From Siphlonurus alternatus (lineage: Eukaryota; Arthropoda; Insecta; Ephemeroptera; Siphlonuridae): 64,000 bases of DNA. Location: NCBI GenBank assembly GCA_949825025.1, contig OX463778.1, positions 40,625,194 to 40,689,193 on the forward strand, read 5' to 3'. This document shows positions 1 to 64,000 of this stretch, piece after piece. The notes under the pieces were generated by a model. That model made no database searches. It saw only the letters and a list, made by a program, of their open reading frames with translations, and was not told the DNA's origin. Position numbers and translations under genes: made by a program. Position 1 is the stretch's first letter. Every line of letters starts with the position of its first letter.

Positions 1-11
1 TGATTATTTAC

Positions 12-41
12 CTTTGCCTTAACATTGAGAAGCTTCAACAT
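12..41 (-). other. Possible short first coding exon with splice donor, minus strand
   Basis: Downstream of the possible promoter, a minus-strand ATG at 41-39 opens ten sense codons (MLKLLNVKAK) that end at a donor-like AAAG/GTAAAT with the GT at 11-10. If real, this is the 5' exon of a gene lying left of the window, with phase 0 at the junction. The peptide is too short to identify and no acceptor is visible inside the window, so the call depends on its position behind a TATA/initiator pair. Confidence 0.15.
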
Positions 42-82
42 TGATGACACATTTCTCTCAGCCAATGAAAATCCAGCGCGCG

Positions 83-125
83 AACTGCGCGCGAAGACAT
101 GTTCTATCAAGCTTCCTATATATCC
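83..125 (-). promoter_or_regulatory. Possible TATA/initiator core promoter, minus strand
   Basis: On the minus strand a TATATA block (about 122-117) lies some 30-36 bases upstream of CAGTT (87-83), which resembles the arthropod TCAGT initiator. The surroundings are unusually CpG-rich for this window (GCGCGC at 75-80 and again at 87-92), and an ATTGGC box lies just downstream on the minus strand. Spacing and composition fit a core promoter reading toward the left edge. This is motif reading only; short motifs like these also arise by chance in AT-rich DNA. Confidence 0.25.
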
Positions 126-671
126 TTTAACCCAGCGGTACCTGGTTTTTAATTTTTTTTTCCGACGGTTCTTATGAAGGGCAAGATTAATAATTCATAT
201 GAGCCACGGGAAAGATCACTTTACACGACATAAAAAATATTTAAGATTTTGTGCAGCATAGAATTTGAATTAAAAAATAAATAAGATTTTTCTCCTAAGA
301 AACCTTACGGAGCGATGTCAGAATGCGGCGCTGCGGCATTTACGAGTTGAAGCTTGTCATAAAAAATGAAATCAATATTTTTAATTTAACTGTTTTCATT
401 AATTAAGTAAAGATCTTTTAAAGTGATTTAGTATACGATTTGAGTTTGTATAATAAGTACAGTAAATAACACAGCTATTAGGAGACTTAATTATTATTTA
501 CACGGGATATATTTGATTTTACAGTGAATTGCATATCAATGACGCGGTATACACTACAATGTATATATACATATATAATGTATATAATTATTATTATATA
601 TAATAATAATTATATACTGTCAATATTTAATTTTAATAGGGATATAATGTGTTAGGTGAATTTTCTGTACT
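126..671. other. AT-rich intergenic sequence, no gene seen
   Basis: No coding region, RNA gene or recognised repeat was found. An A/T-only stretch with near-palindromic TATAATAATTATTATA character lies around 575-615. Confidence 0.6.
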
Positions 672-1080
672 GCATGTAGCTTGAGGTTGAGCGTGGCGCA
701 GTGAATTGATCGGTTCTCTTTAGATCACCGAAGTCAAGCTACGTCGAGTGTGGTTAGTATTTGGATGGGTGACCGTTTCAAGTAAAAATTATGTCTCTCC
801 CTCCCTGGGGTAAATTCGTCTCGCTTTTCTCCCAGTGCAGTGATGCACTTGTGTGTGGTTTCCCAGGCTTTGGACATCGCTTTTTGATCCATTGATAAAA
901 AGTAAAGGTGTCCGTCCTGACTGAGGTTTTCCACGGTTCCCTCAGTCTCACCTCAGTGAATACTTGAACGTCGTGGCCACCATCCTTTCCCCTCCTTTAT
1001 CCCTATCCATTACCCCGGCCGTCTAGAGTTCCAAGCTCATATAGGGGTGTATCCTTGTAAGACATAAAATAAAAATAAAT
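672..1080 (+). mobile_element. 5S rRNA-derived SINE (SINE3 type)
   Basis: Bases about 690-775 match the middle and 3' half of an animal 5S rRNA. They include CGGTTCTC, GATCACCGAAGTCAAGC and the box-C-like TTGGATGGGTGACCG, so the internal Pol III promoter region (A box, intermediate element, C box) is largely present. Instead of the 5S 3' end there is an unrelated body of about 280 bp (776-1060) ending in an A-rich tail (AAAATAAAAATAAAT, to 1080). A 5S head, unrelated body and A-rich tail are the hallmarks of a SINE3 element, mobilised in trans by a LINE. No target-site duplication was recognised, so the boundaries are approximate. A 5S pseudogene is the alternative, but it would not explain the body and tail. 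Confidence 0.75.
690..775 (+). pseudogene. 5S rRNA-like head of the SINE
   Basis: This segment is homologous to 5S rRNA from about the CGGTTCTC loop through GGGTGACCG. It carries substitutions in the A-box region (AAGCTACGTCGAG, where arthropod 5S has AAGCARCGTCGGG), and the 5S 3' terminus is missing. It is therefore a promoter donor for the SINE and not a functional 5S gene. Confidence 0.7.
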
Positions 1081-2129
1081 ATCATAATAATATATAATAA
1101 TATACAGATGACATTATTTGTCCATATTCAAATACACTGATGCTAATTAAAAGGCATTATATGATTAATTAATTTTCCTTTATTTCAAGTATTAATGTTA
1201 TGTTACTTTGCATACTTAAATTTCACTTCACTGGTTGATCAATGAGTTTACGAAGAATAGTTTAAAGAAGAAGAGTTTTTAAAATTAATGTCAACTGAAA
1301 GTTCTGATTACTTTTAAATCAAAAATCTGAATTTGAAAACTTGTAAAGAAGCATTACAAACTTATAACATTTTAATTATTAAAATTCATTAATCAATAAA
1401 CAACATTAAATGTGATTATTATAATATAACGGATAAAATAATATAAAGTTAATAAAATGGTTTCATATTTCTTGCGTATGAGAGTACACATCTATGATCA
1501 TGTCATGCAGCCGTGACCACAAGGGATGAAGAGGAGGGGAGGAAGGGGGGGGGGAGAAGGCACGACCCGGCAAAGTGTCACGATATCAGTATGCGAAACG
1601 AATAGTAACAGCGTTGTATGCATGCAGGACCATGTATGTATATATTTGTGTGTGTATATGTGTTTGATTGCATCATATAGCCAGAACATGTATGCTTACT
1701 ATAGCTGCCATACTAGGTTGTACAAACTGTGCATCTAGCTGCCTAGCACACTACCAGTTAAATACAATATTTATACTAATAATAAATCATGACCAGACAT
1801 GAATGTTGAAACATGTAGAAACATGTTATGTTGTGGTATCTGGTCATTCAAAACTAAATAATATTATATAAATTTATATGCATAAGAAATTATGTTAATA
1901 ATTTTCGCTTTGTTAATACAAACATATCCAATTAAAACTTATAGAAACAAAATATATAACTTCTCAAATTATTTTTAAAATAATTTAGATTAAATTTATC
2001 CTTTTGATATTGAATTCTTTAGATGTATTGAAACTGTATTGTAACTGTATTAACTTTTTATTAAGGTAAAGAAAATACGGATCAACTGACCGAATGCTAA
2101 AAAAAATCCCATTCATGAAAATTATGAAA
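1081..2129. other. AT-rich intergenic sequence with a purine-rich/GT patch
   Basis: No gene was recognised. At about 1525-1560 a G-rich purine run includes a G10 tract, and 1630-1670 is rich in TG/TATG dinucleotides. Short open frames here (for example 1526-1738) read through these simple sequences and have no protein-like composition. Confidence 0.6.
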
Positions 2130-2370
2130 AAAATTTAAAATGTTCTCCTCTACATCCCCTATCAGTAGCTAAAATATCAGGTATGCAAAAACGAGCTAGT
2201 TTTTGAATTATTAATTTTTAAAGTTGACTAATTTAACATGGAAGTTCCATTTCTCCATGTTAAATTAGTCAACTTTAAAAATTCATAACTCGAAAACTAG
2301 CTCGTTTTTGTATACGGGTCTGATATTTTAGCTACTGATAGGGGATGTAGAGGAGAACATTTTAAATTTT
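2130..2370. repeat. Foldback element, ~110-bp inverted arms, 11-nt loop
   Basis: The left arm (about 2130-2242) and right arm (2254-about 2370) are inverted copies, about 95% identical by eye with one 4-nt indel, separated by an 11-nt loop at 2243-2253. The outer ends lie in A-rich sequence and no clear target duplication was found. It could be a foldback MITE or, if transcribed, a long hairpin RNA entering the siRNA pathway. No coding capacity is seen. Confidence 0.8.
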
Positions 2371-3134
2371 AAAAAATCTGAAAAAAATCAGGGTAGCATA
2401 ACTTTGCACCCTCTATCCATTTCTGCAATAAAAAAAAATTGAGGTCAATACTCTATTAAATTTTATTACTAATATCTAATTTCAAAGATAATTTTATAAC
2501 AACGTGATAATATAAAACAAGGCTTAGTTAACTTAAAACCAGCACGATAGTAAAATATTTACTAAATACTTTACAAATTGTTGATACTTCAGGTAATGAG
2601 AGGGTTAGCTTAACATAAGAGACTTAAGTATATAGAGTGAAATAACAAGGGATAAAAGTTTGGTATTGTCATCAACTTTGAAACCTGTAATCAAATGTAA
2701 TTAATTTACACTATATGAGTGGATCTGTTCGAAAACATTTTAGTTAGAAACTTCATCATCGCTCGAACGTTTCCATGAACTGTGTAGAATGTTAGTGTAA
2801 GTGGAGATGATATAACGATGGTCCTTTGAAGTCAATGAAATTGTAGCATTGATGTTTATATTTAGGTCTCATCCCATCTCCCTGCATGGCTGTAGGTACA
2901 GTACGTTCCTTTTAACCCTGTTCCACCACAGAATATATAGTTCAATGCTGTTAGTGTTAATGCTGGCGTTGCTGCAAACCAACCGAATTCAATCTTCTCT
3001 TTCACCGTGGTCCATATTAATTATGCTATGTTATTAGGATTCTCCTTGCTTACTTTTCATATTAGACCAAGCAGCAAGGAGTAATGAAAACCAAAAGTGA
3101 TGCAAGCTGTTTAATTACTTTTACAGTTGATTGC
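2371..3134. other. AT-rich intergenic sequence, no gene seen
   Basis: No coding region or RNA gene was recognised. The open frame at 2849-3037 has no recognisable domain. Confidence 0.55.
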
Positions 3135-3633
3135 TTTTTTTTTTTTTTTAAATTGTTTATTCAGAATTCAAACATACATATTACAATAGAAATACAAGAT
3201 AAACCCCAAGAGTTTAGAACTCGTAGACGGGGAACGTTAGTTTGCTATTTAAAAATTTCGAACAAGATGGCAGAAATTACAAATCAAACTATTTTATACA
3301 TTAATTTAGATAAATAATAATCACTACATCATAATTAAAAATAGTGATTATAGTATAAAAAAATAGATCAAATTGTATGGATATAGACACATAATGACAA
3401 CTTAGTAGCATAAATAAGAATAACAAATTAACAAAAGACAGTATATAATAATTAAAATAGATAAGTACATTTTTTCATAATTTGAATTTAGTAGTAAAAT
3501 TTAGATCACTGGTAGATTGCAATAATTTCATGACACATAAATTAAATTCTTTATGGGATGTTAGTCTGATTTCCGTAGGTATTGAGTTAAAAAAGATAGC
3601 ACCTTTATGAAGAAATGCTTCTTGTCCAACACG
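3135..3633 (-). pseudogene. 3' end of a degraded LINE: RT C-terminus, 3' UTR and poly(A) tail
   Basis: Read on the minus strand, 3633-3475 continues the reverse-transcriptase C-terminal region begun at 5800-5336. It has the LINE-typical block FFNSIPTEIR followed by SHKEFN, and a TGA stop at 3477-3475. Then come an AT-rich 3' UTR (3474-3150) and a T15 run on the plus strand at 3135-3149, which is the poly(A) tail of the minus-strand insertion. The coding piece joins that at 5336 once the hAT insertion and one 8-bp duplication are removed. The copy is dead: 5'-truncated, frameshifted and interrupted. Confidence 0.75.
3626..3633. repeat. Left 8-bp target-site duplication of the hAT element
   Basis: CCAACACG, repeated exactly at 5336-5343. 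Confidence 0.85.
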
Positions 3634-5335
3634 TAGGGTGACCAGACGTACCGTTTTGACCGGTACAGTACCGTTTTAGAGTACCATGTCCCGGTGTCCC
3701 CAAAGAGGCTCTCGGGACGCCTAAATGTACCGCTTTCGGACAAAATTTAAAAAATGGACATTTTTTAAAAATTTTATCATTAAAAAAATAAAAAATTCAT
3801 AGGAATGTGGTTGTGAATATTTACGAAAATGTATGGACGCAAATGATTTTGCAACTCCATGCCCCTTTTTCTCGATCGCATTCACAAAACAGCATATTTC
3901 TTCCAAAATTGCGGAATATATTTTGTATGTACTTAGTATGCATATATAATACTACGTGAAATGAAATCACTACTTTTCGATTAAATTTTGAATAAAAAAC
4001 AATTAAGTAAAAAAACTTTACAGAAAAATATCATCTCTTGATATTGATGATATTCACTTGATAGATTTTTCCAATAAAATATAAAATTGAAAAAATCATT
4101 CTTATGCATCGTGGCTTAGACAAAAATTTATATACCTCTTTTTTTTTTTTTTTTTTTTTCACAATAATCGTGCATGGATATTACGTAAATAAATGGAAAA
4201 TAATATGAGGGAAAAACGCCACAAATATTATTCATACAATCAAGTAATTTTAGCTGTTATTAAGTCCAATTTGAATGCTATAAATTAATTCAATTTATAT
4301 AACTTCTTCAGCTATTTCACTCTAACAAGAGTTCACACTATTTGCAAAATGAACAGTTCGATTAAAAGTAATTCAAATTAATTTCTTGCTTTACACTCAA
4401 TTTTTTTTTTTTTTTTTTTTGTATAATTTATCTCGTGACATTATATTAAGTTTTATTTATTTATAAACAAATATATTATGCATTATTTAAGTAACATGTC
4501 GTACGTACATTTAGAAATATTGTGGATGGAGACGGAAAATTTGATAACGAAATAATAAAAAAAAAAAACAATGTAAAATACTGTATATTTTTTTCTTGGA
4601 AAAGTATTTTTCGAAGTTATGCTTTTTGAGTATTTCTTTTATTGCTTTTGTTTGATTTGTTTCTTTTTATTTACATGCAACTTTACAACATAATAGGATC
4701 GTGGCCAGGCCAAGAAAAAAGGTTAATTTTAGGAAATCAGCTCACTGGCACAGTTTTCTTGCATGGTGACTGTAGTAAATATTTTTTTCTAATTCTATGA
4801 AAAGTATAATTATATATATAAAAAAAATGCAATTATTTATATTATTTAAAGTAGAGTGAGCGATTGCATTATTTATTATTTTATTTCCTTAAAATATTTT
4901 AACCTGTCCTGCATTAGTGTGAGAAATGAAAACCAAAAAAATTTCATCTCAAATAGCTTCATCGAAAAAAAAAAAAAAAAATACCAAAGTTTGTTTTCCT
5001 GAACCCTTAAACATGCAGCCTTATGGAACAGAAAGCGTTTTACTTAAACTTCGTCTGAACTATGGTACCAATTAAAAAATACTTACGTAATAATTGCTTT
5101 AATCTATGACGAAAATTCTTTAATGGATTTACCAATAAAATAATTTTTTTCGGAAAAAACGGCTTCATAAAAAGAAAACAATTCATTTGAAAATCTATTA
5201 AGAAAAAAAAAAAAGTAAAAAAGGGGGCGTGGCACCCAAAAAAATCGCGCCTCCGGCGGGGGTTTTGGCCCTTCAGGCCTCTATCTTGGGGGCATATATG
5301 TACCGTTTTGAACATCAAGATATCTGGTCACCCTA
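3634..5335. mobile_element. Non-autonomous hAT-type DNA transposon, 1.7 kb, inserted in a LINE
   Basis: The left end reads TAGGGTGACCAGA and the right end (5323-5335) is its exact reverse complement, giving 13-bp terminal inverted repeats. The subterminal regions share GTACCGTTTT on both sides. The element is flanked by the exact 8-bp duplication CCAACACG (3626-3633 and 5336-5343), the length made by hAT transposases. The first 90 bp, with repeated TACCGTTTT and GTCCCGG-like blocks, resemble termini of known insect hAT elements (from memory). No transposase ORF is recognisable; the open frames at 3721-3906 and 5040-5318 (minus) are short and unassigned. It would need transposase from elsewhere. 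Confidence 0.85.
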
Positions 5336-5343
5336 CCAACACG
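5336..5343. repeat. Right 8-bp target-site duplication of the hAT element
   Basis: CCAACACG, identical to 3626-3633. Removing the element plus one copy restores continuity of the LINE reading frame. Confidence 0.85.
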
Positions 5344-5800
5344 ACAAGTAGTTTGTAGAAGATGGACATTCCTAGCATTTCTTAATTGTGAAATGATGAT
5401 GAATATTTGTATTGAACCGAAGTTCAATGCTGCTTTTAATCAATTTGTGTTGAATTTTGTAAAACATATTTAGTATATTTACAACATCTTTGAAATATTG
5501 TTTGTTAATATTCAGTATTTTTGTGGTGGTATATACATCAACAGTCCTTGTTAGTCTTGGCATATTAAATATGAATTTAACAGCTTTATTTTGTAGAATT
5601 TGTAACGGATCTAAAAGCTTTTTGGTAGCACTTCCCCAAAGAGGAAGCATATAATTAATATGTGAATTTACAAAAGAGAAATAAATTGATATTTTCATTG
5701 GAATTGTTAAATAACTTTTACATCTATACAAAACACCAATATAACTGGATATCTTTTTTTTTTTTACATTATCAATATGTTTTCACCTGGATTAAAACGA
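5336..5800 (-). pseudogene. Degraded LINE reverse transcriptase, C-terminal part
   Basis: The minus strand encodes the thumb/C-terminal part of a non-LTR reverse transcriptase. Recognisable blocks include ISSYIGVLYRCKSYL, then YFSFVNSHINYMLPLWGSA and QILQNKAVKFIF, the standard region downstream of the polymerase core in jockey/CR1-group LINEs. An uninterrupted frame runs 5731-5372. A frameshift near 5395 is needed to continue into SQLRNARNVHLLQTT and on across the hAT insertion, and another indel lies near 5780. Homology fades above about 5800, so the copy is 5'-truncated. It differs clearly in sequence from the intact LINE at 11.7-17.2 kb. Confidence 0.8.
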
Positions 5801-7089
5801 GAGATAGACGGTGTTATACTTAAAACACTTTCTTTCTTTTTTTAATGTTAAACAACGTACATGTGTTAATGATAACAATGAAATTGCCGCAATGTATAGT
5901 TATGTATGTTATTTTTTTTTATAAAAAATATTTTTTTTTGTGCAATTTTTGACGATAAGAACATTTCTTTATTTATTTTTAGTATCTATCAGGCAACAAT
6001 TGCTACCAATAAAATTTGAAGGTAAAAATGTAAAATAATTTATATTTTATGTAAGAAAAATTATTTACAACATTTGTATAGTCTGTAATCTTTTTTTTCT
6101 TCCTATTTCCCCAGTATTTATATTATAAATTGGGACTTAACAAATTATACCGCCACAAATAAGAATTCTACTACTATAATACTGTTTATTGTAAGTAATT
6201 CCTATAATTTACATGCACATGAAAAGGGGAATATCCTCAACTTCATTTGTTAAAAGGGGTAAATAAATGTATCGTTTGTTAAAGTTTTTCGATCGTAAAA
6301 TTTATAGGATTTTTCTTTGCTATATAATACGGGTTAATTTTTTTGTAATGCTTACTACAGTTTTCTACTAACGAGTATGTCGAGTGCAAAAAAAGAAATG
6401 AAAATAAACATTTTTACGAACTGTCAATATCATCACAGCTATTGATTTTACATTAAAGATTTTTTTTTATATACATTTCTATTACGCAATGCGTTATTGA
6501 ATGGTGCCAAAATCATAAAAAAATCATCATCCTATATAAACGTGCCATTCAATATGTATGGGTATCCCTGAAGCCCAAAAATACCATTTTCCATAACATA
6601 AAAAGGGGATTTTTAAAATAACAGTTTGCATGAATGTTTCCATACATGTGAAAATATTTTCTATATATATTCTAACACGATATATTTATATTTTTTTGAT
6701 AAGACAATAAGTGTGTATTAAAAATTTATTAGGTGGTAGATGGATTATATGATGATGATAAAAATATATTATATAGCTATATGATGAAAATATATGGAAA
6801 CCATTAATTTCATAATTACCTTTTAAAAAAATAAAAAGCTAGAAAGATATTAAAATGTAAAAAAAGGTTTTGATGTGTATATAATCATAAAAATACCTTA
6901 TCAACTATTATACCTTTTATGCATAACAGTTTTTTTTTTAAAATATATATATACAATATAATATAAAAGTTTTAAAGTCTTAAATAAAGGTAAAATTAAA
7001 ATATATATTTAACATAATGATAAAGAATTTCATTTGTATATAATATTAAGTGTGTTAAACAGAAAGTAATATTGTAAGGAAGTTCATTC
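5801..7089. other. AT-rich intergenic sequence, no gene seen
   Basis: T-runs, A-runs and TA-rich patches only. No coding potential, RNA gene or recognised repeat. Confidence 0.6.
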
Positions 7090-7465
7090 ATTGTAAGTCT
7101 CTGAGCTTAATTCTCTTCTGCACGCTAGCACGTTTACACGGTGGGTGACGGGTGGTGGGTGTCAGCCCCGTGGCTAATTCCTTGGTGTTCCTGCGGAGGG
7201 ATTAGCGCCCCTCAGCGGCAGCCAACCCACCATCCATCTCTCCTCCTCCCTCCACATCCATTGACGAGCCAAATACTGATTACCACAAAAACTTAGAGCC
7301 ATTTTTTTTTTAACAAACTCTCTCCCTATATATACTATAGAATCAACGTTCTTACTTTACCCTCCCTAAAACGAGCAACCAACTCTATCCACACCGACGC
7401 GCCATCGCCACCAAACCACCACCAACACTAGCTGCTACTGCCATGCGATTTAATGGCAGCTCAGA
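7090..7465. other. G+C-richer island, no gene identified
   Basis: This block is markedly richer in G+C than its flanks. GGGTGGTGGGTG-like sequence near 7150 faces CCAACCCACC near 7225, and a small TGCCAT/ATGGCA inverted repeat lies at 7439-7458. No frame is convincingly coding on either strand. It could be a regulatory element or untranslated exon. Confidence 0.35.
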
Positions 7466-8439
7466 CACACTTGCACAGCTAGACTCGTTAAAAAGTATTT
7501 GCCTCATTGCACATAAAAATCATTACTTTCTTCTTCTTCGTTATTTTTTTTTTCTCATGAGACTTAAGAAAAAAAAAATTCTATATTGATATGCTTCGTG
7601 GTTTTTTAAACATTCAAATTTTTATTCCTTATTCAATGTTTGTATAAAATTATAGATGCGTTTTATATCAAGTAAATTATTTTATTGTTTAAACAGTGTA
7701 TTTGAAAAAATAAAAGTCTTGTATGCAGTATTAAAAAAAAAATCTTTCAGCTCATGCATTTTAATTATATTAGAAACACTCATTATTACTACATTTAAGA
7801 TTAAAAATGCTTCATTAAGCAGCAGACAAATTATGTTATTAATCATATTCTTGTTGCTAATATGATACAATTATTTTTTTTTGTTTCGAATCGTTTACAT
7901 TTTATTATATTCTGAAAACACAAACAAAACTGAAAACAATTTTACAGTTTTCAAGGAAAATAATCATAGTAGAAATTTTAATTAATTTCAATCAAATTGA
8001 ACAATTTGATGTATAACAATGTTTGTACTGCCAATAAACTCTCCTTGGCTACATATACACGTATAAGCCAACGTCTTTCTATTGTTTAAAAGTAGCAAAA
8101 CAAGGTCAAAATTACTTAAAAACATTTTACTACAACATAAAATTCAACTGTTATTTTGAAATTACACTGAAGCTTATGCAAGTTTTTGTACATTCTAGTA
8201 GAGCGGATGAACTAATTTACAGGCTGAAAATAGAAGGGGCATAACAATAGAATGCAACATAAATTAGTTTCATGATTTCATTTGAAATCTCAAGTTATAT
8301 TAAGATAAAAAATTGTTTCAAAAATATAAATATTCTAAAATTATTATTTGTATTTAAAATATTTTCTTATTACTTTGCTTGATTTTTTTTTTTTTTTTAA
8401 ATTATACGATTCGTGGAAGTTTGTTGATGAGAGGTAAAA
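7466..8439. other. AT-rich intergenic sequence, no gene seen
   Basis: The 69-codon (plus) and 62-codon (minus) open frames at 7656-7870 overlap each other in AT-rich sequence, and neither shows a recognisable domain. Confidence 0.55.
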
Positions 8440-8780
8440 ATAATAAGGCGATAGATGGATGTTTTGTTGTTTCTCCTAAAGTCAGTGTTCTGTGTCGAGT
8501 CTTGTCAGTTGAAACATGTTCTCAGATTGAGAGGACGGCTGCAGGAGGAGCGGATCTGTGGGTGGTGGAACTGGTTGGCTGGCGCAGTCATTAGTGGCAT
8601 CACAAGTAACGACGTCTTTGCCTTCTTGTCTTCTCTCTGTCACATTGCTCGCTGCGACTACTGCTTTAATGAACACTTCCTTTTCTCCTATATATATATC
8701 TCATTTTATTCCACAATTCAAGTCACCACTGATTTGCTAATCCCCATCCAACAAGCATTGTTCTCATGGACACCGTGACC
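8440..8780. other. G+C-richer island with overlapping short ORFs
   Basis: A block of near-balanced composition carries three overlapping open frames (8455-8778 plus, 8558-8740 plus, 8482-8676 minus). None has a recognisable domain, and openness in several frames follows from the lower stop-codon density. A genuine exon is possible but unsupported. Confidence 0.3.
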
Positions 8781-10079
8781 TATATTTTACTTAATCAACT
8801 AAAGTATTATCTTTAACATAAAATATTATTATGTTAAAAATAATTAAAATCTATTTAGATTAGTAGTGATATAAACGTTTAATAGAAATAATTTAATCAA
8901 TTGGAAATTTTCGATAATTATGGTTTTCTATTTATCAAGTGAGTATAATTGACGTAGAAAAATCATTTTTAAATTTCCATTTAACGTAGACAAATTAATT
9001 ATATATTATATACTATTTTCTATTCGTCTCCAGTATAATTATTAGTTTGTAAAAACCCACCTCCGTTTTACTTGCATTATGAGGGTTGATTAGTTAAATT
9101 TCAATGCGATATCTATTTTCTATGTAACATTTCTACAGTTCAGTTATTCTATACACGCTTCTGGAAAAAAAAAAATGGAAAAAAGTCTAGAAAAATGTGT
9201 CAAGGATTTACAGATCTTCATTATGTATAAAAAAAACTAACATATCGACAGAATATCAACAATAGACAAGTCATATCTGAGTTATTTTGTCATACGAGTT
9301 TCAACATCGCACAATGACGCGCAACAGCAAATGTGAGATACAATTTCCATTGTTGAGCTATCGATATTAATTTTTGTTCCAAGCTCTCATTTTAAATAAA
9401 TAAAAAAAAGGAAAAAGTGAGGTTCAATAAAGTAATTGCAAATGTCAAAATAAAAGAATGAACTTGACGTGCTGATTAAACATCGATGGTGTCGCGTTGA
9501 GTGACGAGTCTGACGAGTCAATCGTAACACGCCACGTCTTAAATTTTCCGAATTAATCACTGTAACGTGTATAACTAATTAACAGTTCCAGACTATAAAA
9601 ATATTTTACGGTTAAAGTTGACGTTTTACATAAAATGATAATATAATTATATTATAAAATAGTAAATTTTTATGCCACTGATAGTGCTGATTATTGAATA
9701 ATAAAATTTGAATATATTATCATACAATGAATAGTTTAAATTAAAAAAATAATAATTCATACTCTGTTTCAGCGTCAGTATAATACCAACACATTAAAAA
9801 GCATAAATTAATTATTTAAATAATATTTGATAAAAAAGCAACTTATTGTAAAGAATTATACCATAAAACTGTAACAAATTATGATTTAAAAAAACAACTA
9901 TTAATACGTATGTTACACTTCTACTTGTTAAATAATATATATTATTATAAACATTAATTTATATTATAACAGTATGTTGTTGATTTTTATTGTTTTTTAT
10001 CACAACTTTACAATAAAAAAACTACTATATATACATACGATACAGAACACGATGAAAGTTTTGTTTAAATTTAAACTAA
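8781..10079. other. AT-rich intergenic sequence, no gene seen
   Basis: Nothing coding. A CpG-bearing patch (GTCGCGTTGAGTGACGAGTC and following) lies at about 9488-9545. Confidence 0.55.
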
Positions 10080-10345
10080 TGTGTGGGTACTGGGCACGCT
10101 ATCTAGAAACCCATTTGGTGGTAATCGTTGCACATATACTAGTTTAGCTGGATCACAGCTGGGTTGAATGGTCAGGGAGAGAGAGAGAGAGAGAGGGAGA
10201 GAGAGCAATCGGTGTTGCGGTGTCCCCGACATTGGAGGGGGGGGGGACATTTGGAGAAGAACACACCAGCAAAGCCTTTCCATGGACATTGCTACACGCG
10301 GAGGGTGAGACACAGACGGTGGTGGTCAGTGCATTAGATTACAAT
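10080..10345. other. G+C-richer island containing a short GA tract
   Basis: It contains a (GA)n tract interrupted by GGG (10175-10206) and a G-run (about 10237-10247). The 80-codon minus-strand frame (10071-10313) reads through the GA tract as Leu-Ser repeats and is not credible as a protein. Possible regulatory or promoter sequence. Confidence 0.3.
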
Positions 10346-11707
10346 CTGCTCACTTCGCAGTATGTAAATTAATGAACATTAATATCAACAGTAAATAAAG
10401 ACAAATACAATATATGCAATTTATTTTATGATTAATATTTTGTAACTATTTTCTATGGCTTTATATTTTATTTACTATATTGACTAAAAAATCTTGGCAA
10501 GCTGCTATTGTTTTTTTATTAAGGCTTCTGTAATACAATATTATTATATAAATTAACTCTTTGTAATTTAAATTTTATTATTATTAAAATTTATATGATT
10601 TCTATTCATATCAAAATTATTTTTGAAATAATTTATAAAATTAATTTATATTATATATATATATATATATTTATATATATGTATAGTATATCTATACTAA
10701 TACAACACGACTTATGTTGTTAATGTCAAAATTTAATATATAAATGAAACAAATTTAGTATAGTAAGACTGAGTTTGACACTAACTTCTAAGAGAATTTC
10801 CCTTGAAGTGTTTCCTGTAATATTAATTGATAATTAATTAATTCATTTCAGCTGTAGCAGTTAGAGAGTAAGTAAGGAAGGAAGGAAAGTGATGATCTTG
10901 CTTCTTACTAGGTCCCACATCATTCGTCATGTGTCAGACACAGCTAGATAAATTAGGAGAGTCACTTTTGCCCTTTATAGGTGTCAACGTAACACATTAA
11001 TAAACATGGTTTCAACCACAGATTATAAGGAAACACAACCACTTGTATGATAATTTAGAATAATATAATCATAGAAATGAAAAATTGTGTTTTGTAATTA
11101 AAAAAAAAAAAAAAAAAATTTGGTGATATTTGTAACAGCTATTGAAAACAAAACATTTTCTCTTAGATTTTTCATGTTTTTGGTGCATTAGATTAATTTT
11201 TTTTTCCAAGTGTAAAATTTGTGTAAAATGATTTGTTTCTCAGAGTTTTAAATAATTTATTCATGAAATTCATAGTAAAATTTTTAATGCTGAACCTGAA
11301 TAATAAATATACAGAGTTAATTTACACTTTAAAACCACAAGGTATAACGGAGATTAATAAGATTTAATTAAGACTGCAAATGAAAATTTTATGATATTTT
11401 GAGTATATGATTTATTTTCTTAAAAATGAGAACTCAAAAAATAGGAAGAAAATTAATTTAACAATTCAAAACTTGTTGCAGACACGTAAAAGCAAGCAAA
11501 TTGGAAGAAATCTTAAATAATATAGACCTAAGAAAAATTACACGGTCATGCACTTATTACCTAGCTTACTTATTAAATTATTGTTTTTTTTTTCTCCCAA
11601 GAAAAAAAAAAATGAAATTAAAAAAATGCACGGAAAAAAATTTCCAATTTCGTTTTTTTATTAATTTTTTTATTTATCATTTATTGTTAATTATGCGTAG
11701 GGAAATA
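10346..11707. other. AT-rich intergenic sequence, no gene seen
   Basis: A (TA)n patch lies around 10650-10680 and an A-run at 11100-11118. The 99-codon plus-strand frame at 11501-11800 is Lys/Phe/Tyr-rich low-complexity sequence running into the LINE tail. Confidence 0.55.
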
Positions 11708-11748
11708 ATATTTTATTTTTATTTTTATTTTATTTTATTTTCTTTATT
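11708..11748 (-). terminator. LINE polyadenylation signal and A-rich tail
   Basis: On the minus strand an AATAAA hexamer (11748-11743) is followed immediately by an A-rich tail of AAAAT/AAAAAT units (11742-11708). This marks the 3' end of the retrotransposon, 169 bases after the ORF2 stop. Confidence 0.65.
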
Positions 11749-11916
11749 CGAACTTTTTCGATTGTACAAGACAACATATGTTCATGTCAAAAAAACTTAA
11801 TATTAACAAACATACATAACATCAAAACGCAACACTTTATAAATATAACAAAGGAAAAAAATAAGTATAAAAAAATGAACCACAATATTAACAAAAAATA
11901 TGAACCAGGTTTTAAA

Positions 11917-14900
11917 TCATAAGGATACAATACTCTCAGGCAATTTATTGCTCTCAAAAGCTTTAACTGAATAGAACTCTTTACTTATAAGGACATTTTT
12001 TAGCTTCTTTCGGAACAATTTACAATCATTTATATCTTTTAGGCATTTTGGCAGAAATTCATATATTTTGGCCGTTTGATACATTGCACAAGATTTGTAT
12101 AAATTAGAGTTCAATTTGTCTGTAACAACATTGGATTTATTCCTGGTATTGTAATTATGAACATTATCATTCTGCAAATAAAGGTTAGGGTGGGATTTTT
12201 TAAATGAAGCACAGTTTAAGATGTAAATAGACGGAACAGTGAGCATATTTAGATTTCTAAAATGAGATACACAGGACTGTCCCTTAGGCAGCTTTAATAT
12301 AGTACGGAGAGCTCGTTTCTGCAAAACAAAGCATCTATTTAGTAGGGCTGCCTTACTTCCCCAGTGAATAATACCATAAGCCAAATGGGAGTAAATATAT
12401 GCATAATAAATAGTTAAAAGAGTTTCCACTGAAACATGGTTTCTGATAGTATATAACATAAAATTTGCTGAATTGATCTTTTTGCATACTGAGTTTACGT
12501 GCACACTCCAATCTAAACACTCGTTAACATGCAGACCAAGAAATTTAACAGACTCAGCTCTCTTAATGGTTTCATTACAAATTTGCAATAAGTAACTATG
12601 ACTTGGAATTTGACGAGATGAGTGAAACTGTATAAACTCCGTCTTAGATATGTTAAGGATGAGTCTATTATCATTACACCATGATAGTATCTCGTTTATA
12701 GTTAATCTAGCTTTACGTACAAGTTCGTCTTCAGAATCAGCCGTAACTATAGCTGTGACGTCATCTGCATATTTAACCAAGACAGCACTAGTTACATGTT
12801 CAGGTAAATCATTTGTGCCAGTGTTAAAAAGGGTCGTAGAAACCTTCCCTCCTTGTGGCACCCCTAAATTAACTGGCAATTTATTAGAGATAAAAGAAGA
12901 ACAGTGTCCATCTAATATAGCATTAACCTCGACATATTGTTGCCGATCTGTCAAATAAGAATCTATTAAATTTCGACTATTTTCTTCAATTCCAATGTTA
13001 TCAAACTTATGAAGAATAACATTTTTATTTAAACTGTCAAAAGCTTTTGACAAATCAAAAAATATAACAAGGCAGAATAGGTTTTGGTTCAATGCTGAAT
13101 GAACATAACTTAGGAGATCAAACATGGCAGTATCAGTGGAGCGATTTTTTAAAAATCCATGCTGACAAGGGGTTATTAAATTATTCTCAGTCCTATAATT
13201 AGTAATTTGATCATCCATTGTTCCTTCGAGTAGTTTAGCAAATACAGATGAATTCGTAATTGGTCTAAAATTATTAATGACATTTTTTGGTCCTTTTTTA
13301 TGGTTTGCATATACTTTCGATGTTTTAAGACAACTTGGAAAAACACCCTCCATAATTGAATGATTGATTAAGTTTGAGAGAGGGGTGGCTAATACATGAG
13401 CACAATATTTAACAACAGTATATGGAACCTCATCAGGACCAGCGGCAAGTTTATTTGGTAGAGATTTCATGCGATTTAAGATATAAGCAGGATCAATAGT
13501 ATTAAATTTCAATGTATTCATCGTTTTAGATTGACTATTGCAATTATTAGGATTATTTAGATTTAGTGGAAGAAACCTATCAGAAACCATGCGTTCAACT
13601 GTGTTTACAAAGAAGTCATTAAATAAATTACTTATCAATACAGGATCAGAAATAGTAACCCCATCCGTGCAAATTTCAATATTGCCTTGACTAGATGAGT
13701 TCTTTTTCGTTTTGCACTCTGTATTAATAACTTTCCAGGTAGCTTTGATTTTATTAGTAGCTGTTTTTATTGCTAGATTATTTTCATTAATAATTGCAGA
13801 GGAAATATTTTGCCTGTGCAATTTTAGTTTGTCTTTATATTCAATTTCTTGGGAAGGATTATTAAATTTTACATGATTATGAAATTGTTTTAGAAAAATG
13901 CTCTCTTCCTTAAGATAAGGGTTTTTTATAATCCACAAAGGTTTTCTTCTTTGACAATTTATGATTTTTTTAACTTTAGGAAAGGACTCATTAAAATTAT
14001 AAAGAAATATTTCAAGAAAAATAGACCATCTTTCATCAGAGCTTAAATAAGGATTAAACAAACCCTGCCATTGTTCACATAATAAACGCATTAGAAAATT
14101 GTCCATATTGCACTTATCAAAAACACGTTTAAAAATTACTTTATTTTTAGTTTCATCCCGGGATTTACTGTTCTTAATACATAACTTTAAAGTAACTACG
14201 GTGAATTTGTGATCTGATAATGTTGTTTTATTAGTCTGAAATTCTGAAACAATATCAATATTACTTTTAATTATATGATCAATTAAAGTTGAAGTTTTAT
14301 TTGTTTCTCGAGTAGCGAGAGTATTAATAACTTCAAGTTTAAAAGAACTTAAAATATCTCTGTATGACAATGTAACTGTATTATTTATGAATAAATTAAA
14401 ATTAACATCCCCTGCAATTATGAAAAAATCATTTTTATTTTTACAGCATTTATATAACTTTTGGCAAAGCATTTCAAATTGAATTAAAAAAGGTTTAATA
14501 TTTTTTTCATTAATATCAAGTTTTTGGACTTTTTTCATTTTTTTAGTTATATCTGGAGGTCTGTAAATTGAGGAGAAGTATATATTTGTGTCATTATTGA
14601 TACTTAATTTAGCAATACAACATTCAAAAACCGACTCAGTAGATTTGACTTTAATATTATGTATATTAAAACCAATGCGTGCCAGAATGAGTACTCCACC
14701 ACATTTTTGGACAGTTCTACAATAATATGAAACAATAAAATAATTTTTAAAAGTAACAGTAATAATTTGGTTTTCATCCAGCCCATGTTCACATAAAATA
14801 ATTATATCACAATTTTCATTTTCCAAGAAATATTCAAATTGTTTTAATTTATTTTTTAAACCTGGTAAATTTAATTGTAAGATTTTGAAGTTATGTGGGG

Positions 14901-14973
14901 CTGAACTACTCGTTATATTATGTTTTTTTGGGTTTAATTGACTTAGCGGAGATATTACTAACAGTACTAACAC
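11917..14973 (-). CDS. LINE ORF2: APE-type endonuclease and reverse transcriptase
   Basis: This 1018-residue polyprotein nicks target DNA and reverse-transcribes the element RNA in the nucleus (target-primed reverse transcription). The N-terminal endonuclease (about 28-262) has the expected residues: N35 in LQLNLPGL, E62 in LCEHG, YRPP at 137-140, GDVN at 188-191, D232/H233 and SDH at 253-255. The reverse transcriptase (about 505-790) has NFRPITNSS, QHGFLKNRSTD, FFDLSKAFDS (D640), LGVPQGG (703-709) and KYADD (D737, D738). After PQG the motif reads GKVSTTLFNTGTNDLP, unlike the usual SVLGPLLF form. The C-terminal part (to FRKKLKNVLISKEFYSV) is typical of jockey/CR1-type elements; no RNase H is seen. 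The start overlaps ORF1 by 56 bp in the +1 frame, so translation may use reinitiation or a frameshift. All catalytic positions are intact. Confidence 0.95.
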   Translation of the reverse strand: MLVLLVISPLSQLNPKKHNITSSSAPHNFKILQLNLPGLKNKLKQFEYFLENENCDIIILCEHGLDENQIITVTFKNYFIVSYYCRTVQKCGGVLILARIGFNIHNIKVKSTESVFECCIAKLSINNDTNIYFSSIYRPPDITKKMKKVQKLDINEKNIKPFLIQFEMLCQKLYKCCKNKNDFFIIAGDVNFNLFINNTVTLSYRDILSSFKLEVINTLATRETNKTSTLIDHIIKSNIDIVSEFQTNKTTLSDHKFTVVTLKLCIKNSKSRDETKNKVIFKRVFDKCNMDNFLMRLLCEQWQGLFNPYLSSDERWSIFLEIFLYNFNESFPKVKKIINCQRRKPLWIIKNPYLKEESIFLKQFHNHVKFNNPSQEIEYKDKLKLHRQNISSAIINENNLAIKTATNKIKATWKVINTECKTKKNSSSQGNIEICTDGVTISDPVLISNLFNDFFVNTVERMVSDRFLPLNLNNPNNCNSQSKTMNTLKFNTIDPAYILNRMKSLPNKLAAGPDEVPYTVVKYCAHVLATPLSNLINHSIMEGVFPSCLKTSKVYANHKKGPKNVINNFRPITNSSVFAKLLEGTMDDQITNYRTENNLITPCQHGFLKNRSTDTAMFDLLSYVHSALNQNLFCLVIFFDLSKAFDSLNKNVILHKFDNIGIEENSRNLIDSYLTDRQQYVEVNAILDGHCSSFISNKLPVNLGVPQGGKVSTTLFNTGTNDLPEHVTSAVLVKYADDVTAIVTADSEDELVRKARLTINEILSWCNDNRLILNISKTEFIQFHSSRQIPSHSYLLQICNETIKRAESVKFLGLHVNECLDWSVHVNSVCKKINSANFMLYTIRNHVSVETLLTIYYAYIYSHLAYGIIHWGSKAALLNRCFVLQKRALRTILKLPKGQSCVSHFRNLNMLTVPSIYILNCASFKKSHPNLYLQNDNVHNYNTRNKSNVVTDKLNSNLYKSCAMYQTAKIYEFLPKCLKDINDCKLFRKKLKNVLISKEFYSVKAFESNKLPESIVSL
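12604..13461 (-). other. Reverse transcriptase domain of ORF2
   Basis: Residues about 505-790. The catalytic triad is D640 (FFDLSKAFDS) and D737/D738 (YADD). GPDEVPYTVVKY at the start is the usual LINE fingers motif. Confidence 0.92.
14188..14892 (-). other. Endonuclease domain of ORF2
   Basis: Residues about 28-262, an exonuclease-endonuclease-phosphatase fold with Asn, Glu, Tyr-Arg, Asp-x-Asn and Ser-Asp-His motifs in the canonical order. It makes the first-strand nick for target-primed reverse transcription. The Glu motif is CEHGL, where the family usually has ETWL. Confidence 0.9.
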
Positions 14974-17233
14974 GTGGTCTTAAATTTGGAGGAGAGTGCA
15001 AATGTCCCTGAGAACCAAATTGGTTAGTAGTTTGGGATGTTTGCCAATCAATTAGATTTGCAGTGCTATTTGAACTCTGATTTTCAATAATTTCTATATC
15101 ATTTTCAGGTAAAGATTTGGAAGTGACAACTTTATTTGAATTTTTAGATTGCTTTGCAATGTTCTCAGCATTAGCTTGATCCTTGGACATTAAGTCATTT
15201 GTAAATTGTTCTTTTTTTGAAAGTATATTTAATAAAAATGTTTTAAGTCTAGGATTCAGAGCATTTAAATCAATAAAATCAGTTTGAATCTCAGAATGGA
15301 CTTCACTGATACCTGGTTTACATGTCATATCATGTCTGAGACCCTGGGTACGAGGGTCGTCTTTTTCCACAACAGCCTCAGGAGCAGGTGCTGGCATTCC
15401 GTCGTTCTCCGGAACGAGGCCTGACTCCTCGCCCGGGGTGTTGCCGTCGTTCGCCGAAGCGAGGCCTGACTCCTCGCCCGGGGAAGTGCCGTCGTTCACC
15501 GAAGCGAGGCCTGACTCCTCGCCCGGGGTGGTTCCGTCGTTCACCGGAGCGAGGCCTGACTCCTCGCCCGGGGTGGTACCGTCGTTCACCGAAGCGAGGC
15601 CTGACTCCTCGCTCGGGGTGGTACCGTCGTTCACCGAAGCGAGGCCTGACTCCTCGCCCGGGGTGGTACCGTCGTTCACCGAAGCGAGGCCTGACTCCTC
15701 GCCCGGGGTGGTACCGTCGTTCACCGAAGCGAGGCCTGACTCCCCGCCCGGGGTGGTTCCGTCGTTCACCGAAGCGAGGCCTGACTCCTCGCCCGGGGTG
15801 GTGGTCATCACCATCTTCACGGCTGGCGCAGGCGGTCCCTTCGCTTTTACTGTGTCAGCAGTGACAAGTGGTGGGCGGGAACTTTCTAACGAGGTAGAAG
15901 TCTGTCGTTTCTCAGAATTTGCATGAACCACCAGGAGGGAAACAGGAGGGACACCAACGGTATTAGCAGTTGCTAGTGATGACTTGGCGGACTCCTCATA
16001 GAGTTCTTTAGGTGACGTCTCACGGTTGTTTGGTTTCCACCCATAATATGCTGTAATTTCAATATCCAAATCTTGGAAAATTGAAATTATATCTTTTTTA
16101 ATAATAGACCAATCAAAACCATCCAGCCCACAAGCTAGTCGTGGGATAGCTAGTTTTTTAATTTTTAAAATCTCACAAGATTTTCTAAGGTTTTTTAGAG
16201 CAGAGAGTATATTTGAGTGTTCAGGAAGCTGGTTATGAACAGATTTTGTTATGATGTAAAAAATATATTTACCCTCTACTGATAAGACAGCTACTTGACC
16301 AACTGTCTTAAGTTGACTTTTCAAGAATGGAACTTGACCATACGTTTTCCTTACTTTTGATGCGACACCACGTGTCATTTTGAATTTTTCATCCACGCAG
16401 TGAGCATATGACGTACCAGATGGTGACTCGAACATATTACCTTTTATTTCAATAAAATTAAAGTTCTTATGTTTGCTAATCGTTCGAGTAGTATTGTTTG
16501 TATTTTGTCGACGAAGTCGATTTGTTCTGCTATCCAATTCCGGAAAAGATTCAGGACAGTCAAGTGGTGAAAATCTATTTGTTAATGGAAACGGCGATCC
16601 CCAAGGGTTGTTTTGAGTTTTATGGGTGTGAGTCAAAAAGTCCTGGCCTCGACGATGCTGCTGATTGTGCCGCTGGCGGTGTTGGTTTTGACGCGCATCG
16701 AAGTATCCGCGCGACTGCTGTTGTTGCGGCCGCTGCTGCCATTGCGGCATTCGAGCGAACGACGTCAGCTGCCCGCGCTGAGATGGGCGGTGTGTTGAGT
16801 GCTCAACATTTCTCCAAGGCCACTGTGATTGACTCACCGGCCTGTCAAAATTTGTTGTTTGACGAACACGTTGCTGTTCTATTTTTTCCTGATCATAATA
16901 AATATTTGTAGATGGTATTTCATTTTTTTGACTCACCATAGTTTTAATTTCTTGCTTAAAATCATTTAATATATCTTTAATATTTTGTTGCATCACCTTG
17001 TAGATTGGATGTGATGTAACATCAAATGTTGAGTTACAATTATTAAACAATGAAGCATCATTATAAGATTTGTCACTATAATTATTATTATTCTGCTGAT
17101 TAAAATTCTCCGATGTATTTCTAGCAGGTGGTGGCCACTGCGGCACAAGTGGAACATTTCGTTGTATTCCTGGCGTAGTGAAGTGAGGCGAGGCACGCAT
17201 GGAGTAGTGGCCCGCCATGACGTTGTTCTCCAT
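14918..17233 (-). CDS. LINE ORF1 protein with OARD1/TARG1-like macro domain
   Basis: 771 residues. Layout: an Asn/Gln/Arg-rich, probably disordered and basic N-terminus (1-250, with HRQRHNQQHRRGQ near 185-197) suited to binding RNA; a macro domain (about 258-398); a linker (400-475); nine 15-residue tandem repeats of the type TTPGEESGLASVNDG (478-612); and a Lys/Ser/Asn-rich tail with a possible helix (about 655-695). No CCHC zinc knuckle or RRM is visible, which is unusual for a LINE ORF1. The start is the ATG at 17233; a second Met at codon 6 is possible. In-frame continuity across the macro domain and repeats shows that the fusion is part of the element and not an assembly artefact of two genes. 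By family knowledge, ORF1 proteins coat LINE RNA; the macro domain suggests added ADP-ribose binding or removal. Confidence 0.88.
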   Translation of the reverse strand: MENNVMAGHYSMRASPHFTTPGIQRNVPLVPQWPPPARNTSENFNQQNNNNYSDKSYNDASLFNNCNSTFDVTSHPIYKVMQQNIKDILNDFKQEIKTMVSQKNEIPSTNIYYDQEKIEQQRVRQTTNFDRPVSQSQWPWRNVEHSTHRPSQRGQLTSFARMPQWQQRPQQQQSRGYFDARQNQHRQRHNQQHRRGQDFLTHTHKTQNNPWGSPFPLTNRFSPLDCPESFPELDSRTNRLRRQNTNNTTRTISKHKNFNFIEIKGNMFESPSGTSYAHCVDEKFKMTRGVASKVRKTYGQVPFLKSQLKTVGQVAVLSVEGKYIFYIITKSVHNQLPEHSNILSALKNLRKSCEILKIKKLAIPRLACGLDGFDWSIIKKDIISIFQDLDIEITAYYGWKPNNRETSPKELYEESAKSSLATANTVGVPPVSLLVVHANSEKRQTSTSLESSRPPLVTADTVKAKGPPAPAVKMVMTTTPGEESGLASVNDGTTPGGESGLASVNDGTTPGEESGLASVNDGTTPGEESGLASVNDGTTPSEESGLASVNDGTTPGEESGLAPVNDGTTPGEESGLASVNDGTSPGEESGLASANDGNTPGEESGLVPENDGMPAPAPEAVVEKDDPRTQGLRHDMTCKPGISEVHSEIQTDFIDLNALNPRLKTFLLNILSKKEQFTNDLMSKDQANAENIAKQSKNSNKVVTSKSLPENDIEIIENQSSNSTANLIDWQTSQTTNQFGSQGHLHSPPNLRPRVSTVSNISAKSIKPKKT
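15398..15802 (-). repeat. 45-bp coding minisatellite in ORF1, nine units
   Basis: Nine head-to-tail 45-bp units (405 bp) encode the 15-residue repeat TTPGEESGLASVNDG with few substitutions. The array is strikingly GC-rich, with CpG-rich GCCCGGGG blocks, inside an AT-rich gene. Its length is a multiple of three in every frame, which also makes long stop-free but meaningless frames on the plus strand. Unit number probably varies between copies of the element. Confidence 0.92.
16040..16462 (-). other. Macro domain, TARG1/OARD1-like, within ORF1
   Basis: Residues about 258-398. Diagnostic blocks run in the order of human OARD1 (TARG1): IKGNMFESP (263-271), AHCVDEKFKMTRGVA (277-291), GQVAVLSVEGKYIFYIITK (312-330), LAIPRLACGLDGFDW (361-375) and IEITAY near 391-396. 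OARD1 uses a Lys in its ITK motif and an Asp in its GCGLD motif to remove ADP-ribose from acidic residues; the equivalents here, K330 and D371, are both present. The MGAG loop of OARD1 is MTRG here. The fold assignment is strong by motif; enzymatic activity is inferred. Confidence 0.87.
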
Positions 17234-17420
17234 GAACTAAACACACTTTTATTCCAGTTAAAACACACTAAATACACGATTGTAATATTTCACTTGATGA
17301 TAAAGAACTTCAACTTTCCGATGAGCGACTTTGTAAGTTGTTTTGAGATGTAATAATACTTAATTTCTCAAAAAATTATGTAGCACGATAAGAAAAAGAA
17401 CTAGTATCGGCGGTGCTGTA

Positions 17421-19129
<1,709 letters not shown>

Positions 19130-19740
19130 GCTTGCTTACTTACTTGCTCTTGCTCATGGGCATTGTGGACTTAGCTCCTTTGCCACACAATGTGTAGAAC
19201 AAGAAGTTTAAGTCTCACCCTAGGAGAGAAGAACGAGAAGAGAGAAAGTGAAAGAAGAAGGGCCTTGTGAAGTCAGATGGTAGCAGGTTACAACGGTGAA
19301 CGACTCGAGTTAGCTGGCACGTCACTTGTGACTAATTCTGTTTGTCTTGAAGATGTAAAAGGTGCTTCATAAATTTACCACTTTGTCAAGACTTAAGATT
19401 TAGGAATATCGGAGGACATCAAGACAGTTACGTCGTGGCAAAGGGGTTGTTGGATGGAGGGGAGGGGGTGTATAAAGTTCCGTCTCCCTCACGGCGATTT
19501 TCCTGCAAGTTTGTCGAAAACTTTGTTGTTGTTGCCTCTTACCCCCACCTCTTGAGCAGCTCCTTCTCTCTGGCTTCTCCCCTGTCGCTGACGTACAGTC
19601 ACTATCCTTAACTTGCTGCTGACTTTCACACACACAAAGCAAAAAAAAAAAAATTGAACAAGAAATAGACATATAAGAAAAACAAAAGAATAAAAAAAAA
19701 AAACAAGATTATTTTCACTCTTTTGCACACTTCTTTTTCT
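19130..19740. other. G+C-richer island, no gene identified
   Basis: The 90- and 79-codon minus-strand frames at 19400-19728 are low-complexity (Gln, Ser, Phe runs), overlap each other in different frames and have no known domain. Untranslated exon or regulatory sequence is possible. Confidence 0.3.
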
Positions 19741-20999
19741 ACTTCAATTCTTCTTTCTACGTGTCTCCATTGACCTACGAGGTTTTATAGCGATTGGTGT
19801 TCCAAAAATTACTCCCTTTGGACGTCTAATAATGTCATTTATTCTGGTTAACTTAGTCACTTCGTCTTTTCTTTTCTTATTTCCTTTCTACTCTTTTTTT
19901 TTGTAGTTGTAAAAAAAAGATTAAACACCTTTTTATATTAAAAAAGTTGAAAGTTTTATGTTTGTGTAGTTTAAATTGAAAAAAAGAATCTTTCAAATTG
20001 TGATTTAATCTTTTTTAACTCATTATTATACATTTTCAAACTTTTCAGAACAATTTTCTTAACATTTTATAATAAATGCTAATTCAACATGCAGGATTGA
20101 AATTATTTTTTAACTTTAAATATCTAGTTGAAATGGATTCTGAATTTTATTCGCGTACATTTTTTCTACCTCATATACAGAACGTATCAATGAACTAAAA
20201 ATAAATCCTTTACTAAAGGATATTATAGAGTGAACTTACAATAAAAGGGAATCAAATATGTTTCATAAAGTATAAAATATTGCTTTTTAAAAAAAAATAC
20301 AAACAATAAAAAATGGTACAGCAATTTATATTGATATTGAAAAGCTATATATGTCACTTTATTAAAGACTAAATATCGCAGCTCAAAGCAATATAGAAAT
20401 TCTATAGTATATCCTACCTACTGTATAATATACTGAATACCTATAGAATTTTTGTATTATTATTTAGAGAATATACACAATATGATTGTACGTACAGTGC
20501 TCATCATTAAAGTTGAATCGGCTATCTTCTTCCATCACATTGAAAATTAGGCTAATTTCTGTACAGCAATCTTTAGTCTGAAGTAAAATTTGCAGCTTAA
20601 TTACCAAATTCAGAGTAAAATGCATGCAGATTCAATTTTAATGAAAAGAATTGCGGTAAAATATCATAGTATAACGTTCAGTATTGAATTGGTTTACTAT
20701 TATACACCACTTTCCTTAATTAATAATATGTAATTTAAATTAATTAGCACAACTGTACCAATAAAATACAATATCTGTCCATAAAATATTGAAAGAACAA
20801 AAATTTTTGGACGATATTACTTGAACACATATAAAGATGTGTTAAAACAGATAAAGCTAGTGTTTAAAAAAAAAGGCATTTCATGATTAATTATATTTAA
20901 CATATTAATATAAAATAATAAAGCTATAAGATTAATTAATATGAGTGTAATAAATATGATTATTATTTTATATATTATGCTTTTAGTTATATTGAACGA
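19741..20999. other. AT-rich intergenic sequence, no gene seen
   Basis: Only a short hairpin (11-bp arms, 20397-20407 and 20441-20451) stands out. Confidence 0.5.
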
Positions 21000-21560
21000 G
21001 TTGTAGAATTAGATAGAGAGACAAGTAGAGCATGCAAATACTCAGTAGTAAGCATCAGACAAGCACATTTTTAAGTGTAATGTTCACAGATTGTTGTACA
21101 TAGAAAGACCTGTCTCCTCCTTCTTTAGCTGTCTTATATGCCTTACTGACTTGGTATTACTGCTTGTAGTATAAGAGGTCAAAGTTGAAGTGAGGTCATC
21201 AGAAAAGAGAGAAACACATATATAGAGTTCCATATGAAATAAGGAGAATGAGAGAGAGGAGGTTGGTGTATAGAAAACTTGTAGTAAGGTCAATTGTTTG
21301 GAGCAGTGCCCATGAAGAGACAACTATGTAGAGAGACTTCAATAGTCAGGGTTGCAGGACTACTGTGAGGGGACTATATAGAGTATACTCTTTCTCTCTC
21401 TATATATATATCCTTATGGTTAACCCTTATACTAGATATATATCCTGCTTGCTTAGAGGTACAGAATATATCATGTCACATGATGTAAGGTTGAAGAGAA
21501 CAATGACTCAGATTCTTGAACCTGACCATCCGTGATATCAACTGACATTAGAGCATCTAA
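21000..21560. other. Balanced-composition block with GA-rich patches
   Basis: GAGAGAGG-type patches lie at 21248-21262 and a TCTCTC/TATATA transition at 21388-21410. The 79-codon minus-strand frame (21084-21323) has no recognisable domain. Confidence 0.3.
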
Positions 21561-23639
21561 ATCCAACTAGATTTACGATGATAAATACTAACTTCTTTAC
21601 TTCGTTTTTTTTTTTTCTTTTTTATAATTGACTTTTTTCTATTTTATTTTAAAAATAAGGAAAGAAAAAGATAAAAAAAAATTTAGAAAGTAAATTAGTA
21701 TTAGTTTTATCTATAGGCAGTTATTATTTTTTTTATAGCTCTCTTAAAAATAAATCAATAGTGAATAATTCTTATCATGAATTATCAGCCCTAAAAAAAA
21801 ATCTTTAAGAACTGTAATAGCTTTTGATTTATATAGAACGCTCGTAAAAAATATTTAATTTAATACATGGTAACAATGTATATAATATATATTTATATTT
21901 AAACAGGTTACATTGTTATAAATGTTGATTAATGTTTTTTTTTTGAATGGCTGCTGGCAATATCATATAGTAATTGTAATCTAATTTTAAACCGTGTTAA
22001 ATATGAAACTACATGGTCGTTAATAAAAACTAATTAAAGTAAATTATATATGTTTCATGATAATAATAAAATTATATTATATAAAACTCATTTAATAAAT
22101 AAATTACTAATTAATACGTGAAAAAAGTATAATATTAACAACGCATATATATATATACATGGAATATTCCATGTCAATGTACTTAAGATTAAACTTTAAT
22201 TACAGTTTATTTTAAACTTTTTTTTTATTTGTTTTTAATGCAAATGGATTCCACCTCGCGCCTTCCTTCACAGCCACCTCGTTTCTCGGATGTTAGCTAA
22301 ATCTAATGAGCTACAGCTAGCACAAAACTAAACAGCCTTGTTCCTATACAAACTTGTAAGCTACAAATTTTTAATCAACTAATTGTTAGTTAACCTCTTT
22401 TTTTATACCCATGTTAAAAAAAAGGTTAATTAGAAAAGTTAAAGCAGCAGTACAGTAACATCAGCTGAAGCCCAAGCACTCCATACCCTTCCCTTTTATA
22501 ACAATAATAAATAACAGTGACACATTTTGCTTTCGTTCTTTATCGATATAGAGGGTTAAAAAGTAGTAAACAATGTCCCTTCTTTTAAACTCAATATTAC
22601 CAACATCACAAAACTAAACTTAGCCATTATTACAAAAATTATTTTCCCTCTTTTCAATGAAAACTTTTCTTTTTTGTTTTTTAAAAATCATATTAAATAT
22701 TACTATATTCCAGACTGCTTATGTTTTTAATTCCTTTCTCCTCATTATTAATATCATAACTTTGCTATGTTTATTTAAAACAATAACGATGTACCATCAA
22801 AAAATAAATTTGTGCTTTAAACTACCGTATCCTTAAAAAAAGAGGAAATTTTATTTTTTCTATTGTTAGTTATGTTCTGTGAATAAAATATACGTAAAAA
22901 TGATGTAAAATAAATTTCATTTTTCTCTTTCTCTCAGTGTTCTCTTTTTCCATTATAAATTTACCTTTTTATCATTGTGTAGTCTTTTCGTATATAAAAA
23001 AAACATTTTTCATAGGTTCAGTTTTGAGCTCACCTCAATGAATTTTGTCCAATTAACCAACGTCAATCACATGCTTGCATGTCTGACAGCAGAAACCAGC
23101 CAGAAACAGGTGTAATACATCTCTAAAATAATTCACAGAGTTTATATAGACATTTTATCGATTAGAGTGTGTGTTTTTTTTTACTACTTTGTAGCCAGAA
23201 TTACCTATTTCTAAATTGTATAAATTGGAGACTTAAATGACTTTCATCCATCCTTAGGGGAACAAAATTGTGTGATAGTAGAACCGCTAGAGACATCTTA
23301 ATGACATTCTAGGAGATTTACAGCATTGTATATTATGCGTTTATAGCCCTAACTGTATTTTTTGCCCATTGGGATATACCCATAATTCAATATTTTATCA
23401 AAATACAATTATATAGTGATACAAAATAAACATTAATAATGATTGTTTAGTGCTTTCTCGCCATCTGATTACATATGCTTCGTTATTTATATTCAAACAA
23501 ATTTTATGTTTCCTGCTTGATTATGAATACATAAATATTAAATTGTTTAAAAAAAAGCATTAATTATAATTAACAAAATTAAATTAAACTGATTACTTTG
23601 ATGTTTTACATTTTGGTTAATGGTATCAATCTTTGACTT
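21561..23639. other. AT-rich intergenic sequence, no gene seen
   Basis: Homopolymer runs and a hairpin-like GTTAACC/GGTTAA pair (about 22388-22429). A modest G+C patch lies at 22240-22330. No coding signal. Confidence 0.5.
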
Positions 23640-24390
23640 TATATACATAAATTACGTTGTAGAGAGAGCATGTGTGAGAGTAAGATAGTAAAACAAGGCT
23701 TAGTTCGAAACCAACCAACCACCTATATCTTATTAGAAGAGTAAGGTGACTAGGATGGTACGTATATAAGTACATGAATGGTTTCAAGAGGTCAAACCCA
23801 TAATTTACAGCTCAAATACCATTGGGCTAAAGGGTAAAAAGAGAAGCAGGCATACTATAGCCAAAGAGGTCAGCAGTATTTGCAAATAAATAGCACAAGA
23901 AGGTTTTAAAAGAACATATATATAATATGGTGTTTTGGAGTAGGTGGTACATGGTTGGCTTTAGAGGGCAATTTTCACTGGTAGTAGTAAGACTAGTAGT
24001 GCTTCCTTCCTCCTCACATGCATATACACACTTATATATTATTATATACCCTTGCGTTGTGGGAATTCTCTCATACCACCACCTCCCACTTTCTTCCCCT
24101 ATACCTTTTCTATACGTCACTGACGTTAGAGTCGTAAGCGAGGAATTCCTATTCTGTTGGCTGAGAGATGCTCAAGTGATATTGCACGCAAATATTTCAC
24201 ACTATGAGAGGAAGAAGAGGCAGAGGCGAACTTCCTTCTATACTTGCTCTTTCCTATACGCTTATTATACGCTATTCGAATCTAAGTTAGTGCAGCTGTT
24301 ACCCTTATCCGGACTTCTATCCTTGATCCAACATGGCCCATATTCAACCAGAATTGTTTTACTTTGCATAATTTTATATTTCACGTAGAA
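23640..24390. other. Balanced-composition block with a 153-codon ORF, unassigned
   Basis: A plus-strand frame (23927-24388, 153 codons) and a minus-strand frame (23827-24120) overlap. The plus frame is Tyr/Leu/Ser-rich, reads through TATATATA as Tyr-Ile, and shows no family motif. It is among the longer non-repeat frames outside the LINE, but composition alone can explain it. Confidence 0.25.
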
Positions 24391-26365
24391 ATTGATAAAA
24401 AAAAATGTAAAATTTTTAAGGTTTTAAGGAAACATGACATGTGTTGAAAATTCAACAATTAACGAATTAAATGTTAAAATGAATATGTAATTATTTAAAA
24501 AAAAAAAAAAAAAAAATCAGCTCGTTTTGTGGATAGTTAAGTTCATTTTTACATTTTAGGTTGTAAGTTTAAAAGTGAATTTTCAACAAAATTAAAATAA
24601 AAAATATTAAATGCTTTTATCATTAAAAAATCATGCCAATATAACTACAACTTTCAACGGATAGAAGTAGAATACAAGTTTCAATATTTAAAAAATTTAA
24701 ATTATTCTTATACATAAAAATTTCTTTTCAATTTATGTAGAAAACTATTAGTAATTTTGTAAATTCAAGTACAAAAGAAGAATTTAAAAAGAATTAAGCA
24801 CCGTTTTCAATTTCAATTTCACTTTTTATTTTTGTTTAAAACTCATTTGATTATATAATAAATTTAATAAAAAATTACGTTATAAATTTTAAGTCCTATT
24901 TCTTATGATTATTTCAACGTAAATTGTTATTCTTCTGTTAAATGTAAATAATATACTGTAACCAAAAACACTAAGTCTTGAATTGTACATGAACAAGTTT
25001 ATTCCGCCACCAAAAAAGCTTTAAAAACCTTCTTTCTACGTCAAAGAAAACTACACGAAAGCCATTTTCGTAAAAGCTGTTGCTATTACTAACAAAAAAA
25101 AGTTTTATTTTTTTTATATGGCTCTTTACTCTTCACTAAAGAGTTGGAGAATCTTAGATGTATTGAAAGAATAGCGCAAGCTCTTTTTACTGGGCTACCA
25201 TATTTTGTGGTAAATTTCCCATATAAATATATTTTATTATCTTAGTATAGAATGTTCTTATCTTATGAAAAAAGAAAATAAAAAAATAAAGAAGTTGAAA
25301 AAAAGAAGTTGAAGTAAAGCGCAAGTCTAGTCTTTTTATCCAACAGAATCCCTACTACTGCTGTTGTTATATATGTGTATATATATATTATATATATGTA
25401 ATATAATATATACCTGGCACAAATCTATAGCTATCTGGGAGAAGGGAGAGCATCAAAAGCTTACGTACAATGCAAGTCATACAATGAATGCTTCTCTCAG
25501 TCAGTCAGACTTTTTGTAGTATGAAGCTATGTGAGCTACAAAGGTAACACTGAAAAAGAACATTATATAACATATAGTATGATGATGCCAATATTTATAA
25601 CTTTTTATATCAATGTAATAATTATTTCTCAGTAAAAAGTTCTATCACGTTTATTTTACTTTATCTAATATATAATTGGAATCATCTTGTTCTACATTGT
25701 AAAAGGTATATATTTTCATATTATACTTTTTTTAAATAAGTTCTTTTATATTTATTTTGTAGAGTACTAATTTTATATTTAAATTTGTACATTGGTAATG
25801 TAAATTGTAAGAACAAAGAAATAAAATATATAGTTTTTATTTTATCGTTAAATACACACTTTAAATAGAACTGCATGGCTTGCATTAACATTTAACTTTA
25901 AATCTAAATATAAAAATATCATGCATATAGATAGATTTATTATATAATTTTAAAATCCTTTAGTAAGCTTTTATTCTATTTCAGTGAAAAGAACAAGTGT
26001 TCTATATAAAAATACTATGTAGTAAAATTTAGTTTGCTCAAAGGGTAAAATAAACCATGTTTTATTATTATTTTTCAAGATGAAAAACATAAAACTACAT
26101 AAATTGTTTATTTTTTATGGTGCACAAACCTTTTGAAAAGTTCAAACATTAATTTATTTCCCAAAATGTATTTTTTGACATTTTAAATTTATTTTTATGA
26201 GCAGATTTACCACACACAGAGTTATTTGGGTACATATTTTTAATAGAAATTGCAATACATATTTCTACAGTATGTTATGTTGTACTTTGAAGTGCAGAAC
26301 ATTACTGTTTAAATTTGTATGTTGTTTCAGTTTTAATAGGGTTAATTATTTCTCTTTCAAATAAG
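24391..26365. other. AT-rich intergenic sequence, no gene seen
   Basis: An A20-type run lies at about 24497-24516 and TA-rich simple sequence at 25370-25412. A short inverted pair TTGAAAATTCA/TGAATTTTCAA lies near 24444 and 24573. Confidence 0.5.
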
Positions 26366-26516
26366 TTAAGCCTGTATTACACGATAAATGTTGCTTACAA
26401 TTTTTTCCTTACAAGAAAATTTCCTCTCCATACAAACAAATGGAGTTCAAGTTTTCTTGTAAGGAAAAATTGTATACAATAATTAGAAAAATTGTATCGT
26501 GTAATACCGGCTTTAA
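26366..26516. repeat. Foldback/MITE-like inverted repeat, ~150 bp
   Basis: The outer arms GCCTGTATTACACGATA (from 26370) and TATCGTGTAATACCGGC (to 26512) are inverted. Inner arms CTTACAAGAAAA and TTTTCTTGTAAG follow, then CTCCAT/ATGGAG around an 8-nt loop near 26431-26438. Arms are imperfect with small indels. There is no coding capacity and no clear target duplication; a small non-autonomous DNA transposon is most likely. Confidence 0.7.
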
Positions 26517-29100
<2,584 letters not shown>

Positions 29101-29980
29101 TAAAATATATGCATACATAATACAGAAGCACAAAAAAATAATAACAAGCGTAGATTCAAGTACATTATAATAGCAAGATTTGTAATAAAAATCTATCTAA
29201 TATGAGTTAGCAGCATAATTAAATTGTTTAATTTTATAGAAATAAATGCATGTGATATCAACATTATAATACGTATGTAAATTAATAAAAAAAATATGTA
29301 AAAAAAAGTACAATATGTAATAAAAATAATAAAATTAAATTACCAATTTGTAGAAATTACATGAGAATTGTTCGAATAAATGTAGTACTTGAAGTCAGTA
29401 TATAAATTATACTCCATAGTAATTACTTTGGATTACTTAAAGTAAATTGGTATTTAAAGTGGTGTTATTTTCACAGACACATAGCTATTTAATACATTGT
29501 GGCAAGCAAATATACATAATACATATATCTAAAGTTATTCATGCAAGTTATGAGAAATGAGAGATGATTAAATTATTATTGTAGTAAATATGTCACAATG
29601 ATATGAGAATTCATTAGAGTATCAATACCACAACTACCGCCATCACTACCTACTACTAACATGTAATAGTAATTTATACAGTAAACGTAGAAATTAATTA
29701 AAATTTAACATAAATTTAATTAAAACATTTCTCATTAATTATAATAATTATTATTACATGTCAAAGTCAGATGTTATTTTTTTTTTCATCCTTTCATAAT
29801 ATTACTCATTTTTCTTTAACTCATTAAAAAAAAAGTGAAAGAACAAGGTATATGAAATTAGGTCGTTGTTGATCTCTTGTCATTCAGCGAACGTTTATAA
29901 ATGAGTTCTTGCTGGAATAGTGCTCCTTCAAGTTTAAAAGAAGAAGTTTTCATAATATCATTAATATTCATGTCGCGGGG
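29101..29980. other. AT-rich intergenic sequence, no gene seen
   Basis: No coding signal or recognised repeat. Confidence 0.55.
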
Positions 29981-30240
29981 GTATTTGGTCTATAACGTAA
30001 GTTAATAATCCCCGAGTGGCAACGACAAACCGGCCACCTGACAAGCTTGCTAATTGGGAAACAATAGCGCAGCGTGACGCGTCACGGTGCTCGTGGTTTG
30101 CAATATATATAGAAACACCATCTCTCTCTCTCTCTCTCATGCCCAGTAGACCCGGACGGATAGCCCATGTGAGTGAAGCAAGGGTGAACGATATACGAGC
30201 CGTGGGATGTTACAGGCAATAATGGGGGGTAAGCCAAGTA
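29981..30240. other. G+C-richer island with a short (CT)n
   Basis: Includes GCGCAGCGTGACGCGTCACG (about 30067-30086), which contains the palindrome CGTGACGCGTCACG, and (CT)n at 30121-30138. A 68-codon frame spans it (30016-30222) with no recognisable domain. Confidence 0.35.
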
Positions 30241-30905
30241 GAAAATTAATTTCGTGGTGATTTAATTAGCCACAGACTATACCAGTATTAGCACCTCGTC
30301 GTTCTTCACGTGCCAAAAATAATAAAAATAGAAACACTGTATATAATATACTAGAAAATTGTGGTGGTTTTTAATTATCTATAAGCAATTTATTGTTAGT
30401 GAGCTTAAGTTTAAGACTAGAATTAACTGAATTAACTCATTGTTAATGTAAAGATGCAAAAATTAAATTTGATACGAAGTAGAAAGCTTACACATATATT
30501 TTTTTATGTATTATTTGGTTTTTAATTTCACACAACGGGAAATTTTCAAATTTTAACTCCCTAAAAAGTTTTGGGAAAAGAAATTAAAAAGAAAAAGACC
30601 AGAAATATATTCTTATGGCGATTTTCAGACATTTTCATTTGTATTTTATATTTGTTAGAAAAAAAAAAAAAAAAAAAAAAGGAAGAAAAATAATATCACT
30701 ATAAAATATGGAATTAAAATAGATCGATGCTAATATAACATGTTAGATTTCTCATGAGGATAAACTGATTTATAATTATTAACAATTGACATTGATTACA
30801 TAATTCAATAACATAGTACAAACATCAAAATGTCACACACTTTGAAATCTTTAATTTTTCATATTGTATACTATGAGCTATGGTTAAGATAAATAATGTA
30901 ACTGA
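30241..30905. other. AT-rich intergenic sequence, no gene seen
   Basis: An A-run lies at about 30659-30680. Nothing coding. Confidence 0.55.
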
Positions 30906-31000
30906 TGTATATATATTATATTATGTATATATGTATATATATATATGTATATATGTATGTATGTATATATGTGTATATGTATGTATATATATATATATGT
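30906..31000. repeat. (TATATG/TA)n microsatellite
   Basis: Alternating TATATA, TATG and TGTATG units over about 95 bp. Confidence 0.9.
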
Positions 31001-31019
31001 TCCATATAAACTAAAATTT

Positions 31020-31227
31020 ATCAGTATTATTGGTGACTTTGGCTTGTATTTTGTTTTTATTATTATTGTCAGTGATTGTGTTTGATAGTGTTAAATAACT
31101 TATGTAAATGTGTTTAAGTTTGATGTATTTATGTTGTATTTTGTCCAATTTTGACTTGAACATATGTTTGTCTTGTACAACCAAAAAGAAGTTCCAAAAT
31201 AAAAATAAATAAATAAATAAATAAATC
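31020..31227 (+). mobile_element. Probable LINE or SINE 3' end with (AAAT)n tail
   Basis: A TG-rich, stop-rich segment of about 180 bp ends in GAAGTTCCAAAATAAAAATA followed by (AAAT)n (31197-31226), the form of a retroposon 3' terminus inserted on the plus strand. No coding part is attached, so it would be severely 5'-truncated. The source family is not identified. Confidence 0.4.
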
Positions 31228-31599
31228 TTAAAATCTAATAATTCAAGATCAATTTATTCAAGTTTCCTTTTACATTGAAGTAACAAAGACGTTACTTAAT
31301 GCGTCTTACATAATATGTACTCTTGCACGCTTCTACGCTTACAAGACAAGAATTGTATGTAAATGTTTGAAAGAGGAAGAGAAAACAGAGAGAAAGGGGA
31401 CGGTATATAATATAAACGAGAAAGAGATATGAGTATAAAGGGAGAAGAGGGAGAGAGAGAGGGAGTGGGGAATAGGTATAAATATAGAGAGAAAGGGAGA
31501 GAGAGAGAGATAGAAAATAAGGCAGTATGACGTTGAAGAGTAAAGAGCTGCTATAGGTTGAAGCGATTGTTTAATGTGAAGAGCAGAGGCATAAATTGC
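31228..31599. other. AT-rich then GA-rich sequence
   Basis: 31365-31520 is an impure purine-rich GA/GGGA tract. The 102-codon minus-strand frame through it is Leu/Ser low complexity. Confidence 0.5.
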
Positions 31600-31860
31600 T
31601 GTGAGGCTTAACACTGAATCATTACTGCGTGGTGTGTGAATAATCAAACCTCCTCCTGCTCCCTCCTATCCATGCAAGCAGGCAGTAGCAAGCAGCCGGC
31701 AGTATTGTGGGCTTGTAGACAGTGACAGATGACTAACGGTGAGCGCGCCAGGCAAACGACAGCTCACAAACGAGACCCCTTTCTACCCCCCACCATCCCT
31801 TCCTGGGTTCCTCGCGACCGACACCACCACCTCTTTTCCCTTTAGGTTAAAGACTCTTGC
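31600..31860. other. G+C-richer island with ATG and donor-like site
   Basis: AGCAGCCGGCAG and GAGCGCGCCAGGC stand out. The plus strand has ATGACTAACG/GTGAGC (ATG 31729, GT 31739), formally a short first exon with phase 1. The evidence is a splice consensus only. Confidence 0.2.
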
Positions 31861-33179
31861 ATATAGTTAAGAAGAAGATAGATTGATCATCAAATGCCAA
31901 GAATATTTTAAATAATCTTTTACTCTATAGAATCTTTTAATAAAGTTCATACAATATTAAAGTACAAAAAAACAAAACTAAAAGAGTTATAAAAAAATAT
32001 CAATATATAATATATATTTTTTTTCAATATGATATTATAATGTTTTAAAACTTTTTTTGCCTATTATTTTCAGTTAAAGTATATATAAGTGTAAGTAGGT
32101 ATAGGGGAAGAAAAATGAAGGGTATAGGGAGGTAGAATGAAAATATTTACTGTTGAAAAGTTAAGTTCTGAAGTACAAAAGTTAAGATTGATGAATCAAG
32201 AAGGGAAAAAAATTTGATATCATGAATATATATAGAGGGAAATAAGGTTATGAGAGTAAAGTTGTTATAATGTTGTAGAGATATTCAAATATAATTTATT
32301 GATGTTTGGAGACTAAAAATGAAACATACCTATTAAAAAAATAAAAATAAACTTGTCAAAAATTAGCTTATTTTTTCAATGCATGTCTCATAAATTTTGA
32401 AATCTGCTTTCAAAAAGTTTATAATAGCATGAAAAAGTTTATAATAGTTTGCATTCAAGTTTTTACTAATATTGCATAATTATAAGTCAAGATCAAGATT
32501 CAAGATAGGTTTTATTTAATTTCATTACATCATGATACATAAAGTACATGAATAAAAAGATCGCCTGTAAAGTATGCAACTTTTTTAGCATAATACAGAA
32601 AATGACCTGAGCTTTATAGTGCATTACACACGTTTGAAAGGTCAATTTGAAATAAATATGAATTATTGTTTTTTTTTTTAATTTTAATTTTTTGAGATAC
32701 TTCTTGCAGTATAATATTATAGAATTAAAAAACAATGAATTCAATGAAGAAAAAATATATATTCCTTTATTTACTTTTGCAAGCTAGGCATATGGTTGCT
32801 TTAAATGTTTAATAAAATGCATTGAGGGATCAAGAAAAAAAGAAGCTGTTTTTTTTAAGGTAAATCGTAAAAGTAAATGGAGTAGAAGCTTTCAAGTAAA
32901 AAATTGATCAATTTGCAATGTGTTTTCTTTTCATTTCCAATGGCTTATAGAGTTTTACATATAAATATAGTTAGGCAACATTGACCTCATTAGAAATTTG
33001 TTCGTTAAATAATTCATTATTTAATTTTATACACCAACTTAATTTATAAAGTAACTTTAATCCAATTTAAGATAGCTAGAACTGTCAAAATAATATTTTC
33101 AAGTATAGTATAAAAATACATTAAAAATATATTGTTTAAAAGCTATAGTGTAAAATAATTCATAGGATTTAATATGAAA
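31861..33179. other. AT-rich intergenic sequence, no gene seen
   Basis: A small direct duplication of AAAAAGTTTATAATAG lies at about 32415-32450. Nothing coding. Confidence 0.5.
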
Positions 33180-33560
33180 AGAGAAAGAGGGCATAAAAAA
33201 AGAGAAAGACGTGTATATAGAAACTCGAGTATTGGTGTAGCGTAAGCCAATAAATCGCCCGGTCTGCACTGCAGTAGCAACCGAGGAACTTCAGAGTCGG
33301 TGGTTGGATGGTCTAGCTGAAGAGAGAAAAGGAACTCGGATGAGAACAGCAGCGGCAGCACTCAAGTATCAAGCAGCAACAGTATAAAACCTTACTGCTA
33401 GTAGTAGTAACTCTACGACACGGTGGCACGGCGGCGCAGCTCAAGCCAAAAGAAACGGACCCGTGCGTTCATCAAAGATGCTTCTTTTGTTCTCACAATT
33501 CAAGTAGCAACATCAACTATAAGGTGCAACAAAGCGAGTGAGCAACTGCGGCCACAAGGG
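33180..33560. other. G+C-richer island, possible promoter or untranslated exon
   Basis: Rich in CAGCAGC/GTAGTAG and CpG (CACGGCGGCGCAGC near 33428). A TATAAAA at 33383 lies inside. The 80-codon frame 33423-33665 is Lys/Arg-rich without a domain and runs into AT-rich sequence. Confidence 0.3.
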
Positions 33561-34335
33561 ATGTCAGAAAAAAATAAAAATAAAAACACATTTATTCCTA
33601 GAAAGAAGGAAAAAAATATAGATAAAAAGAGAGAGAAACTTAAAAGCAATGGTGTGAAAAGTTGAATGTTATAAATAAATCTTTAATCTTTCGATTTATT
33701 GAAAGATAGTGTTGATATTATATAATATAAAAAAATAATAGATATATAGATATATATATATCTTAAATTTATTTTCATAATGTATTGGTCCTATTGTTGT
33801 AATCTTATGAGAGACCCTAATTAAACTCTGATCTCCTAAATGCCTGCACCGGGATAGTTGGCAAACAACAGACATTGCTCACCGAATGAACTTGCACTAT
33901 TTAGATGGTCATTACTGGTTGCCTAGATCCACGGTGAAACACAGCTGCTGGATTTTGTTTTTATTAAATTGTGCAATTATACCAAAGGGGTAATTTTTAA
34001 TTTACAATCACATGGATGCTATTAATATTAATGATGTATGGAAAATATAAGCAAAAGACTATTATAATCTACTCTCATCTCCCATTAGTTTGTTAATCAT
34101 TGGGTCATATTATATTCATGTCATTCTCTGTATGCTATCCTAAGTGTATCCGTTGATACACAGATATACTTTCTCTTTTAGATTAAAATTGTCATAATAA
34201 ACCTTGCCCATTCAATTAGGACTGTATTGTTTGTATTTATAAATCTTACTGACTGCGAGTTCCACATAATTTTCTGTTGAAAAATTTTCTAAGTAGTTTG
34301 TTATGTCATAAGACCTTCCTTCCTTCCCTTCTCCT

Positions 34336-34338
<3 letters not shown>
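33561..34338. other. AT-rich intergenic sequence, no gene seen
   Basis: No coding signal. Confidence 0.55.

Positions 34339-34418
<80 letters not shown>
34339..34418. repeat. (CT)n microsatellite, ~80 bp
   Basis: Uninterrupted CT repeat; one of only two long tracts with CT on the plus strand. Confidence 0.98.
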
Positions 34419-34424
<6 letters not shown>

Positions 34425-35299
34425 TAATATGAATGAATAAAAGTACTAAAACCTAACGAGTTATTTAAATTTAAATAAGTTATATAATACATAATATTTT
34501 CTATCTTGTTAAATTTTTAAAGTTATTATTTTTACTTACATTTATAAAAGTTAAACTTTTAGTTATCCCTTAATGCTACTGCACAATTTTATACTGTTAA
34601 GTAAATCTCATAGTATAACAAAGAATTAATATTCTGAGGTTTCTTTTTTTTTAAGAGCAACTTTATTGCTAGCATTATTCGCAGTTAAGGTCGGTAGTAA
34701 TGTCCAGTAAATTTAACAATCTAGTATCCATTGACATTTATTATACGCCTTAACTCACACTTTTAACTATTGCATCTTTATCCTTACGTGTAATGGCATA
34801 GGCCTTGATAATATGTATTTAGTTTATATCTTTTCTAGGTAAAAATAACAGTAACAAATTATTGTTTTTTTTTTACCAAAAATACAACAAAAAATGTCGT
34901 AACAAAAAAAAGTTTTACGTGTTTTTTTTTTATTTGATATTTCTCCTATATAATATAACATGTTATATGCTTCTAACACTGCACTTTCTGCTTTAATACT
35001 TCTTGTTTCCTGTGAGAATTGCATGTTTTATGTGACTTGACGTCCCACCTTCTCTCTTTTTTTGCCTTTGTAACTTCTTCCATCTTTAAGGACAAAAAAC
35101 TTTATTTTATGGATAACTCTATAACCTTAACCCTCCCTTTTTTTTCACCCCTTGTCAATGTGGCTCGTCACCATCAAGTATTTTACTGAAATACTTTCTT
35201 CCTACTATTTTATTTGTCTTCTTTTTTTTATTTCTATCTCTCTCACTCACTATGTAACTTTAACAAGAAAGTTTTTAACTTTTAGTATAAAAAAAAAAG
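34419..35299. other. AT-rich intergenic sequence, no gene seen
   Basis: No coding signal. Confidence 0.55.
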
Positions 35300-35660
35300 T
35301 TACGTAACGCATGGCGCCACCATCAGTGGTCATAACTTGGTTCTGGGCAAATGCAATTAGGCCAGTGGTGACTAGTACTGTGTAGAAGAGAAGGAGGAGG
35401 GGGGAGACAACCGACTTTCCGGCCTCGTCCTGCAGTTTCTGCAGTAGAGAGCTATATGAATTATTTCACTTGCTGGCTGGCAAAGAGCCGGTTGCAAAGT
35501 ATGAAACGTCCTTACGGCCTTTACAATAACCTGTAGCATAACATAGTGTTGTATTTAACTGCTTTACCACCGCCATCCTGTCTAATACACACAGTATATA
35601 TACTTCTGCATTGTCCAAACTAAATAATCCTCCTCTTATATACTGTGTTGCTGCTTCCCT
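35300..35660. other. G+C-richer island, no gene identified
   Basis: GCATGGCGCCACCATC, an AGGAGGAGGGGG run and CTGCAGTTTCTGCAG stand out. There is no convincing frame. Confidence 0.3.
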
Positions 35661-37092
35661 AGAGTTTAATACTAATAAATACTAAATTGAAAACCCCTAG
35701 AAGTTTGAAATTACTTTATGTATATATGCAGTTCATACTGAATAAAATAACACTTAACAAAAAAAAAGTTTCATCCTAAATACTATAAAATATGTTATTA
35801 TAATTATCTTTAGTATATATATTATATAATAAATCTTTAAACATATAAAATGAATAATTACTCAATTGCGTGCGTGCTTTTAAATGATTTTAATTATTTT
35901 CTTTAATAATCATCATCATAAAAAAAGTTTATATTAATAAATGCTAATTAATTTTTTATTCATATATATATTAAACGTTTTAAATACAAAATAACTTATA
36001 ATTATTATTTATAAAGCAGTATTCAATTTATATGCAGATTTATATCTATAAATTAGTTTAGTAATTATAATAAACAAAAAGTTTTGTAATCAAAACTTTT
36101 GTAAAAAAAAAAAGCAAATTATTGTAATTATTTCATAATGAAAATTATTTCTGACTCTGACACATTCTTAGAGAATATAAAACCATTTTAATGTTTATAA
36201 ATTCAGAATTTATTTATTTTTTAAATATCTAAGCAGTCTTCATTAAAATATTTATTTTATTACAAATTTCAAATAACAAATATATATAAAATAAAAAAAT
36301 ATATAAGAAAAAAATCTGTTGAAAAAATTGTTTGGCCACATCATATTGCATACAGTTAAATGATAGTAAAAACCTTCAGAAAGATGCCACTGAGGAGCAT
36401 ATCAGAACCAAATTATTACTTTTCCTTTTGCCTCAAGCGTTTCCTTTTTTTTTTCTTTCTATATATGATTGTCATTTGAATGCTATTTTTTTTCTCTCTA
36501 CAACTATGATGTGGAGCAGAAGGAGATTTTATTCAAGAAAAAAACGGCAATGGTCCACTTTATCCTCCGTCGTCCGTTCATGCAAACTTTTTTTTTTTTT
36601 TTTACTGGACACGAGAGAGTGAGGAGGTCGTTCCCCGTGGCATAAACTGACAGAGAGGGAAATATCTTGCAAATGTAGAGATTTTTTATGTATGCCTCAC
36701 AAAGGAAAACTTAATTTTATTAGGCTGTGTATATCTACCCAGTATAAGGGGGAAAATAAGACAAAAAATATGAAATATAAATAAAAAACTTTTTCAATTA
36801 TTTCTGTTTGAAACCACAAGAAAATTTGATTTTTTTTTATTAGTTCAAAAATTTAAATTGATTTATTTTCCATATTTTATTATATGTTGATGTTATGGTA
36901 TTTGATTTTATTATAGTTCCAAAGCTATTATGTAAGGTAAAATTAATGAAAAAAATTTCGACTTATTCAAATATTAAAAAAATATAATAATTAAACACAA
37001 AAACAAACCAGTTAAAATTTACATTGATTTATTTGTTCTCAAATTATAAATAAATTATAAACAGTTAATATAACAATGATGTATTTCTATTT

Positions 37093-37095
<3 letters not shown>
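35661..37095. other. AT-rich intergenic sequence, no gene seen
   Basis: The 96-codon frame at 36332-36622 passes through poly-T and shows no domain. Confidence 0.5.

Positions 37096-37137
<42 letters not shown>
37096..37137. repeat. (AT)n microsatellite, ~40 bp
   Basis: Uninterrupted AT repeat. Confidence 0.97.
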
Positions 37138-37140
<3 letters not shown>

Positions 37141-38746
37141 ATTCTATTGTTTTGCGCTTGTATGTACTTTACGTCATGTACAGAGAGTTGCTTGTGGCAC
37201 AGCTTCAGCAGTAGCAGGCAGTGACCGAACAATCTGTATTCATGAGCCTTGTGAGGCAGCAGCAACAGCCAGCCGTCCCTTGACCACCCGCCAAACTAGT
37301 GAATAAAATCCCCCCTTCTCATCTACTTTAACCCTTAACGAGATGGGGTACAACGTTTGCTTAATTTTTGTTACACCTAACTTAACATGCTATGTACTTT
37401 AGTTGATTATCAGACTATTAATATTTAATGTATTTTTAGAATAACGAATTATATACGTTAAATTATGATATAATATAATTTAAGTTGAAAGAAAATCGGT
37501 ATATTTATATTAAATATCACTAAATTGCACTAAAAGTAATAATATATATATTAATTTTTTTATGTACACATAAATATTTATTATCTATTGAAAATGTAAA
37601 ATGAATATATTTTGTCACGATGAATTAACATATTTTTCATTGTATTGGGTAATGTACCCATTTCTTAAGATTTTTTTGTCATTAAGATAAATTAAGTGGA
37701 AGTTTTATTAGTTATTTTGACATTTTCTTCTTTAAAGAAGAAAACTTTGTTGATCAGTATGCTTATCCCAGAAAAACAACCAAATATAATACTTTTTTCT
37801 CCCCAGAAACTTCTATAAGGGTCTTATTATCAAGTTAGAAGAAAGTTTTATTGCAAAAAAATTATAAATCATGTAAACACGTTGTTAACATTATATATAA
37901 AAAGTTTAAAAAATTTCAAGTGGTTATCACAATTTTAAGATAACTAGAATTAGTAATTTGACAAAACATGTCAACATACTTTACTATCTTCAATATTTGT
38001 TTTTTGTTTTAGATATTTCTCCCCTCCACTCCACCCTGTAGCCATGTCTACTATTCGCAGTAGCCAGTAATGGCAGGCAGCATAAATAAAAGTATTTAGG
38101 AATTATTTAAAAAATATCTACCGTTTTAAATTTGGCGCGGTACAGAGGGTCAGTTAAAAGATTTTTTTGAACATAATTTTAAAATTATTTATTTAGTCAT
38201 TTGGTCAATTTCAAAATTGTATTTTAATTTCATCTTGCCAATTTAAAATATTAGGGCTGCGCAGCTTTCACTTCTGTAATGTTGGCACGCATGGAGGCAG
38301 CGCTATAATAATATCGTCTATATTGAAAAATTATTTGAAATCAGAAGAAAAATGAAATTATATTTAAAATATTGTATACAAAATTATATATCTTTATTGG
38401 TTGTTTTATTTAGGGTGCTGTATATAATTAAACTGATTTCGTTGTTAAAATTTAAACAACTCTTTGACTTAAATTTATGCATAATTTATAGCAAAAAATA
38501 ACAAAAACAACAACAACAACACATATTGTTATACTTAAAAAAAATACCATTATATTTAAGCAACATAAAAAATTATTAACAAAGTATTTACTTTTATTGA
38601 ACCGTATTATGATTGACAGTTATCGTCCATACATAAAAAAATTATCTACATGTTATTTTTTATATAAAATTTATTAGAAGCTAGTCAGGCGTGTAAGTTT
38701 AAAGAGAGAGATGATGTCTATATTTTGAAGGAATACTGTGGATGAC

Positions 38747-38748
<2 letters not shown>
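37138..38748. other. Small G+C island (37138-37320), then AT-rich sequence
   Basis: The island is CAGCAG-rich. Lesser patches lie at about 37995-38090 and 38250-38315 (GCTGCGCAGC and GGCAGCGC). No gene identified. Confidence 0.4.

Positions 38749-38821
<73 letters not shown>
38749..38821. repeat. (GA)n microsatellite, ~73 bp
   Basis: Uninterrupted GA repeat directly abutting a CpG-containing island. Confidence 0.98.
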
Positions 38822-38823
<2 letters not shown>

Positions 38824-39069
38824 GCTCGGACGGACGTACTGACAGGAGAATATAGGCGTAACTGCTGCTGGTGACGACGCCTCACCACGGGCATTGTTGT
38901 GTCCTCTTCTTGCGAGGCGTGCTAGTGTTCTCCAGTGTTGACGTTATTGTTGAATAGAATGAGTTGATTGCGCATTGCAGTGGGAACGCTGCTATTGCTG
39001 AGCAAAGCATTTTGCAGCTTATTTTCTCTCATCTCACCATCTTATATAATTTCTGACATGAAAATAAAG
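38822..39069 (+). other. Candidate 5' exon: leader plus ATG AAA ATA AAG, then donor
   Basis: A G+C-richer segment of about 236 bp follows the GA tract and ends in ATG AAA ATA AAG (39058-39069) joined to GTAAAC (39070). As a first exon it would encode only Met-Lys-Ile-Lys, phase 0. The same layout recurs at 57313-57575 (Met-Lys-Arg-Lys, phase 0). No acceptor or downstream exon is identified, so this could be coincidence. Confidence 0.25.
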
Positions 39070-43972
<4,903 letters not shown>

Positions 43973-44048
43973 AGCGCCTGCAAAATTTATGGGATATACA
44001 ACCTGCAGTGCATTACAGTCAACCAGGTTGCATATCCAATTAGGCGCT
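43973..44048. repeat. Small foldback hairpin, 76 nt
   Basis: The outer arms AGCGCCT (43973-43979) and AGGCGCT (44042-44048) are inverted. The inner arms GGATATACAACCTG (43992-44005) and CAGGTTGCATATCC (44024-44037) pair at 13 of 14 positions around an 18-nt loop. It may be a mini-MITE or an RNA hairpin. Confidence 0.5.
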
Positions 44049-46581
44049 ATAAATAAAATGGCTGCGTAAATACTAAAAATCGAAGATTATCGTAAAGTAT
44101 GGGTTCCATAATTAGAACTGCTTATATAGGAAGTTGATCCAATATGGCTGCTTCCCACCCGGTCACACATGTACATCTGCTAACTCGAGCCGACCAAGTG
44201 TACTTTATAGCCACAGTTTAATTATACCTTCATATCAAGGGGTACCAACATGCTGCGTAGAACTTGTGTATGTACTCCAATTGGATGTTTTCATATATAA
44301 TTAAAATATTATATAGGTAGACCAAATAGATTTTTTATGCAGTTTTATATATTCACATTATTTATATCATAATAAGTAGTTTGAGTTATTAATGCATTAA
44401 CTAAAAGTCCAATATGTTTATATTTTTGTACATTTCAAGTGTTCATACGTTCAAATTTGGTTCTATTAATACTGCTTTAACCAAATTTAATGTCCATATA
44501 AATTTAATGAAAAAAATGTTTAAAGCGTATGATAACGATTAAAATAAATGTGTAAATTAATTGATTAATGTATTGAAGTAAAAAAAAAAAAAATGGTGTC
44601 TAAAATGATTCACAGTAAAAATATTATCCTCAATGACTGTGTACTTAAAAGGTTGGATAGAAAATCTTGAGCTCGATTTTAACCTAAACGCTTTATAAGT
44701 CTGCGAACAATCCACAGCATATGTGACGTATCAAAGAAGAGTCAACATTTTCTTTTTCTCTTAAATCTACATTTGAGTTCCCTTACATTAAAATAATTTT
44801 TACAAATAGAATAATTTTGTGTTTCCTAGAATATTTAAATACACGAGTCAAAAGAGTAAATGTTATTTCACTGCTAAATTCAATGAAAAAAATACTAAAT
44901 TTTTCTATCCAGATATTTAAACACTTGAGGAAAAAAAACTAAGGTAAGTATAGTAATTTTATTATACACAATTTGAGCTTTAGAAAAAGGTAATATTAAA
45001 ATTTAGGTTAAATGTATAAGTAAATATGCAGTTAAGAACAAAAAAATATAGCATACATAGTATATTTGAAATTATACGTGGTATAAAAAATTTACACAGT
45101 ACTCTGATTCAATTTAATAGTAAAATAAAAGAAGGTACTGACTGACCTCAATCCACGTTGTTGTACAGCAAAGTAAATATATACATAAAACATTATTGCT
45201 TGTTTTTTGTTTCTGCCTGGTAGATTGCATTTTAAATGGATTATAGATTTATTTACTAGTGTTTGTAAACTAGATTGCAAACCGATTGCTAGCTCTAGTT
45301 TTATTTTTTTTTTAAATTTTTTTATTGCTAATAGTATTTCACGAGATGGAATGTTTGTAGTATGTATCAATGTACAGATTAAACACAATGGTACATTCTT
45401 GAGTTCAAATAGCATAGCTGAGGTTAATGAAGGTTAAGAAGGGTTAAGGTACTAAAATGTAGCCTTTCAACTACACGACACGATTGTTGTTTTTAATGCT
45501 TCTAATATATAACAAATAATGTTCCTTTTAATTTTTATTTCACTAATTTAATTCTCCATTATCGTTAAATAACTTTTTTCTACTCTACAATTTAATTTTA
45601 CTTTTAGAACTTTTGTGCTTTTAACTTTTATTTATTATTATTATAAAGTAATGACAAAATATTCTCTTTATTGTCTGTTGAATATTTAAAAGTTTATCAC
45701 AAGTGAGGCAAATTTTAGTATTTTATTTTTCATACTTCGTATTTTATATATGTTATTTATTTTTAATGTATTTATAAGTTGAAATGTAATTTTTTAGTGC
45801 AAATTTAGCCTAAGGAAATTTTGCAATTAATGCATGAATGAATTCACAATAAGCAAGCACAATTTTCAAAGCTTAAAAAAATAACTCATTTCCCTTTTAG
45901 CCGAGTATTTTATAGATGTGTTCCATTAAAAATAATTAATTCTAAACAATCAAATTTAGTCTAGAAATACTCTATTTTAGAATTTTAAAAAATCAGTCAT
46001 TGAAAGTGTTCATATCAATTTATTTTTTAATCAATCGACATTTTGTAGGCTAATTTCTATGCAGTCTTGTCGGAAATAATGTGTGTATTTAGGCTAATAC
46101 TCAAGGTATTAGTATTAGAAAAAAAAATGGTGGCTGCCCGTTACAAAAGAATAAAAATCACATACATATTATATATAAAAGTTTGTTATATAGTTTTTAA
46201 CCATAGTTTTATTCGAAAATATACTTAGAAGAAACTGAAGAGTAATTTCCTGAAGCTAGCAAGGCATTAAGGTCTGAAGGTTTGAGTGGAAAATCTCTTC
46301 AACTGATAACTGCTGTTAGAGAATAGAAAGTGGAGTAGAGGTTTAAAATGAGAAGAGCATATTGTCTTTTCTTTGTGGTGTGACAAAACTCATTTCATTT
46401 CGTCTCTACAACGTTTTCTTGCAGTCCAACTAAAGCATTCAGGCAAGTATAGCAGACAACAGCTGTGCTTACTGACTGTGAGTGTATAGGGAGTTCTATA
46501 TAACAGCAGGCTAAGTTGACTTGAGTTGGTTGCTGTCTTTGCTATAACATGAGAGTAGTAAGAGGTGCTTAAGCCTTTGGT
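44049..46581. other. AT-rich sequence, no gene seen
   Basis: A mixed-composition patch continues to about 44280. A strong donor-like AAG/GTAAGT occurs near 44944 with no supporting exon. The 107-codon minus-strand frame 45092-45415 is unassigned. Confidence 0.45.
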
Positions 46582-46667
46582 TTGTCTTATATAGCTGTGA
46601 GTGCCCCCTTATTCTCATCTAACTTTTTACCTCACAACCTTAGGGGGCGCCATGGCTATATAGACAA
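46582..46667. repeat. Imperfect hairpin, ~86 nt
   Basis: The left arm TTGTCTTATATAGCTGTGAG... (46582-46610) pairs with the right arm ...GGCTATATAGACAA (46641-46667). The stem includes GCCCCC/GGGGGC next to a loop of about 28-30 nt. Size and shape resemble a microRNA precursor or a small foldback; no known miRNA seed was recognised. Confidence 0.45.
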
Positions 46668-48469
46668 GCAAGAAATCTCCTTACTTTCTCCTTTCTTTTT
46701 TTTTTCTTCACTTAAATAATACCCTCTGGCTAGCTCTTGCTTTTAGCACGGGTACCACAACACAAGACCAGAAAATTCCCTTCCCTCTTTCCTGTCACCA
46801 CTAGTGCCACAGCTTATCTTCTCTTTAAAAGACAGCAACCAATAAACAGGTTCAAAAACACAAACCCATGCAAACCATGATACAAAATTCAAAAGAGTGA
46901 ACTTTTTTATAAAAAAAAATAAAAACATTCATTCTATTTTTAATAAACATTTATAAAATTTATAGAGAATTAACGTAATAATCAACTTAAAAATAAAAAG
47001 AAGATACCAACAAAGCAAAAATAATATATTTAATTGAGATATTTTATGTTTTTGAAAGTAAATTGCTAACTTTAATAGACAATGGAATGCCAAGTAATTC
47101 TATATGTTGTTCAGATTAAACGGTGCTTTTATTACCACAAGTGAGTGAATGATGTGAAATGTTATATATGATGTAATAAACGGACATTGAAGTTTGTTCA
47201 AGCAGAAATAATATCAATACAAGTTTCACTTGATAAATTGTAACATATAAATTTTACTATATATATACACTAATATCATATTATTAGGGTTCTATTCTTA
47301 GCATCGATTTTATGAATACAATAGCAAAAAGCACAAAAAAAGTGCTATGTTATATAGACCATTATTATATGTTTACACATAATAAAATCAACTGTATGAG
47401 GAATATGTTAAAATAAATCATCATTATTTATATTTTATTGAATTAAACAGCAGATTAAATATGCTTCACAATTTCCTCAAGGACTTGTATAAATTTCTAA
47501 ATATATTAATGCTTCAAAAAGTTTTAATGCAAAGCTCTTAAAATGATGAATATCATATTTAACTTGCTGCTTTCTAGTTTTGCTATATAACTTTCTAAAT
47601 TGATAAAAGTTCATTTTCATTTATAAATATGACGATATGATAAAAAGAGAAGGGGGAGATTGATCACAAACACTTTTCAAAACAAACAAATTTATTTTTA
47701 GACTTATACATAACAATGACTAAAGTTAAAAACAATTAATTATTTTTTCATTATTAATGATAAGATTTAGAGATCAAAGCAATTTTTGATATTTACCTTC
47801 ATATTATTATTAAAACATAACACAAAAAATAATGGCATAAAAATGAAAGGAATAACTTTATCATCCTATTATAAAACATTAAAGTTAGGTGTATAAAAGA
47901 AAATGTATTTCATTTACTTAAACTTTATAAAATATGTACCTAATTATTGACGGTGTCTTTAGTAAAGTTTTCCTTTTGTCAGGGATAAATTAGTTGGATA
48001 AATTGTTGCGTGCTCAAGTTTTGTTTACTTGTGTTGTGTGTATGAAAGCTTAAAATATAAGCACACTATTTCATGCATTAAATTTTATATGAAAATAAAA
48101 CATTTCACTTTTATCAGATTAACTACTATTTTTATATACAAATATTTTTATAAATATTAATAAATAACTTAAAAACAAAATTAGCATTTAAATTTTTTGT
48201 GTTTATTTGTGCAAGATTAAAACTTTTAAAAAAAAAAATTAAAAAACATTTCCATAAAAAATCCTATGATAAAAATAGTCAACCATACAAGTTTTCTTTT
48301 CTGTCAGAAAATTAAATATTTGTTTATTTGTTTGTATATAATATATGAAGAAAAATTCTTCTGAAATATGTCAAGAAAAGTTGAAGAAAAATGAGTATTT
48401 AGCCAGTAATTTACCTTGCCACTATATCTTCAACACCAATTCTTCTTAAAGTAGAGAACTTTTGACACA
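46668..48469. other. AT-rich sequence, no gene seen
   Basis: A slightly richer patch at 46730-46880 holds a 61-codon minus-strand frame without a domain. Confidence 0.5.
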
Positions 48470-48950
48470 CCATAATAACTTGAAAGTTGAAGTTTAAATC
48501 CTGTGACATAGTCAAGTTCCCTCAACCTCCACAGATCTGTGACTACTATCATCAGCAGCCATCTTGTGTTAATACGACATTATTATTCCCCAAGGCACCA
48601 GATTTATAACTAAAGAATAAAGCTTCTTGCTCATCGTTGATGTCACGTAAAATTGCAAAAGTAGAAAAAAAAAAAAGAAAAAAAAAAAGAATAGTAGTAT
48701 TATGTTCCCGGTAATTAACTCCTTGAAGAAAATGAAAGGCGGAACGAGAATAGGTGAGAAAAGAACTTGTAACATTTTTTTGTTTGTTTATTTCTTTGAG
48801 TGATGAATGTGCTCGTTCAGTCTTTTCTTTTTTGACTCCTTTTTTTTTTTTATTTGCTCTTTGCAACAAGAGAGCAGAAAGTATCTGCAGAATTAGATAA
48901 CGAATAGAACTTGTCACACCTCATTCTTCTTACAGCATCGATTTCCATTA
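48470..48950. other. Mixed-composition block with overlapping minus-strand ORFs
   Basis: Frames of 121 and 68 codons (48552-48917 and 48569-48775, minus) overlap and pass through poly-A/T as poly-Phe or poly-Lys. No domain; not credible as genes. Confidence 0.3.
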
Positions 48951-51439
48951 CACAATAAAAAAATATATAGAAAGAATATTAATAAAATTGAGCGCTATCA
49001 TTTAAATAATGATGCTATAGTATCTACGAAAAAAAAAAAAAAGATTAATCTTTTACTTCATAAAACAGTATATTGAACTAATTAATCATAAATTTATGAT
49101 TTATATAAATAGTTGGACTGATTTAAAAAAAAAAAAAAAAAAAAAATGGAATAAATAAATTTGTAATATTTGAATAACATTTTTAAATAGAGTTTGATTG
49201 ATTTAGTTTAAATATAGTTATAGATTTCATCGAGTTTTTATACACTAAAAAATCTACTACTTAATTTTATCCCTTACTTTTATTATACAATTTTTTTGTT
49301 CAGGTCTTAAGTTATGCTGTAGTTTAAAGGCACTTACAGCTATTTTTTTTTTGCAGCAATTACAGATGACGGTTGACAATGGATAGACCACAAATCACTT
49401 GGGTTGGAATATGTGTTCTTAGTTCCCTGAGCGCAAATAAATCGTCTGCTGTTTTTATAAGACATCTCTCTCATCTTATATATTGACTGAGAACAAATGG
49501 GATATGTGCTTTTTGCTTCACTTTAAAAAGCACAAGCATGTACTTGATAACCTGCACCCCCTAATGATGTTGAATTGAGAACGAGCGTTGCCCGACATAT
49601 TTCTTACGACCTATTTAAGTGAACAAGAGGTAGAAGAAGAAGCAACGTCAATTCAATTTTAGAATGTTTTAATGATGTACAAGATTGTTATAATAATAAT
49701 TCACTGTTTTCATTTCTCAAATCTTAATATACATGAGTAGATACAACAGATTTAATCACTCAATTATAAGAAACATTCTATATCAAAATAAACGTACAAT
49801 AATAATATTGAAGAAAATTGAATATTGTTTGTCATTTTCACATATTTGTATAGTGTTTTTAATTAAAATAAGATTGAACGTTGAATGAAACAATTATTTT
49901 AAAATTAAATTGAAAACTAAAATGACGTAAATAATTAGTTTTTAAACTAATAAAGAAAATATTAAATATATAAAATCAGTTACCATTTTACATTCTTATT
50001 TACTCTTATAAGTCAGTATCATTATTAATCTATTAAAACTGCATCATGTATAGTTTTTTTATATAATACTTGAGAAAAGTGGCTTGCACTGACTATGTCA
50101 GTAAAGTAAGTAAGAAGTATATTCCATCTAAAGATGACTTTTGCTAACCACCCTGCACCATCTTTGAAATAGAGAAGGAGGATGACGAGAAACGATGTGG
50201 TGAAAAGAAGCCATTGTGACTTGCTGGAAGTTCATTTCCTTTTTCAACACCACCACAACCCTCTTCTCCTCCGCCTACTACTCTTTTTTTTTTTTTTTTT
50301 TTTTTTTTACTTCTCACGCCGCTCTATAGATGGATATTTTCACATAGTAGGTTCTACTGAGCTAGCTACTGGCTTCTCTTCTAACTCACAGTCTTGCTGC
50401 TGGCGACATTCATTCATTGGCTCTTCTTTACAGAAATGTGGGCCAATGCTTCCATCAGCAGCATCATCGTCACCAAGCATATATTACACTATGAGAAGCA
50501 AAAAGATCCTTGAAAGTAAACAGGCAACTTCTTGTTGGCTGATTGCTCCCCACAATCAATGCCATCTTTTTCTACCAACATAACCATCCTCACACCTCAT
50601 CACTTCTCAACTAGCAAAATGTCAAAAATGTAACTTCAATTTTTATATATTACTGTATATGTATATAGATATATGATATATATTTTTTTTTGTAAATTTT
50701 CTCATCATTTTTATGTCAAAAATTTTTTCTTTTAAAACCTTTTTTTATAATAGAAGATGAAAAAATATAATATAAGAATAATATTTTTACTTTACTTGAG
50801 TATTCCCATGTAACATATAACGGAAAAACAACGTCACTTTTTGGATGTTTTGGTTTTAAAAATTTTGCGTTGCATATAGAACGTTTATAAAACCTTTTAT
50901 TAATGTTTCCTAAAAGTATGCTTAAATGTGATAAATAAATATCAAGACAGGTCTAAAATGATTTTATTAAATATTTTACCCAATTATTTTTTAATTCGTT
51001 GAATATTATTTTTATGAATGACGTACATCGAAAATATGTTTTTCATTCGATATAAAACCGTTCCGAAAATAACTTCAGTTATACAATTTTTAATCGTTTT
51101 TTTCTCCGGACAATGAGTTTCTTTAACACGCCACTATAGTCAAAATAATGTAAACAAATAATAACGTCGGATATAGTAATTAACTTGTTTTTTTTAAGTT
51201 AATAATTAGGATAACGTGAAAATATATAAAAAAAAATTAAAAAAATTACCACATTAATTTTCTATAATTTTATTGAGTTAAGAAAAATATAGACTGTGTA
51301 AATAAATTTCTAATAAAAGATTCTTCAAAATAATATTAATTTTACAAACTTATTTCACAGAAAAATTCAGGAAAAAAAATCATTACTTATGTAATGAGAA
51401 AAAATATTGTAAGTCGAGAAAAGAAACGGTAGAAAAAAA
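48951..51439. other. AT-rich sequence with one mixed block, no gene seen
   Basis: A T-run of about 24 lies at 50284-50308 inside a mixed block (50080-50620) whose 133-codon plus-strand frame has poly-Phe and no domain. A G+C patch lies at 49360-49620. Nothing identifiable. Confidence 0.45.
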
Positions 51440-51740
51440 AAAATATCGCGCCAATCCTGCCGACCGGCCAAGCAGCATCATGTGTGGGCGTGAGAAAAGA
51501 CGCCGGACGCCGGAGCTGGCGCGGCGAGGAGACATTAAATTTAATGTGTTTTAACGAAATTTAATTTAAAATTTAACGACCGGCAAAGATGACGAATTCA
51601 TCTCGCAATCTGATTGGAAGAAAGGGATCATCTGTTGTCTGAATAACTGCTGTTTGGCGAGATGTGACGCCTAAAGACTCCTTTCTTCCTCTAGTCCGCG
51701 ATGTTTTTTATAGAGATAGGACGTGTGAACAGTGCATCGG
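51440..51740. promoter_or_regulatory. CpG-dense island, candidate promoter
   Basis: This is one of the most CpG-rich non-repeat segments of the window (ATCGCGCCAATCC, GACGCCGGACGCCGGAG, GGCGCGGCGAGG). Such islands in an AT-rich insect genome often mark promoters. The candidate short exon ending in GTGAGT lies about 340 bp downstream on the plus strand. No mapped start site can be claimed from sequence alone. Confidence 0.35.
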
Positions 51741-52081
51741 GAGTTTTGTTTTATTAAAAGTGTTAATATTTACTGTACTTCAGTACTTATTAATTTAATT
51801 TTTAGTTTAAATAAATACCTTTTACAGTGGCCACAAAGTGATATGTAATATAGTAAATTCAACTTAAATTTACCTGAAGTACAATTAATTGAAACTAGAT
51901 CTATGTATGGTGTGCGTAGAATGGCAGTTTAACTGTATTAAATTATTATTATGTACCACCAGTGTTCAAAAGTTAAGAAACTTCCGTTTTATAATTCATT
52001 TCATAAAGGAAATATAATATTGCAGTGTATACATTTCATATAGAGTGCAATATTGATGTAATTTTTAAAGTGACTACTGAC

Positions 52082-52130
52082 ATGACGTGTTTGTGTAATA
52101 TTTTTAATAGCACAGCAGAAACAAGTTTCG
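52082..52130 (+). other. Candidate first coding exon, 16 codons plus 1 nt, consensus donor
   Basis: The ATG at 52082 opens 16 codons (MTCLCNIFNSTAETSF) plus one base, ending exactly at G/GTGAGT, a strong donor (GT at 52131). It lies downstream of the CpG-dense island at 51440-51740. The peptide matches nothing I recognise and no acceptor is assigned, so this is a candidate only. Confidence 0.25.
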
Positions 52131-55019
52131 GTGAGTAATTAGAATTTACTTATAACTTGCAGAAAATCATTTGCCTTCATTGCTTAAAAAAAGATTAGTT
52201 GTAGGGCGTTTATAATTTTTATAAATGCAAATTATTATTTAAAATAATAATTTTCAATTAATATCAACAAACGACGAGCTAAAGAAGCCGAATATTCAAG
52301 AAAATATTTTTGGCGGCAAAAAAAAAAAATCCCCCCCCCCCTAATTAATTTGGTTGCAGAACAGGTTTTTATTGGCTTTTTTGCACGACGTTTACGCAAC
52401 GGAAACATACCGGTCCTAGGAAACCTCTTGAATCCGTATTTTGTTCACCGATATAAAACGGATCCGAAGATGGATTAAATCCGTTGTTGCAACATATCCT
52501 TGTTACATGGGTTTAATATTGTTTATTTTACTAATCAATAATTTTACCTTTTATGAAGTACCAGGCTTAGTTCCACCTTTTAAATACAATTTGTTTTCAA
52601 ATTTATACTGTATTTCATAAATTACATAAAAAAAGTTATTTGATATTAATATGTTTATCAAGTGTTTTAGTTATTTGTAAGATTTAGTTATTATACGAAG
52701 GGGAACGATAATGCACTGTATATATATCTTAGATTTTGTATATATGTATAAATACATAGAGAAGGGAGAAAGAAAGTATAAATTTGAAGCTTTAGCTTTT
52801 GTATCCCAAAAGACAAAAGGGGAGAGAGGGATTTTGATAATCATAGCTGTAAGGGTTAAGAGGGTCAAGGCTTAAAAGCCCAGGGGTATTCTTTATGCTT
52901 GCTGTAGCTCTTACTCTATATATATATATATATAGAGAGAGAAAATTAACGTCTCAACTTTTCACTTATTTCAAGTTGTAATTAAGGTGACTTTCATCAT
53001 CTACTTATATTATAAGTTATCCCAAAGTGATCATTAGAAATTTTACTTAATTAATATATCTAAGTTGTGTGATCAAGCCTTATTTAAAGTAATTAAATTC
53101 AAAATTAAAATTTTATCTTATTCCAAACATACTTTTCTACGAACAGATATATATTTTTTTATAATTATATATACATATATTTTTATACGAAGCTTTCCAT
53201 GAGGTGTTTTAAAAATATATATACATTTCTAATTATTCATGAAAAAAAAAAGATTATTTAATATAATTGAAATGTATATTTTTTTAATCAAAGCCATAAG
53301 CTTTGACTGTGTGCTAGAATTACTTAAATAAAACTTTTAATCTGTATAAATGCAAAACTAAATTCAATAAAGAATTTAGTAGCAATGTTGACAGTTTGTA
53401 TATTTATTTACGACACATGTGAAATTGTAATACACCACGACACTATATGAAATATTTATGTTCCGTTGTTTGACGCAGTCTGACGCATGTGTTCCCAGAA
53501 CTTGGAAAATCTCGACTTCTTTTTTCTATAACATAATACCATAGGAACATTTTGATCAGAAAACAATAACAACAGAACTTAATGTTTGAAGTCAGTCGAG
53601 TTTATGAGATTATATGAGAGCTGTTACAATCAATACAGTAGTGGAAAAGGAAAAGTTAAAAATGCTAAATCAGTGAGTGATGTTTGCAGTTACATAAGTT
53701 GATTACATTACTGGACTGATATTTTAAAATTATCATTGTTCAGAATAAAAAAGTGTAATAGAAACAAAAATAGATCTTAGTTTTTTTTTAAGTTTTTAGG
53801 GAGTGATATTTTTGATGTTTATATTAGACTTTAAGCGGGAGGTGGGGGTGGCAACAACAGGTAGGGTTTTAATTCCTGTTTTACATTCATGCATTGCTAA
53901 TCTTTAAAGAGAGATCATCCTGTCACGTGGATCAGTAGCCACTTTGAAAATAAAAAACAGTATCATTCAAATTTAATTTTCATTAAAAACAAGAAAACAA
54001 GAAATAAGTTTCAGTTTGCATGAAGACTCGAGCAAAGAGAAACACCAAATACAAAATTCGAATGTCCTGTACCAGGATGAAACTTTTGCACCCTATGTAG
54101 AAATAATGTTTTACTAAACTTTTAAAGCTAGGAGATATTTTGTAACGATAACAATAATTATCTTCGTCATCATCTTTCTTTACGTGAGGATATTATTTAA
54201 CAAGCTGTGCAATCCCTGCTCAAAATTTATGTCATTAATTAATATGTTTTCAATGATTTAATGAGAATCTATATTATGTACTGTACATAGTTAATAATCT
54301 TGAATAGTGGCCTTTTTTATTGTCTATAATTCTTGACATATTAATTAAAATATACAATATTTACTGCAACCATAATATTGATTATAATTATTTTTTATGT
54401 TATAGTATAATTAGGTATTCAAATCCATGTACAAACAAATTACATTTCATAAAATATGTATTTTTATCAATATGATTTTAAATTGATTTTTTTATTATTA
54501 TTATAGAATTTGCGAATAAGCAATGAGTCCAAATATTGATGCTTGGTACGAATAAAAATAAATCTCTTCAATTTGGTTCGGCGTGGATTGGTTTTCAATC
54601 AGTTCATGCCAGCGTCACCTCGGGTTTGGGAAGGAGGGGGGGGGGGCTAGTCGTCGCTGTTCCAGCCAATGCGCACCGTTATGCTCCAATAAATGCTCAC
54701 AACTTATTGGCGGTAATAACTATAAGCCATTGATATTTATTACAATCTGATCACAGTATGTGATTTTAATATATAACTCCGCTTAAGTCTATTGAATTAA
54801 ACAATTCACATATTTCATATTAAAAAAGTAATTGTAAATTTGTTATACAGTTATTTATTAGAATTTTTTATTATATTTATTTCACTCAAACGGAATACAA
54901 CAAAGCAAAACATATCAGTGTGTGAATTACATAGAAAAGCGTAAAACTACCATAACACATGCATAAATGGTAGTTATCCTGTAATTTAACATAATTTATT
55001 GGCAGAAATAGCTATTATA
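52131..55019. other. AT-rich sequence, no gene seen
   Basis: Includes a C10 run (about 52332-52341), a CpG patch near 52380-52470, and a small mixed block (54500-54730) with a 65-codon frame and no domain. Confidence 0.5.
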
Positions 55020-55350
55020 CGTCGAAACATACACTAGCCGTCATATTTAGCTTGGTTATGGTCGGAACCGTTCGGGAGTCATTCGGCTCGGCTCGGCCAA
55101 TGATGTCCTTTGTTACAAACCGGCTACCAATCACTGAGAGCGTTACAAACACGACCATAACCAAGTTAAATGGTAGACTTTCCAGACAAGGAGTAACTGC
55201 GGAGGAGAAATGTTTACCACACATCAGTTTTACATGAGCAGGGAGCTTTTTTCATTCGGATACAGCTCTACACACAAAGCCATTTTTGTAAAAATTTATT
55301 CTAGCCTTGGGAGGAATAAAAAGTACTGCTCTTTCTTGGCCTCTAATGGG
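55020..55350. other. G+C-richer island with a 20-bp inverted repeat
   Basis: The arms at 55045-55064 and 55152-55171 (core CTTGGTTATGGTCG / CGACCATAACCAAG) are inverted with one mismatch and an 87-bp spacer containing CGGCTCGGCTCGGCC. Overlapping 61-69-codon frames on both strands lack domains. It could be a degraded DNA transposon end pair or a regulatory element. Confidence 0.45.
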
Positions 55351-55994
55351 CCGCTCATGTAAAACATAATTTGATAATGTTCAAATCTGTGCGAAACTTC
55401 CCAAAGAATAACACACATCTTTAACATTAACCGTAATACACCAGTATGGATTGATAAATATCATGGAATATGAATGGTATATTATATGTATTTTTAATTA
55501 TATCGTATAATATATTGATTTTTATATAAGTTTTATCAATATAATTTTTTTTAGTATAGCAGAAAAAGTGTCACTTTTTTTATATTGCAAAACTTTCTCT
55601 TTATATATGTAACTTTTATTTTTTACAATATTTGTAGTACTTTTATATTAATTTTTATTTAAAATTTCAAATATTTACAATATTTATTATCTAGGTTAAC
55701 ATTAAATGAAAAATAAAAACTATAATACTGAAATTATATTTGATAACATCATATCAGTATTTTTTTTTAAATGTGAAAATTAAACACAATGCGTTATAGC
55801 ACCTATCTGGCTGGAGGTTTTAGCAATTTTATATAACCGCATATATACATTGAGTTGACCAATGCAGCAGCAGTATAGAACCCGTCTGTGTATTTTGGTG
55901 GTGGTGGTGGCAACTCATATCCAATTATTTACTCCTGTAATAATATTTTACGATGTAAATAAAATACAGCAACATGGGAAAGAGGTATATCGCT

Positions 55995-55997
<3 letters not shown>
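55351..55997. other. AT-rich sequence, no gene seen
   Basis: A modest G+C patch (GTGGTGGTGGTGGC near 55898) precedes the next GA tract. Confidence 0.5.

Positions 55998-56040
<43 letters not shown>
55998..56040. repeat. (GA)n microsatellite, ~43 bp
   Basis: Uninterrupted GA repeat abutting a G+C-rich island. Confidence 0.97.
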
Positions 56041-56041
<1 letters not shown>

Positions 56042-56185
56042 AAGGTAGTACCTCAGTTCCCATTCTGCCTTCCTGTAGCCACGGGCTCCAGCAGCCACCG
56101 TGCATGCGGCGAACACACCGGAGCAAGCCTCGGGTCAATACATTTTCCGCATGTTTCAGACTAAAAACCAAACTAACTCACCTTT
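56041..56185. other. G+C-richer island beside a GA tract
   Basis: Rich in CAGCAGCCACCG and GCATGCGGCG. Frames on both strands run into the GA tract; none is credible as a protein. Possible regulatory sequence or untranslated exon. Confidence 0.3.
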
Positions 56186-56909
56186 ATAAGGAGAACTTTT
56201 TTTATTATAGCAACGATAAGAATAACTCTATAATATTCAAATTGATAAAAATAATATAATATCTAAAATATTTTATTGTTTTGATGATGCCCTTATATAT
56301 TGTATTTTATATGATTTATTGAAATTGATATCGAGATGACTATATCTATATATAATAGTAATTTATTATATTTTCATTTTTTGTTAGAAATTAATATATC
56401 ATTGATTTTTAGGAGTTATAATAAAAAAAAACAAAAAACAAAAACATAATGCAAGAGCAAGACAAACACAATTGTAACAGAATATCATGTAGTATATTTT
56501 CTTCTCTTTGTATAACGTATAAATAAAAATAGTTTCTTGAAAAAAAAAAAAAAAAAAAGAGATCTAAAATTAATTTATTAGTGCCTCTGAAAGTAATTAA
56601 TGAGTTGGTCATTTATTTATATTTTTATCTGCTATTTTAATTTAACTATAATATTTTTTTTACCATGCACACTATCTTAATTAAAATCACAAATTATCTA
56701 TATTACTTAATTTCTATAAATTTGAAGAATCAATATATGACTAATTAGATAGTAATTATTTATCTATTTGCTCTACTCGTACACACTGTGAATATCTATA
56801 GACACAACATACAAGATTAAATAGATACCTTAATTTTCACATATTACAGAATTTATATTAAATTAGTATATATATATAATATATATATATATACACAGTC
56901 AACGCTTTT
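56186..56909. other. AT-rich sequence, no gene seen
   Basis: An A-run lies at about 56540-56558 and TA repeats at 56866-56892. Confidence 0.55.
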
Positions 56910-56981
56910 GAAAATTTCCCTTTTGTAGCCCTGTGAGTATATTATGGTAGTGATTAACAAGGCTGCAAAAGGGAAATTTTC
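56910..56981. repeat. miRNA-precursor-sized hairpin, 72 nt
   Basis: The 21-nt arms at 56910-56930 and 56961-56981 pair at 20 positions, with the remaining one G-U compatible in one orientation, around a 30-nt loop. Outside, CTTT (about 56905) and AAAG (about 56987) allow a few more pairs across small bulges. This could be a pre-miRNA or a small foldback. The stem sequence is not a known conserved miRNA that I recognise. Confidence 0.5.
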
Positions 56982-57575
<594 letters not shown>

Positions 57576-58445
57576 GTAATTATAAAACGTCCAAGACTCT
57601 CAGTCTTAAAAATATAGTTATTTTTTTTTTTAGTTATTCCATCAGTATCGTAATAAAATAAATTTGACAGTAAATTATTTAATTTACTAGTTTTTGTTAT
57701 ACATTTTAATAATAATACAATATATATGTAGGGAGATTTGATTCAATTGTTAATATTATATAAATTGAATTGTTATGGTTATATACATATAGACATATTA
57801 TTATAACATGATATTTCATGCAATGAAATTATCATAAAAGGTAATGTTTTAAGTATTGTTATAATAATATATACATGGACATATAGTAATATAATAATAA
57901 ATATTTAAAAATATCCAAACAGTTGTGAGCTGTAAGCCTATCAAAAATATAAATGAATATATCATTGTTTCAATGATATAATTTTAATAAAGCAAACAAA
58001 AACATATTGTTTAAAATTGGAGATATTTTCAAACTATATATATATATATTTTAGTTCTTTATCTATATTATGTTTTTTTTTTAGACGAGTTATTACCCAA
58101 TTAGCAATGTTGTAAATATTTTTTAAGTGGCAAGAATGATTCAATGACCCTATTTACGTCATGATGACGTACGACGTACCAACAAGTAATTAAACTTGAC
58201 AAATATTTGATAAATACGGTACATCTTCAAACAAATAAAAGTAGACTTTATTTAGGTTTAAATCACCACAGCAACATTTTCTGTCTGACATGATGAACAC
58301 ACCAATCAATCGTTGCTTGCCTGCTATATGTCAACATGACAAAAACGAATTGCCATTTCTCCAAAGTAATTTAAAATGTAATGTCAAAGAGCTATATGAA
58401 CTATGAACTGAATACTTATTATAATTTATGGTATTAATATGCAAA

Positions 58446-58447
<2 letters not shown>
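57576..58447. other. AT-rich sequence, no gene seen
   Basis: The only notable site is the 17-nt palindrome TACGTCATGATGACGTA (58155-58171). Confidence 0.5.

Positions 58448-58481
<34 letters not shown>
58448..58481. repeat. (AT)n microsatellite, ~34 bp
   Basis: Uninterrupted AT repeat. Confidence 0.97.
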
Positions 58482-58483
<2 letters not shown>

Positions 58484-58632
58484 GTAACTAATAGTGTATG
58501 TATTGTATATGTGGAGGAATATATAGATTATTACTAGTAATTAAAGGCTTGGTATGCTTGATTAATTTTGTACAATGGCTATATATAGCTGTAGGGTTTC
58601 TATCAAAGCAAGTGCGGATGATTAGCAAAGCC

Positions 58633-58635
<3 letters not shown>

Positions 58636-58711
<76 letters not shown>
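58636..58711. repeat. (CT)n microsatellite, ~76 bp
   Basis: Uninterrupted CT repeat on the plus strand; the 90- and 100-codon frames crossing it are artefacts. Confidence 0.98.
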
Positions 58712-58715
<4 letters not shown>

Positions 58716-61711
58716 CATCCCTATGGTGTGCATTTTGATGCAATATCTAGACAGAGACATAAACAGAGAGATAAACAGAGAAAAAAGGAGACTGTTATAA
58801 TATCCATACTCTTATATAGTCGAATTAAAACATCGTATAAGCCTGTATAAAACAATGGATGGATTAAAATTACAATCTCAACCCTGGACATATTAAAATC
58901 CCTTCCTAACGCATACTACTGCTTTCAATTTGCTCCCTTTTTGATTCATATTATTGAAGAAAATGTAATAACATTATTCGTCCAATAGTTAATTTATATT
59001 CATTATAGTACAATTATACTTTATCATTTTTGATGTTATTTAATATTTTTGATGATAAAGATAATGAAACCTAAAATAAAAATAATGAAAACATTATATT
59101 GAATACCATATATAATTATTTTTTTGCAGGAATTTGTCAATGTTATATATAGAAACACATACTTGCGATGAAGCTATGGTTACATATATGAAAACGCCAA
59201 TAAAAGATTTTTTTTTTTAATTATTTTCTTGTTGAATCTATGAGTTATGAGGTAGATGTAGGATATAGCAGTACGATTTGATATGATATATAATTAAGTA
59301 AAATTAGGGGGATTAAATAAGAAACCGCTGTAAAAGTTGAAGTAAAAATGTCTGAATAAACCACTTCGACTCTCCTGTTTAATTTCATATACTCGTGTGT
59401 GTATGTGTGTATATATATTAATTTCACATTTCCTGCCATGTAATAGAAAATTCTACATTTTTAACCACTTCCTTTCAATAAACATGCAGGACATTAATCA
59501 AATTTTTATTATTTTATAATTATTTTGTGGATTATATAAACATTGTATTATTAGAAAGATAAAATTGTGATATTTTTTTACTTTGAATAGTGCCCAAAAT
59601 TAAACTAAAAATAGCAACAGTTTTGCTTGAAAAAAATTATGAAGAATAGACTTTTAACGTTATTTATCAACACATGAGTAGTGAAAAAAATTATTATTTC
59701 TTTGTGAGAGAAAAAGAAATAGAGAAGAAAAGGTGTTGAAAAAGATTGCCATTGATATCAAGAAAAATTGGAATGTCTTCTTCACCTCTGAGACATTTTC
59801 ATTGATTGCGGTGTTGATGAGTAATAGCTGTGTACAGCACGAACCAAAATTCGTTCACAAACCACCACCACCACGCTAGATGCTGGGAAAATAGACGTAG
59901 ATTTTACGAGACAGGCCATTATTTCGAAATTATTCATCCCCTTCCGGCACGTACCAGTTTATTACTTGAAATTACGAGTAGTACGAAGAAGAGACTGTTT
60001 TCTCCTAACGAGCAAAGCAATTGACACAATCTACAATCAACTTGAGTAAGTACAGCATGTAATGTCTGCTTGCTACAGTAAAACTGAAAGAGAGAGTATT
60101 GTCACAACTATAAATTATTGTATAAGCTGAACGTAAATAAATAAGTGCAGTCTTTTATAAATAACAGTATACTCAAATACGTTAATATTTAACAAGATTT
60201 TTACTTAGTATCTCTGGGGACAATATTTTTTTATCAAGTTATTGTAATGTGTGTTTAAAAAAAATTAAAATAAATAAGTATTGATGGAGGAAGGCCATCG
60301 CGTGGTAAAACTGACACATAGAAATATCTCTCACTTTCCCTTGTAAGGACAAATAAATTTCAATAAATGCGTTGATCCGCTTTTCTTTACTACATAAGAA
60401 TTACCATAGATATTACACGTAATAAATACTTCAATTTTACACATTTATAAAAGCAATAAATTTTAGTGTTATTGTAATAATAATGTTATAAAATTATTCC
60501 ACATGTTAAAATTGCAAAATTTTGTAATAATTCTAAGTTCAATAATTATATTTATCATCCACAGTATATAAGAAAATACAAAATAGAGCAAATAAAAAAA
60601 AAATCTAGATAATTTTTAATAGAAATCTGATCTATATGATTTATGACTTTTTGAATATTGATATTCTTTTTTATAAATACGGGGGGGATGTTTTGTATAG
60701 TGTTAAATTGTATAGAATGTTTTTGATTGTGTGGTGAGGACACTCCTTTCTGGTCAGAAGCTGACGAGAGTAAGAGGTGACACCATGAAGGGTGGTGGAC
60801 ACACCGACCAAATTCTCGGAAGGGAAGAAGGAAAGGGTCCATACCACGTATGTCACATGAAATATATTACCAGTGAGACCCTGGTCGATATTTGTCACCC
60901 CCCCCCCTTTCTCGCAGCCTGAACTCGTCTTTTATATTTTAACACAAGCAACCTATATAAAAAGCAGGCAAGCAAAATATGATATAAATATATATTATAA
61001 AAAATTAGACCATGTTTTATAATCGATCAGTAAACTATATATACTATAAAAAAAATTGTTAAATTCATATCATGTTCCTATCGCACGTCATATGGGAGAA
61101 AAGAGGAGGAGAGTTTGGTTGATATATTTATATAAAAATGTTTATATGAAAGAAAAAGTTATAAATTTTATAACTCTTATGTATATAATATATATTTAGG
61201 TATATACATAATATATACGTGTATATATATTTTTTTGTTATGAAATATAATTGAGAGAAAATTTCATGTTAGAAAATTTTTATAATAAATACAGTGACAA
61301 GGGTTATGTAAAAAAAAGTATAGAGAAAAAAACTATAAAGTTTATGTGATATTATTTTTCAACTTTATTTAGGGCACGTCGTCGTTGTATTGAAGTTTCT
61401 TATTGTCTTAACTTTGATGTTCAATGTTAGTTTATTTTTTTAATACACGGAGAATGCAGCACAAAACTGCCTCCGTTTCTTCGCTTACTCAACTCTCATA
61501 TCCTACACTCAACTTTTTGTGTGAACTTGTTTTTCAAAAAAAATCTTAACACGACTTAAATAAAATAAAAAAACTCAAAAACGCAAACTTTATCTTTAAC
61601 TTGCTATGTGATAAAAAAAAATAGTTCAAGATTTTTTATTTGATGATGATGATTTTTTAAATATAAAATGATTATGAGTAGAATGTATATTTAAATTTTA
61701 GAAGCAAATAA
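58712..61711. other. AT-rich sequence with two mixed-composition blocks
   Basis: The blocks at 59740-60060 and 60720-60960 are richer in G+C and contain 64-95-codon frames with no domain. A C10 run lies at about 60898-60907. No gene identified. Confidence 0.45.
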
Positions 61712-61834
61712 TAGGCCTGTTCGTAAACCCTGCTTGGTGTACACTTTCTACACCCAATCGACCTTATATCGCATGTACATAAGGTCGATTGGGTGCAGAA
61801 AGTGTACACCAAGCAGGGTTTACGAACAGGCCTA
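61712..61834. repeat. Near-perfect 123-bp foldback palindrome
   Basis: The 56-bp arms (61712-61767 and 61779-61834) match at 55 of 56 positions with no indels, around an 11-nt loop. They begin TAGGCCTGTTCGTAAACCCT. The arms are clearly richer in G+C than the flanks. A TA dinucleotide at each end could be the target duplication of a Tc1/mariner-type MITE, but it is also part of the palindrome. High arm identity implies recent origin or gene conversion between arms. Confidence 0.85.
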
Positions 61835-64000
61835 ATGTAAGTTAAATATGAAAATCACGCAAGTAGAAAATTCAATTTATAATATATTTGTTATTATTTC
61901 TTTTTTTTTAAGTATATAATATTCAAGACACAACCATACTTTCATAAGCTGACAGCATCTTTTTAGACGGAGCGTGACTAGAGACAACAAAAATAAATTA
62001 AATTCTTGCCACTAGTAACAACAGCGTCAAAATGGTGGTGCTGCTGCAGAAATTGTACTTTGAGAGTTATACTCTTATAAATGTTAGTGTGGTATTGCTT
62101 CAAATCATGCTCTGCACGTTGCATAATACTCAAGGAAATTCAAACATCTTGCAATAATAAAATAGGTCAAAAGGTTATTGTGCTTTCTCAACACCACGGA
62201 TTCATGAGTTTTTATATATAACAAAAATATGAAAAAAGTTTACACAATCATCTATATATTATATTGATCTGGAATATTGCGAAAATGTTTCAAACGTCAA
62301 CTAATAGTAACTTTTTTTATATAAACCTTCGAAGATTGACTTAGTAGATTTTTTTTCTTTTCAAAATCCTCTTAGCAGGGTTGTCCTTGTGTAGCTTAGT
62401 ATCGAAATGAAATAACCTCACTTTGTGGCTCGGCTGTTGATAAGAACCAAACCATTTCATCCAATTGGATTTATGTCATTTTGATAGCAAATTATTATGT
62501 AATATTAAAAGGTAATTTTATCAATAAATATAACATAAATTTGATTGGTAAGATACTAGCGTAATGTGTTAGAATAATTGGAAAGGGTTTTGCATCTATG
62601 TTGGTATTTAAATTTTCATATACCTTAAAATTTATTGATGCGTTATTTTTTTTTTTTTTTTTAAATATATTTATGGTCAATTTACTATATGATCATGTAA
62701 ATAAATAATATTTTAGTGTGATGAATGAATTAATATATAATGTTATTGTTTATTGTGTTTTTATTTTTCATTATTTATTAAAAAAATTATTGTTGTTTTT
62801 TAGCAGGCTACATGTTTAAGTATATTTTATAATTTTTATGTTTCATACAAAATTTATCAGATAAAGAGTTGTTAATACTAAAAAATAATCAAGTGTGAGT
62901 AGGAAAAGATAAATAATATTTGAAGAGGTGATAACAGTTGATGGCAAGTACTTGTAGACCTCATCACAGCGGACTGTAGCTCACACAAACTGCACCACAT
63001 AGTTGAGCGGATTTTGATGACGCTTCTCTAGCGCTAAAATTGGAGTCTCCTTAAAAAAAATCGTCTTTCTGCGGTAGCAAAAGTGAAAGGTCAAACGTTA
63101 AGTTGGACAGAAAAAAAAAAAAACAAAAAAAAAAGGTAAGTTTTAGTAGGAAAAAAAATCGTAAATAGAAAAAAAAAATCATAGAAACCACTTACATTTC
63201 TCTCTTAACTGTAAAGAGTCTAAAAATGACTATTCTCTTTATATTCTACAAGACAGATCTCAACAGTTACATCAGAATACTAAAAAAAAAAAAAAAAAAA
63301 TAAAAAAAAAATAAATAAAAATAAATAAATAAAATAAAAAGGGTCGCATTTTGTTAATTAATTAGACTACAGTATATACGCATTTAATTTAACTAGTAAC
63401 ATGTATTTAATAAGATAATTAATATAAACATATAAATTAAAAAATTAAATATATGAAAGTTTAATTAATTGTAAATAAATTTATATAATTATCCGGAAAA
63501 ATTCTATTAGGTTTTTACTAATTTAAAAAGCATTGATTCAAAGTTGCTATCTCTCTCTTCTCTACATTTTCAGTTTAACAAGAAAACTTTCACAGCAAGA
63601 CATTTTCTCTACAGAAGGCAACTTTAAAAGGAAGAAAGTTAATTTTGGCGTTGCAGAGATTTTATCTTTCCACGTTTAAACTTGGATGTAAGATATTTAC
63701 TTATAATTATTGAGAAAACTAAACTTTTTACTAACAAAATGCAGTTTTAACTTACAGCATAAAATAAATATAATCTTTCATTACAGATTATTTAACACAC
63801 AAATAAATATGGTTGTGGTTACAGATTTTATTATAATTGCATTATTAAAAATATAAAAAAATAATAACATATTTTATAATGATAAATACCGCCCTCAATG
63901 AAGAAGATTTTATTTATTATTTACGCTATTAATTATAAAAAAAATGTGCCAAAGAATAACGTTAAATTAATTTTAATATAATATATAGTTTTTATAATTA
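61835..64000. other. AT-rich sequence to the right edge, no gene seen
   Basis: Contains an A-rich/AAAT simple-sequence block (about 63282-63340) and a small G+C patch (62940-63060), with a donor-like AAG/GTAAGT near 63136 but no assignable exon. Confidence 0.5.

Follow-up and report, generated by a model that had tools for sequence, protein, structure and literature searches.

The ORF1 protein of a recently expanded LINE retrotransposon in Siphlonurus alternatus carries a macro domain of the TARG1/OARD1 type. The element lies on the minus strand of the window, by which we mean the whole stretch of 64,000 nucleotides that was analysed. A sequence-only reading of this DNA had proposed that such a domain is built into the ORF1 protein of a LINE. 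The proposal is supported by sequence comparison, by the predicted fold and the catalytic residues, by the number of copies and by purifying selection.

General features of the element

The features of the window copy, all on the minus strand, are given below.

11709..17418, minus strand: whole LINE copy, about 5.7 kb, starting 7 nt inside the 5′ end shared by most copies and with their common 3′ end and A-rich tail
17234..17418, minus strand: 5′ UTR, 185 nt in the window copy (192 nt in 23 of 26 copies)
14918..17233, minus strand: ORF1, an open frame of 771 aa
16931..17008, minus strand: predicted helix, ORF1 residues 76-101 (low-confidence model)
16469..16918, minus strand: Q/R-rich basic linker, ORF1 residues 106-255, net charge +12
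16034..16471, minus strand: TARG1/OARD1-type macro domain, ORF1 residues 255-400 (sequence and predicted fold)
16244..16246, minus strand: codon of K330, aligned with TARG1 Lys84
16121..16123, minus strand: codon of D371, aligned with TARG1 residue 125 (Asp in the PDB sequence)
15399..15802, minus strand: nine 45-bp tandem repeats within the acidic tail of ORF1
14923..14929, minus strand: A7 run just 5′ of the ORF1 stop, a candidate site for shifting into ORF2
11917..14979, minus strand: ORF2 open frame, apurinic-type endonuclease and reverse transcriptase
14206..14892, minus strand: endonuclease domain (PF03372, E 0.022, below the cut-off; conserved positions kept)
12526..13293, minus strand: reverse transcriptase domain (PF00078, E 1.5e-28)
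11709..11916, minus strand: 3′ UTR and A-rich (AAAATA)n tail

The overlap of ORF1 with a downstream endonuclease/reverse transcriptase frame, claimed from the letters, is present: the two frames share approximately 60 nt and ORF2 is open along its whole length. The same holds for the basic N-terminal part and the repeat tail of ORF1, seen in the positive charge of the linker and in the nine repeats. The element has the properties of a LINE, namely an ORF2 with endonuclease and reverse transcriptase lying 3′ of ORF1 (in the window copy and in all eight copies fetched from a second family, B), and many copies with common ends, unrelated flanks and an A-rich 3′ tail. At the window copy, the only one searched for a target-site duplication, none stood out above shuffles. 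Macro was the sole domain that hmmscan listed for ORF1 at E ≤ 1, as against the domains that mark ORF1 types I-IV (RRM-CCHC, coiled coil-RRM-CTD, PHD, esterase), a search which diverged RRMs can escape.

Elsewhere in the window, a 5S rRNA-like match at 683-804 barely exceeds the Rfam cut-off (39.1 versus 38 bits), and ARAGORN found no tRNA. A remnant of the C-terminus of another LINE reverse transcriptase lies at 5375-5782 on the minus strand, and the stretch 31149-31225, which matches the 3′ end of the window element at 81% over 78 columns, appears to be the 3′ end of a related LINE.

Copies in the genome

The genome searched comprises 455,680,777 bases in 102 contigs. Searching it with ORF1 yielded 60 matches, and the locus counts are lower bounds, 58 of 517 candidates having been scored. 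Family A numbers at least 30 loci at 98-100% identity to the window ORF1, 26 of them spanning residues 1-771, while family B has at least 28, of which 26 show 58% identity over residues 1-771 and two were matched in two pieces, at 60% and 42-44%. Across these 58 loci there is no stop codon inside the match.

Most A copies with an ORF1 start (23 of 26) have the same first nucleotide, 192 nt 5′ of the ATG, and differ in the DNA upstream of it; the window copy starts 7 nt after this common 5′ end, and L051 and L052 start further in. A common 3′ end was found in 15 of the 16 fetched 3′ regions, the one without it being L068. It is followed by an A-rich tail, which varies in length, and then by DNA that is unrelated between copies. 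By ungapped comparison over 2313 nt, 21 of the 25 other A copies have two to six differences from the window ORF1; the remaining four (one with 41 differences, three with more than 1200) have frames of another length, for which the count means nothing. In family B, where 5368 nt were compared, seven copies show 2-4 differences from an eighth (26 in one of them). All eight B copies fetched, from the at least 28 loci, hold a macro ORF1 frame of 789 aa together with an ORF2 frame of 1013 aa, the latter 65-66% identical to the window ORF2. The small number of differences, the stop-free frames and the presence of ORF1 and ORF2 together indicate that families A and B are young and intact. The sequence-only reading had looked to multiple copies of the same architecture for support, and to a domain found only in this copy as evidence against itself; the eight B copies and the 58 or more stop-free loci, at least 30 of A and at least 28 of B, agree with the former.

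The macro domain

Sequence search matched the ORF1 macro domain to human TARG1 with an E value of 3.5e-25, which rules out a chance resemblance of motifs. Structure prediction, named earlier as a check, gave a macro fold within 1.0 Å of TARG1, and among macrodomains of known structure TARG1 is the closest both by sequence and by fold. The catalytic pair of TARG1, Lys84 and Asp125, is retained in ORF1 as K330 and D371. Of 19 macro representatives from the S. alternatus genome (described below), 18 have the pair as well, as does the public protein P0001. Judging from these residues, the ORF1 domain is probably an ADP-ribosylhydrolase. In the one exception, representative H (L100, G000:C3:10610675-10611200, a 568-aa frame), Arg and Asn replace the pair; it is a natural dyad-lacking variant and indicates that the domain can persist without the dyad.

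TARG1 (OARD1, C6orf130), an ALC1-like macrodomain hydrolase, thus has its fold, sequence class and Lys84/Asp125 dyad in common with the ORF1 domain. TARG1 is, however, a minimal stand-alone cellular protein (PMC7050489), whereas the ORF1 domain is part of a 771-aa retrotransposon protein. In the macrodomain of the antitoxin DarG, the partner of bacterial DarT, the lysine is the sole dyad residue present (PMC7050489), whereas the ORF1 domain keeps both residues.

Among predicted viral proteins, the best match to the model of ORF1 residues 245-408 (ma08d80971320) comes from Kadipiro virus, whose putative VP8 is 32% identical (E 1.2e-16), and some viruses may hold similar TARG1-like domains. A scan of viral contigs with a two-row macro alignment returned no relatives.

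A model of the whole of ORF1, built from two sequences, was of low confidence (pLDDT 34.4), so the roles suggested below for the helix and linker are weak ones. Residues 71-105 show 60% identity to P0001. Between families A and B the repeat tail (15399-15802) has a pS of 0.25, compared with 0.54-0.72 for other parts of ORF1, as if the 45-bp repeats had been homogenised or exchanged between the two families.

Selection

Pairs of families give a dN/dS of about 0.1 for the macro domain (range 0.07-0.20), similar to that of the endonuclease, these ratios being rough because synonymous change is near saturation in several pairs. For the pair A/B, the macro domain shows a dN of 0.20 and a dN/dS of 0.086 (0.103 with slightly wider bounds), the endonuclease a dN/dS of 0.124, and four other parts of ORF1 values of 0.30-0.71. 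Ten of 13 macro pairs lie at 0.069-0.198 (for example, C/L 0.09, D/J 0.115, R/S 0.116 and F/G 0.118; the highest is E/R, 0.198), two have saturated synonymous sites, and the near-identical pair I/M gives 0.26. The macro domain is under purifying selection; a functionless passenger would look otherwise.

ORF2 and its expression

Aligned with 10 relatives, one of which is a fragment without most of the reverse transcriptase, ORF2 has the conserved positions of the endonuclease intact and contains the reverse transcriptase motifs FDLSKAFD and YADD; these positions and motifs we take to be catalytic. The reverse transcriptase and endonuclease features also make the window element a candidate member of the Jockey superfamily (CR1/L2/Jockey/Daphne/Crack). 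The CR1/L2/Jockey LINEs likewise possess two ORFs, with an apurinic-type endonuclease and a reverse transcriptase (PMC4120745). Against PDB sequences, ORF2 matched three R2 proteins (best E 5.8e-8). Few of its relatives carry names, those named being insects, and a scan of viral contigs with ORF2 gave no relatives. At 12826-12864 a reverse transcriptase motif reads VPQGGKVSTTLF in the window copy and IPQGGKMSATLF in family B; its counterpart in most aligned relatives is VPQGS-LGPLLF.

In families A and B, ORF2 lies in the +1 frame with respect to ORF1, and no ATG is present 5′ of the endonuclease core. Family A has an A7 run just before the ORF1 stop, in a 70-nt context that is identical in 29 of 30 loci, and the one copy of family B considered (L060) has an A10 run at this place. 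ORF2 might be made through frameshifting, slippage at the A-run or a non-AUG restart.

The wider group of macro frames

A query with P0123, an OARD1-like protein taken as cellular, gave 304 candidates in the genome and at least 150 macro loci. Among the 150 matches listed, 147 lie in open frames of at least 391 aa and 148 are without an internal stop. From these 150 loci, 19 representatives, A to S, were chosen by eye on frame length, score and query range; I and M are near-identical. Two loci with short frames resemble cellular OARD1. L112 has an OARD1-like frame of 201 aa at 49% identity to human TARG1, and the separate locus L113 (G000:C5:3515450-3516200) has a 167-aa macro frame at 54% to human TARG1 and could be a gene, a retrocopy or an exon.

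The downstream DNA was read for A, B, C, E and M. An endonuclease follows the macro ORF1 in A, B, C and E. The frame in family C (L087) is 46% identical to residues 5-195 of the window ORF2, and that in family E (L115) is 39% identical to the window ORF2 (E 1.8e-59), with PF03372 above the cut-off. The downstream frame of M matches PF14529, “Endonuclease-reverse transcriptase” (E 1e-8). When it was compared with 124 proteins, the best match was P0019 (2.4e-4) and the ORF2s of A, B and E were outside the best eight, which indicates that M is a different LINE lineage; no PDB sequence matched the M endonuclease at E ≤ 0.1. In this lineage (L105, L114; G000:C5:13133057-13134937) a macro frame lies 5′ of an endonuclease unlike the ORF2s of A, B and E, and by count at least 18 loci look like family M, in addition to two near-identical ones labelled I. 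The other representatives were placed by macro clade only (F, G, R and S with E; D, J, L, O and Q with A/B/C), while H, K, N and P are known as macro frames alone, their LINE status unproven. The earlier proposal of a macro domain in a LINE ORF1 holds, with the refinement that the domain is not confined to one element and occurs in many families and in at least two endonuclease lineages.

Among 269 candidates from public proteins, the ORF1 query gave one match with the same build, P0001 (710 aa). It is 52% identical to the window ORF1 over the full length; the macro domain, at 74.6%, is the best-conserved part, the seven other parts showing 33-60%. With the macro domain alone as query, 8 proteins passed among 1367 candidates, including the fragment P0122, which groups with the ORF1 macro domains (tree support 99/98). 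Callosobruchus maculatus has several near-identical macro-domain proteins (P0124, P0125, P0126 and P0128), of which P0124 (11 members) contains a CCCH-like finger, below the Pfam cut-off, and P0125 is fused to a Rubis-subs-bind part. They may be another mobile macro family.

Origin and number of captures

A tree that included 17 macro domains of bacteria and phages, taken from 29 fetched loci, puts the ORF1 domains together with animal OARD1 on one side (support 94/90, slightly below the program's star). This counts, though not decisively, against a bacterial or phage macro domain as the nearest kin, and it favours, short of proof, an animal-type source. Of the suggestion that the element captured a host ADP-ribose eraser, the animal-type source is thus the favoured part, at that same support, and the eraser activity is surmised from the residues.

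A tree of 31 rows, including 20 ORF1 rows and four bacterial rows, places A, B, C, D, J, L, O and Q with P0001 and P0122 in one clade (100/99) and E, F, G, R and S in a separate one (99/98), and a single clade of all 20 ORF1 rows is rejected (p-AU 0.0006). A second tree of 23 rows omits H, I, K, P, P0122, P0123, P0124 and one bacterial row, mostly long branches, and keeps three bacterial rows. Here the A-group, the E-group and M together give a p-AU of 0.106 (0.142 with N added), and the A-group, the E-group and N fall on one side at 85/82. Since the rejection vanishes once these eight rows are removed, several captures are not established. A single capture would most simply account for the A/E lineage. 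The different endonuclease of M hints at a further capture there, short of proof.

Proposed role

The best explanation as a whole, and one that we hold to be evenly balanced between right and wrong, is that of a recently active LINE whose ORF1 carries a TARG1-type ADP-ribosylhydrolase on the ribonucleoprotein (RNP) of the element. ORF1 would consist of a helix for self-association, a basic, disordered, RNA-binding linker, a catalytically competent TARG1-type hydrolase and an acidic repeat tail, the roles of helix and linker being modelled ones. Together with ORF2 it would coat the RNA of the element. Host ADP-ribosyltransferases would add ADP-ribose to this RNP or to nearby chromatin, and the macro domain would remove it from 5′ or 3′ phosphates of RNA or DNA, or from Asp and Glu residues of ORF1, ORF2 and nearby chromatin. 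The RNP might in this way avoid being marked, target-primed reverse transcription at the nick might stay unblocked, or both. That the domain acts on the element's own RNP or at its integration site is a possibility which we place a little short of even.

TARG1 removes ADP-ribose from acidic residues, O-acyl-ADP-ribose and the phosphate ends of nucleic acids (PMC7050489, PMC6582358). RNA ADP-ribosylation, as suggested in PMC7050489, could mark transposon-derived RNA. The ORF1 domains of LINEs are mainly regarded as binding the transcript, stabilising it and acting as its chaperones (PMC4120745). It is on these grounds that we read the macro domain as an eraser on its own RNP.

The domain might instead serve at the integration site, where PARP would be active at the endonuclease nick and the macro domain, instead of opposing a defence, would read and clear ADP-ribose, tether the RNP to open chromatin and free trapped repair factors. 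TARG1 is able to release whole polymers and has PARP1 among its interaction partners (PMC7050489), and the retention of the dyad in 18 of 19 representatives suits this function; its sequence predictions are, however, the same as those for action on the RNP, and we consider it unlikely. Somewhat more unlikely still is a mere reader or scaffold, an RNA- or ADP-ribose-binding module in which catalysis is incidental, although this would accord with the view of other LINE ORF1 domains as mainly RNA binders or chaperones (PMC4120745) and with the existence of representative H. A pure binder would not need the dyad, yet the other 18 representatives, many of them far diverged, have kept it.

We think it very improbable that the domain hydrolyses O-acyl-ADP-ribose or other esters in place of the type IV ORF1 esterase of CR1/L2 elements, the folds of the macro domain and the ORF1 esterase being unrelated. 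An esterase type of ORF1 does exist (PMC4120745), and TARG1 acts on O-acyl-ADP-ribose esters (PMC7050489). The sequence relationships leave hardly any room for a host OARD1 retrocopy or pseudogene that lies beside or inside one LINE and plays no part in the element. LINEs can copy host mRNAs, and the same genome has the separate OARD1-like locus L112, but at least 58 loci of two families are stop-free, P0001, 52% identical overall, carries the macro domain too, and the domain is selected like the endonuclease. A lone pseudogene or retrocopy is ruled out by these loci, by the B copies with their ORF2 and by this endonuclease-like selection.

Relation to known systems and implications

The esterase type of ORF1 in CR1/L2/Jockey LINEs provides a precedent for an enzymatic ORF1 domain (PMC4120745). 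That paper, which sorts 448 Jockey-superfamily elements into five ORF1 types, has no macro type among them, and the word “macro” occurs zero times in its main text. Among the open-access titles and abstract openings listed by searches aimed at it, none describes a macro domain in a LINE ORF1; Repbase reports, preprints or subscription papers may hold such a description. Viral macrodomains are likewise macro domains within a genome parasite, and in RNA viruses they are seen as a response to ADP-ribosylation by the host. RNA ADP-ribosylation can be undone by the MacroD-like hydrolases of SARS and VEEV (PMC6582358).

It is conceivable, if doubtful, that this animal constantly defends itself against transposons by ADP-ribosylating their RNA, cDNA or RNP, and that at least two LINE lineages have in answer fixed a TARG1-type eraser in ORF1, perhaps independently. 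ORF1 would then combine a coat for nucleic acid with an ADP-ribose eraser in one fused protein. The macro ORF1 is a type unnamed in the five-type ORF1 scheme (PMC4120745). The proposed role of RNA or protein ADP-ribosylation in transposon control could be tested directly on natural copies, which can be compared with a macro frame that naturally lacks the dyad. If the reading is true, retrotransposons would join RNA viruses in the conflict over host ADP-ribosylation. The presence of the domain in a young, multi-copy LINE suggests that ADP-ribose chemistry may play a part in the struggle of mobile DNA with the host that carries it.
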